A stretch of DNA of 40,584 nt. It comes from Bacteroidota bacterium (GTDB lineage Bacteria > Bacteroidota > Bacteroidia > UBA7662). Numbering within the stretch: the first letter of the stretch is position 1; every line of letters starts with the position of its first letter. A program made the translations under genes and the position numbers. The stretch spans positions 1-40,584 of the forward strand of contig SYHW01000052.1 of the NCBI GenBank assembly GCA_005799065.1, in the 5' to 3' direction. Of this stretch, positions 1 through 40,584 are shown piece after piece. Below the pieces are notes generated by a model. It ran no database searches, was not told the origin of the DNA, and saw only the letters and a program-made list of their open reading frames with translations.

Positions 1-1
1 A

Positions 2-922
2 ACATCAAGCAGTGAAATACGCAATGGCATCACCCGCTCTGAATTTTTAAGCAGGGCAGCCCTCATCACCGCAGGCATTCCTTTGGTGGGCCTTACCTAC
101 GGAACCGTTCGCGGGGCATACGCCTACACACTTCATCGGGTAACTTTAACCTATCCCGACCTACCGCCGTCTTTCCATGGATTTACCCTCGTTCAACTCA
201 GTGACATGCATCTTGGCTCCTTTGGAAGCCGAAGAGACGTTCGGCGCGGTATTGATATGGCGCTGGATACTGCTCCAGATTGTATAGTTTTTACGGGCGA
301 CCTGGTAAACAACCGAAGCGATGAGGCACTCCCCTGGCGCTCTATACTTCAACAGATTCGTGCCCCAAAGGGAGTGTTCAGCATTCTGGGTAACCACGAT
401 TATGGTGATTATTATGAATGGAATAATCAACAGGCGAAAATAGATAATATGTCTATGATGCATCGGATTCAGGCGGATGCGGGTTGGACATTAATGCGCA
501 ATGAACACCGATATCTTGAATTGAATGATGAACGTATTGCCCTTGTCGGGGTCGATAACTGGGGATCGAGGGGGCGATTTCCTCAGTATGGCGATTTAGC
601 CGCTGCATCTCAAGGTATTTCAAAGGACACTTTTCAGATTTTATTAAGTCACGACCCATCTCACTTCGAAGACATCGTGCGGTCCGATTTTCCATTCATC
701 AATCTTACACTCAGTGGACATACTCATGGCATGCAAGCCGGCATTGAGATCCCAGGCGTGGTAAAATGGAGCCCGAGCTCTTGGGTCTATCCCCATTGGG
801 CCGGACTCTACCAGTTCGGTAAACAATACTTATATGTGAACCGCGGATTCGGGTTTCTGGGTTATCCGGGGCGATTGGGTATTTGGCCAGAAATCACCCA
901 CATCACCCTAAAAAAAGCATAG
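2..922 (+). CDS. Calcineurin-like metallophosphoesterase, 5' partial
   Basis: The reading frame is open to the left edge of the window, so the true start lies outside; the first internal ATG-like start near 83 is not convincing because the hydrophobic residues before it read as the end of an N-terminal membrane anchor. The metallophosphoesterase motifs appear in order: LSDMHLG (D-x-H), FTGDLV (GD), LGNHDYGD (GNHD), a HDP segment, and SGHTHGMQ (GHTH). This is the pattern of membrane-anchored YkuE/YaeI-type phosphoesterases, whose substrates include lipid-linked phosphates such as UDP-sugar lipids in some relatives. Substrate cannot be told here. It ends only 8 bp from the convergent bshB1 stop. 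Confidence 0.85.
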   Translation, partial: TSSSEIRNGITRSEFLSRAALITAGIPLVGLTYGTVRGAYAYTLHRVTLTYPDLPPSFHGFTLVQLSDMHLGSFGSRRDVRRGIDMALDTAPDCIVFTGDLVNNRSDEALPWRSILQQIRAPKGVFSILGNHDYGDYYEWNNQQAKIDNMSMMHRIQADAGWTLMRNEHRYLELNDERIALVGVDNWGSRGRFPQYGDLAAASQGISKDTFQILLSHDPSHFEDIVRSDFPFINLTLSGHTHGMQAGIEIPGVVKWSPSSWVYPHWAGLYQFGKQYLYVNRGFGFLGYPGRLGIWPEITHITLKKA

Positions 923-930
923 ATTTTACT

Positions 931-1668
931 TTATATTAAGTCATTAAAATCATTTATTTTCAATGGCTTATGTAATTCAAATCCTTCTCCGAATGGAACC
1001 CCGATCATGCGACCCATCTCCCGCGCCCTGGCTTCGAGAAACGGAAAGAAGTCGGCACCCGAAATAGGAGTTTGCGGCTCCTTGCTTGTGGGATCATGAA
1101 ATTGAGAGGTATAGCAACGTATGGCCTCCATTTTTTCGTGAAAAAAGGGCGTGATGTCGACGACCAAATCTGGCTTGCGGAAATGATCCTGGATGTAGTG
1201 CAGCAACAAATCGGGTCTGAATGCGTCCTGTTTCATGTTGTTATCACCAAAAGTCTCGAATTTGGGTAAACCGGACATAAAAACCGCACGACGCACCAAA
1301 TGGGCTGCCCGTCCATGATCTGGATGCCGATCAGATAAGGCATTCGCTAAAATGACGCGCGGACGGGTCAAACGAAGCGCACGGACCATTGAAAGCAAAT
1401 TCGCTTCTGTCTCCTCAAACAAGCCGTCGGCCATTCCCAACTGCGCCCTGTAATCGAGACGCATAAACTCTGCAGCGGAACGCGCTTCAGCATCACGCAA
1501 ATCGGCGCTGCCCCTGCTTCCCAATTCGCCCCGTGTGAGATCCAAAATCCCCACCCTGCGCCCCAGTTTCTGGTGGAGCATTAAAGTTCCCCCGCAACCC
1601 AATTCGGCATCGTCGGGGTGGGCCGCAATGGCCAGCACATCCAGTGCGCTCATTTGATTTTGATTCAT
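931..1668 (-). CDS. bshB1: Bacillithiol biosynthesis deacetylase BshB1
   Basis: LmbE/PIG-L family zinc deacetylase of 245 aa. The zinc motif AAHPDD is at residues 15-20 and the third ligand motif DRHPDHGRA at about 114-122. The stretch LTRGELGSRGS after the first strand is typical of BshB1, which removes the acetyl group from N-acetylglucosaminyl-malate in the synthesis of bacillithiol, the low-molecular-weight thiol of Firmicutes and many Bacteroidota. It follows the DUF4294 gene by 15 nt on the same strand and is probably co-transcribed with it. A second in-frame ATG five codons in (1653) would fit the family length equally well. Confidence 0.88.
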   Translation of the reverse strand: MNQNQMSALDVLAIAAHPDDAELGCGGTLMLHQKLGRRVGILDLTRGELGSRGSADLRDAEARSAAEFMRLDYRAQLGMADGLFEETEANLLSMVRALRLTRPRVILANALSDRHPDHGRAAHLVRRAVFMSGLPKFETFGDNNMKQDAFRPDLLLHYIQDHFRKPDLVVDITPFFHEKMEAIRCYTSQFHDPTSKEPQTPISGADFFPFLEARAREMGRMIGVPFGEGFELHKPLKINDFNDLI

Positions 1669-1683
1669 CGGTGACGTCCTTGA

Positions 1684-2355
1684 TTATTCGTTTGTGTTGG
1701 ATTTCGAGCCGGAACGGCGCAACTTCATCGGCGGACGATAGGATTCAGCCTCGATGTCTTTTATAATGATCTCAATATCTCGGTCCTCTTCTGAATCATA
1801 GGTCGATTTGAGGTTGCTCCCAAATAAGGAGGCCAAACTTTGCCACATAAACGCCTCAAAACTACCCCGAAACTCCTTAACTATAGAATAGGTGCTCCGA
1901 GAAGTCTCGCGGTCTACCAACTTGATCAAAATCCTGCCCTGGGTAACTGTTAGCGCCATCAGTTCCTTTTTATACTCCCTTTTCAAAGAATCCTCCAAGG
2001 CCTTGGTATAGGCCCGGTGTTTGGCCTCAGGAATGGTTTTTAGACGCTCCTCTAAAGCTGTGAGCCGCCTACCCGCCTCTTTGGCCAAGGGATATACCCG
2101 TCTGACGTTCTGATAGAGCTTATTGAAACGCTTCTCATCGCGAGCACTCTTAAAAAAGCGCTTACTTCGGATTGTAATGGATGGCAGAAATACAACGGGT
2201 ATGGTGTCGCCATTTTCATCAATGTAGGCCGGGAGTTCCCAAACCATCACAGCCCTAGGTTGGGCCAGGCCCGAAGTAGCCGAACACAATATCAAGGATA
2301 TCAGGCAAAAAATGAAAAGGCGAATCAAAGCCGGTCGATTGCTATTTTTACACAT
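1684..2355 (-). CDS. DUF4294 family protein, exported
   Basis: Conserved Bacteroidota protein of unknown function. Starting at the ATG at 2355 gives 223 aa with an N-terminal signal peptide (hydrophobic LIRLFIFCLISLIL, cleavage near SGLAQ), followed by the domain with the motif GDTIPVVFLP and a long charged helical region. A start 13 codons earlier (2394) is possible on paper, but it would overlap the purB start on the other strand, and a -7-like sequence (GTAGTTTG) sits directly before 2355, so I prefer 2355. It heads the unit DUF4294-bshB1. The role is not known; the tail (after about residue 200) is basic and low in complexity. Confidence 0.75.
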   Translation of the reverse strand: MCKNSNRPALIRLFIFCLISLILCSATSGLAQPRAVMVWELPAYIDENGDTIPVVFLPSITIRSKRFFKSARDEKRFNKLYQNVRRVYPLAKEAGRRLTALEERLKTIPEAKHRAYTKALEDSLKREYKKELMALTVTQGRILIKLVDRETSRSTYSIVKEFRGSFEAFMWQSLASLFGSNLKSTYDSEEDRDIEIIIKDIEAESYRPPMKLRRSGSKSNTNE

Positions 2356-2388
2356 CCAAACTACAAAAATCGAATAAAAGTACGTCCG

Positions 2389-3747
2389 GTGCACGCAACC
2401 TCAGAGAATTCCTCCCCCCTTCATGCGCTATCGCCGATTGATGGGCGCTATTGGAACAGTGCATCCGCTTTGTCGCCCTTCTTCTCAGAATACGCACTCA
2501 TCCGTCAACGCTTGATCGTAGAGCTGCGCTATCTGAAAGCCCTTGCGCAACTTTCATTGCCCCAATTTCCCCAATTGGGCCCCACGGAGTTATCGACACT
2601 CGATTCCATCGAAAGTAATTTCAGCGAAGAAGAAGCCCTGCGCATCAAAGAATTGGAAAAAACCTTGCAGCATGATGTAAAAGCCGTTGAGTATTATATA
2701 CGGGAAAAACTTGAAGAGGCCAATCTTGGGCAATTTTCGCCTTGGGTTCATTTTGGACTCACCTCACAGGATGTGAACAATACCGCTGTTCCATGGCTGC
2801 TCAAAATGGCCCATGAACGGATTTTCATGCCCGAGTTCGACCTGCTCCGCAGTGCGCTTTCCGATCGAGCCCAACAGTGGGAAAAGCTCCCTATGTTGGC
2901 CCACACCCACGGGCAACCGGCTAGCCCAACCCGTTTAGGCAAAGAACTTCGCGTTTTTGAAGAGCGTGTCGAACGCCAGGCAGCCCTTTGGTCGGCGCTT
3001 CCCTTTGCCGGCAAATTTGGAGGGGCAACCGGAAATTTCAATGCACACCATGTGGCCTTTCCTCTGGTGGATTGGCCTGCATTCGCTGATGATTTCCTCC
3101 GGAATGAAATGGGGCTTATGCGAAACCAATTCACCACCCAAATCGAACACTACGATTATTTGGCCGCCTATTGCCACAATCTGTGCCGAATCAACACCAT
3201 TTGGATCGATTTTGCCCGCGACATTTGGCAGTACATTTCCATGGGGTATTTTCATCAACTCGTGGTTTCGGGTGAAGTAGGCAGTTCCGCCATGCCCCAT
3301 AAGGTAAACCCTATTCAATTCGAGAATGCCGAGGGGAATATGGGATGGGCCAACGCGCAGCTCGAGTTTTTGGCGTCCAAATTACCCATTTCGCGTTTGC
3401 AGCGCGACCTTACCGACAGCACCGTATTACGCAACCTGGGCGTACCACTGGCGCATACCCTAATTGCCTGGCAATCACTGCGCAAAGGCCTTTTCCGCAT
3501 CGATGCCCATGCCGAAAAAATGCATGCCGATTTGGAACGCAATTGGGGGGTGGTAGCAGAAGCCATACAGACCCTATTGAGGCGCGAAGGACATCCACAA
3601 GCCTATGAGTGGCTCAAAGATCTGACCCGAACCGGACAAGCCCCCGACCAGTCTCTGATTCATTCCTTTATTGAAGGATTGCCTGTTAGCCAAGCGCTCA
3701 AAAAAGAAATGCTGGCCATCACACCCTGGAATTATCTTGGCGTGTAA
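2389..3747 (+). CDS. purB: Adenylosuccinate lyase
   Basis: Fumarase/aspartase superfamily enzyme that cleaves adenylosuccinate and SAICAR in purine synthesis. The superfamily signature GSSAMPHKVNP lies at about residues 298-308, preceded by the catalytic HTHGQPASP segment and HDVKAVEYY. The organisation resembles the E. coli PurB type (LTDSTVLRNLGV near the C-terminus). The open frame extends upstream to 2260, but that part runs antisense through the DUF4294 signal peptide; the GTG at 2389 places the protein start a few residues before the conserved SPIDGRYW, giving 452 aa, the usual length. The stop codon overlaps the -7 box of the next gene. Confidence 0.92.
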   Translation: MHATSENSSPLHALSPIDGRYWNSASALSPFFSEYALIRQRLIVELRYLKALAQLSLPQFPQLGPTELSTLDSIESNFSEEEALRIKELEKTLQHDVKAVEYYIREKLEEANLGQFSPWVHFGLTSQDVNNTAVPWLLKMAHERIFMPEFDLLRSALSDRAQQWEKLPMLAHTHGQPASPTRLGKELRVFEERVERQAALWSALPFAGKFGGATGNFNAHHVAFPLVDWPAFADDFLRNEMGLMRNQFTTQIEHYDYLAAYCHNLCRINTIWIDFARDIWQYISMGYFHQLVVSGEVGSSAMPHKVNPIQFENAEGNMGWANAQLEFLASKLPISRLQRDLTDSTVLRNLGVPLAHTLIAWQSLRKGLFRIDAHAEKMHADLERNWGVVAEAIQTLLRREGHPQAYEWLKDLTRTGQAPDQSLIHSFIEGLPVSQALKKEMLAITPWNYLGV

Positions 3748-3752
3748 CTTTG
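3745..3752 (+). promoter_or_regulatory. -7 promoter element (TAACTTTG) for the DUF5522 gene
   Basis: Exact match to TAnnTTTG, the Bacteroidota primary sigma -7 consensus, 13 nt before the ATG at 3766. Its first three bases are the purB stop codon, so the downstream pair has its own promoter although it follows purB closely. Confidence 0.6.
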
Positions 3753-3765
3753 TAGACTTCGTTGT

Positions 3766-3960
3766 ATGCAGGAAGGAATCGACTACTATATCACGTCAGA
3801 CGGCAAGTATGTCTTTACCGAAGTCTACCTGAAAAGAAGGGGACAATGTTGCCGATTGCAATGTCGGCACTGCCCCTATGGCAGCCATCCCAACGCCCAA
3901 CCCTATTTCTCTGAGCGCAGCGAGAAAGTAGCCGCAAACCAGCAGCGCAGCAAAAAGTGA
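3766..3960 (+). CDS. DUF5522 domain small cysteine-rich protein
   Basis: A 64-aa protein matching DUF5522: an N-terminal GIDYYITSDGKYVFTEVYLKRRG followed by QCCRLQCRHCPYG. The cysteine pattern CC-x3-C-x2-C-P suggests a metal site or a redox function; the family has no established role that I know of. It overlaps the next gene by four bases (GTGA: the GTG of the next gene and the TGA of this one), which points to translational coupling and a shared job. Confidence 0.75.
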   Translation: MQEGIDYYITSDGKYVFTEVYLKRRGQCCRLQCRHCPYGSHPNAQPYFSERSEKVAANQQRSKK

Positions 3961-4994
3961 TTCAAACCGGTATTCCCTACTTTCATCCCTTTCAAGCGGA
4001 AGAGGCCTCGGCCCATTGCTGCGTGCTATCAGGATTGCCTGTGCCCGAAGGGCCAGAAGGCCGCCTTCCTTTGTTGCCTGCCTTTTGGATTGAGCAATTT
4101 GGCTTGGCCGATTCAAAACTACAATTCAATGGAGGGGATAGTCTTCGCTACTCAGACATCCTGATCCCGGTTCATCCAGAACTTCATGCCCACATAAAAC
4201 GCATACAAAACGGAATTCCAGATCTTCTAACGGCAGGATGGGATGGGTTGAACTGGATTCAAGCCGAACGACTGTATCAGTGGATGTGCTGGCTGGGTGT
4301 TGGCCTTCTCTACCAAGAATTTGTTCGACCCGTAGACCGCAGGCCCGCATCGATGAATTTCCTCAAAGATCCGGGCATGGTGCATCGGTTTTCGCTCATC
4401 CACCTGAGCCTCTGTGCGGTCCTCAGAAAAGTACATTATGAGAATTTCGATCCTGGATCGTTGTTTATTTTTCAAAGCCATACCTACGCCAATCCACGCC
4501 TCAATTTTAATCTTAAGGTGAGTCTCAATACGCTCTGTCTGAGCGTTCGGGCCGGTGAGGTCACCGTGATGGCCTGCCTCCAGGACAACGGCACCCAAAT
4601 TGCCTTTTTTGAGTCCTATTTCCGCAGATTTGATGGCATAACGCTGCATCCCATTCAGCTCGATGAACTTTTCGCGCGCCTCAGCTACAAGGCCTACTTA
4701 ATGAATCCCCGATTTCATTATGGCTTGGCCTGGCCCGAAGAAGCGGAAAAAGACGCGACCACCTTCGTTCGTTTAGAAATCCCCGAAGAAGATCGTGAGC
4801 GAGAGGCCTTCCTCCCCTGGAACGAACAGGTGTATGGATCGGTTTTGTTGGCCCAATTATCGCCCTATGGCATGAGCCATGCAGATTTACAAGGTCCCAA
4901 TCAAGAAATTGTGACTTTTTTGGAAGATTCCGACGGACGGATTTATGAAGTAGATGCGCACTTCAATCCAATCACCGATCAGCAGAAGGCTTAA
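3957..4994 (+). CDS. Conserved hypothetical protein, 345 aa, coupled to DUF5522
   Basis: I cannot assign a function. No signal peptide or membrane segment is visible. Near the N-terminus there is a short motif, HCCVLSGLPVPEG then LPLLPAFWIEQF, reminiscent of a Cys-containing 'C-x-L-S/T-G' opening seen in some Bacteroidota hypothetical proteins. The middle (about residues 150-220) has LKDPGMVHRFSLIHL and VSLNTLCLSVRAGEVTVMACLQDNG, and the C-terminus contains acidic stretches. It starts with GTG overlapping the TGA of the DUF5522 gene. Its 3' end overlaps the convergent phosphodiesterase gene by 23 bp. My memory of related proteins in Chitinophagaceae is not verified. Confidence 0.65.
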   Translation: MIQTGIPYFHPFQAEEASAHCCVLSGLPVPEGPEGRLPLLPAFWIEQFGLADSKLQFNGGDSLRYSDILIPVHPELHAHIKRIQNGIPDLLTAGWDGLNWIQAERLYQWMCWLGVGLLYQEFVRPVDRRPASMNFLKDPGMVHRFSLIHLSLCAVLRKVHYENFDPGSLFIFQSHTYANPRLNFNLKVSLNTLCLSVRAGEVTVMACLQDNGTQIAFFESYFRRFDGITLHPIQLDELFARLSYKAYLMNPRFHYGLAWPEEAEKDATTFVRLEIPEEDREREAFLPWNEQVYGSVLLAQLSPYGMSHADLQGPNQEIVTFLEDSDGRIYEVDAHFNPITDQQKA

Positions 4995-5487
4995 GCCGCG
5001 GACCCAACTCAATCAACTCCAACTGCTGAATTTCACCTTGATTCAGGCTAAATCTCATGAGGGTGCGCACAGTGTGCCATCCCTGTCGACCTGCCGCACC
5101 CGGATTGAGATGAAGTACACTGGCTTGGGCTGATCGTTCTACCAGGGCAATATGTGAATGACCACAGACCACAAGGTCGGCCTGGTGATGCTTGATTTCT
5201 TGGACCAAGACCTGATCGTATCGATTGGGACGGGGAATGATGTGCCGCATGAATAGGCGTACCCCTTCCCGCTCTAAAACAAGGGTTTCAGGAAGCCGTT
5301 TGCGAACAGCCGAGGAGTCGATGTTGCCAAATACTGCTTGCAAAGGGGCCCATTCCTGCAATTGGTCGATGATTTTTTCATCCCCAAAATCGCCCGCATG
5401 CCAAATTTCATCGCATTCTTTAAGATACGTTCCGATCGACACATCCAAAAATCCGTGTGTGTCACTCAGCAAGCCAATACGCATCAT
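4972..5487 (-). CDS. YfcE/MJ0936-type phosphodiesterase
   Basis: A 171-aa single-domain metallophosphoesterase. Motifs: LLSDTHG (D9, H11), HAGDFGD (D33), FGNIDS, and VVCGHSHIA near residue 110, with a final HLNPGAAG, typical of the YfcE/YsnB family of small phosphodiesterases. The in vivo substrate is unknown for most members. Two adjacent ATGs open the gene (5487 and 5484). It is transcribed away from the M43 protease repeat region and runs convergent into the unknown 345-aa gene with a 23-bp overlap. Confidence 0.85.
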   Translation of the reverse strand: MMRIGLLSDTHGFLDVSIGTYLKECDEIWHAGDFGDEKIIDQLQEWAPLQAVFGNIDSSAVRKRLPETLVLEREGVRLFMRHIIPRPNRYDQVLVQEIKHHQADLVVCGHSHIALVERSAQASVLHLNPGAAGRQGWHTVRTLMRFSLNQGEIQQLELIELGPRLKPSADR

Positions 5488-5537
5488 AGTTTAATTTGCG
5501 GGGTCGAATCAGCGCATCCACCTTGTGGGACAGAATC

Positions 5538-5591
5538 ATATTGGGGGTGGATTAAATTTTGGGGAGGGATCAGATTTTGGGGAGGGATCAA
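5538..5591. repeat. 18-bp tandem repeat, about 3 copies, downstream of the M43 protease gene
   Basis: Two near-perfect copies of ATTTTGGGGAGGGATCAG at 5556-5573 and 5574-5591, and a degenerate copy in the same register at 5538-5555. The array starts 10 bp past the protease stop codon and fills half of the spacer before the phosphodiesterase gene. It holds no open gene. Confidence 0.8.
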
Positions 5592-5601
5592 AAATCGGTT
5601 C

Positions 5602-7266
5602 CTAGGGCGTCTTCACAAGGCGAAAGGTTTGCGATTGACTGGCCCAGTTGACCCGCAGGAAGTAGGCTGAAGCGGGGTAAGGAAAAGAAGGAATACGAAT
5701 AGCCGATTGCGTATACACTTGTTCCTCAGCCAGCAACTGACCTAATGTGTTGTATAATTGCCAATTCACCTGTTGGGGCGCATCCAAATCAAGTCCCACC
5801 ACGAGTTCATTGCTGAAGGGGTTGGGATATACAGTGGCTGATGCTTTAACCCGCACAAAGGCATCCACATAGGGAGGGCCCTTTCGGGTTTGGGATGCTA
5901 TGCGCATCCGGTATATTCCTGGCACATCAAAGGCTAATCTCCCAGACGCCGCACGGCCGTCGAATCGGGTAGGAATGCCCGGATTGTGATAGGACAATAT
6001 GCTTCCTAACGGACGATCATCGATGGCAAAGTCGACCAGATGCTGATGTAAGCCTTGAAATGAGGCATTGACCACGCGAACAACAGGCGATTCATCTGCA
6101 GGCATCAACAGGCTGTTGAGTTCCACCGTATCCCGCTCGAGAATAAGAGAATCCGCTGCCAAAAACTCCTGATCACCGCAGCCCGTAGAAATCAGGTTCA
6201 GTGAATCCCAAAGCAGCCTGCGAAATGCAAAAAAATTGAGGGCATTGTGCATGCGGGTGGATTGCCCTGCACTGAAAACACTCATGCATGGATCGTCGGT
6301 GTAGTCCATATAATTCTCAGTCTGGCGCGGAAATCCGCATTGAACAGGCCTTGATGGGTTGGGTGGGCATCCAAAAAAGGATCCTGAACACGGCGGCGTG
6401 TCATTAACATAATCATCTCCTGAGCAATCATTTGCATCACCCCATATATGCCAAAGATTTAAGTAATGCCCTACCTCGTGGGTGAGCGTTCGTCCCAAAG
6501 CATAGGTATCATCCAACCAAAAAGTCTGCCCTGCCTGCTTATCGCGACTACCCATATATCGGGCTGAAACCACCACACCATCAACGAAGGCCCGGTCGGG
6601 ATTTCCTTCCATCCATTCAGCCAAAAAACTATAGCCCAATGCCCCTGAAATGTTCTGAACCACCCAAATATTGAGGTAGCGATCGGTGGGCCAACGGCTC
6701 GCATCTTTCATCGGCCGGTCGTTTCCCATGCTGTGTGCGGCACTACCCGAATACGGAACATAGACGATTCCCTGTGAAGGTGCACCTGATGGGTCGCGTG
6801 TTGCCAGGCAAAATTCGATACGCGCATCTGATCCAACAGGGTGCTGGTTGTAGCCTCTACTCCCTATGATCCGCCTAAAATCCTCATTCAAAACCTCTAT
6901 ATTGGAACGCACTTGCTCTAAGGCGAGGTGACCTCCCCTTCCGTATAAGGAATCCGGAGGAAAAAGGATGTGCACCACCACCGGAATGCGATACAAAGCC
7001 GGTTGAATAACAGAATCGACCCTCACCTGCCCTGAACGGCTCACTTCCCAACGCTTCAACCGCATGCGGGTGTTTTCCCACCGATCGTAAAAACCATCCT
7101 GCTGCATGAGGTTGTTTAAAAGCACCTGATGACCACACTGGCGCTGGTGCTGGGGTGCGTGCTGGCGCTGGAGCAAATGCTGAAGCTGGCCATACGATGA
7201 GGCCGAACCCAAAAGCAGGGCACATAATCCCCAAAAAAACACCCTTAGAAAATTCAACCCTTGCAT
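5602..7266 (-). CDS. Secreted M43-type zinc metalloprotease with T9SS sorting tail
   Basis: A 554-aa exported protease. It has an N-terminal signal peptide (VFFWGLCALLLGSASSYG), a Q/H-rich segment (about 27-48), then a pappalysin-like catalytic domain. The zinc motif HEVGHYLNLWH is at 263-273 and the Met-turn ENYMDYTDD near 317-325; paired cysteines around the site (C281, C293, C300, C310) fit the family. The last 80 residues (VYPNPFSNELVV ... YFLRVNW ... FRLVKTP) match a type A C-terminal domain recognised by type IX secretion, so the protease is predicted to be sent to the cell surface or released. It lies 38 bp after the aspartate kinase gene. Confidence 0.9.
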   Translation of the reverse strand: MQGLNFLRVFFWGLCALLLGSASSYGQLQHLLQRQHAPQHQRQCGHQVLLNNLMQQDGFYDRWENTRMRLKRWEVSRSGQVRVDSVIQPALYRIPVVVHILFPPDSLYGRGGHLALEQVRSNIEVLNEDFRRIIGSRGYNQHPVGSDARIEFCLATRDPSGAPSQGIVYVPYSGSAAHSMGNDRPMKDASRWPTDRYLNIWVVQNISGALGYSFLAEWMEGNPDRAFVDGVVVSARYMGSRDKQAGQTFWLDDTYALGRTLTHEVGHYLNLWHIWGDANDCSGDDYVNDTPPCSGSFFGCPPNPSRPVQCGFPRQTENYMDYTDDPCMSVFSAGQSTRMHNALNFFAFRRLLWDSLNLISTGCGDQEFLAADSLILERDTVELNSLLMPADESPVVRVVNASFQGLHQHLVDFAIDDRPLGSILSYHNPGIPTRFDGRAASGRLAFDVPGIYRMRIASQTRKGPPYVDAFVRVKASATVYPNPFSNELVVGLDLDAPQQVNWQLYNTLGQLLAEEQVYTQSAIRIPSFPYPASAYFLRVNWASQSQTFRLVKTP

Positions 7267-7303
7267 ACCATGAAGTTTTACTGTGACGAATAATGATTGG
7301 CCT

Positions 7304-8599
7304 TCATTTCAAAACCAACTGAACAAGTTGTGTGGCACGCTGCTCCACCAAAATCTTGCGTCCCGACAACAAACCCTTTTCTGTCCGGTCGCTTTGATGC
7401 CTTAATGTCCATAGGTCGAGACCTCCTTCACATTCCGTTTCCAGCATGGGCGACAAAGCCTCCAAGAGAGGCCGAACTTTGTAGGGATCGTCATCAACGC
7501 AAAAACGAAAACTCAATGCGGTTTGTTGCATCAGGTGCACCTTTATACCCAAGCGATACAATTCCGTATAGATAAGACTTAAATGCTCCTCTGCAACGAA
7601 GCTAAAATCGCGCGTTCGAACGGTGATCAGCGCCTGAGGGCTCTTCACAATGATGTAGGGGCTTCGCTGACCCGACTCAGCACCTTCATGTATGAGGGTT
7701 CCGGGCAATTCGGGCCGTAAAAAAGACCGAACGCGTAGCTTAATACCCTTGTTCTGCAGCGGTTTAATGGTCTTTGGATGTATCACCGAAGCCCCATAAT
7801 AGGTCATCTCCACGGCCTCATCATAGGGGAGTTCCGATATCAACCGAGCAAAAGGAAAGCGTCTGGGATCGGCATCCATGACCCCCGGAACATCCTTCCA
7901 GATGGTGAGTTCGCCTGCATCTAAACAATGAGCGAAAATGGCAGCGGTGTAGTCGGATCCCTCGCGTCCGAGGGTCGTGGAATCACCACTCGCAACATCG
8001 CGACCAATGAAACCCTGAACAACCCTGAATCGGTCCTCACCAGAATTCAACGTTCCGATGACAGCGCGTGTTGCTTCCCAATCGACACGGGCATCTCTGT
8101 ACGTATTGTTTGTGACCACCCATTCCCGGGCATCTAACCACTGGTTATCAATGCCACTTAATTGAAGGTAGTCGCTTAGAATTCGGGAAGAGATGAGCTC
8201 TCCCAAGCCTACAACCTGGTCGTATCGACGATTATAGGACGCTATAGGCGGCGTGGGCTCGCTGAGAAAGCCAAACAATTGCGAAAAATAAGGTTCCACC
8301 CCGGCCATTAATTTCCGCTTGCTCGCCGGATTTTCTGCCAAATTGGCAATGATTTCGTGGTGAAAGTCGCGCAACATTCCGGCCTGTTCGGCCGCTTCTG
8401 GTCGCTGACCGTCAAACCAAAAGCGAACCACCTGCTCGAGTCGATTCGTGCTCTTACCCATGGCCGAAACCACCAAAACCACGTGCCCATGGGCGAAGCG
8501 CTCAACTATAGATGCTACATTTTGAACGCCGGGGGCGTCACAAACACTGGCCCCTCCAAACTTATAAATGCTGGTGGTTTTCCGATCTGCTGCGCCCAT
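7304..8599 (-). CDS. Aspartate kinase (monofunctional)
   Basis: A 431-aa amino acid kinase that phosphorylates aspartate at the start of the lysine/threonine/methionine pathway. The opening YKFGGASV (residues 12-19), the GREGSDYTAA segment of the kinase domain, and IWKDVPGVMDADPRR are diagnostic; an ACT-like regulatory region follows from about residue 310. There is no homoserine dehydrogenase domain. It starts 4 nt after the scoB stop and is almost certainly co-transcribed with it. Numbered lysC or thrA paralogues cannot be told apart from sequence alone. Confidence 0.9.
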   Translation of the reverse strand: MGAADRKTTSIYKFGGASVCDAPGVQNVASIVERFAHGHVVLVVSAMGKSTNRLEQVVRFWFDGQRPEAAEQAGMLRDFHHEIIANLAENPASKRKLMAGVEPYFSQLFGFLSEPTPPIASYNRRYDQVVGLGELISSRILSDYLQLSGIDNQWLDAREWVVTNNTYRDARVDWEATRAVIGTLNSGEDRFRVVQGFIGRDVASGDSTTLGREGSDYTAAIFAHCLDAGELTIWKDVPGVMDADPRRFPFARLISELPYDEAVEMTYYGASVIHPKTIKPLQNKGIKLRVRSFLRPELPGTLIHEGAESGQRSPYIIVKSPQALITVRTRDFSFVAEEHLSLIYTELYRLGIKVHLMQQTALSFRFCVDDDPYKVRPLLEALSPMLETECEGGLDLWTLRHQSDRTEKGLLSGRKILVEQRATQLVQLVLK

Positions 8600-8603
8600 A
8601 GGG

Positions 8604-9260
8604 TTAGTCGAGATGCATTTCAGGTACCTCTCCTTCCACCACCAATCTACCGGCAGTTTTGGCTACAATTTCTTCCACAGAAATGCCTGGGGCACGTTCT
8701 CGCAGCACAAATCCCCGCTCGTCGATATCAAAAAAACCCAGTTCCGTCACCACCTGACGCACACAGGAACGTCCTGTCAAGGGCAAGGTACACTCGGACA
8801 ATAGCTTCGACTCTCCCGCCTTGTTGGTGTGTTGCATCGCCACAATAATGTTACGGGCACTGGCCACCAAATCCATGGCTCCGCCCATGCCCTTCACCAT
8901 TTTTCCAGGTATTTTCCAATTGGCAATATCGCCTCGATCGCTCACCTCCATGGCACCCAAGACCGTAAGGTCTACTTTTCCGGCTCTGATCATACCAAAA
9001 CTCATGGCAGAGTCGAAGAATGAAGAGCCAGGCACAGTGGTGATGGTTTGTTTCCCCGCATTAATCAAATCCGGATCCTCGTCCCCATCCCATGGGAAAG
9101 GCCCCATACCCAATAATCCGTTTTCTGACTGCAGCACTACTTGCATACCTTCAGGTATGTAGTTGGCCACCAAGGTAGGGATGCCAATCCCCAAATTCAC
9201 ATAATAGCCATCGCGCAATTGACGGGCGATTCGGCGTGCAATTCCGTGTTTATCGAGCAT
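8604..9260 (-). CDS. scoB: 3-oxoacid CoA-transferase subunit B
   Basis: Beta subunit of the succinyl-CoA:3-ketoacid (or acetoacetate) CoA-transferase. Seen: GYYVNLGIGIPTLVANY, the catalytic glutamate motif SENGLLGMGP, and the glycine-rich KGMGGAMDLV. Starting at the ATG at 9260 gives 218 aa, the normal length; the longer frame to 9302 is excluded because a -7 box lies in between. Subunit A is normally adjacent but is not here: the upstream neighbour is the divergent KdsC-like gene and the downstream one is aspartate kinase. Confidence 0.9.
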   Translation of the reverse strand: MLDKHGIARRIARQLRDGYYVNLGIGIPTLVANYIPEGMQVVLQSENGLLGMGPFPWDGDEDPDLINAGKQTITTVPGSSFFDSAMSFGMIRAGKVDLTVLGAMEVSDRGDIANWKIPGKMVKGMGGAMDLVASARNIIVAMQHTNKAGESKLLSECTLPLTGRSCVRQVVTELGFFDIDERGFVLRERAPGISVEEIVAKTAGRLVVEGEVPEMHLD

Positions 9261-9263
9261 AGG

Positions 9264-9271
9264 CAAATATA
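9264..9271 (-). promoter_or_regulatory. -7 promoter element (TATATTTG) for scoB
   Basis: Exact TAnnTTTG on the minus strand, only 3 nt before the scoB ATG. With the start of transcription a few bases after the box, the mRNA would begin at or next to the ATG (leaderless). Confidence 0.65.
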
Positions 9272-9314
9272 TCGAACAAAATACGGATATTCCCAGCCCC
9301 AATGAACCACAAAC

Positions 9315-9842
9315 ATGCCCAATTCCGTTCGCTCCCGACTAAAAAATATGCGCGTCGCAGTATTTGATTTGGATGGGGTACTGACTGATGGTCGCGTTTA
9401 TGTAATGGGCGACGGCCAGGAACTAAGGAGCATGCATGTCCGTGATGGTTATGCCTTGGCGCGGGCATCAGAGGCGGGGCTCCCGATTTGGGTCATCAGC
9501 GGGGCCCATCCGGCCGGTGTCCATAAAAGATTGGAGCGATTAGGCGTTCAGGAAATTTCATTGGGCATAGCCGATAAAGCCGCAGAATGGGATCGTCTTG
9601 TACAAAAATATTCGATTGATCCGAATGATATATTATTCATGGGTGATGATCTTCCCGATCTTCCCCTCATGCATAGAGCTGGGGTCGCTGCATGCCCAAA
9701 CAATGCGGCAACCGAAATTTTGGCGACGGCTCATTACATTGTGCCGCATGCGGGTGGAGCTGGCTGCGTACGGCATATCTTAGAAGAGTGCCTGCGATTG
9801 AAAGGAATTTGGGACAATCATTCCCTGCAAGCAAGTCGCTAA
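9315..9842 (+). CDS. kdsC: KdsC-like HAD phosphatase (KDO-8-phosphate phosphatase)
   Basis: A 175-aa haloacid-dehalogenase phosphatase. The nucleophile motif FDLDGVLTDG has D18 and D20, the second motif is VISGAHP, and the metal-binding motif GDDLPDLPLM lies near residue 116. This layout without a cap domain is that of KdsC, which dephosphorylates KDO-8-phosphate for lipopolysaccharide inner core synthesis; N-acylneuraminate-9-phosphatase-like relatives are the alternative. An internal ATG (9348) immediately before the first motif is a possible start. It is divergent from scoB and precedes maf by 60 bp. Confidence 0.85.
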   Translation: MPNSVRSRLKNMRVAVFDLDGVLTDGRVYVMGDGQELRSMHVRDGYALARASEAGLPIWVISGAHPAGVHKRLERLGVQEISLGIADKAAEWDRLVQKYSIDPNDILFMGDDLPDLPLMHRAGVAACPNNAATEILATAHYIVPHAGGAGCVRHILEECLRLKGIWDNHSLQASR

Positions 9843-9846
9843 AAAT

Positions 9847-9881
9847 GGCATCACCCACCATTTAAAAGGCATCACCCACCA
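9847..9881. repeat. Short direct repeat (14-bp core, period 21) after kdsC
   Basis: GGCATCACCCACCA occurs at 9847-9860 and again at 9868-9881, immediately after the kdsC stop codon and before maf. No gene or strong hairpin is seen. Confidence 0.8.
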
Positions 9882-9902
9882 AGTGATCATCAATCCGACT
9901 CA

Positions 9903-10505
9903 ATGAACCATAGATATCCCTTCAATCTCATATTAGCATCAGCATCGCCGCGAAGAAAAGAACTTCTCGAAAAAATGGGTTTCGATTTCAAAGTTGAAGT
10001 CGTGGATGCGGACGAAACGCCGGATGCCCAGATCGCCGTTGAGCAGCTACCGGAATGGTTGGCTCAAAAAAAAGCCGATCTCATCCCCTTTGTTGGTGAA
10101 CAATCGATCGTGATTGCAGCAGATACGTTGGTCATCCAGGACCGTCGGATTTTGGGAAAGCCCCAAGACGCCATGGAAGCCCGGGACATGTTGAAGTCAC
10201 TCTCTGGAACATCACACCAAGTAATTACGGGTGTATGCCTGAGACGAACCCATGAGCGAACTGTATTCTCAGAATCCACCGAAGTTCATTTTAGTGTCCT
10301 CTCGGAAGACGAGATAGACTATTATATACAACAGTACAAGCCCTTCGATAAGGCAGGAGCCTACGGCATACAAGAGTGGATCGGGCTCCGATTTGTGCAT
10401 AAAATCGTAGGATCATACACCAACGTGGTTGGGCTCCCTACAGAACGTCTGTATTCCGAACTGAAAAAAATCACCCTTAGGCCGCAAGATTCAGGTAAAG
10501 ACTGA
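9903..10505 (+). CDS. maf: Maf family nucleotide pyrophosphatase
   Basis: A 200-aa Maf/YhdE protein that hydrolyses non-canonical or excess nucleoside triphosphates (dTTP/UTP in the YhdE branch). Seen: LILASASPRRKELL at the start, the catalytic region VIAADTLVIQD, GKPQDAMEARDML, VITGVCL, and DKAGAYGIQEW, all in the normal order. Its stop codon runs into a tandem repeat shared with the end of the convergent cytidine deaminase gene. Confidence 0.92.
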   Translation: MNHRYPFNLILASASPRRKELLEKMGFDFKVEVVDADETPDAQIAVEQLPEWLAQKKADLIPFVGEQSIVIAADTLVIQDRRILGKPQDAMEARDMLKSLSGTSHQVITGVCLRRTHERTVFSESTEVHFSVLSEDEIDYYIQQYKPFDKAGAYGIQEWIGLRFVHKIVGSYTNVVGLPTERLYSELKKITLRPQDSGKD

Positions 10506-10547
10506 AGGATCAAACCTGAAAGGCAGAAGGATCAAACCCGAAAGGCA
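10504..10547. repeat. 22-bp tandem duplication across the maf/cdd convergent junction
   Basis: Two copies of a 22-bp unit beginning GAAGGATCAAAC and ending AAAGGCA (10504-10525 and 10526-10547), differing by one base. The cdd stop codon lies in copy one, so copy two encodes the last residues of cytidine deaminase (GFDPSAF) and copy one would repeat them beyond the stop. Confidence 0.8.
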
Positions 10548-11025
10548 GAAAAACTGAAACTCCTTCGGCTTCATAGACATGCTCAGAAGTGCCTTTTAAA
10601 TAGACCTTAACCGGAGTATTTTGCCTGCGTTCCACCTCCAACAAGACCTGAAGGCATGAACCACATGGGAAGGCAGGGCCTAGCTCCGCTCCATCCGACC
10701 TGGCCACAACAACGGCCATGGCCAACACCCGCACCCCCGGTTCCTGCACACCCGATGCAAATATGGCCGTGCGCTCGGCACATAGGCCGCTGGGGTAGGC
10801 TGCATTTTCTTGATTACTACCCAGAATGATCTTACCGTTCTCCATCCACAGGGCAGCACCGACAAAAAAATTTGAATAAGGCGCATAGGCAGTCGCAAGC
10901 GCCTTTTGTGCGGAACAAATGAGATGCTGAACGTTCTGATCGAGCGCTTCAAAATGATGCCCCCGAACAACGCAGTTTCTTTGGATATTTGTCGGAAATT
11001 CTTGATCACTTACCATTCGATACAC
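10510..11025 (-). CDS. cdd: Cytidine deaminase
   Basis: A 171-aa zinc enzyme converting cytidine/deoxycytidine to (deoxy)uridine in pyrimidine salvage. The zinc site is complete: LCAERTA gives C82 and the proton-shuttle E84, and PCGSC gives C121 and C124. Substrate residues YAPYSNFFVGAAL and NQENAAYP are typical. The start at 11025 may be a little long; an ATG at 11016 is in frame. The last residues of the protein are encoded by a 22-bp repeat. Confidence 0.9.
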   Translation of the reverse strand: MYRMVSDQEFPTNIQRNCVVRGHHFEALDQNVQHLICSAQKALATAYAPYSNFFVGAALWMENGKIILGSNQENAAYPSGLCAERTAIFASGVQEPGVRVLAMAVVVARSDGAELGPAFPCGSCLQVLLEVERRQNTPVKVYLKGTSEHVYEAEGVSVFLPFGFDPSAFQV

Positions 11026-11067
11026 GAAACTGACAATCTAAACAAATTTCAACAAACCACCAAATTC

Positions 11068-12447
11068 ATGGGAGACTCCTCCATTCTTGTATTGGGTGCG
11101 GGTCGGTCGGCCACCTACCTGATCGATTACCTACTCGAGCACGCTGCACAAAACCACTGGACCATCACCATCGCTGATTTGTCTGCAGAGGCGGCAGAAC
11201 GCGCTGCCCAAGGACACCCCCACGCACGCCCGGTTGCGGCCGATTTAACGGATCAAAACATCCTTCAAGAACTACTCAAAAATCAAATGGTGGTGGTCTC
11301 ACTTTTACCGGCCGACAAGCATATTATGGTAGCCCGTTTGGCACTACAACAGGGCGTTTCCCTTTTCACCGCCTCTTATGTATCTCCAGAGATGCAGGAA
11401 CTCAACGATCAGGTGAAACAATCCGGTCTTCTCTTCCTCAATGAGTTGGGATGCGACCCTGGCATCGACCACATGAGCACCATGGAGCTTCTAGAAAACT
11501 TGAAATCGGAAGGCGCCCGGATTTCCGGTTTCTATTCATTCACGGGTGGCCTTATCGCTCCAGATTGCGACGATCATCCATGGCACTACAAATTTTCATG
11601 GAACCCCAGAAATGTGGTTCTCGCTGGTTCACCCGGCCCTGCGCAATACCGCTACCAGCATGCTACGCGACATCTTCCTTATGCGCGCCTGTTTCGTGAA
11701 CCCATTCGGGTTGATGTACCCGGCGTGGGTTTACTCGACGCTTATCCAAACCGCGATTCCCTACCCTACACCATCCTCTACGGTTTAGATGACATCCCTA
11801 CGCTCTTGAGAGCAACCTTTCGTTACCCCGATTATATGCAAGGCTGGTCGGTCATGGTACAACTCGGACTCACGATAAATCACTGCCGTCTAGCGGCAAA
11901 AACCCGAACCCGACGCGATTTGTTGATGGAATTTCTACCGCCCCAGTACGGGAATGATCCTAGACGGGCTTTGGAGCAGTTCTTAACAATCGACATGGGC
12001 TTCCCGACGGTTCAAATGAAGATCATTTTGGATCAATTTCAGTCGATCGGTTTTTTCGATTCCATTCCCCTACCCAACTCCTCAGCCACACCTGCTGAGT
12101 TGTTAGAACATATATTATTGCCGCATTGGTCGCTGGGTCCATCCGACCGCGACCGCGTGGTGATGCACCACCGTGTGGATTATGAGATCAACGGAAGCCT
12201 ACGAACGCGCACCTCCACCCTCGACCTATTGGGGAAAGACGCAACCCACACCGCTATGGCTCAAACGGTTGGCCTACCCCTTGCGATCGCTGTACGCTTG
12301 TATGTACAAGGAAAAATCACCCTTCAAGGTGTTCACATTCCCATAGACCAAGAAATCTACAGACCTATTTTGAATGAATTGTCTAAATACGGGGTTCAAT
12401 TTACGGAAACCGATAGCGAACCCTTGCAAGACCCTTTTATTCGATGA
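11068..12447 (+). CDS. Saccharopine dehydrogenase-like reductase
   Basis: A 459-aa protein with an N-terminal Rossmann fold (LVLGAGRSATYLIDYL) and the C-terminal domain of the Lys9-type saccharopine dehydrogenase (NELGCDPGIDHMS, a substrate-binding segment, then GFYSFTGGL). In Bacteroidota such proteins are placed in lysine breakdown through saccharopine, or in related glutamate-forming reductase steps; the substrate is not proven here. The frame runs upstream to 10906, but that portion is the reverse of cdd; the ATG at 11068 sits directly before the Rossmann motif. It overlaps the next gene by ATGA and is divergent from cdd. Confidence 0.85.
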   Translation: MGDSSILVLGAGRSATYLIDYLLEHAAQNHWTITIADLSAEAAERAAQGHPHARPVAADLTDQNILQELLKNQMVVVSLLPADKHIMVARLALQQGVSLFTASYVSPEMQELNDQVKQSGLLFLNELGCDPGIDHMSTMELLENLKSEGARISGFYSFTGGLIAPDCDDHPWHYKFSWNPRNVVLAGSPGPAQYRYQHATRHLPYARLFREPIRVDVPGVGLLDAYPNRDSLPYTILYGLDDIPTLLRATFRYPDYMQGWSVMVQLGLTINHCRLAAKTRTRRDLLMEFLPPQYGNDPRRALEQFLTIDMGFPTVQMKIILDQFQSIGFFDSIPLPNSSATPAELLEHILLPHWSLGPSDRDRVVMHHRVDYEINGSLRTRTSTLDLLGKDATHTAMAQTVGLPLAIAVRLYVQGKITLQGVHIPIDQEIYRPILNELSKYGVQFTETDSEPLQDPFIR

Positions 12448-13463
12448 AATCGTTGAAATCACCTGTGCCCGCACCCCCAAAGCACCTCATGGGCTGGCTC
12501 ATTTTGGGCGGGATAGCCGGAGGCGCCCTCATGATTGAACCCTTTCTAAAGCCAATCGACAGCATCACCATCGCTTTGTTGATCTCCATCATTCTGGGCA
12601 ACTTCATAGCACCTTCTTATGCCGGACGATCGACCTGGAATTACTCCGAAAAGCACCTATTGGCCATGGCCACCCTGTTGTTGGGCTTCGGAATGGACCT
12701 CAGACAGGCCCTCAGCTTGCCCCCACCCTACTGGGCCTATATTTTTGCCTCTGTGGTTATTGCATTGGCATCGGCCCAGCTAATCATGCGGGGATCGACA
12801 AAAGCCATGCGTTGGACCATGGGTGCTGGTCAGGCTATTTGTGGCAACAGTGCCATTGCCGCAACAGCACCTGTGGTGGGCGCCACCTCCACCGAAATTG
12901 GGGTTTCGGTGGCCACGGTCAATCTCCTGGGCACATTGGGGATCATCTTATTTCCCATGATCAGCAGCCAGCTCAACCTGCCCGTGGATGCATCGGCCTT
13001 GCTGTTCGGTTCCGTTTTGCAATCAGTAGGGCATGTGGCAGGAGCAGGGCAAGCCCTAGGATCTGAGGTGCTTTCTTTGGCCCTATTGGTGAAAATGGTG
13101 CGGATTTTATGGCTGGGCCCTGCAGTTCTCCTGATGGGCTGGCTCATGGCACGCAAACAAACGCCATCCTCAGCAGACCATCCATCCACCCGCGTTCAAC
13201 CGACAGGCGTTCTATCCGTGGTTCCATGGTATGTGTGGGGTTTTTTGATTAGCAGCCTGACCGTCTCCACAGGACTCATTCCTGACTTTTTTGTTGACCT
13301 GATGAAAGACGCGGGCAAATACCTACTTCTACTGGCCATGACCGGCATCGGATTGGGTATCAATATTCGTCAACTGCTTTCGGTTGGGCCAACGGCTGGG
13401 TTAGGGGGTGCATTTATTTTCGGCCTACAAACTGTTTTGGTGCTCCTGCTGCTGACTCTGTAG
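12444..13463 (+). CDS. YeiH/UPF0324 family membrane transporter
   Basis: A 339-aa multi-pass inner membrane protein of the YeiH (Cons_hypoth698) family, whose members have been proposed to export sulfate or sulfonate-derived anions. Seen: about ten hydrophobic helices and the central signature GQAICGNSAIAATAP near residue 135, with GSVLQSVGHVAGAG later. It overlaps the upstream dehydrogenase by four bases (ATGA), so the two are translated together; a biochemical link between them is not obvious. Confidence 0.88.
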   Translation: MKSLKSPVPAPPKHLMGWLILGGIAGGALMIEPFLKPIDSITIALLISIILGNFIAPSYAGRSTWNYSEKHLLAMATLLLGFGMDLRQALSLPPPYWAYIFASVVIALASAQLIMRGSTKAMRWTMGAGQAICGNSAIAATAPVVGATSTEIGVSVATVNLLGTLGIILFPMISSQLNLPVDASALLFGSVLQSVGHVAGAGQALGSEVLSLALLVKMVRILWLGPAVLLMGWLMARKQTPSSADHPSTRVQPTGVLSVVPWYVWGFLISSLTVSTGLIPDFFVDLMKDAGKYLLLLAMTGIGLGINIRQLLSVGPTAGLGGAFIFGLQTVLVLLLLTL

Positions 13464-13546
13464 TCCGGCTTGTATATGGCACTCTTTTGCCGTACATTGA
13501 AGACGCCTGTTCGAATGGCATTTCAAAATTACCACCCGCAGAAACT

Positions 13547-15445
13547 TCAAACCCTTCCTAGAATCAGCTGATCCACCACCGACGGATCCAATAAGGTTGA
13601 TGTGTCGCCCAATTGGGAGGTATCGCCTTCGGCGATCTTTCGGAGAATGCGTCGCATGATCTTACCCGAACGCGTTTTGGGCAAGCCAGGCACCAACTGT
13701 ATTTTGTCGGGACGAGCAATTTTGCCTATAAATTCGGCGACGGTAGCCGTTATCTCAGCGCGTATCCTGTCAGGATCATTAATTTCACCTTTGCCAATTA
13801 CAAAAGCATAGATGGCTTGTCCTTTCAGATCGTCTGGAATACCCACTACAGCCGACTCAGCCACCAGTGGATGCATATTGATTGCGTTTTCAACCTCTGC
13901 AGTTCCGATTCGGTGGCCAGAAACGTTCAAAACATCATCCACCCTACCGATGATTCGATATAAGCCATCGCCGTCGCGACGGGCGCCATCACCGGTAAAA
14001 TAATAGCCCGGATAAGCACCAAAATAGGTTTGTCGGCACCGCTCATGATCACCCCAAGTAGTCCTAATCATGGAAGGCCAAGGATAACGTATGGCCAAAT
14101 AGCCTTCACGGTCGTTTTCTTCGATGACAGCCCCTTGGGCATCGAGCAATACGGGCTGAATACCAGGTAAGGGCAAGCCCGCGAATGTGGGCTTGAGTGT
14201 CGATAATCCGGCCAAAGCGGCAATCAGAATGCCCCCTGTTTCGGTCTGCCACCATGTATCGGTAATGGGGCATCTTTCCTTTCCCACCTCACGGAAGTAC
14301 CATTGCCAGGCTTCCTCGTTGATGGGCTCTCCAACACTTCCCAACACCCGCAAGCTGTGGAGCGAATAGGGTTTCACCCATCGGTCGCCAGCCGCCATAA
14401 GCGACCGAATAGCCGTGGGCGCTGTATAAAGAAGGTTCACACGGTGCCTCTCGCATACTTGCCAAAATCGATCCGGGTTGGGCCAGGTAGGTATACCCTC
14501 GAACATCAGCGTTGTAGTGCCTTGAAGCAGGGGGGCGTATAACAGGTAGGTATGACCGGTGATCCATCCAATGTCGGCCGTGCACCAAAACACCTCACCT
14601 GGTTTGGAACGGAATACGTGGGCGAAACTATAGCCGGCATAAACCATAAAGCCGCCGCAGCTGTGAACCACTCCTTTGGGCTTGCCTGTCGAGCCAGAGG
14701 TATACAAAATAAAGAGCGGGTCTTCGGCTTGCATCACCTCAGCATCTCCGCCCGAACCGGCATATCGACTGATCTCCCCGAGCGCATCGACATCACGCCC
14801 GGCCACCCGATCCACCTGGGTCCCACACACATGATACACCCATACGCATTCAACGCCACTGCAGTAGTTGAGTGCTTCGTCGACAACAGCCTTACACGGT
14901 AAAATTTTCCCCCCACGAAGGATGGCATCGGCCGTTATAACCATTCGGCAACCCGCATCGGCGATACGATCTGCAAGGCTATGAGCCGAAAATCCTCCAA
15001 AAACCACGGAATGAATGGCCCCAATACGCGCTATGGCCAATACCACTATGGCCAACTCGGGCACCATGGGCATATATACGCAAATCCGATCGCCTTTACC
15101 CATGCCCTGTCGCCTCAATGCAGCAGCGGTACGTTCCACCTCATGAAGCAACTCAGAGTAGGTAAACGAGCGCGCTTTCCCATCAGGGTCGCCCGGCTCC
15201 CAAATCAGTGCTGTTTCATTCGCCCGATCTTGAATATGCCTATCCAGGCAATTCAGGGTAATGTTGAGTTCGGCGCCCTCAAACCACCGTACGTCGTGGT
15301 TGTGGAAGTCCCAATGAACCACCTGAGACCATGGTCGAAGCCATGAAAAATGTGATGCGACCTGTGCCCAGTACTGTTCGGGCTCGTGGATACTCCACTG
15401 CATCGCCTTGTTGTAGGCTTCGATGCTGTCAAAAGATTGAATCAT
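13547..15445 (-). CDS. acs: Acetyl-CoA synthetase
   Basis: A 632-aa AMP-forming enzyme that activates acetate for entry into the TCA or glyoxylate cycle. The core motifs are present: YTSGSTGKPKGVV (phosphate binding), DTWWQTETGG, YFTGDGARRDGDG, a hinge GRVDDVLNVSGHRIGTAE, and KTRSGKIMRR with the catalytic lysine that is often acetylated. The frame could begin at 15496, but the ATG at 15445 gives the usual start (MIQSFDSIEAYNKAM) and length. It lies 51 bp after the aminotransferase stop and is probably in the same transcript. Confidence 0.93.
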   Translation of the reverse strand: MIQSFDSIEAYNKAMQWSIHEPEQYWAQVASHFSWLRPWSQVVHWDFHNHDVRWFEGAELNITLNCLDRHIQDRANETALIWEPGDPDGKARSFTYSELLHEVERTAAALRRQGMGKGDRICVYMPMVPELAIVVLAIARIGAIHSVVFGGFSAHSLADRIADAGCRMVITADAILRGGKILPCKAVVDEALNYCSGVECVWVYHVCGTQVDRVAGRDVDALGEISRYAGSGGDAEVMQAEDPLFILYTSGSTGKPKGVVHSCGGFMVYAGYSFAHVFRSKPGEVFWCTADIGWITGHTYLLYAPLLQGTTTLMFEGIPTWPNPDRFWQVCERHRVNLLYTAPTAIRSLMAAGDRWVKPYSLHSLRVLGSVGEPINEEAWQWYFREVGKERCPITDTWWQTETGGILIAALAGLSTLKPTFAGLPLPGIQPVLLDAQGAVIEENDREGYLAIRYPWPSMIRTTWGDHERCRQTYFGAYPGYYFTGDGARRDGDGLYRIIGRVDDVLNVSGHRIGTAEVENAINMHPLVAESAVVGIPDDLKGQAIYAFVIGKGEINDPDRIRAEITATVAEFIGKIARPDKIQLVPGLPKTRSGKIMRRILRKIAEGDTSQLGDTSTLLDPSVVDQLILGRV

Positions 15446-15496
15446 AGCCCTAAAATAACAAAGAAATACATACGCGGTGACCCGTTGCAGCAGCAA

Positions 15497-16696
15497 CTAG
15501 TTCAGACGGCCGGGGTACTGCAAAAGGCCTTCACCCAAAGCCTCCATAGCTTCACTCAATCGATCATTTTCGAGTACGTAGGCTATTCGGGCCTGCTGCC
15601 GGCCACTTTCAGGATGGGCATAGAAGCCACTTCCCGGGGCCAACATGACCGTACAACCCTTGTGCGAAAACGATTCCAACATCCATCGACAAAAATCATC
15701 GGCATCGTGAACAGGAAGCGACACCATGCAATAGAACGCTCCTCCAGGATGCGGACAAACTACCCCGGGCATTGCTCGAAGAGCAGAAACCACCAAATTT
15801 CGCCTTTGTTCATAAGCCGATCGCACCTGCTCAAAATAAGATGCAGATGCCGACAAGGCCGCTTCAGCGCCCAGTTGCTCGAGCGTAGGTGGGCTCAATC
15901 GTGCCTGACCATACTTTAAAGCCACAGCCATCAATTCCGCATTCCTACTCAAGAGGGCGCCAATCCGGGCGCCACAGGCACTAAATACCTTCGAAACACT
16001 CTCCACCACCACGGCATGATCAGCCAACTCGGGCCATTCAAGGACGGAATGGTGCCTCACTCCGTCATAGGCAAACATGCGGTAAACCTCATCCGAAAAT
16101 AAAAACAAGTTGTGGCGCCGCACCAACTCACTCAATTGTTGCAATTCCGAACGAGAATACATCACCCCGGTGGGGTTATTGGGATGACAAATCAAAACGG
16201 CTTTCGTGCGGGCGCTGATGAGCGGCTCCCAATCGGTTAATGGTGGAAGGGCAAAACCATCTTCTATGCGCGTCGGTACTGGAACGACCTGTACTCCGGC
16301 CATACGAGCAAAACCATTGTAGTTGGCATAGAAAGGCTCCGGTATAAGCACCTCATCGCCAGCATCCAAACAGCTGAGCATGGCAAACAACAAGGCCTCA
16401 GAGCCCCCTGTGGTGATCATGATCTGCTGGTAATTGAGATCAAGCCCTCGGGCCTGCATCGATGAAGCATACGATCTGCGATACGACTCCATGCCCGCGG
16501 AGTGTGAATATTCAAGAACAGGCGCTTCAAAAGAGCGAATTCGCTCCATGAATCCCGGTACTGTATAGATATCAGGTTGGCCGATGTTCAGATGATGAAT
16601 GCGAACCCCTCTGGCGGATGCAGCCTCAGCAAATGGAACCAGCTTTCTGATGGGTGATGGGGGCATTTGAAGACCCCTATTCGATAGATTTGGCAT
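15497..16696 (-). CDS. PLP-dependent class I/II aminotransferase
   Basis: A 399-aa fold-type I aminotransferase, common in Bacteroidota and annotated as aspartate- or aromatic-type. Seen: YSHSAGMESYR, TTGGSEALLFAM, CHPNNPTGVMYS, and the Schiff-base lysine motif ESVSKVFSACGARIGAL. The amino donor is not resolved. The ATG at 16696 (MPNLSNRGLQMPPSP) is the family start; the longer frame to 16756 would read through a terminator hairpin and is rejected. It is followed by acs. Confidence 0.88.
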   Translation of the reverse strand: MPNLSNRGLQMPPSPIRKLVPFAEAASARGVRIHHLNIGQPDIYTVPGFMERIRSFEAPVLEYSHSAGMESYRRSYASSMQARGLDLNYQQIMITTGGSEALLFAMLSCLDAGDEVLIPEPFYANYNGFARMAGVQVVPVPTRIEDGFALPPLTDWEPLISARTKAVLICHPNNPTGVMYSRSELQQLSELVRRHNLFLFSDEVYRMFAYDGVRHHSVLEWPELADHAVVVESVSKVFSACGARIGALLSRNAELMAVALKYGQARLSPPTLEQLGAEAALSASASYFEQVRSAYEQRRNLVVSALRAMPGVVCPHPGGAFYCMVSLPVHDADDFCRWMLESFSHKGCTVMLAPGSGFYAHPESGRQQARIAYVLENDRLSEAMEALGEGLLQYPGRLN

Positions 16697-16712
16697 AGGA
16701 TAAAAAACCACG

Positions 16713-16744
16713 CTAAAAAAAACCCGCGCAACGTTACGCGGGTT
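16713..16744 (-). terminator. Rho-independent terminator after the DUF1573 gene
   Basis: AACCCGCG (16721-16728) pairs with CGCGGGTT (16737-16744) around an 8-nt loop. Read on the minus strand the stem is followed by a run of T, so it ends transcription coming from the DUF1573 gene (stop at 16768) before the aminotransferase start at 16696. Confidence 0.85.
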
Positions 16745-16767
16745 CAAATGCATCAATTCGGGTTAAA

Positions 16768-17226
16768 TCAGTTGGGCTTAGTGACTGGACTGGCGGCTCC
16801 TTTATTTTCGGGAACATTTTCATCGGCCTTCACCACATTTCCTTTAATGGTGAGTACCTGTGTGCCTGTTCCGGCGTTGCTGGTTACTGTAACTTGCTTG
16901 GTGAACATGCCCGGACGGCCAGCAGAGTTGTATACTGCTTTGATTGTTCCTTTTTCACCTGGCTTAACAGGCTCGCGCGTCCATTCTGGTGTTGTGCAAC
17001 CGCAAGACGCAGAAACATTGCTGATAATTAAGGTTTCGGATCCTGTGTTGGTGAACTCGAAAGCATGCGTGGCTTTATCACCCTCGGTGATGGTGCCAAA
17101 ATCATGCGCCTCCGATTTGAATTTCATGACTGCCGAACTTTTTGGCTGGGCAGCAGGAGCGGCGTTTTGTGCAAATGCACTTAAAGCGATGGTTGAAAAG
17201 AAAAGTAAAAAAGCAAGTTTTTTCAT
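16768..17226 (-). CDS. DUF1573 domain exported protein
   Basis: A 152-aa protein with a signal peptide (KKLAFLLFFSTIALSAFAQ, cleavage after about residue 20), a short alanine/proline linker and one DUF1573 immunoglobulin-like domain: FGTITEGDKATHAFEFTN and SASCGCTTPEW. Such proteins are periplasmic or outer membrane associated and very common in Bacteroidota, but have no proven function. It has its own -7 box and its own terminator, so it is a single-gene transcript. Confidence 0.9.
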   Translation of the reverse strand: MKKLAFLLFFSTIALSAFAQNAAPAAQPKSSAVMKFKSEAHDFGTITEGDKATHAFEFTNTGSETLIISNVSASCGCTTPEWTREPVKPGEKGTIKAVYNSAGRPGMFTKQVTVTSNAGTGTQVLTIKGNVVKADENVPENKGAASPVTKPN

Positions 17227-17252
17227 GGTTTAAAATTGGTTTTTGAGTGGGA

Positions 17253-17260
17253 CAAAAATA
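17253..17260 (-). promoter_or_regulatory. -7 promoter element (TATTTTTG) for the DUF1573 gene
   Basis: Exact TAnnTTTG on the minus strand, 26 nt before the ATG at 17226. Confidence 0.6.
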
Positions 17261-17324
17261 AAAAAAAGAAATGAATACAAATGGTAGTCGTTTGATGGTC
17301 TTAAATAAAAAAGAAATCTATGGC

Positions 17325-17332
17325 TATCTTTG
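17325..17332 (+). promoter_or_regulatory. -7 promoter element (TATCTTTG) for the E1 gene
   Basis: Exact TAnnTTTG. It lies inside the longest open frame (from 17320), so that first ATG cannot be the start. ATG 17338 (5 nt after the box, leaderless) or ATG 17374 (about 35-nt leader) remain. Confidence 0.65.
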
Positions 17333-17373
17333 CAGACATGCCCCGCAATACAACATCTGTGCCAAAAGAAAGT

Positions 17374-19770
17374 ATGAAGGCACTAAAATTTGAAGAATTT
17401 AAGAAAGAAGTACTTTCTGATTACAAAACCGCATGGATCAGTCGTCAGGCCAGTCTCATCGGTCGAAAAGAGGTACTCACCGGAAAAGCCAAATTTGGAA
17501 TATTTGGAGATGGTAAGGAAATACCACAGCTGGCCATGGCCAGGGCATTTACTGCTGGCGATATACGATCGGGCTACTACCGCGATCAAACTTTTATGCT
17601 CGCCAAAGGTCTCACCAGCATCCGTCAATTTTTTGCCCAATTGTACGCCCACCCATCATTGGAATCTGAACCGGCAAGCGGTGGAAGGTTGATGAATGGT
17701 CACTTTTCTACACGCTTTCTGGATGAGCGAGGCAGCTGGCGCGCACTGTCCGAAGAGTTGCACAGCACGGGCGACATCTCTCCTACAGCTGGACAGATGG
17801 GTCGCGCCTTGGGCATAGCCTATGCCTCAAAGTTATATCGGAATAATACGGCCCTCTCCGATTCGACTCCATTTAGTAGAGCAGGTCGAGAAATTAGTTT
17901 TGCTACCATCGGCAACGCATCGACATCAGAGGGCCATTTTTGGGAAACACTCAATGCCGCTGCAGTCCTTCAAGTTCCTTTGTTCATCAGCATTTGGGAT
18001 GATGAATACGGCATTTCGGTGCCAGCACGCTACCAGACTGCAAAAGAGAACCTCAGCAGCCTTTTGTCGGGTTTCCAAACCGAACCGGGTCGACCAGGCA
18101 TCAAACTGTACACCTTGTGTGGTTGGGATTACCCATCACTCTGCGCTGCCTACCAGGAGGTGGTGCAAGAAATGCGCGAAAACCACATGCCCGTGGTTTT
18201 CCACATCACCGAACTCACCCAACCACAGGGACATTCGACTTCCGGATCTCATGAGCGTTATAAATCGACTGAGCGCCTTGATTGGGAACGCCAACACGAC
18301 GGTTTGGTCAAAATGCGTGCATGGTTATTGGAGGCAGGCATGGCCACCGAGGCAGAAATCGCTGAGCTTGAGGAAGAGGGCCTCCAATTTACCAAGGCAG
18401 AACAACGCGCGGCATATCAGGATTTCCGGCGAGAAATTGATGCGATGACTGCATCAACGATCGACACACTAACAGAATTATCTCAGCAAACAACACAGAT
18501 TGCGCAAGAAGTTGGAGCCTTCATTCAAGTCATTCGACAGAACAAAGAGCCACTCAGAAGGGACCTAGTTAGTGCCCTTAGGAACAGTGTTCTGGCAGCC
18601 CGTAATTACCCAAGCGCCGCACGTACTCAAACTCAGGCCTTGCTCAAAGCGTTTTCAAGACAGCATCAGGAACTTTTCAGCAGTCACCTCTACAGCCAGT
18701 CGGCTCACTCCACCCAAAATCATCGTCCCATTGCAGCCGTCTACAGTGAGCAGTCAACATCCGTTAATGGATATGAAGTCCTGAACATGGCATTTTCGGA
18801 TATTCTAAGGCGTGAACCCGCCTTCTTCGCCATTGGGGAGGACGTGGGAAAAATTGGTGATGTGAACCAAGGTTTTGCAGGTCTTCAGGAATTGTATGGC
18901 GAAAATCGGGTAACAGACACCGGAATTCGAGAAATGAGCATCGTCGGACAGGGTTTGGGTGCCGCGATGCGCGGACTCCGGCCAATGGCTGAAATCCAAT
19001 ATTTGGATTATTTACTCTACGCCTTGCAAATCTTGAGTGATGATGTGGCCACCTTGCATTACCGCACCGTGGGTGGTCAAAAAGCCCCTTTGATTGTCAG
19101 AACCCGTGGCCATCGTTTAGAAGGAATTTGGCATTCCGGTTCACCCATGGGCATGATCTTACACAGCATTAGGGGCATGCTTCTGTTGGTTCCTCGTAAT
19201 ATGGTTCAGGCTGTGGGTTTTTATAATATGCTCCTGGCCTGTGATGAGCCTGCCGTCGTCATCGAATCGCTCAACGGATATCGACTTAAAGAACGGGTTC
19301 CGGAGAACCTTTTCGAGTTTACCCTTGCACCCGGCATACCCGAGGTACTTAGGGCAGGTGCTGATCTCACGGTCATTACCTATGGATCGTGTTGCCGGAT
19401 GGCCTTAGAAGCTGCTGATCGTTTGATGGACCTTGGGATCGATGTTGAGGTGATTGACGTGCAGTCGCTTATTCCGTTCGATACAGAGCATCGGTTAGCA
19501 GAGTCGATTCGCAAGACCAATCGATTTTTGATCATCGACGAAGACGTTCCTGGTGGCGCCTCTTCATACATCTACCAGCAGGTCATGGAACTGCAGCAGG
19601 CTTATTTTTATTTGGACAGTCCGGGCCGTACCCTCACAGCGCGCGAGCATCGCCCGGCATATGGTAGTGACGGGGATTACTTCAGCAAGCCTTCGGTTGA
19701 TGATATGGTCGAAGCGGTCTACAACATGATGTCGGAAACAGACCCTGGTCAGTTTCCCCCAATCATGTGA
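17374..19770 (+). CDS. Fused E1 alpha/beta 2-oxoacid dehydrogenase component
   Basis: A thiamine-diphosphate enzyme of about 798 aa in which the alpha (residues 1 to about 400) and beta (from about 467) chains of the branched-chain/pyruvate dehydrogenase E1 are one polypeptide. Alpha half: KFGIFGDGKEIPQLAMARAF, ADISPT-like DISPTAGQMG, the cofactor region GNASTSEG (180-187) with WDDEYGIS (208-215), then QPQGHSTSGSHERY. Beta half: GEDVGKIGDVNQGF, TDTGIREMSIVGQGLGAAM, and DEDVPGGASSY. The cofactor motif reads GNA...DD instead of the usual GDG...NN. Bacteroidota carry such fused enzymes; the exact 2-oxoacid is not resolved. Start chosen because MKALKFEEF leads directly into the conserved N-terminus. 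Confidence 0.85.
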   Translation: MKALKFEEFKKEVLSDYKTAWISRQASLIGRKEVLTGKAKFGIFGDGKEIPQLAMARAFTAGDIRSGYYRDQTFMLAKGLTSIRQFFAQLYAHPSLESEPASGGRLMNGHFSTRFLDERGSWRALSEELHSTGDISPTAGQMGRALGIAYASKLYRNNTALSDSTPFSRAGREISFATIGNASTSEGHFWETLNAAAVLQVPLFISIWDDEYGISVPARYQTAKENLSSLLSGFQTEPGRPGIKLYTLCGWDYPSLCAAYQEVVQEMRENHMPVVFHITELTQPQGHSTSGSHERYKSTERLDWERQHDGLVKMRAWLLEAGMATEAEIAELEEEGLQFTKAEQRAAYQDFRREIDAMTASTIDTLTELSQQTTQIAQEVGAFIQVIRQNKEPLRRDLVSALRNSVLAARNYPSAARTQTQALLKAFSRQHQELFSSHLYSQSAHSTQNHRPIAAVYSEQSTSVNGYEVLNMAFSDILRREPAFFAIGEDVGKIGDVNQGFAGLQELYGENRVTDTGIREMSIVGQGLGAAMRGLRPMAEIQYLDYLLYALQILSDDVATLHYRTVGGQKAPLIVRTRGHRLEGIWHSGSPMGMILHSIRGMLLLVPRNMVQAVGFYNMLLACDEPAVVIESLNGYRLKERVPENLFEFTLAPGIPEVLRAGADLTVITYGSCCRMALEAADRLMDLGIDVEVIDVQSLIPFDTEHRLAESIRKTNRFLIIDEDVPGGASSYIYQQVMELQQAYFYLDSPGRTLTAREHRPAYGSDGDYFSKPSVDDMVEAVYNMMSETDPGQFPPIM

Positions 19771-19829
19771 ATGCGCTCAAACATGTGCATGCAACCAATT
19801 ATGTGCATGCACCCAATCATATGAATGCG
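19758..19829. repeat. 18-bp tandem repeat, 4 copies, at the E1/argS convergent junction
   Basis: Copies at 19758-19775, 19776-19793, 19794-19811 and 19812-19829; the first is CCCAATCATGTGAATGCG and the others diverge by a few bases. The E1 stop codon (19768-19770) lies in the first copy. The array ends 12 bp before the argS stop. Confidence 0.85.
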
Positions 19830-19841
19830 CCCCTGTTGAAT

Positions 19842-21641
19842 TTACATTCGCTCCGGTGCGTCGATACCCAGTACCCATAAGCTCCTTTTCAAAACCCGCC
19901 CCACTTCTTTGGACAGATAAAGGCGGAACAACCGACTATCTTGAGTGGTTTCTGGGGTGAGCATGGGACAGTCATGATAAAAGCGGTTGTAGTGGCCGGC
20001 TAAATCAAAGGCGTACTGACAAAGGAGCGCCGGATTTTTTTGGGAATAAGCCGATTCGATTGAATCAACATAGAGAGCGAGTTGCCGCATGAGGTCAATT
20101 TCAGCCTGTTTTATTGATTGAGGCAATAGAGGCACCTCATCATCCATCGATGCAAAACCCATGGCGACCGCTTTTCTCAATACCGCAGAGGCTCGAGCAT
20201 GGGCATATTGAATAAATGGTCCTGTGTGTCCCTGTAGATCGATTGACTCGTCGGGATGGAAAATCATGCGCTTTTGGGGATCCACCTTGAGGATAAAATA
20301 CTTCAATGCTGCCATGCCCACCTGATCAAACAGCAACGCCTTGTCTGATTCACTCAATTCCTGAAGCTTATCGGAAAGTTCGCTCCTTCCGCGGGCTGCT
20401 GCCACCATTTCATCCATCAGGTCGTCGGCATCAACAACGGTGCCCTCCCTCGATTTCATTCGACCCGTTGGCAAATCCACCATTCCATAAGACAAGTGGG
20501 TGCATCGTGTAGCCCAATCATGTCCAAGACGTTGGAGTACAAGAAACAGAACTTTGAAATGGTAGTCTTGCTCATTGCCCACCACATAAGTCATTTCATC
20601 CGCATCCCATGTTGTTTGTCGCTCAATGGCCGTACCGATGTCTTGGGTTATGTAGACCGAAGTACCGTCGCTTCTCAGCAGAACCTTCCGGTCAAGTCCG
20701 TCGGATGTGAGGTCGGCCCAAACCGAACCATCCGGATCTCGTTCAAATACGCCCCGCGCCAATCCACTCAGCACCTGATCACGACCCAATAGATACGTCT
20801 CAGACTCGTAATAGTTCCTGTCGAAAAAAGATCCCAGGCGTTGGTGGGTTTGGTCGAAACCCGCATAAACCCAAGCATTCATGGTTTGCCAAAGCGTGCG
20901 CACATCAGGGTCACCTGCCTCCCAATCGCGCAGCATCTGCTGTGCTTCCAACAAAATGGGGGCTTGTTCCTTGGCGTGCTTGGCCTCTAAACCTGCGGCC
21001 TGTCGTTCTTCGGTTTGTTGCCGCCACTCCTGGTCGAATCGCACATAGTATTTACCCACGAGGTGATCTCCCTTTAGCCCACTGCTGATCGGAGTTTCTC
21101 CGTCGCCAAACTTTTTCCAAGCCAGCATCGATTTACAGATGTGAATGCCTCGATCGTTGATGACCTGAACACGGATCACCTGGTCGCCTGCCTCCTCCGC
21201 CAAACGGCTCACGGCCATACCCAAAAGAATATTTCTAATGTGCCCGAGATGCAGGGGCTTGTTGGTATTGGGGGATGCAAACTCTACCAGTACTTTTTTG
21301 CCGGATGCCTGGGGGCTTGGTCTACTGCCCTCGCGGTGTGCGTGCATCCAAAAATGCGCACTCAAAGAAATATTTAAAAAGCCCTGCACGATTTCGCTGT
21401 TCACCACCAATGGAAGCCCACCGAAACTCAAAGTGTTGAGGCAGGTGCGGACGTGCTCACCAAATGCAACGGGATTCATAGACAACCGCTTTGCTGGTCC
21501 AAATAAAACCAGGGTAATGTCGCCCACGAAGTCTTTTCGGGTCTGTTGAAAAACCAAGTGCTCCGGGTCTAATTGTCCGGCAAATTCATGAAGGATGAGC
21601 GGTTGCAGGTATGTTCTGAGGTAGTTTTCCTGGGGCGACAT
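19842..21641 (-). CDS. argS: Arginyl-tRNA synthetase
   Basis: A 599-aa class I synthetase. The N-terminal Add-1 domain is followed by FASPNTNKPLHLGHIRNILLG (HIGH motif as HLGH), VQVINDRGIHICKSM, TSVYITQDIGTA, VGNEQDYHF, the degenerate KMSKS-like GRMKSREGTVVDADDL, and an anticodon-binding C-terminus ending VLKRSLWVLGIDAPERM, which is the normal family ending. It starts 10 nt after the arginase stop and is presumably co-transcribed, putting arginine charging and arginine breakdown in one unit. Confidence 0.95.
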   Translation of the reverse strand: MSPQENYLRTYLQPLILHEFAGQLDPEHLVFQQTRKDFVGDITLVLFGPAKRLSMNPVAFGEHVRTCLNTLSFGGLPLVVNSEIVQGFLNISLSAHFWMHAHREGSRPSPQASGKKVLVEFASPNTNKPLHLGHIRNILLGMAVSRLAEEAGDQVIRVQVINDRGIHICKSMLAWKKFGDGETPISSGLKGDHLVGKYYVRFDQEWRQQTEERQAAGLEAKHAKEQAPILLEAQQMLRDWEAGDPDVRTLWQTMNAWVYAGFDQTHQRLGSFFDRNYYESETYLLGRDQVLSGLARGVFERDPDGSVWADLTSDGLDRKVLLRSDGTSVYITQDIGTAIERQTTWDADEMTYVVGNEQDYHFKVLFLVLQRLGHDWATRCTHLSYGMVDLPTGRMKSREGTVVDADDLMDEMVAAARGRSELSDKLQELSESDKALLFDQVGMAALKYFILKVDPQKRMIFHPDESIDLQGHTGPFIQYAHARASAVLRKAVAMGFASMDDEVPLLPQSIKQAEIDLMRQLALYVDSIESAYSQKNPALLCQYAFDLAGHYNRFYHDCPMLTPETTQDSRLFRLYLSKEVGRVLKRSLWVLGIDAPERM

Positions 21642-21651
21642 ATACCGGAAG

Positions 21652-22611
21652 TCAGTTACTTGAATTTTGGTTTTGTATAGAATTGGCGACCTTCACCAAA
21701 ATTTCAAATGCGGTTTCAGCCATGATGTTCTCTTTATCGAGGGTCGGGTTAATTTCCACCATTTCAAAACAAACGACTTTGGGATTACCCACCAGGTTTT
21801 GGAGGAGTTTCCCTGCTTCTCGCTCGTTAATGCCGTTCGGAACAGGTGTGCCCGTTCCCTGGCTCACCCGTGGATCGAGCGAATCTACATCAAACGACAC
21901 ATAAATGGCATCGCATCGGTCGAGAGAAGTTAATACGGCATTGGCCACCTTTTCAACACCTTGTCTTCGAATCTGCGAGACCAGAATCACTTTACTCGCA
22001 TATTGTTTAATGAGGTGATCTTCTTGCGGTTCGGTATCCCGCAAGGCCACGTAAACCACATCAGAAAGATGAACAGGCGGCTGTTTACCCCCTATTTTCT
22101 TGATCTGATCCCAAGCCTTTTTGGTTCGTTCGTCGGGTTCATTCACCTTACACGCCAAATTATCGGTCCCGGTGGCAATGGCTAGAGACATGCCGTGCAT
22201 ATTTCCTGAGGGTGTGGTGTAGGGCGAATGTAGATCGGCATGCGCATCAATCCATACCACCCCCAACCGCTTGCCTGGCAAGGCCTGCTGAAGTCCAATT
22301 AACGTACCTGCCGCGCTGCTGTGATCGCCTGCCAATACCAAAGGAAACTTCCCTGCTTCCATAACGCCCCGAACGCTATCGGCCACCCGACAACATACTT
22401 CGGTGACCCCCTCTATATGACGAGCAAAGGGCGTACGAATGGGATCGTAGAGCTGATCATTGCAATCAGGCACCGACAAGCGATCGGTTCTGTGAAAAAA
22501 GTGCGATCCGAAGTCATGTGCAGCAATTTTAACCGCATCTACGCCCAGACTTGCGCCGCGGGTACCCGCACCCAGTTCCGACCGCACCTCAATTAATGTC
22601 CATTCGGCCAT
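21652..22611 (-). CDS. rocF: Arginase
   Basis: A 319-aa ureohydrolase that converts arginine to ornithine and urea. Both manganese motifs are present: AGDHSSAAGT, WIDAHADLHSP and SFDVDSLDPRVSQG. The segment GTPVPNGINEREA and length fit arginase rather than agmatinase; agmatinase cannot be fully excluded because arginine decarboxylase is the divergent neighbour, but the N-terminal ELGAGTRGASLGVDAVK favours arginase. It leads argS in the same transcript. Confidence 0.88.
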   Translation of the reverse strand: MAEWTLIEVRSELGAGTRGASLGVDAVKIAAHDFGSHFFHRTDRLSVPDCNDQLYDPIRTPFARHIEGVTEVCCRVADSVRGVMEAGKFPLVLAGDHSSAAGTLIGLQQALPGKRLGVVWIDAHADLHSPYTTPSGNMHGMSLAIATGTDNLACKVNEPDERTKKAWDQIKKIGGKQPPVHLSDVVYVALRDTEPQEDHLIKQYASKVILVSQIRRQGVEKVANAVLTSLDRCDAIYVSFDVDSLDPRVSQGTGTPVPNGINEREAGKLLQNLVGNPKVVCFEMVEINPTLDKENIMAETAFEILVKVANSIQNQNSSN

Positions 22612-22639
22612 GACCGTGCGCTAATTCGCTGAATAAAAC

Positions 22640-22647
22640 TAAATTTG
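22640..22647 (+). promoter_or_regulatory. -7 promoter element (TAAATTTG) for speA
   Basis: Exact TAnnTTTG, 18 nt before the ATG at 22666, in the short divergent space between arginase and arginine decarboxylase. Confidence 0.65.
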
Positions 22648-22665
22648 CGCCCCTAAAACAGCGCG

Positions 22666-24048
22666 ATGCAAAGTTACGCAGAATTTCTTGACCTAAGCGT
22701 GGGATTTCCCCAAGAGGGATGGAAACTCATTGATGATGAGTTGTATTTCCACGATATCAACCTAATGGAAATGGCGGAGACCTTCGGCACCCCGCTGCGC
22801 TTCACCTATTTACCTTTGATTAGTCAAAAGATAGAAAAAGCCAACCGCTTGTTTCGAGAAGCGTTTGAAAAGCACAACTACAAAGGCTCATACACTTATT
22901 GCTATTGCACAAAAAGTTCACACTTCAAGCATATTCTTGAAGAGGCCTTGGCGGCGGGCGTACAATTGGAAACCTCATCGGCTTTTGACATGCCGATTAT
23001 TGAGGCCTTGGAACGCAAGGGTATGATCACCAAAAACATTATGGTGGTGTGTAATGGATTCAAAAAGGACAGCTATAAAGAGAACATCGTTGACCTGATC
23101 CACGATGGTTTCACCCGAATAATTCCTGTTCTAGACAATAAGGAAGAGTTTAATTACTACGACAATGAGGTGGAGGTGCCTTGTTCGCTCGGCATGCGCT
23201 TGTCGGCCGAGGAAAAACCAGATTATCCTTTTTACACCTCTCGACTGGGTATTCGGGCCGACGAAATGGTTGATTTTTACCAGAGCAAGATTCGTGATGA
23301 TCAGCGTTTTCGCTTAGAATTGCTTCATTTTTTTGTGAGCAGTGGTTTCAACGACACCCCTCATTTTTGGAACGAGTTGGAGAAGCTGGTGAATACGTAT
23401 GTGAAGCTGAAAAAAGTATGTCCTGACTTGCATATGCTCGATATCGGTGGTGGCCTGCCCTTTAAAAATACGCTCGAATTCGAATACGATTACGAATACA
23501 TGATCGGGGAAATTGTTAACCGAATCAAATCGATCTGCAACGACCACGATGTTGAGGAGCCCGATCTCATCACGGAATTTGGAAGTTTTACGGTGGCCGA
23601 ATCCTCGGGCATTATTTTTAAGGTATTGGGGCGCAAGCAACAAAATGACCGAGAGAAATGGCTCATGGTAGACGGCAGCATGATCACGATGCTGCCCGAT
23701 GTTTGGGCCATGAACCAGAAGTTCATTGTTTTGCCTTTAAATAATTGGGATTCGGAGTATGAGCGTGTGAACATCGGCGGCATCACGTGCGACGGCTTAG
23801 ACTTTTATAAAACCGAGCAAAACAACGCATCCACCTGGATGCCCAAAACCCGTAAAGCGCAGTACGTCGCTTTCTTTCATACGGGAGCCTATCAGGAAAC
23901 GCTTAGTGGCACTGGAGGCATTCACCATTGCCTCATCCCAACACCTCGGCATGTTTTGATTCGAAAAACGAAAGACAACAACCTCGATTATCAGTTGTTT
24001 CAGGAAGAGCAGAGCAGCAAACAGGTATTGAAAATATTGGGTTATTAA
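22666..24048 (+). CDS. speA: Arginine decarboxylase, Bacteroidota short type
   Basis: A 460-aa PLP enzyme of the alanine racemase fold that makes agmatine for polyamine synthesis. Seen: YCYCTKSSHFKHILEEALAAG (PLP lysine in TKSSHF), LETSSAFDMPII, VCNGFKKDSYKEN, a LDIGGGLPF phosphate-binding motif, EFGSFTVAESSG, and GAYQETLSGTGGIHHC near the end. It is shorter than E. coli SpeA and lacks that enzyme's insert, as usual in Bacteroidota. It is divergent from arginase, so two competing uses of arginine are set side by side. Confidence 0.9.
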   Translation: MQSYAEFLDLSVGFPQEGWKLIDDELYFHDINLMEMAETFGTPLRFTYLPLISQKIEKANRLFREAFEKHNYKGSYTYCYCTKSSHFKHILEEALAAGVQLETSSAFDMPIIEALERKGMITKNIMVVCNGFKKDSYKENIVDLIHDGFTRIIPVLDNKEEFNYYDNEVEVPCSLGMRLSAEEKPDYPFYTSRLGIRADEMVDFYQSKIRDDQRFRLELLHFFVSSGFNDTPHFWNELEKLVNTYVKLKKVCPDLHMLDIGGGLPFKNTLEFEYDYEYMIGEIVNRIKSICNDHDVEEPDLITEFGSFTVAESSGIIFKVLGRKQQNDREKWLMVDGSMITMLPDVWAMNQKFIVLPLNNWDSEYERVNIGGITCDGLDFYKTEQNNASTWMPKTRKAQYVAFFHTGAYQETLSGTGGIHHCLIPTPRHVLIRKTKDNNLDYQLFQEEQSSKQVLKILGY

Positions 24049-24062
24049 GCTTCCTTTTTTCG

Positions 24063-24070
24063 TATATTTG
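24063..24070 (+). promoter_or_regulatory. -7 promoter element (TATATTTG) for the 45-aa gene
   Basis: Exact TAnnTTTG, 18 nt before the ATG at 24089 and only 14 bp after the speA stop codon; the box followed by GCACCTC is like those of rpsP and rplS in this window. Confidence 0.65.
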
Positions 24071-24088
24071 CACCTCAAATTTTTTGTC

Positions 24089-24226
24089 ATGGGGGTTACC
24101 AAACTCAAAAGAAAAGCAGCTAAAAACAAAACGGTCTCACGTCTGCGCAATCAGGGTCTCACGAAAACCACATTGGGTTCCTACAAAAACCACCGCAAAG
24201 AGACGGATTCTGCTATAGCTGAATAA
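24089..24226 (+). CDS. Small basic conserved protein, 45 aa
   Basis: An ORF of 45 codons (ATG 24089, TAA 24224-24226) beginning MGVTKLKRKAAKNK and ending DSAIAE, with 12 Lys/Arg and only 3 acidic residues. It has its own well-formed -7 box, placed as for the ribosomal genes rpsP and rplS. Size and charge are those of a ribosome-associated or RNA-binding protein. From memory, unverified, Bacteroidota genomes contain short hypothetical proteins that open MGxTKLKRK. A relation to the Bacteroidota-specific ribosomal protein bL38 is a possibility that I cannot test. It overlaps the convergent DUF2452 gene by 14 bp. Confidence 0.65.
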   Translation: MGVTKLKRKAAKNKTVSRLRNQGLTKTTLGSYKNHRKETDSAIAE

Positions 24227-24758
24227 GTTGCAGGCCCTGACCTGCTGGGTCACTCTTTGCTGCAACAGCCTCCCAGGTTTTGTCGCCCAGTAAACGTACG
24301 GAAGCAGCAAACGCTTCAAATGGTGAGCGTCCGCCCCATTCGTCGGGGCCGATCATGGAAAGTGCGCGTTGACCATTCTTTCGGATATACAAATGGTAGG
24401 TTTGCCCAACCACGGGTTCAAATCCCATATCGGATCCATAGACTTCCTCAGCCAACTTTAAGCGCTCTTCGATTTTTCTTGCTTGTTGCATCAACAAGTC
24501 GGCCTGCTTGCGCAACAAGGTCATTTGTTGTTCTGCTTGTTCCCTGGCGGTTTCCAAAGAACGACTTTTCATCTTTCCCTTGTCGATTGGCCTGATGACC
24601 GGGCTGCCAACGTGCAGTGCAATCGGGGCAAATGAGGCCTCGCCTGTATAATATTCATGGCTTTCAATGGTTGATAAAGCCGCCGACTGATTAGTCGGAT
24701 GGTGGCTGGACCCATGTTCTATGGAATTATTGGGCGTTGCAATAACCTTTTTCATCAT
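24213..24758 (-). CDS. DUF2452 domain protein
   Basis: A 181-aa cytoplasmic protein of the DUF2452 family (related to human C1orf50). Seen: VGSPVIRPIDKGKMK, a long amphipathic helix with heptad character (about residues 70-110: EQAEQQMTLLRKQADLLM), EVYGSDMGFEP, and YHLYIRKNGQRALSMIGPDEWG. No function is established. A second ATG three bases on (24755) is equally possible. The upstream 259-bp space separates it from rpoD. Confidence 0.82.
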   Translation of the reverse strand: MMKKVIATPNNSIEHGSSHHPTNQSAALSTIESHEYYTGEASFAPIALHVGSPVIRPIDKGKMKSRSLETAREQAEQQMTLLRKQADLLMQQARKIEERLKLAEEVYGSDMGFEPVVGQTYHLYIRKNGQRALSMIGPDEWGGRSPFEAFAASVRLLGDKTWEAVAAKSDPAGQGLQLIQL

Positions 24759-24962
24759 TTGATCTTCGTTTTTGGATGAATCAATTTTTCATCCCATTAA
24801 ATGAACAACACAACGAGATAATGGTTCATTCGGCACTTGTCCTTTTATTCCATTTATTCTATTTGTTCGGGAACTTTTTACGCCTCTTTTCGTTTTCATA
24901 ATAGCTGTTGCTTTGAAACCTTTCGTTTTCCTTCTGTTCTATTCTCTTGTCAATATTCTAAT

Positions 24963-25008
24963 CACTTCTAGTTACTCCAACCACTTCTAGTTACTCCAAC
25001 CACTTCTA
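24963..25008. repeat. 19-bp tandem repeat, 2.4 copies, in the rpoD leader
   Basis: CACTTCTAGTTACTCCAAC occurs at 24963-24981 and 24982-25000, then an 8-base partial copy to 25008. The array ends 9 bp before the rpoD start codon, within a 259-bp, pyrimidine-rich space in which I see no exact -7 box and no other gene. Confidence 0.85.
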
Positions 25009-25017
25009 AATAGTATT

Positions 25018-25881
25018 ATGAGGCAGTTAAAAATTACCAAATCCATTACTAATCGGGAAAGTCAGTCGCTCGAGAAATACCTTCAAGAAATTGGCAAAGT
25101 AGACCTGATTACCCCCGAAGAGGAAGTGATCCTGGCCAAAAAAATCAAAGAAGGTGATCAGGCTGCCCTCGAGAAACTCACCAAAGCCAACCTGCGTTTT
25201 GTGGTTTCAGTGGCCAAGCAATATCAAAATCAAGGTTTAACCCTCAGTGACCTGATCAACGAAGGCAATCTCGGTTTGATCAAGGCTGCCCGACGTTTCG
25301 ATGAAACCCGTGGATTCAAGTTTATTTCCTACGCTGTTTGGTGGATTCGTCAATCTATTTTGTCGGCCCTTGCCGAACACTCACGCATTGTGCGTTTGCC
25401 CTTAAACCGGGTAGGCTCCCTCAACAAAATAGGAAAAGCCTTTTCCCAGCTCGAACAACAGCATGAGCGTGACCCGTCGGTTTATGAACTGGCTGAGATG
25501 CTGCAGATTTCTGCCGACGAAGTAGAGAATACGATGAGCATCAGCGGACGCCATATTTCGATGGATGCGCCATTTGTTCAGGGCGAAGAAAATACCCTCC
25601 TGGATGTGTTGGTTAACGATGATGCGCCCAGGAGTGACAGTATCCTGATGCAAGAATCACTGGCCAGTGAAATTGAACGGTCGCTCAACACCCTTACTGA
25701 GCGTCAGCGTCAAGTCATTCAACTTTACTTTGGCATAGGTGCAAGTCATGCACGCTCATTAGAAGATATCGGCGCCCAATTCGAATTGACACGCGAAAGA
25801 GTGCGTCAGATCAAAGACAAAGCCCTCAAGCGCTTAAGGCACACCTCACGCAGCAAGCTGCTGAAGAATTATCTCGGTTAA
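25018..25881 (+). CDS. rpoD: Primary sigma factor, Bacteroidota RpoD type
   Basis: A 287-aa sigma-70 factor without region 1.1, the normal form of the Bacteroidota housekeeping sigma. Region 1.2 is [20 protein letters not shown]; region 2 has [33 protein letters not shown] and [13 protein letters not shown]; region 3 has [12 protein letters not shown]; region 4 has [14 protein letters not shown] and [20 protein letters not shown]. This is the factor expected to read the TAnnTTTG boxes marked throughout the window. Its leader holds a tandem repeat. Confidence 0.95.
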
Positions 25882-25930
25882 CGATCGTTTTTTTTTAGTT
25901 GATTACCCAACGGGGATTCCCGTGAAGGCT

Positions 25931-25938
25931 TATTTTTG
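25931..25938 (+). promoter_or_regulatory. -7 promoter element (TATTTTTG) for ffh
   Basis: Exact TAnnTTTG, 5 nt before the ATG at 25944; transcription would begin at or within a few bases of the start codon. Confidence 0.65.
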
Positions 25939-25943
25939 CCGCC

Positions 25944-27272
25944 ATGTTTGAACGTCTTACTGATAAATTTGAATCCGCTTTTCGTACCTTAAAAGGTCAA
26001 GGCCGCATTTCGGAAAATAATGTTTCCGAAACCATGAAGGAAATTCGCAGGGCTTTGCTCGATGCGGATGTTCATTTCAATATTGCCAAAGAATTCACGG
26101 AACGGGTGAAGCAAGAGGCCTTGGGTCAAAATGTAATTAAGAGCATCTCCCCTGGCCAATTACTGGTCAAAATCATGAATCAAGAGCTCACCCGGCTAAT
26201 GGGTGGAGCCGCGAGTGAACTTAAAATCAGTGGTCATCCAGCCGTTATTCTGATTGCTGGTTTGCAGGGTTCTGGTAAAACCACCTTTAGTGCGAAATTG
26301 GCCGACCGACTTCGTAAACAAAACAAAAAAGTGATGTTGGTTGCTTGCGATGTTTATCGTCCGGCCGCAATCGATCAATTAAAAATACTGGGCGAAGGCA
26401 TTGGTGTAGAAGTATTCAGCGACCTTCAAGAAAAGAATCCGTTGAGTATTGCCCGATCTGCTGTACGTAAAGCCGGCATAGAAGGATATGGGGTGGTTAT
26501 TGTGGATACAGCGGGTAGGCTCGCGGTGGATACGGAAATGATGACCGAAATCAAGGGATTGCACAGCGACTTGCGTCCCTGTGAAACTTTATTTGTCGTG
26601 GATGCCATGACGGGTCAAGATGCGGTAAACACCGCTCGCGCCTTTCATGATGCGCTCAACTATGAAGGCGTGGTGCTCACCAAAATGGATGGTGACGCCC
26701 GTGGCGGTGCTGCGCTGAGTATTAGTTATACCGTAGGCAAACCAGTCAAGTTCTTGAGTACGGGTGAGAAAATGCAGGCATTAGATGTGTTTCACCCCGA
26801 TCGAATGGCCAATCGAATTCTCGGTATGGGCGACGTGGTGAGCCTGGTTGAACGTGCCCAAGCGGAAATCGATGAGCAAGAGGCGGAGCGCCTGAGTAAA
26901 AAAATGAGTCGCAATCAGTTTGATTTATCGGATTTTCTGGGCCAAATCAAACAGATCAAAAAAATGGGGAACATTAAGGAAATGCTGGGTATGATTCCGG
27001 GAATGTCGAAGGCAGTGAAAGATTTAGACATCTCCGACAATGCATTCGTTCCTATTGAGGCCATGATCCTATCCATGACGCCCGGCGAACGCGCCAATCC
27101 GGAAAGCATCAATCCGAGTCGCAAAGAGCGAATCGCCCGGGGTTCGGGCACCAGCGTGCAACAAGTAAATCAACTGCTCAAACAGTTTCAGGAAATGAAG
27201 GAGATGATCAAAAAGATGAACCAAGGGCCGATGGGTTTTCCGGGCATGCCAGCCGGGATGAAACGAAGATAA
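25944..27272 (+). CDS. ffh: Signal recognition particle protein Ffh
   Basis: A 442-aa SRP54 GTPase that binds 4.5S RNA and signal sequences. The N domain is followed by the G domain: LQGSGKTTFSAKLADRLR (P-loop), DVYRPAAIDQL, VDTAGRLAVDTEMM, TKMDGDARGGAALS, and a methionine-rich M domain with FLGQIKQIKKMGNIKEMLGMIPG and a SIGxxPxER-like RIARGSG turn, ending in a Met/Gly tail. It precedes rpsP, as ffh does in many bacteria. Confidence 0.96.
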   Translation: MFERLTDKFESAFRTLKGQGRISENNVSETMKEIRRALLDADVHFNIAKEFTERVKQEALGQNVIKSISPGQLLVKIMNQELTRLMGGAASELKISGHPAVILIAGLQGSGKTTFSAKLADRLRKQNKKVMLVACDVYRPAAIDQLKILGEGIGVEVFSDLQEKNPLSIARSAVRKAGIEGYGVVIVDTAGRLAVDTEMMTEIKGLHSDLRPCETLFVVDAMTGQDAVNTARAFHDALNYEGVVLTKMDGDARGGAALSISYTVGKPVKFLSTGEKMQALDVFHPDRMANRILGMGDVVSLVERAQAEIDEQEAERLSKKMSRNQFDLSDFLGQIKQIKKMGNIKEMLGMIPGMSKAVKDLDISDNAFVPIEAMILSMTPGERANPESINPSRKERIARGSGTSVQQVNQLLKQFQEMKEMIKKMNQGPMGFPGMPAGMKRR

Positions 27273-27314
27273 TCGAAGCATTTACTTTAAATTGCTTTAG
27301 AACTTATTTTTTCG

Positions 27315-27322
27315 TATCTTTG
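27315..27322 (+). promoter_or_regulatory. -7 promoter element (TATCTTTG) for rpsP-rimM-trmD
   Basis: Exact TAnnTTTG, 33 nt before the rpsP ATG. No Shine-Dalgarno sequence is seen in the A/T-rich leader. Confidence 0.7.
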
Positions 27323-27355
27323 CGCCTCTAAAAAAATATAATTCGCTCATTTCTT

Positions 27356-28162
27356 ATGTCCGTAAAAATTAGATTGCAGCGCTTCGGAAGGAAAGGTCGG
27401 CCTATTTACCACATTGTGGTAGCCGACGCCCGTGCACCACGTGATGGTCGATACATAGCGCGCTTAGGTTCGTACAACCCAAACACCAACCCCGCCACGA
27501 TCGATTTATCAGTCGATGATTCCGTTCAATGGATTCGGAATGGGGCTCAACCCACCGACACTTGTCGCGCCATCCTTTCCTACAAGGGGGTCATGATGAA
27601 AAAACACCTCCAAGATGGCGTAGCCAAAGGTGCATTTTCCGCGGAGGAAGCAGAAAGCAAATTTGGCTTGTGGTTGCAGTCGAAAGAGGAACGTATTGAT
27701 GCGAAGAAAAGTGGACTAAAGGCAGCAGGTGATGAACGCAGAAAAGCCAGAATGGCGGCCGAGTCCAAACTCAACCAAGAGCGTGCCGCTGCATTAATTG
27801 CCAAGAAAAGTGCTCTAGCGGCCGAGTTAGAAGCGGCTGCACGTGCCGCTGCTGCGGAAGCCGCAGGTGAAGATGCTGATGCAACAAGCGCACAGCAGGA
27901 TGTTGAAACTGCAGTAATGGATGTTCACGAGCCCGCAGCTGATGTAACGGAAGATCACGAGCCCGAAGCTGTTGCAACGGAAGATCACGAGCCCGAAGCT
28001 GATGCAACGGAAGACCACGAGCCCGCAGCTGATGCAACGGAAGACCACGAGCCCGTAGCTGATGCAACGGAAGACCACGAGCCCGTAGCTTCTGAATCAA
28101 CCCCAGATCAATCCGCTGAACAGGCCACTGGCGAAGCTTCTGTAGAAGCTGATCCGGCTTAA
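27356..28162 (+). CDS. rpsP: 30S ribosomal protein bS16 with long acidic repeat tail
   Basis: Residues 1 to about 82 are a normal bS16 (VKIRLQRFGRKGRPIYHIVV, RDGRYIARLGSYNP, DSVQWIRNGAQPTDTCRAIL). A charged helical extension rich in Ala, Lys and Glu follows (83-185), as is common in Bacteroidota. Residues 191-240 are five copies of a 10-residue acidic unit HEPxAxxTED, with a partial sixth to 245, and then a Ser/Glu/Ala tail. The total of 268 aa is far above the 80-180 usual in the family. It is the first gene of rpsP-rimM-trmD. Confidence 0.93.
   Translation: MSVKIRLQRFGRKGRPIYHIVVADARAPRDGRYIARLGSYNPNTNPATIDLSVDDSVQWIRNGAQPTDTCRAILSYKGVMMKKHLQDGVAKGAFSAEEAESKFGLWLQSKEERIDAKKSGLKAAGDERRKARMAAESKLNQERAAALIAKKSALAAELEAAARAAAAEAAGEDADATSAQQDVETAVMDVHEPAADVTEDHEPEAVATEDHEPEADATEDHEPAADATEDHEPVADATEDHEPVASESTPDQSAEQATGEASVEADPA
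27926..28090. repeat. 30-bp in-frame tandem repeat in rpsP, 5 full copies plus a partial
   Basis: Period-30 array (27926-28075, partial to 28090) whose unit contains CACGAGCCCG and GCAACGGAAGA. Later copies are almost identical to each other and the first is the most diverged. It encodes HEPxAxxTED repeats at residues 191-240 of bS16. Confidence 0.9.
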
Positions 28163-28227
28163 TATTTCCCTTAGCCTCTTGCCGGCGGCATTTGTTTTCC
28201 GACCGGATTAGAAAAGTTTATAATTCC

Positions 28228-28785
28228 GTGATTCTGGATCAAAATTGGTTGGAAATAGGAATTGTAGATCGTGTCCACGGCCTTCAGGGTGCTGTTGTCG
28301 TTCGGTTTTCTAAGTCTTTTTCAATTGGATCGATCGCAAAACTGAACACCTTATTCATTCAATCTGGGGAAACTAAAGTTCCCTACTCTATTGTTCGTTC
28401 TTCTCCACCCACACAAAGTGGAATGGTGGTTTGGCTTGAGGATGTTAATCATCGCGATCAGGCCGAGCCGTTGTTGGGCGCTATTGCTTATATCCAAATG
28501 CCCAAAAAAATCGCTGCTCCATCCAAATCAACCCTTGATACTCTGTCGGATTATAAAGGTTTTCGTGTCGAATTGGTAGACGAGAACCCTATAGATGGCG
28601 CTCAACTGTTCGATGTTCAGCAATTACCCGGACAAATCATGCTGGAAATCGCAGAGCCATGGGGCCGCTGGCTGTGCCCCTATCAACCCTCGTTTATAAA
28701 GTCAGTCGACCCTTTGGAGCGCATCATCGTGCTCGATCCACCGGGGGGACTTCGAGAATTGTATCAATCGGATCATGAGAATTGA
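28228..28785 (+). CDS. rimM: Ribosome maturation factor RimM
   Basis: Assists late 30S assembly, acting near bS19 and the 16S head. Seen: [20 protein letters not shown] (the family opening G-x-I-x(3)-HGL-x-G), then a divergent middle and a PRC-barrel C-terminus with [10 protein letters not shown] and [19 protein letters not shown] chose the GTG at 28228 because it leaves the usual few residues before the first motif; a TTG at 28192 (197 aa) is also open. It overlaps trmD by 11 bp. Confidence 0.85.
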
Positions 28786-29464
28786 TATTATCAGTGCCGT
28801 GCCGGCTTTGATCAGCAGTTTTTTGGAGCACAGTATTGTTCATCGTGCACAGACGAAGGGAATTGTGCATATTCAAACCCATGACTTACATGATTACAGC
28901 ACGCGAAAGTTCCGGCAAATCGATGATGCTCCCTATGGGGGCGGATCTGGTATGGTATTGGGGATAGAACCCATCGACCGTTGCATAACCGCACTCAAGG
29001 CGGCACGAACATATGATGAAGTCATTTTCATGAGTCCGGATGGACAGTCGCTCACGCAGAATATTTGTCATCGTTTAGCCCTTGTCCATAACCTGATCAT
29101 CCTGTGCGGACACTATAAAGGGGTCGATGAACGCGTACGTACAAACCTTTGCACCATGGAAATCTCCATAGGCGATTACGTGCTCAGCGGAGGTGAATTA
29201 CCCGCTGCTGTTTTGGCAGATGCCATTACCCGCTTGCAGCCCGGCGTGCTGGGGGATGTTCAGTCTGCCCTCAGTGATTCGTTCCAAGACGGTCTATTGT
29301 CGGCTCCTGTTTACACCCGCCCAGCGGTCTACCGCGATTGGGAAGTTCCCGAAGTATTGCGTTCAGGACACGAAGCCCAAATCGATGCTTGGCGAAACGA
29401 ACAAGCGCTCAACCGAACAAAAGCCCGTCGACCAGATTTGCTCTTTGACCAGGGTGATGTGTAA
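28775..29464 (+). CDS. trmD: tRNA (guanine-37-N1)-methyltransferase
   Basis: A 229-aa SPOUT enzyme that makes m1G37 and prevents frameshifting. Seen: [43 protein letters not shown] and the knot motif [15 protein letters not shown], then [24 protein letters not shown]. It overlaps rimM and is followed by rplS, which has its own -7 box. Confidence 0.95.
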
Positions 29465-29474
29465 ATCTTTTTTT

Positions 29475-29482
29475 GTATCTTT
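29475..29482 (+). promoter_or_regulatory. -7 promoter element (TATCTTTG) for rplS
   Basis: Exact TAnnTTTG starting 11 bp after the trmD stop and 21 nt before the rplS ATG; rplS can be transcribed independently of trmD. Confidence 0.7.
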
Positions 29483-29503
29483 GCACCCTGTAAAAAATCG
29501 ACC

Positions 29504-29848
29504 ATGGATCTGCTGACATTCGTTGAACAAGACAATACACTCGAACGCTCACTTCCCGCTTTCCGCTCTGGGGATACTGTTGCGGTTCACTATAAAATCC
29601 GTGAAGGCAATAAAGAGCGCATACAGGTTTTCCAAGGTATTGTTTTACAGCGTCGTGGTTCAGCGGCCACAGAAACCTTTACGGTTCGCAAAATGTCGAA
29701 CGGCATAGGTGTAGAGCGCATATTTCCGGTAGCCTCTCCTTTCATCGAGAAAGTCGACTTACTAACGCGTGGCGTGGTGCGCCGTGCACGTATTTTCTAT
29801 TTGCGTCAGGCTAAGGGCAAAGCGGCCCGCATTAAGGCTAAGCGCTAG
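29504..29848 (+). CDS. rplS: 50S ribosomal protein bL19
   Basis: A 114-aa bL19, at the interface of the two subunits. Seen: [51 protein letters not shown], and a basic end [22 protein letters not shown], the normal family ending. The last codons and the TAG stop lie in the first copy of a 23-bp tandem repeat shared with the pyrD 3' end. Confidence 0.96.
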
Positions 29849-29929
29849 TTTTTCTACAGGCTAAGCGCTAGTTTTTCTACAGGCTAAGCACTAGTTTTTC
29901 TACAGGTTGAGCGCCGGTTTTTCCACGGC
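29838..29929. repeat. 23-bp tandem repeat, 4 copies, spanning the rplS/pyrD convergent stops
   Basis: Copies at 29838-29860, 29861-29883, 29884-29906 and a degenerate one at 29907-29929; the unit contains CTAAGCGCTAG then TTTTTCTACAGG. The rplS stop is in copy 1, the pyrD stop in copy 2, and copies 3 and 4 encode the last residues of PyrD. Confidence 0.88.
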
Positions 29930-30941
29930 TTAACCGTGCGATCCGATAGATGAGTTCGGGACCAGAGTAAACAAAACCGGTGTACAACTGAATCAGGGAA
30001 GCCCCCGAATTGAAGCGGGATTCGGCGATTTCAGCACTCATGATCCCGCCGGATGCCAAAACAGGTAAACGTCCATCCAACGCCGATACAAGAGATTGGG
30101 TTAGCTGATGGGCACGCTCGGTAAGCGGAGCACCGCTCAACCCTCCTTCTCCATATTGTGCGGCGCGTTTTTGTTCGCGTGCCATGAGCGCCGATCGATT
30201 GATGGTGGTGTTGGTGGCAATGATCCCATCAATCCCAGCGGCCACAGCGACATCGGCCACTTCCCGAATCTGATCATCCTCAAGATCTGGGGCAATTTTT
30301 AAAAAAATCGGCTTATGGATTTTTTGTTGGCGTCGATAATCGACCAAAGGATCCAGAATTTTGTTGAGCCAGGCCGATTCCTGGAGCTGCCTGAGTTGGG
30401 GGGTGTTGGGCGAACTGACATTGACGGTGAAGTAATCAACATCACCATAAAAACACTGCATAACCGATAGGTAATCGACATGGGCCTCATGAAGCGGTGT
30501 GTCCTTATTTTTTCCAAGGTTACATCCCAGGATGAGACCGGCTGGCCTGTTCTTGATTCTCTTCACAATCATTTCCATCCCATCATTATTGAAACCCATT
30601 CGGTTGATGAGCGCCTGAGCGCTCGGCAAACGAAATAGACGCGGTTTTGGATTGCCTGCCTGAGGGCGAGGTGTGATGGTACCCACTTCAACATGACCAA
30701 AGCCTAAGGCATGCGCGGCCCTCAGGTAGCGGGCATTTTTATCAAATCCGGCAGCAAGTCCGACACGATTGGGAAATTGAAGACCCGCAACCACCACCGG
30801 GTCAGTGACTCTTGTACGACAACCACGAAGTAGAAAATGTATTGGACGGAAAGACGAGAATAATTGCAGGACAGCCATGGCTAAATGGTGTGCCGTTTCT
30901 GGGTTGAACAAAAACAAAAACCTTCGAAATAGTATGAACAT
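29877..30941 (-). CDS. pyrD: Dihydroorotate dehydrogenase, class 2 (quinone-dependent)
   Basis: A 354-aa flavoprotein oxidising dihydroorotate in pyrimidine synthesis with quinone as acceptor. It has the class 2 N-terminal membrane-associating helix (FILFRRFLFLFNPETAHH), GLAAGFDKNARYL, RLPSAQALINRMGFNNDG, the active-site serine motif NVSSPNTPQLRQL, KIAPDL, NTTINR, and the FMN phosphate site LASGGIMSA. The last dozen residues (around AQPVEKLVLSL) are encoded by the 23-bp repeat. It follows mnmD by 32 bp on the same strand. Confidence 0.93.
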   Translation of the reverse strand: MFILFRRFLFLFNPETAHHLAMAVLQLFSSFRPIHFLLRGCRTRVTDPVVVAGLQFPNRVGLAAGFDKNARYLRAAHALGFGHVEVGTITPRPQAGNPKPRLFRLPSAQALINRMGFNNDGMEMIVKRIKNRPAGLILGCNLGKNKDTPLHEAHVDYLSVMQCFYGDVDYFTVNVSSPNTPQLRQLQESAWLNKILDPLVDYRRQQKIHKPIFLKIAPDLEDDQIREVADVAVAAGIDGIIATNTTINRSALMAREQKRAAQYGEGGLSGAPLTERAHQLTQSLVSALDGRLPVLASGGIMSAEIAESRFNSGASLIQLYTGFVYSGPELIYRIARLSRGKTGAQPVEKLVLSL

Positions 30942-30942
30942 G

Positions 30943-30996
30943 ACGTCTAAATTGGTTTATGCAGCCGTAACATCTAAATTGGTTTATGCACGCGTA
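30943..30996. repeat. 27-bp tandem duplication at the mnmD 3' end, including the stop codon
   Basis: Copies at 30943-30969 and 30970-30996; each contains TCTAAATTGGTTTATGCA. The functional mnmD stop is in 30970-30996, so the second copy is a duplicate of the C-terminal codons and stop lying just before pyrD. Confidence 0.85.
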
Positions 30997-31669
30997 ACAT
31001 CTCGCGTTTGCCCGGTGGTCCGGGTAATTTTTCAACCGCACATCCCAAGGCTATGAATCTACGGCGCACCTCCCCTTTTACACAATAGGTGACCAAACTT
31101 CCACCGGGTCGCATCCAAGAGACTACCCGGGCTAGAAACGATTCATCCCACAACTCGGGTTGCGCCTCTGGGGAGAATGCATCAAAAAAGATGAGATGCG
31201 CTTGATTCTTCGGTCCCTCCCACTGACGAGCATCTACCCGAAAAATCTGAATCTGCTGCTCTCCTAAATAGTGCGGCTCCTCGCTGGATAATTCAGGATA
31301 CATGACCATCAAATCTTGCCAGCACGCAGGCCTAAGCTCTGCAGGATGTGAATTCCAGTATTCGAGCAATAAGTGCTGATCGGGTGGTTCCAATTCCAAT
31401 CCGGTATAGTTAATTTTTAACCCGTGCTTCTGCGCGTGGTCGAACGCTACCCCAGCATTCATGAGTGTTCCTGACCCCACTTCAATCAGTTGCAGGATCT
31501 CGGATTCGACCCGATCATGACGCATTTTTTCGACCACGTACTGCAGACCTGCCTCCAAAAACACATGACGCGCTTCGGTCAGAGCTCCATGCGTGCTGTG
31601 GTAGGTAGCTTCGAAACGCGTTGATTGGAGGGTGTATGAACCATCGCGCGTTGGTATTATTTCCATCAT
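30974..31669 (-). CDS. mnmD: tRNA 5-methylaminomethyl-2-thiouridine methyltransferase MnmD
   Basis: A 231-aa stand-alone MnmD (the methyltransferase half of MnmC), which finishes mnm5s2U34 at the tRNA wobble position. Seen: [32 protein letters not shown], the SAM site [31 protein letters not shown], and [15 protein letters not shown], ending [10 protein letters not shown]. It shares a 30-bp divergent start region with rarA. Two adjacent ATGs (31669, 31666) are possible starts. Confidence 0.9.
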
Positions 31670-31677
31670 GGGCGCTG

Positions 31678-31685
31678 CAAAGTTA
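31678..31685 (-). promoter_or_regulatory. -7 promoter element (TAACTTTG) for mnmD-pyrD
   Basis: Exact TAnnTTTG on the minus strand, 8 nt before the mnmD ATG and one base pair away from the rarA -7 box on the other strand. Confidence 0.6.
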
Positions 31686-31686
31686 T

Positions 31687-31694
31687 TATGTTTG
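31687..31694 (+). promoter_or_regulatory. -7 promoter element (TATGTTTG) for rarA
   Basis: Exact TAnnTTTG, 4 nt before the ATG at 31699; it decides against the longer frame from 31621, which would start upstream of its own promoter. Confidence 0.6.
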
Positions 31695-31698
31695 TGTC

Positions 31699-32979
31699 AT
31701 GAGTTTCACCCCATTGGCTGATCGTATGCGACCCCGCGAAATTGGTCAATTTGTAGGGCAATCGGCGCTTTTAGGGACTGGAGGTGTGCTGAGTCGATTG
31801 ATCGGATTAAAGTCGATCCACTCCATGATTTTATTGGGGCCACCAGGAACGGGCAAAACCACACTCGCCGGACTTTTAGCCAAAGCCACTGATCGTCCTC
31901 TGGAAATTCTGTCGGCAGTAGATGCAGGGGTGCGCGATATTCGACAGCTTGTGCAACGGGGAAGGGGGCTTTTCCCTCCTGTTCTTTTTGTGGATGAAAT
32001 CCACCGTTTCAATAAGGCACAACAGGATGCACTGCTGCCCGCCGTTGAGCATGGAACTTTGACGCTTATTGGCGCGACTACAGAGAACCCGTCTTTTGAA
32101 GTAAATCAAGCCTTACTGAGTCGCTGCCAGGTTTATGTGCTTGAATCGCTGTCATCGGATGATTTAATGCAGGTGCTCGAACGCGCGCTGCGCGAGGATG
32201 CCTGGCTCCGTGAACGTAAAGTCAGTCTTATCGAATCGCAGTCTTTGATTCGATTATCGGGTGGCGATGCCCGTAGATTACTCAATTTATTGGAGGTCGT
32301 GGTGCAGACCAATTGCTCCCCTGGGCCCGGAGCTTCGTTGGCGGTCAGCGATCAAATGGTAGAAACGGCTGCCAAACATATGAGTATCCGATATGACCGC
32401 AAGGGCGATCTACACTACGACCTCATTTCGGCACTGATTAAATCTGTTCGTGGGGGCGACCCCAACGCGGCTGTTTATTACCTGGCCCGGATGATTTCTG
32501 GCGGGGAAGATCTGATGTTTATTGCCCGTCGCTTGATTATTTTGGCCTCGGAAGATATCGGCCATGCCCAACCCCTGGCTCTTATGATGGCGGTATCGGC
32601 TTCTGATGCGGTGCACAAAGTGGGGTATCCCGAATCGAGGATCATTCTTGCGCAATTGGTGACCTACCTCGCTTGTTGTCCGAAAAGCAATTCTTCGTAT
32701 ATGGCCATCGAAGAGGCGCTGCGCTGTGTAGGAGAAACGGGCGATTTAGAGGTCCCTCTCTCCTTGCGCAATGCCCCTACCCGATTAATGAAGGACCTGG
32801 GCTATGGCCAGAATTATGTTTACAGTCACCACGGCAAGGGAAGTTTTGCCACTCAGGAGTTTTTGCCTCATTCCATCTCAGGCAAACGCTTTTTTCAGCC
32901 CGGCAACAACGCTCGAGAAAACGAAATGCTGGATCGTTTGAGATCGTGGTGGGATCAGCATTACGGTTATGGCCAATGA
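31699..32979 (+). CDS. rarA: Replication-associated recombination protein A (RarA/MgsA)
   Basis: AAA+ ATPase of the RarA/Mgs1/WRNIP1 family that acts at stalled replication forks. Starting at 31699 it is about 426 aa. Seen: PLADRMRPREIGQFVGQ, Walker A LLGPPGTGKTTLAGLLA, Walker B ILFVDEIHRFNKAQQDALLP, sensor 1 LIGATTENPSFEVNQALLSR, then the C-terminal tetramerisation part with KSVRGGDPNAAVYYLARM and ASEDIGHAQPLAL. It is divergent from mnmD. Confidence 0.93.
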   Translation: MSFTPLADRMRPREIGQFVGQSALLGTGGVLSRLIGLKSIHSMILLGPPGTGKTTLAGLLAKATDRPLEILSAVDAGVRDIRQLVQRGRGLFPPVLFVDEIHRFNKAQQDALLPAVEHGTLTLIGATTENPSFEVNQALLSRCQVYVLESLSSDDLMQVLERALREDAWLRERKVSLIESQSLIRLSGGDARRLLNLLEVVVQTNCSPGPGASLAVSDQMVETAAKHMSIRYDRKGDLHYDLISALIKSVRGGDPNAAVYYLARMISGGEDLMFIARRLIILASEDIGHAQPLALMMAVSASDAVHKVGYPESRIILAQLVTYLACCPKSNSSYMAIEEALRCVGETGDLEVPLSLRNAPTRLMKDLGYGQNYVYSHHGKGSFATQEFLPHSISGKRFFQPGNNARENEMLDRLRSWWDQHYGYGQ

Positions 32980-33042
32980 ATTCTTCCGCACAATCATTTC
33001 TACACTCAATTGCAGATATTTGTATCAAATCTATGATCACTT

Positions 33043-33324
33043 ATGAACCCATTATCTGATTTATTGCGTCAGCCAGGTGCTACGCTGCTCGATGTTCGTT
33101 CGATGAGTGAATTTCAAGATGGCCACGCACCCGGCGCTATGCACATCCCTGTAGAAGAGCTTTCCTATCGGACCGATGAGCTACGGGCATGCAGTACCCC
33201 TATTATTGTATACTGCAAAAGTGGTGGGCGTAGCCGTATGGCGCAGCATATTTTGGAACAGGATGGTTTTTCTGAGGTGCACAATGGTGGTGGCTTGGGT
33301 GATGTGCTCGCTGCATTGGGCTAA
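33043..33324 (+). CDS. Rhodanese-like domain protein
   Basis: A 93-aa single-domain rhodanese (sulfurtransferase). Seen: LLDVRSMSEFQDGHAPGAMHIP and the active-site loop YCKSGGRS with C58, which would carry the persulfide. A likely small cytoplasmic sulfur carrier; the partner is unknown. A near-match to the -7 box (GATATTTG, 33015-33022) precedes it. It is convergent with dinB. Confidence 0.88.
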   Translation: MNPLSDLLRQPGATLLDVRSMSEFQDGHAPGAMHIPVEELSYRTDELRACSTPIIVYCKSGGRSRMAQHILEQDGFSEVHNGGGLGDVLAALG

Positions 33325-33373
33325 TCAAAACCCGGTCATTTTCTCTGTTCTTTCATCTCCATTCTTTCATTAA

Positions 33374-34639
33374 TCATAGCCTTCGATTGGCCAACAAAGG
33401 TGGCGGTTCTCCGTTGAAAGGATTTTCACGCCCGATGGTGCGCGCCATAAGTCCAGAAGCCCGAACCACGGCACGGTCCCCGAAGCGCTCCCTCATGCGG
33501 TCCATGGCTTCATAGAGTTGATGTGCCTGCGGCACTTGTTCGAATAACCGCAGTTGCACACCACCCGAAACCAAATCACTGAAACGCACACCCACCAAGC
33601 GAATCAACATCCGGCGGTTGTAGAGGCGTTGAAATAGTTCGCCCACCAACGGAATCAACACATGATCGGCGCTGCTGTAGGCAATCTGCTTTTGCATGCT
33701 CACCGTCTGAAAGTCGGAGTACCGAATTTTGACCGCCACACAAGCGCATAATCGTCCGCCCCTACGGAGCTGAAAGGCCAAATTTTCCGTCATAGCCGTG
33801 AGGATTCCCTTTATTTTTTGCAGATCGGTGGTGTCGCGTTCAAAGGTGCGCTCAGTAGAGATCGATTTGCGCTCGCTAAACGGCACAACCGGGGCATGAT
33901 CTTCACCATTGGCCTTTTTCCACAGCTGCAATCCTGATTGCCCGAACACCCGCTGAAGCAAGTCGGGTGGCATATGTTGCAGGGTGTGTATGTGTTGTAT
34001 GCCTAAACCACGCAGGGAATGATGCATTTTTTCGCCTACCATCGGGATTTTTCGGACCGAAAGAGGCGCCAAAAAGGTCTTTTCCGTTCCGCGCACCACG
34101 GCTCGGGCATTGTTTGGCTTTGCTTCGCCTGTTGCTATTTTTGATACGGTTTTGTTGATCGATAGGCCACAGGAAATCGGCAATCCTGTTTCACGCATAA
34201 CCCTCTTCCTCAAGTCTTGGGCCATGCGTGTGCAACCAAAAAAACGATCCATACCACTTAAATCGGCATAGAACTCATCAATCGAAGATTTTTCCAGTAT
34301 GGGTACAGCGGCCGATACAATATCCGTTACTGCTTTGCTGTATTCCGTGTATTGCGCCGTATTGCCGCGGATCACGATGGCTTCTGGACAAAAATGACGG
34401 GCCATTTTCATCGGCATGCCAGAATGTATGCCAAAACGACGGGCTTCATAGCTGCACGAGGCCACTACTCCGCGGTCGCTCATACCACCCACCAACACCG
34501 GCTTATTGTTGAGACGGCTGTCGATCAAACGCTCAACGGAAACAAAAAATGTGTCGAGGTCGAGATGAAGAACTGTTCTTGCGCCCCAAACACTGTCTGA
34601 GGATTCATGAGATTCTGGCTGTGGTTGCATAACGTTCAT
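33374..34639 (-). CDS. dinB: Y-family DNA polymerase (DinB-like)
   Basis: A translesion polymerase of about 421 aa. Palm motifs: LHLDLDTFFVSVERL (first metal Asp) and SSIDEFYADLSG (second acidic pair); finger and thumb: ASCSYEARRFGIHSGMP, GLSINKTVSKIATGEAKP; a little finger; and the beta-clamp motif QLRLF near residues 362-366, which would recruit it to the replisome. The frame is open to 34873, but that part reads through the dnaE tandem repeat; I prefer the ATG at 34639 (34630 is also possible), which still overlaps the dnaE end by some 30 bp. Last gene of the repressor-dnaE-dinB unit. Confidence 0.9.
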   Translation of the reverse strand: MNVMQPQPESHESSDSVWGARTVLHLDLDTFFVSVERLIDSRLNNKPVLVGGMSDRGVVASCSYEARRFGIHSGMPMKMARHFCPEAIVIRGNTAQYTEYSKAVTDIVSAAVPILEKSSIDEFYADLSGMDRFFGCTRMAQDLRKRVMRETGLPISCGLSINKTVSKIATGEAKPNNARAVVRGTEKTFLAPLSVRKIPMVGEKMHHSLRGLGIQHIHTLQHMPPDLLQRVFGQSGLQLWKKANGEDHAPVVPFSERKSISTERTFERDTTDLQKIKGILTAMTENLAFQLRRGGRLCACVAVKIRYSDFQTVSMQKQIAYSSADHVLIPLVGELFQRLYNRRMLIRLVGVRFSDLVSGGVQLRLFEQVPQAHQLYEAMDRMRERFGDRAVVRASGLMARTIGRENPFNGEPPPLLANRRL

Positions 34640-37600
34640 CGGTTTGGGATTCTGCTGGCAAGGCGACGGGATGGGATTCTGCTGGCAAGGCGACGGGATG
34701 GGATTCTGCTGAAAAGGCGACGGGATGGGATTCTGCTGAAAAGGCGACGGGATGGGATTCTGCTGAAAAGGCGACGGGATGGGGTTCTGCTGAAAAGGCG
34801 ACGGGATGGGGTTCTGCTGAAAAGGCGACGGGATGGGACTCAGGCAAACCGGCGTGGTGGGGTGCGTCGGCAAAACGGGGATCAGGGATTCTTGGCCACA
34901 ATTCCATCCGCTGCACCTCGAGGCTGTAGAACCCCAATTCTTCGGTTACCCGCCCCAACAGATGATATACACCAGGGCCCCGAAAAGGATATCGCGCAAC
35001 CACTGGAGGAAAGTGAACCGTGTCGATGTAGTCGCCGCGCTGGTCGATAAACGTACCAAACTGCATGCGATCGCCCTTCACTGTCCGGGTATCTTTGATG
35101 CTCACCAAATAGGCATTGACCACCACCACGCGTCCGCAATGCGCCTTCAGGTCGGTCGAAAAAATTCCAGCCGGCGGGGTGCCTAAAAGAAGACTAAACG
35201 GACTACTCAGCGGAAAACCGAGCAGCTCATACTCTTCAAAAGCAGATTCATGGTCTGCCTCTTCCAATTGAGGCAAATCGGGCGTAGGCAATAAATCTTG
35301 GCAAAACAGCGTACCGGAAGAAGAGGGTGTGGATCCCCTTTCTGAGGTATGCAAATGGGCTTCCCACATCAGTGCTTTTTTAGATTGTCGGGTAAACCGA
35401 AAGGCCCCTATGCGCACCAAAAGAACGAGCTGCTCGCGCGGTGGTGAAAGTCGTCGACAAAAATCAGGGAGATCTTCAAAAGGACCTCCTCGCTTCCGTT
35501 CGATTAACAGCCGCGCTACAAAATCTTCATGAATACCCCGGATCATCAGCAATCCAAGGCGGATTTCACGGCCACACAACCCAATTTCACCCGCACTAAG
35601 TTGTACGCAGGGTGCAGAAACCTGTGCTCCCAGACGCATCGCTTCGTGCAGATAATGCTCCGTGCTGTAGAATCCACCTCCATTGCGCAGGGTGGCCACC
35701 ATATATTCCAGCGGATAATGTGCCTTCAGATAAAGGCTCTGGTAGCTCTCCACCACATAGGATGCAGCATGACCCTTAGCAAAGGCGTAGCCTGCAAAAC
35801 TTTCGATTTGTCGCCACACCTCACGGCCCAATTCGGGAGCGTGCCCCCGCACACGGCATCCCTCAAAAAAGCGTGACTTAACCTGCTCGAGCTCATCGCG
35901 ACTCCGGAACTTGCCACTCATCCCCCTGCGGAGCACATCTGCTTCAGCCAAGGTTAATCCCGCGAAGCAATGAGCCACCCGAATCACATCTTCCTGATAG
36001 ACCATCACACCATGGGTTTCGGGCATGATTTCGAGTAAAACAGCGGGTGCTTCGCGGCGGCGCTCGGGAAATCGGCAGCGGAGAATATAGGTTTGCATCA
36101 TCCCGGAACGGGCAACCCCCGGGCGGATCACCGAACTAGCAGCCACCAAGCCCAAATAATCCTGTACTTGAAGTTTACACATCAGCATACGCATAGCCGG
36201 CGACTCCACATAAAAACACCCTATAGTGCGGGCCTCACGAACGAGACGCTGGGTAGCTCTGTCGTTTTTGAATAGCTCGGTCTTGTAGAGGTCGATCGGG
36301 GCTTCACCAGGACGATTTTGGGCAATCAAGGTGAGTGCGTCGGTGATTTTGGCCAATCCACGCTGGCTTAGTATATCGAATTTATGCAAACCCGCATCTT
36401 CTGCAATATTCATGTCGAATTGGGTAGTGGGAAATCCCTTGGGGGGCATAAAGGTGGCGCTAAAATGTTGTATCGGATCTTGGGTAATCAGAATTCCGCC
36501 TGCATGTATGCCCAAGTAATTAGGGAGCCCGTTGAGCCGCGATGCATATTGCAGTATGAGGCGTATGGTACGGTCGTCGCCACCGCCTGCCGACCGTCCA
36601 CGCGCCAATGCCTCAGTTTCATGGGAAGGCAAACCCAGTACTTTGGCCAGTTCACGAACCAAGGCCCGATACTGAAACGTGACGTATGTGCCCAAAAGAG
36701 CAACATTGGGGAAACGATTAAAAATGTAAGCGATGACCCTGTCGCGTTCCTTCCAGGAAAAATCAATATCGAAATCGGGCGGATTGCGGCGGTAGAGGTT
36801 GATGAACCGCTCGAAATAAAGGTCCAATTCGATGGGGTCGACTTGGGTAATTTGAAGCAAATAAGCCACCAGGCTGTTGGCACCACTGCCCCGACCTACA
36901 TAAAAGAAGCCGCAACTGCGGGCATATTTCAATATTTTCCAATTGATGAGAAAATAAGATACATAGCGCTTTTGCCTGATGATTTCCAACTCCTTTTCCA
37001 GCCTAGCGACCACCTGTTCGGATGCTCTGGGGTAGAAGCGCGGCAGGTTGAGACTGCACAACCGACGCAAGAGCCGAAAGTCGAGTTCCTCCTGGCAAGT
37101 ATAGGTCTGCTGGTTTTTGTGGGGGTATTGTTGCCCGAATTCAAAATGAATGCGACAGCGATCGGTTAGGCATCGTGTTTGGTAGATGAGGTCGGGAAAC
37201 GCATGGTAGGCCTCCGTAAATTGGTCTAGTGGCATCCAGCTATGGGTATCGGGAGCAGGGTCATCGGGGGGTAACTTACTGAGCAGGCAGTTTTGGTCGA
37301 TCGACCGCAGCAGACGGTGTGCATTCCAATCGGCACGATCACGAAAAGTCATGGGTTGAATGGCAAGAGCCTTACCCGGTGGAACACGACAAGAAATCAG
37401 ACGCCAGCGCGACAAGTCACGGATTTCTACACCCAAAAATTCATGCTCTGCGAGCTGATGCCCATTCCAAACGGATAGGGAATAGACCACCACTGCATTT
37501 TGGAATCGGGGTGCGCGATACCCGGGCTGAATCTTGCCTTGGAGTATGTTGCTCAGGTACACACAGACTTCAACATAACCGGCGTTATTGCAGGCCAAAA

Positions 37601-37823
37601 TCAGATAATGTGGTCGGTTGCGAACGCGTATGTCGACCCCAGCCAGAGGCCTTACGCCGTAGGAAGGCGCCAAGCGCACAAAGTCGAGTATGGCCGCCGT
37701 ACTGTTGATGTCGGTGAGGGCTACGCAGTCGACTCCCGCCTCCCTGGCCTGCTCGAGAATTTGAACGGGCGACAAAACCCCATACCGCAGACTGAATCCG
37801 CTGTGAACCTGCACATACATCAC
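34605..37823 (-). CDS. dnaE2: DnaE2/ImuC-like DNA polymerase III alpha subunit
   Basis: A 1072-aa C-family polymerase, shorter than replicative DnaE and with the polymerase signature NPPDFDIDF (catalytic D350 and D352), the preceding GRGSGANSLVAYLL, KFDILSQRGL and the late motif AKGHAASYVVESYQSLYLKAHYP. The N-terminal PHP domain has lost canonical metal ligands: the usual HxH reads QVH (Q5, H7) and TDH reads TDI (I39), so proofreading from PHP is unlikely. Residues 996-1058 are seven 9-residue repeats of the type SHPVAFSAE. It starts 9 bp after the repressor gene and precedes dinB. Replicative DnaE is presumably elsewhere. Confidence 0.88.
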   Translation of the reverse strand: MMYVQVHSGFSLRYGVLSPVQILEQAREAGVDCVALTDINSTAAILDFVRLAPSYGVRPLAGVDIRVRNRPHYLILACNNAGYVEVCVYLSNILQGKIQPGYRAPRFQNAVVVYSLSVWNGHQLAEHEFLGVEIRDLSRWRLISCRVPPGKALAIQPMTFRDRADWNAHRLLRSIDQNCLLSKLPPDDPAPDTHSWMPLDQFTEAYHAFPDLIYQTRCLTDRCRIHFEFGQQYPHKNQQTYTCQEELDFRLLRRLCSLNLPRFYPRASEQVVARLEKELEIIRQKRYVSYFLINWKILKYARSCGFFYVGRGSGANSLVAYLLQITQVDPIELDLYFERFINLYRRNPPDFDIDFSWKERDRVIAYIFNRFPNVALLGTYVTFQYRALVRELAKVLGLPSHETEALARGRSAGGGDDRTIRLILQYASRLNGLPNYLGIHAGGILITQDPIQHFSATFMPPKGFPTTQFDMNIAEDAGLHKFDILSQRGLAKITDALTLIAQNRPGEAPIDLYKTELFKNDRATQRLVREARTIGCFYVESPAMRMLMCKLQVQDYLGLVAASSVIRPGVARSGMMQTYILRCRFPERRREAPAVLLEIMPETHGVMVYQEDVIRVAHCFAGLTLAEADVLRRGMSGKFRSRDELEQVKSRFFEGCRVRGHAPELGREVWRQIESFAGYAFAKGHAASYVVESYQSLYLKAHYPLEYMVATLRNGGGFYSTEHYLHEAMRLGAQVSAPCVQLSAGEIGLCGREIRLGLLMIRGIHEDFVARLLIERKRGGPFEDLPDFCRRLSPPREQLVLLVRIGAFRFTRQSKKALMWEAHLHTSERGSTPSSSGTLFCQDLLPTPDLPQLEEADHESAFEEYELLGFPLSSPFSLLLGTPPAGIFSTDLKAHCGRVVVVNAYLVSIKDTRTVKGDRMQFGTFIDQRGDYIDTVHFPPVVARYPFRGPGVYHLLGRVTEELGFYSLEVQRMELWPRIPDPRFADAPHHAGLPESHPVAFSAEPHPVAFSAEPHPVAFSAESHPVAFSAESHPVAFSAESHPVALPAESHPVALPAESQTDERYATTARIS
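34650..34838. repeat. 27-bp tandem repeat, 7 copies, in dnaE and open in the dinB frame
   Basis: Seven units of 27 bp; the core reads TTCTGCTGAAAAGGCGACGG. In the dnaE frame each copy gives SHPVAFSAE (or LP variant), and in the dinB frame NPIPSPFQQ. The two dinB-proximal copies carry GGCAAG where the rest have GAAAAG; two copies nearer to dnaE have a G for A change. Confidence 0.92.
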
Positions 37824-37832
37824 GAAGAACGT

Positions 37833-38648
37833 TTAAGCCCAACCCCGACCCGTATTTTGCTGCGGAACATACTGATCCAGCAGCTGACGCAAGCGACCCA
37901 GAAGCTCCCCTGCCTCGTCGGTAGAGCTGCGATGTGGATCTGGCAAATCAAAACTCAGATAAGCCTTAACCCGCCATACCTCGAGAAGCTGATCGGCCGT
38001 CATCCGATAGGGCTGATAAGCTGGATTATCTGATATCAACTCCAAAAAACCTTCATTGAGATGGTTTTTGATGCGCTTAAATACTACTCCTTCACCAGTA
38101 GACACCACAACACAGCATTGATAGTCGCGCAACTGCTGCCAATCGCGTACAAATTCCGCAATGAGGTACGACCCATCGGGGAGGGGACGCATGCTATCAC
38201 CCTTAATCTGAAACATACGGTAGGACCGGTTCGGATTCAGCTCCGAAACTGGAAGCATAAATTGAGGAAGACGGGCTACGAAATCGGGATCCCGGTGGCC
38301 CTCGAGGTAGCCAGCCGCTGCCTGAACAGGCACCAAGGTAATCTGTTCGCGTTGATCGACCCCATCTACTGCCACAGACAACACCCGTAGCCGTTCGCCC
38401 GCTGGATCAGTATGACGAACCCCACCAGGCAGACGAACAGCCGCCTCCTTCACCAACTCATCGACCGAACAGCCGAAGCAATCGGCCAGTTGACCCATCA
38501 CCTCCAATGGAGGGGCGGCCCTACCCTGTTCGTACGCCCCCACAGTAGCCCGCGCTATACCCAATCGAACAGCCAATTGCTGCTGTGTGAAGCCGAGCTT
38601 CCTACGAAAGCGCACCATATTTCGACCGAAAATCAGTTTAATATCCAT
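37833..38648 (-). CDS. LexA-like XRE/S24 self-cleaving repressor
   Basis: A 271-aa regulator. Residues 10-66 are a Cro/XRE helix-turn-helix (FTQQQLAVRLGIARATVGAYEQG). The C-terminal S24 (LexA/UmuD-type) domain carries a candidate cleavage site A112-G113 (VQAAAGY), the catalytic Ser152 in GDSM and the catalytic Lys191 in VVFKRIK, so DNA damage-triggered self-cleavage is expected. It heads the unit with dnaE2 and dinB, consistent with an SOS-like control of mutagenic repair; it could equally be an autorepressor of its own operon. Confidence 0.88.
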   Translation of the reverse strand: MDIKLIFGRNMVRFRRKLGFTQQQLAVRLGIARATVGAYEQGRAAPPLEVMGQLADCFGCSVDELVKEAAVRLPGGVRHTDPAGERLRVLSVAVDGVDQREQITLVPVQAAAGYLEGHRDPDFVARLPQFMLPVSELNPNRSYRMFQIKGDSMRPLPDGSYLIAEFVRDWQQLRDYQCCVVVSTGEGVVFKRIKNHLNEGFLELISDNPAYQPYRMTADQLLEVWRVKAYLSFDLPDPHRSSTDEAGELLGRLRQLLDQYVPQQNTGRGWA

Positions 38649-38673
38649 CGTGAAAAAAAGTTAAATAAGCAGA

Positions 38674-38681
38674 CAAAATTA
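38674..38681 (-). promoter_or_regulatory. -7 promoter element (TAATTTTG) for the repressor-dnaE2-dinB unit
   Basis: Exact TAnnTTTG on the minus strand, 25 nt before the start at 38648. Confidence 0.6.
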
Positions 38682-38688
38682 AAGATGC

Positions 38689-38717
38689 CAATATAGATAG
38701 AATAACAATATAAATAG
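38689..38717. promoter_or_regulatory. Candidate operator: 12-bp direct repeat between the divergent promoters
   Basis: CAATATAGATAG (38689-38700) and CAATATAAATAG (38706-38717) match in 11 of 12 positions with a 17-bp start-to-start spacing. A partly matching inverted CTATATTTG (38744-38752) overlaps the next -7 box. Binding by the S24 repressor is inferred from position only. Confidence 0.45.
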
Positions 38718-38744
38718 CATCAAGGAAAAAATAATCTTAATACC

Positions 38745-38752
38745 TATATTTG
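38745..38752 (+). promoter_or_regulatory. -7 promoter element (TATATTTG) for the 140-aa gene and mbnP set
   Basis: Exact TAnnTTTG, 3 nt before ATG 38756; it excludes an earlier TTG at 38750 as the start and predicts a leaderless transcript. Confidence 0.65.
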
Positions 38753-38755
38753 TGT

Positions 38756-39178
38756 ATGAGTTACAAACGACTAAACAGCGATCTCATCGACCTCATCGAG
38801 CTGCGCAATGAGCTGCACGCAATGGCCTTCAACGATCCCCAATACGACGATTTAGAAGACGACCTCCATGACTATGAGGACACCTTCAACCGACGGTATC
38901 AGGGAATCATCGCGCCTATACTCATTCGAATACATAAAAAACTAGCGCCCGAAATACCCCACCTCATTCCAACGGCCTATGTTGCGAACCACTATGAATA
39001 CTTAGCAGAAACCGATACCTATGAAACCGATGGCACATCGGGCGTAGTTCTCGAAAACGGAGCAGGAAACAACTTCCGTCTTACCTTTGTACCCAATCCC
39101 ACTCGTCTGCTGCTCACCAGCAGCAAAGACATGCAGGTAGTGTGGAGCGAAAACCAACCCGATGATGAAACCAAATAA
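38756..39178 (+). CDS. Conserved Bacteroidota hypothetical protein, 140 aa
   Basis: From ATG 38756 the protein opens MSYKRLNSDLIDLIELRNELHAM and has an acidic helical N-terminal half (YDDLEDDLHDYEDTF), then a C-terminal part with IPTAYVANHYEY and LTFVPNPTRLLLTSSK. No signal peptide or membrane segment is visible. I recognise it only as a conserved protein in this phylum without a proven role. It overlaps mbnP by 17 bp, so it is part of that operon, and it faces the repressor promoter. Confidence 0.75.
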   Translation: MSYKRLNSDLIDLIELRNELHAMAFNDPQYDDLEDDLHDYEDTFNRRYQGIIAPILIRIHKKLAPEIPHLIPTAYVANHYEYLAETDTYETDGTSGVVLENGAGNNFRLTFVPNPTRLLLTSSKDMQVVWSENQPDDETK

Positions 39179-39923
39179 ATCCCTGCTCTTGTTTTTGGCC
39201 ATTGGCCTGCTCCACAGCTGTGATCCACGCCCAGTTCCTGTTCCCCAACCCGACCCGACCTCAATCGATCTCATCATCGACCACCGATTTGGTGCTCAAC
39301 GACTGCAATTAGGCGATGTTCAATACAATACCCTCAATAACGCAATAGGAGTCGACGTGCTCGATTACTACCTCGGAAAGCCATCGTTCCAAAAACCCGA
39401 TGGGTCTTGGGTCAGTAGCTCCTCCTATTTTTTGGTGAAGGCCCAATCCAATCAACCAGACACCCTCAGAATCACCGATATCCCTGTAGGCGCTTATACC
39501 CGCCTATGCTTTACATTGGGGGTAGACTCGGCCGATAACCATGCAGATCCGGCATTATGGCCCAATGAACATGGACTTAGCCTAATGAATGGGGGGCTCA
39601 TGCACTGGGGATGGAATGCAGGGTATATATTCTTTAAGCTTGAAGGACGCTACCGCAATACGGCTTCCCAAAACCGCGGCTACAGCTACCACATCGGCCG
39701 CGACGATCTCCTCAGTACGATCAGCTCGCCGACACTCGACATACAGCACCAGGATGGAAAATCTACCGCCATAAGGGTCAATATGTACATCGATCGTTTG
39801 TTCAACGAGCCGCACGCACACCTCATTTCCGACTCCTCATTTTTCACCCACAGTACACTCGGCGACGCGATAGCACCGATTTTACATGAAAATATGCAGG
39901 GAATATTTGAATTCACTCAGTAG
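39162..39923 (+). CDS. MbnP-family copper-binding lipoprotein
   Basis: A 253-aa exported protein of the MbnP family. A lipobox ends at Cys20 (LLHSC), so it is predicted to be lipid-anchored. The family region includes IDHRFGAQRLQLGDV, LGVDSADNHADPALWP, and HWGWNAGYIFFKLEGRY, which contains the Trp-rich segment characteristic of the family. In studied homologues a partner di-haem enzyme converts a Trp to kynurenine and the protein then binds copper. A di-haem peroxidase gene follows immediately. ATG 39162 overlaps the upstream gene by 17 bp; 39165 is an alternative. Confidence 0.85.
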   Translation: MMKPNKSLLLFLAIGLLHSCDPRPVPVPQPDPTSIDLIIDHRFGAQRLQLGDVQYNTLNNAIGVDVLDYYLGKPSFQKPDGSWVSSSSYFLVKAQSNQPDTLRITDIPVGAYTRLCFTLGVDSADNHADPALWPNEHGLSLMNGGLMHWGWNAGYIFFKLEGRYRNTASQNRGYSYHIGRDDLLSTISSPTLDIQHQDGKSTAIRVNMYIDRLFNEPHAHLISDSSFFTHSTLGDAIAPILHENMQGIFEFTQ

Positions 39924-40070
39924 GTAAACGGGTTCACTTATATGTGATCAACCCATTACCTAAAAGTCGGACATAGCCAATAAAAAGAATTTTCCTACAC
40001 CCACCCTATGTCTATCCACAGCCTCGCTTTTATCCAAGTCATCGACAACCCTAAATCCGTAAAGTTGTGG

Positions 40071-40584
40071 ATGAGAATCATCGTTTATTTCTTGATGGCA
40101 ACAGGGGCCTGGTCTTGCCAACCCAATAGCCCCCCAGTCCCCAAAGAATACCCAGAACCCACCCCTTTCAACTGGGTAAATAAACCCTTTTTTCCTCCAC
40201 CAGTCCTTCCAACCAGCAACCCCCTAACCTTGCAGGGGGTGGAACTCGGCCGACACCTGTTCTACGAAAAAAAACTCAGTGGCGACAACACCCAAGCTTG
40301 CGGGAGCTGTCACCGACTGAATTTTGCATTCAGCGACTCGCTTCTACGCTACAGTAAGGGGATCGATGGAATTGAAGGATCGCGCAACAGCATGGCTTTG
40401 TTTAACCTCACTTGGCACACCCGATTTTTCTGGGACGGAAGAACGCCAAGTCTTCGTGAACAAGTTCTATTGCCCATACAAGACCCCATCGAAATGCACC
40501 AAACCCTGCCCGATGCGGTAAGAAAAATAGCAGAAACCCCCAAATATAAAGCCCTATTTGGAGCCGCTTTTCGAAGCGAGGAGG
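40071..40584 (+). CDS. MbnH/cytochrome c peroxidase-like di-haem protein, 3' partial
   Basis: The reading frame from ATG 40071 is open to the window end. It begins with a short lipoprotein signal (MRIIVYFLMATGAWSC), then PFFPPPVLPTSNPLT, and the first haem c site CGSCH (codons around 40302-40316) preceded by GRHLFYEKKLSGDNT, the usual di-haem peroxidase opening; SDSLLRYSKGIDGIEGSRN and FFWDGRTPSLREQ also fit. It is the probable partner of the upstream MbnP. An ATG at 40008 is in frame but would put the signal too deep. The second haem site is outside the window. Confidence 0.8.
   Translation, partial: MRIIVYFLMATGAWSCQPNSPPVPKEYPEPTPFNWVNKPFFPPPVLPTSNPLTLQGVELGRHLFYEKKLSGDNTQACGSCHRLNFAFSDSLLRYSKGIDGIEGSRNSMALFNLTWHTRFFWDGRTPSLREQVLLPIQDPIEMHQTLPDAVRKIAETPKYKALFGAAFRSEE

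Follow-up and report, generated by a model that had tools for sequence, protein, structure and literature searches.

A predicted paired operator at the promoter of an S24 repressor-polymerase operon in an uncultured Bacteroidota lineage

In Bacteroidetes, the palindrome CTAA-N5-TTAG has been described as the operator of a non-canonical LexA belonging to the S24 family (Sanchez-Osuna et al. 2021, PMC8565304). According to that account, the repressor of P. actiniarum binds CTAA-N5-TTAG in EMSA, mitomycin C induces the repressor gene, and substitutions in either dyad abolish binding (PMC8565304). Several sites may be found per promoter, and the repressor regulates its own gene as well as imuA-imuB-dnaE2. 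The same source describes contraction of the regulon, variation in regulon size and dyads that have diverged with an unchanged spacer length (PMC8565304).

The locus considered here belongs to an uncultured Bacteroidota lineage and lies within a window that comprises the whole 40,584-nt stretch of DNA analysed. Between an S24 repressor gene and a divergently transcribed gene set that includes MbnP, a sequence-only reading had placed a candidate repressor operator containing two 12-mers, from which one protein was suggested to control both sets and to tie DNA damage to copper or haem stress. The proposed operator function draws support from sequence conservation in three genera of the family, from a profile search run blind and from kinship with the published CTAA-N5-TTAG. 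The element is predicted, with a probability of roughly 0.88, to be a paired operator through which a Bacteroidota non-canonical LexA controls its own expression. The lineage would thereby join the organisms in which this regulatory system is found.

The S24 operon and the repeats in the divergent gap

The repressor gene (37833..38648, minus strand) encodes an S24-type HTH protein, probably a Bacteroidetes non-canonical LexA, in which an N-terminal HTH_3 domain (PF01381, 9.8e-14) and a C-terminal Peptidase_S24 domain (PF00717, 1.3e-09) both score above the cut-off. Ala112-Gly113, Ser152 and Lys191, assigned by position and motif, are invariant in all eight aligned S24 proteins. The domains detected are HTH_3, HTH_31, HTH_26, HTH_19 and Peptidase_S24, and the canonical LexA winged-helix domain is not among them. 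Solved structures match the HTH part alone, none spanning the whole protein, and the 434 and P22 repressors were matched to it by profile. No S24-domain protein other than this repressor was found in any of the four genomes of the window's genus (g1). When named genomes were searched for the S24 gene, only the three records of the genus and a single distant match (L029) were returned. The record VHAX01000002.1 (L028), titled as a Sphingomonadales metagenome assembly, contains the same Bacteroidota locus with 93% identity at the protein level, and its title is probably wrong.

Downstream of the repressor gene and on the same strand, the operon continues with the genes for a DnaE-type DNA polymerase III alpha subunit (34605..37823) and a DinB-type Y-family polymerase (33374..34873 as listed, the true start being probably nearer 34600). 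The order S24-dnaE-dinB, with all genes in the same direction, is found in g1 and in the genus g2; the operon of g3 comprises S24-dnaE, and in G015 and G014 a weak match to dinB follows. The dnaE/dinB junction of the window carries a 27-bp minisatellite (34645-34838; 7.2 copies, 97% match), which is read in both overlapping open frames, as HPVAFSAE at the tail of DnaE and as NPIPSPFQQ in the listed frame of DinB.

A gap of 107 bp, approximately 76% A+T, separates the S24 start codon (38648, minus strand) from the ATG of ORF140 (38756). The two 12-mers had been placed exactly right: CAATATAGATAG (38689-38700) and CAATATAAATAG (38706-38717), both read on the plus strand, have 5 bp in between, and the distance of 17 bp given for them holds from start to start. 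Both 12-mers are degenerate versions of the CTAA-N5-TTAG palindrome. On the S24 (minus) strand, the predicted proximal operator (38688..38700) reads CTATCTATATTGG and is separated from the S24 start codon by 39 bp, while the predicted distal operator (38705..38717), located 17 bp from the proximal one, reads CTATTTATATTGT; they differ from CTAA-N5-TTAG at 2 and 3 of 8 positions, respectively.

The sequence-only reading had also described two -7 boxes and a partial inverted copy of the repeat that overlaps the second of them. Both boxes are present with the pattern TAnnTTTG, and the plus-strand box TATATTTG (38745..38752), which ends 3 nt before the ATG of ORF140, is kept in all four genus genomes, whereas the candidate minus-strand box of the S24 operon (TAATTTTG, 38674..38681) is retained in none of the three same-genus relatives (G001-G003). 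By eye, one guess is that the -7 element of the minus promoter is instead a TAnnTTAG inside the proximal site. The partial inverted copy is present at 38741-38750, where it is 90% complementary to 38690-38699. As a candidate third operator it was set aside, given its overlap with the conserved -7 box of ORF140, a box present in other genera with no paired operator near; the inverted copy need not be an operator.

The direct repeat by itself proves nothing: when the 107-bp gap was put through 300 dinucleotide shuffles, 40 of the products contained two 12-mers in direct orientation that differed at no more than one position, and an inverted 10-mer with at most one mismatch was likewise obtained in 40/300. 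Throughout the genome, the 12-mer with at most one mismatch has 14 matches versus 13 for the reversed control, and a regulon signal is thus absent from these counts. The exact CTAA-N5-TTAG, counted in 17 family genomes, is below its reversed control everywhere (for example 5 versus 44 per strand in G000), probably because the reversed motif is an unfair control in coding DNA, owing to stop codons; the counts were therefore kept out of any inference about a regulon. Since the repeat is not beyond chance in such an A+T-rich gap, outside evidence in the form of comparison was required. The equally good shuffles and the near-equal genome counts are what speaks for chance repeats in an A+T-rich gap, but conservation across genera at a fixed spacing, the profile search and the occurrence of one pair per genome, as set out below, make this explanation extremely improbable.

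Conservation of the site pair

The genomes compared include metagenome assemblies. G001-G003 retain both the gap and the S24 gene, the latter 93-97% identical to that of the window; in these three genomes the operator block opens TGCTAATATAGATAG and continues to CAATATAAATAG or CAATATAAATAT. Over the four g1 genomes, which provide four closely related sequences, 29/33 columns of the operator block are invariant versus 25/46 in the rest of the gap with the plus promoter block excluded (Fisher P = 0.0013). The plus-strand -7 box together with its surroundings is conserved better than the operator block, with 27/28 columns invariant. The window's proximal site departs from CTAA-N5-TTAG at 2 positions and that of the three same-genus relatives at 1, and the distal site has between 2 and 4 mismatches across the genus. 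In all four g1 genomes the paired site occurs exactly once, solely at the S24 promoter, and the reversed control gives 0.

Relatives that keep the operon have not lost the repeats. The S24 gene is present in 11 family genomes, and a pair of sites is found in 10/10 readable S24 promoters, counting the window's genus with its diverged copies and leaving out G014, in which a contig end cuts the upstream region. Directly upstream of S24, two palindromic CTAA-N5-TTAG-like 13-mers lie 17 bp apart in g2 (G005, G006) and 18 bp apart in g3 (G007, G010, G013, G015), giving a family spacing of 17 bp in two genera and 18 bp in one. The block TGCTAATTTAATTGG-TTTT-CTAATTTTATTAGCA provides an example from outside g1. 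At the S24 gene itself, CTAA-N5-TTAG is exact in G005, as CTAATTTAATTAG, and in G006, and other family genomes mostly show 1-2 mismatches.

To escape circularity, a pair profile was trained on 13 promoters outside the genus and used to scan both strands of the 40.6-kb window at spacings of 17 and 18 (162,212 placements in all). The window's site ranks first, scoring 16.4 on the S24 strand; the runners-up are the same place on the other strand (15.1) and two placements that half overlap it (10.9 and 10.3), while the best score at any independent place is 7.6.

The comparison also bears on whether the sites serve a regulator other than the adjacent S24 protein, which is very unlikely. The window copies depart from the published consensus, and binding by the S24 protein is itself a prediction; however, the pair stands at S24 wherever a family S24 promoter is readable, it is missing at the DnaE-DinB operon of G016, the one relative in which that operon is clearly kept and S24 is absent, and relatives of the S24 protein are described as binding CTAA-N5-TTAG (PMC8565304). 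G008 is uninformative in this respect, as it holds a DnaE fragment only and the contig ends there. In f2 and f3, the two remaining families of the order (G017-G020), S24 faces a dinB-like gene and lacks CTAA-N5-TTAG at up to one mismatch, which counts against the operator reading.

S24 relatives at E values up to 1e-40 were found in 206/296 genomes of the class, and 40 S24 promoters outside the family were drawn from the better-scoring genomes. The exact CTAA-N5-TTAG is present in 17/40 promoters, where mononucleotide shuffles predict 0.4. If one mismatch is allowed, 21/40 have a site (8.4 expected) and 19 have none, and two or more such sites are present in 17/40 (0.95 expected). The commonest spacing among the 40 promoters is 17 bp (8 cases, and one of 18), and spacings of 41, 58 and 23 bp also recur. 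The nine cases of 17-18 bp are not nine independent events, because they come from only three families (f38, f34 and f7), with six from f34; conservation is therefore counted as three genera of the family, or four families with the class-level sample. In a further family, f40 (L145, L146, L149, L150), the S24 site pairs are 23 bp apart rather than 17.

The divergent MbnP set and recA

The divergent set, transcribed from the plus strand, opens with ORF140 (38756..39178), which is annotated without a function, and continues with a gene for an MbnP-family protein (39162..39923) and a di-haem cytochrome c peroxidase or MbnH-like gene (40008..40583), which is cut by the window end. The -7 box before the ATG is retained in g1, g2 and g4 at a distance of 3-4 nt, and it is therefore assigned to ORF140 rather than to the operator; in g2 and g4 it reads TAATTTTG or TAACTTTG at the same place, with no paired operator near. 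From the position of the box in three genera (38745-38758; L070, L071, L072), the ORF140 mRNA is predicted to be leaderless or nearly so. MbnP and MbnH have been presented as a conserved pair whose function is unclear and whose close homologues had, as of 2013, been linked to copper by no data (PMC3621798), and this description further weakens the reading of the set as a response to copper stress.

The gap could in principle contain a shared divergent operator, from which the S24 repressor would also switch ORF140-MbnP-peroxidase with DNA damage. The sole gap between the two gene sets does hold the operator, and the divergent order is kept in 4/4 g1 genomes. Both sites lie well upstream of the -7 box of the plus promoter; the distal site ends 27 bp before that box, near the expected -33 element, and its centre is located approximately 46 bp before the probable plus start. 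The adjacency is, however, confined to the genus. MbnP is present in 15/17 family genomes and adjoins S24 in 4/4 g1 genomes but in 0/6 others having both (G005, G006, G007, G010, G014, G015), in which the two sets lie on different contigs or approximately 128 kb apart. Upstream of 14 MbnP places outside the genus (1.5 kb scanned per place, 0.8 kb in one), there is no pair of sites 17-18 bp apart with at most one mismatch each; the same scan gave six isolated matches in four loci, with no shared place. Under a looser pair rule, three longer MbnP loci from g2 and g4 also have no 17-18 bp pair. Together with the persistence of the ORF140 -7 box in g2 and g4 in the absence of the operator, these results make joint control of the MbnP set by the S24 protein unlikely, and the proposed link between DNA damage and copper or haem is left unsupported, surviving as a possibility specific to this genus.

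As the paired site tracks the S24-DnaE-DinB operon, its reading as an operator is supported and the copper link is not. With a promoter box of their own, the ORF140-MbnP-peroxidase genes most likely adjoin the operator without being regulated from it. CI helps RNA polymerase at its own promoter. In this genus only, it is conceivable, albeit doubtful, that the distal dimer hinders or helps RNA polymerase at ORF140 and that the di-haem/MbnP system answers DNA damage; if this were true, an extracytoplasmic system would respond to DNA damage in the genus. The comparison carries a more general caution, namely that a single divergent gap is a poor ground for co-regulation, given that little of the argument for joining DNA damage to copper survives a single comparison with sister genera.

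The core SOS gene recA was also considered as a further target and is unsupported as such, since CTAA-N5-TTAG with at most one mismatch is absent at 13/14 family recA places, the window's genome included (at one place, L102, the start was assumed too far upstream, and approximately the final 30 bp ahead of the likely start fall outside the scanned stretch). The sole recA place with a site is that of G004, a genome in which S24 was not found. From recA, no wider SOS regulon can be seen in this family; given the published variation in regulon size, a recA site need not be expected of every member of the group. By eye, the recA promoters of three genera (L100, L101, L103, L108-L111) share a TTGACA/GTGTCA-AAAGATGTCA-like stretch, which is unrelated to the S24 operator and is also present in the S24-less G016.

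Predicted mechanism and comparison with known systems

With the sites, their fixed spacing, their conservation alongside S24 and the invariance of the catalytic residues all observed, the paired operator may be envisaged to function as follows. Two S24 dimers would occupy two palindromic 13-bp sites, degenerate versions of CTAA-N5-TTAG with centres 17 bp apart, and, sitting just upstream of or over their own promoter, would keep S24-dnaE-dinB off. After DNA damage, RecA filaments would promote self-cleavage of the repressor at Ala112-Gly113, and the operator would be freed, allowing the repressor and the two specialised polymerases to be made. Binding, RecA-dependent cleavage and induction are predicted by analogy with published relatives, and cleavage also from the conserved residues. 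The position of the sites just upstream of the S24 start fits the blocking of RNA polymerase, and in g2 the closeness of the proximal site to the start codon would place it at or near the transcription start. That a spacing of 17 bp, or about 1.6 turns, has been retained across four families suggests joint binding by the two dimers.

Since the window copies are degenerate and substitutions in the published dyads abolish binding, either recognition has shifted or affinity is low. The operator appears to have drifted from CTAA-N5-TTAG to about CTA-N7-TAG while the 17-bp pairing persists. The fixed pairing at 17-18 bp is regarded as a refinement of the known operator, and no novelty is claimed for the spacing.

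Tandem operators are also used by the phage CI-type repressors (lambda, 434 and P22 C2). The S24 protein has a related HTH domain, and its two adjacent palindromes suggest a comparable binding of paired dimers. In contrast to the phage systems, the operon controlled here would be a host polymerase operon and not part of a prophage, and the operator spacing of lambda differs from the 17-18 bp pair.

The closest likeness is to the Bacteroidetes non-canonical LexA proteins (COG2932, the CTAA-N5-TTAG group), with which the S24 protein shares HTH_3 and S24 domains, an Ala-Gly cleavage site and a Ser-Lys dyad, and the locus shares CTAA-N5-TTAG-like palindromes at the repressor's own gene and linked error-prone polymerases. 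Relative to the published description of that group, the sites here are degenerate (about CTA-N7-TAG) and form a fixed pair at 17-18 bp, and a recA site is absent. The SOS regulator of Elizabethkingia anophelis (TTAC-N5-GTAA, PMC8565304) has another dyad, and its polymerase is described as the regulator's 'tandem opposite', whereas dnaE and dinB follow codirectionally in the present operon. The two systems nevertheless resemble each other in that each combines a diverged dyad and a spacer of equal length with a position at the regulator gene, beside an error-prone polymerase.
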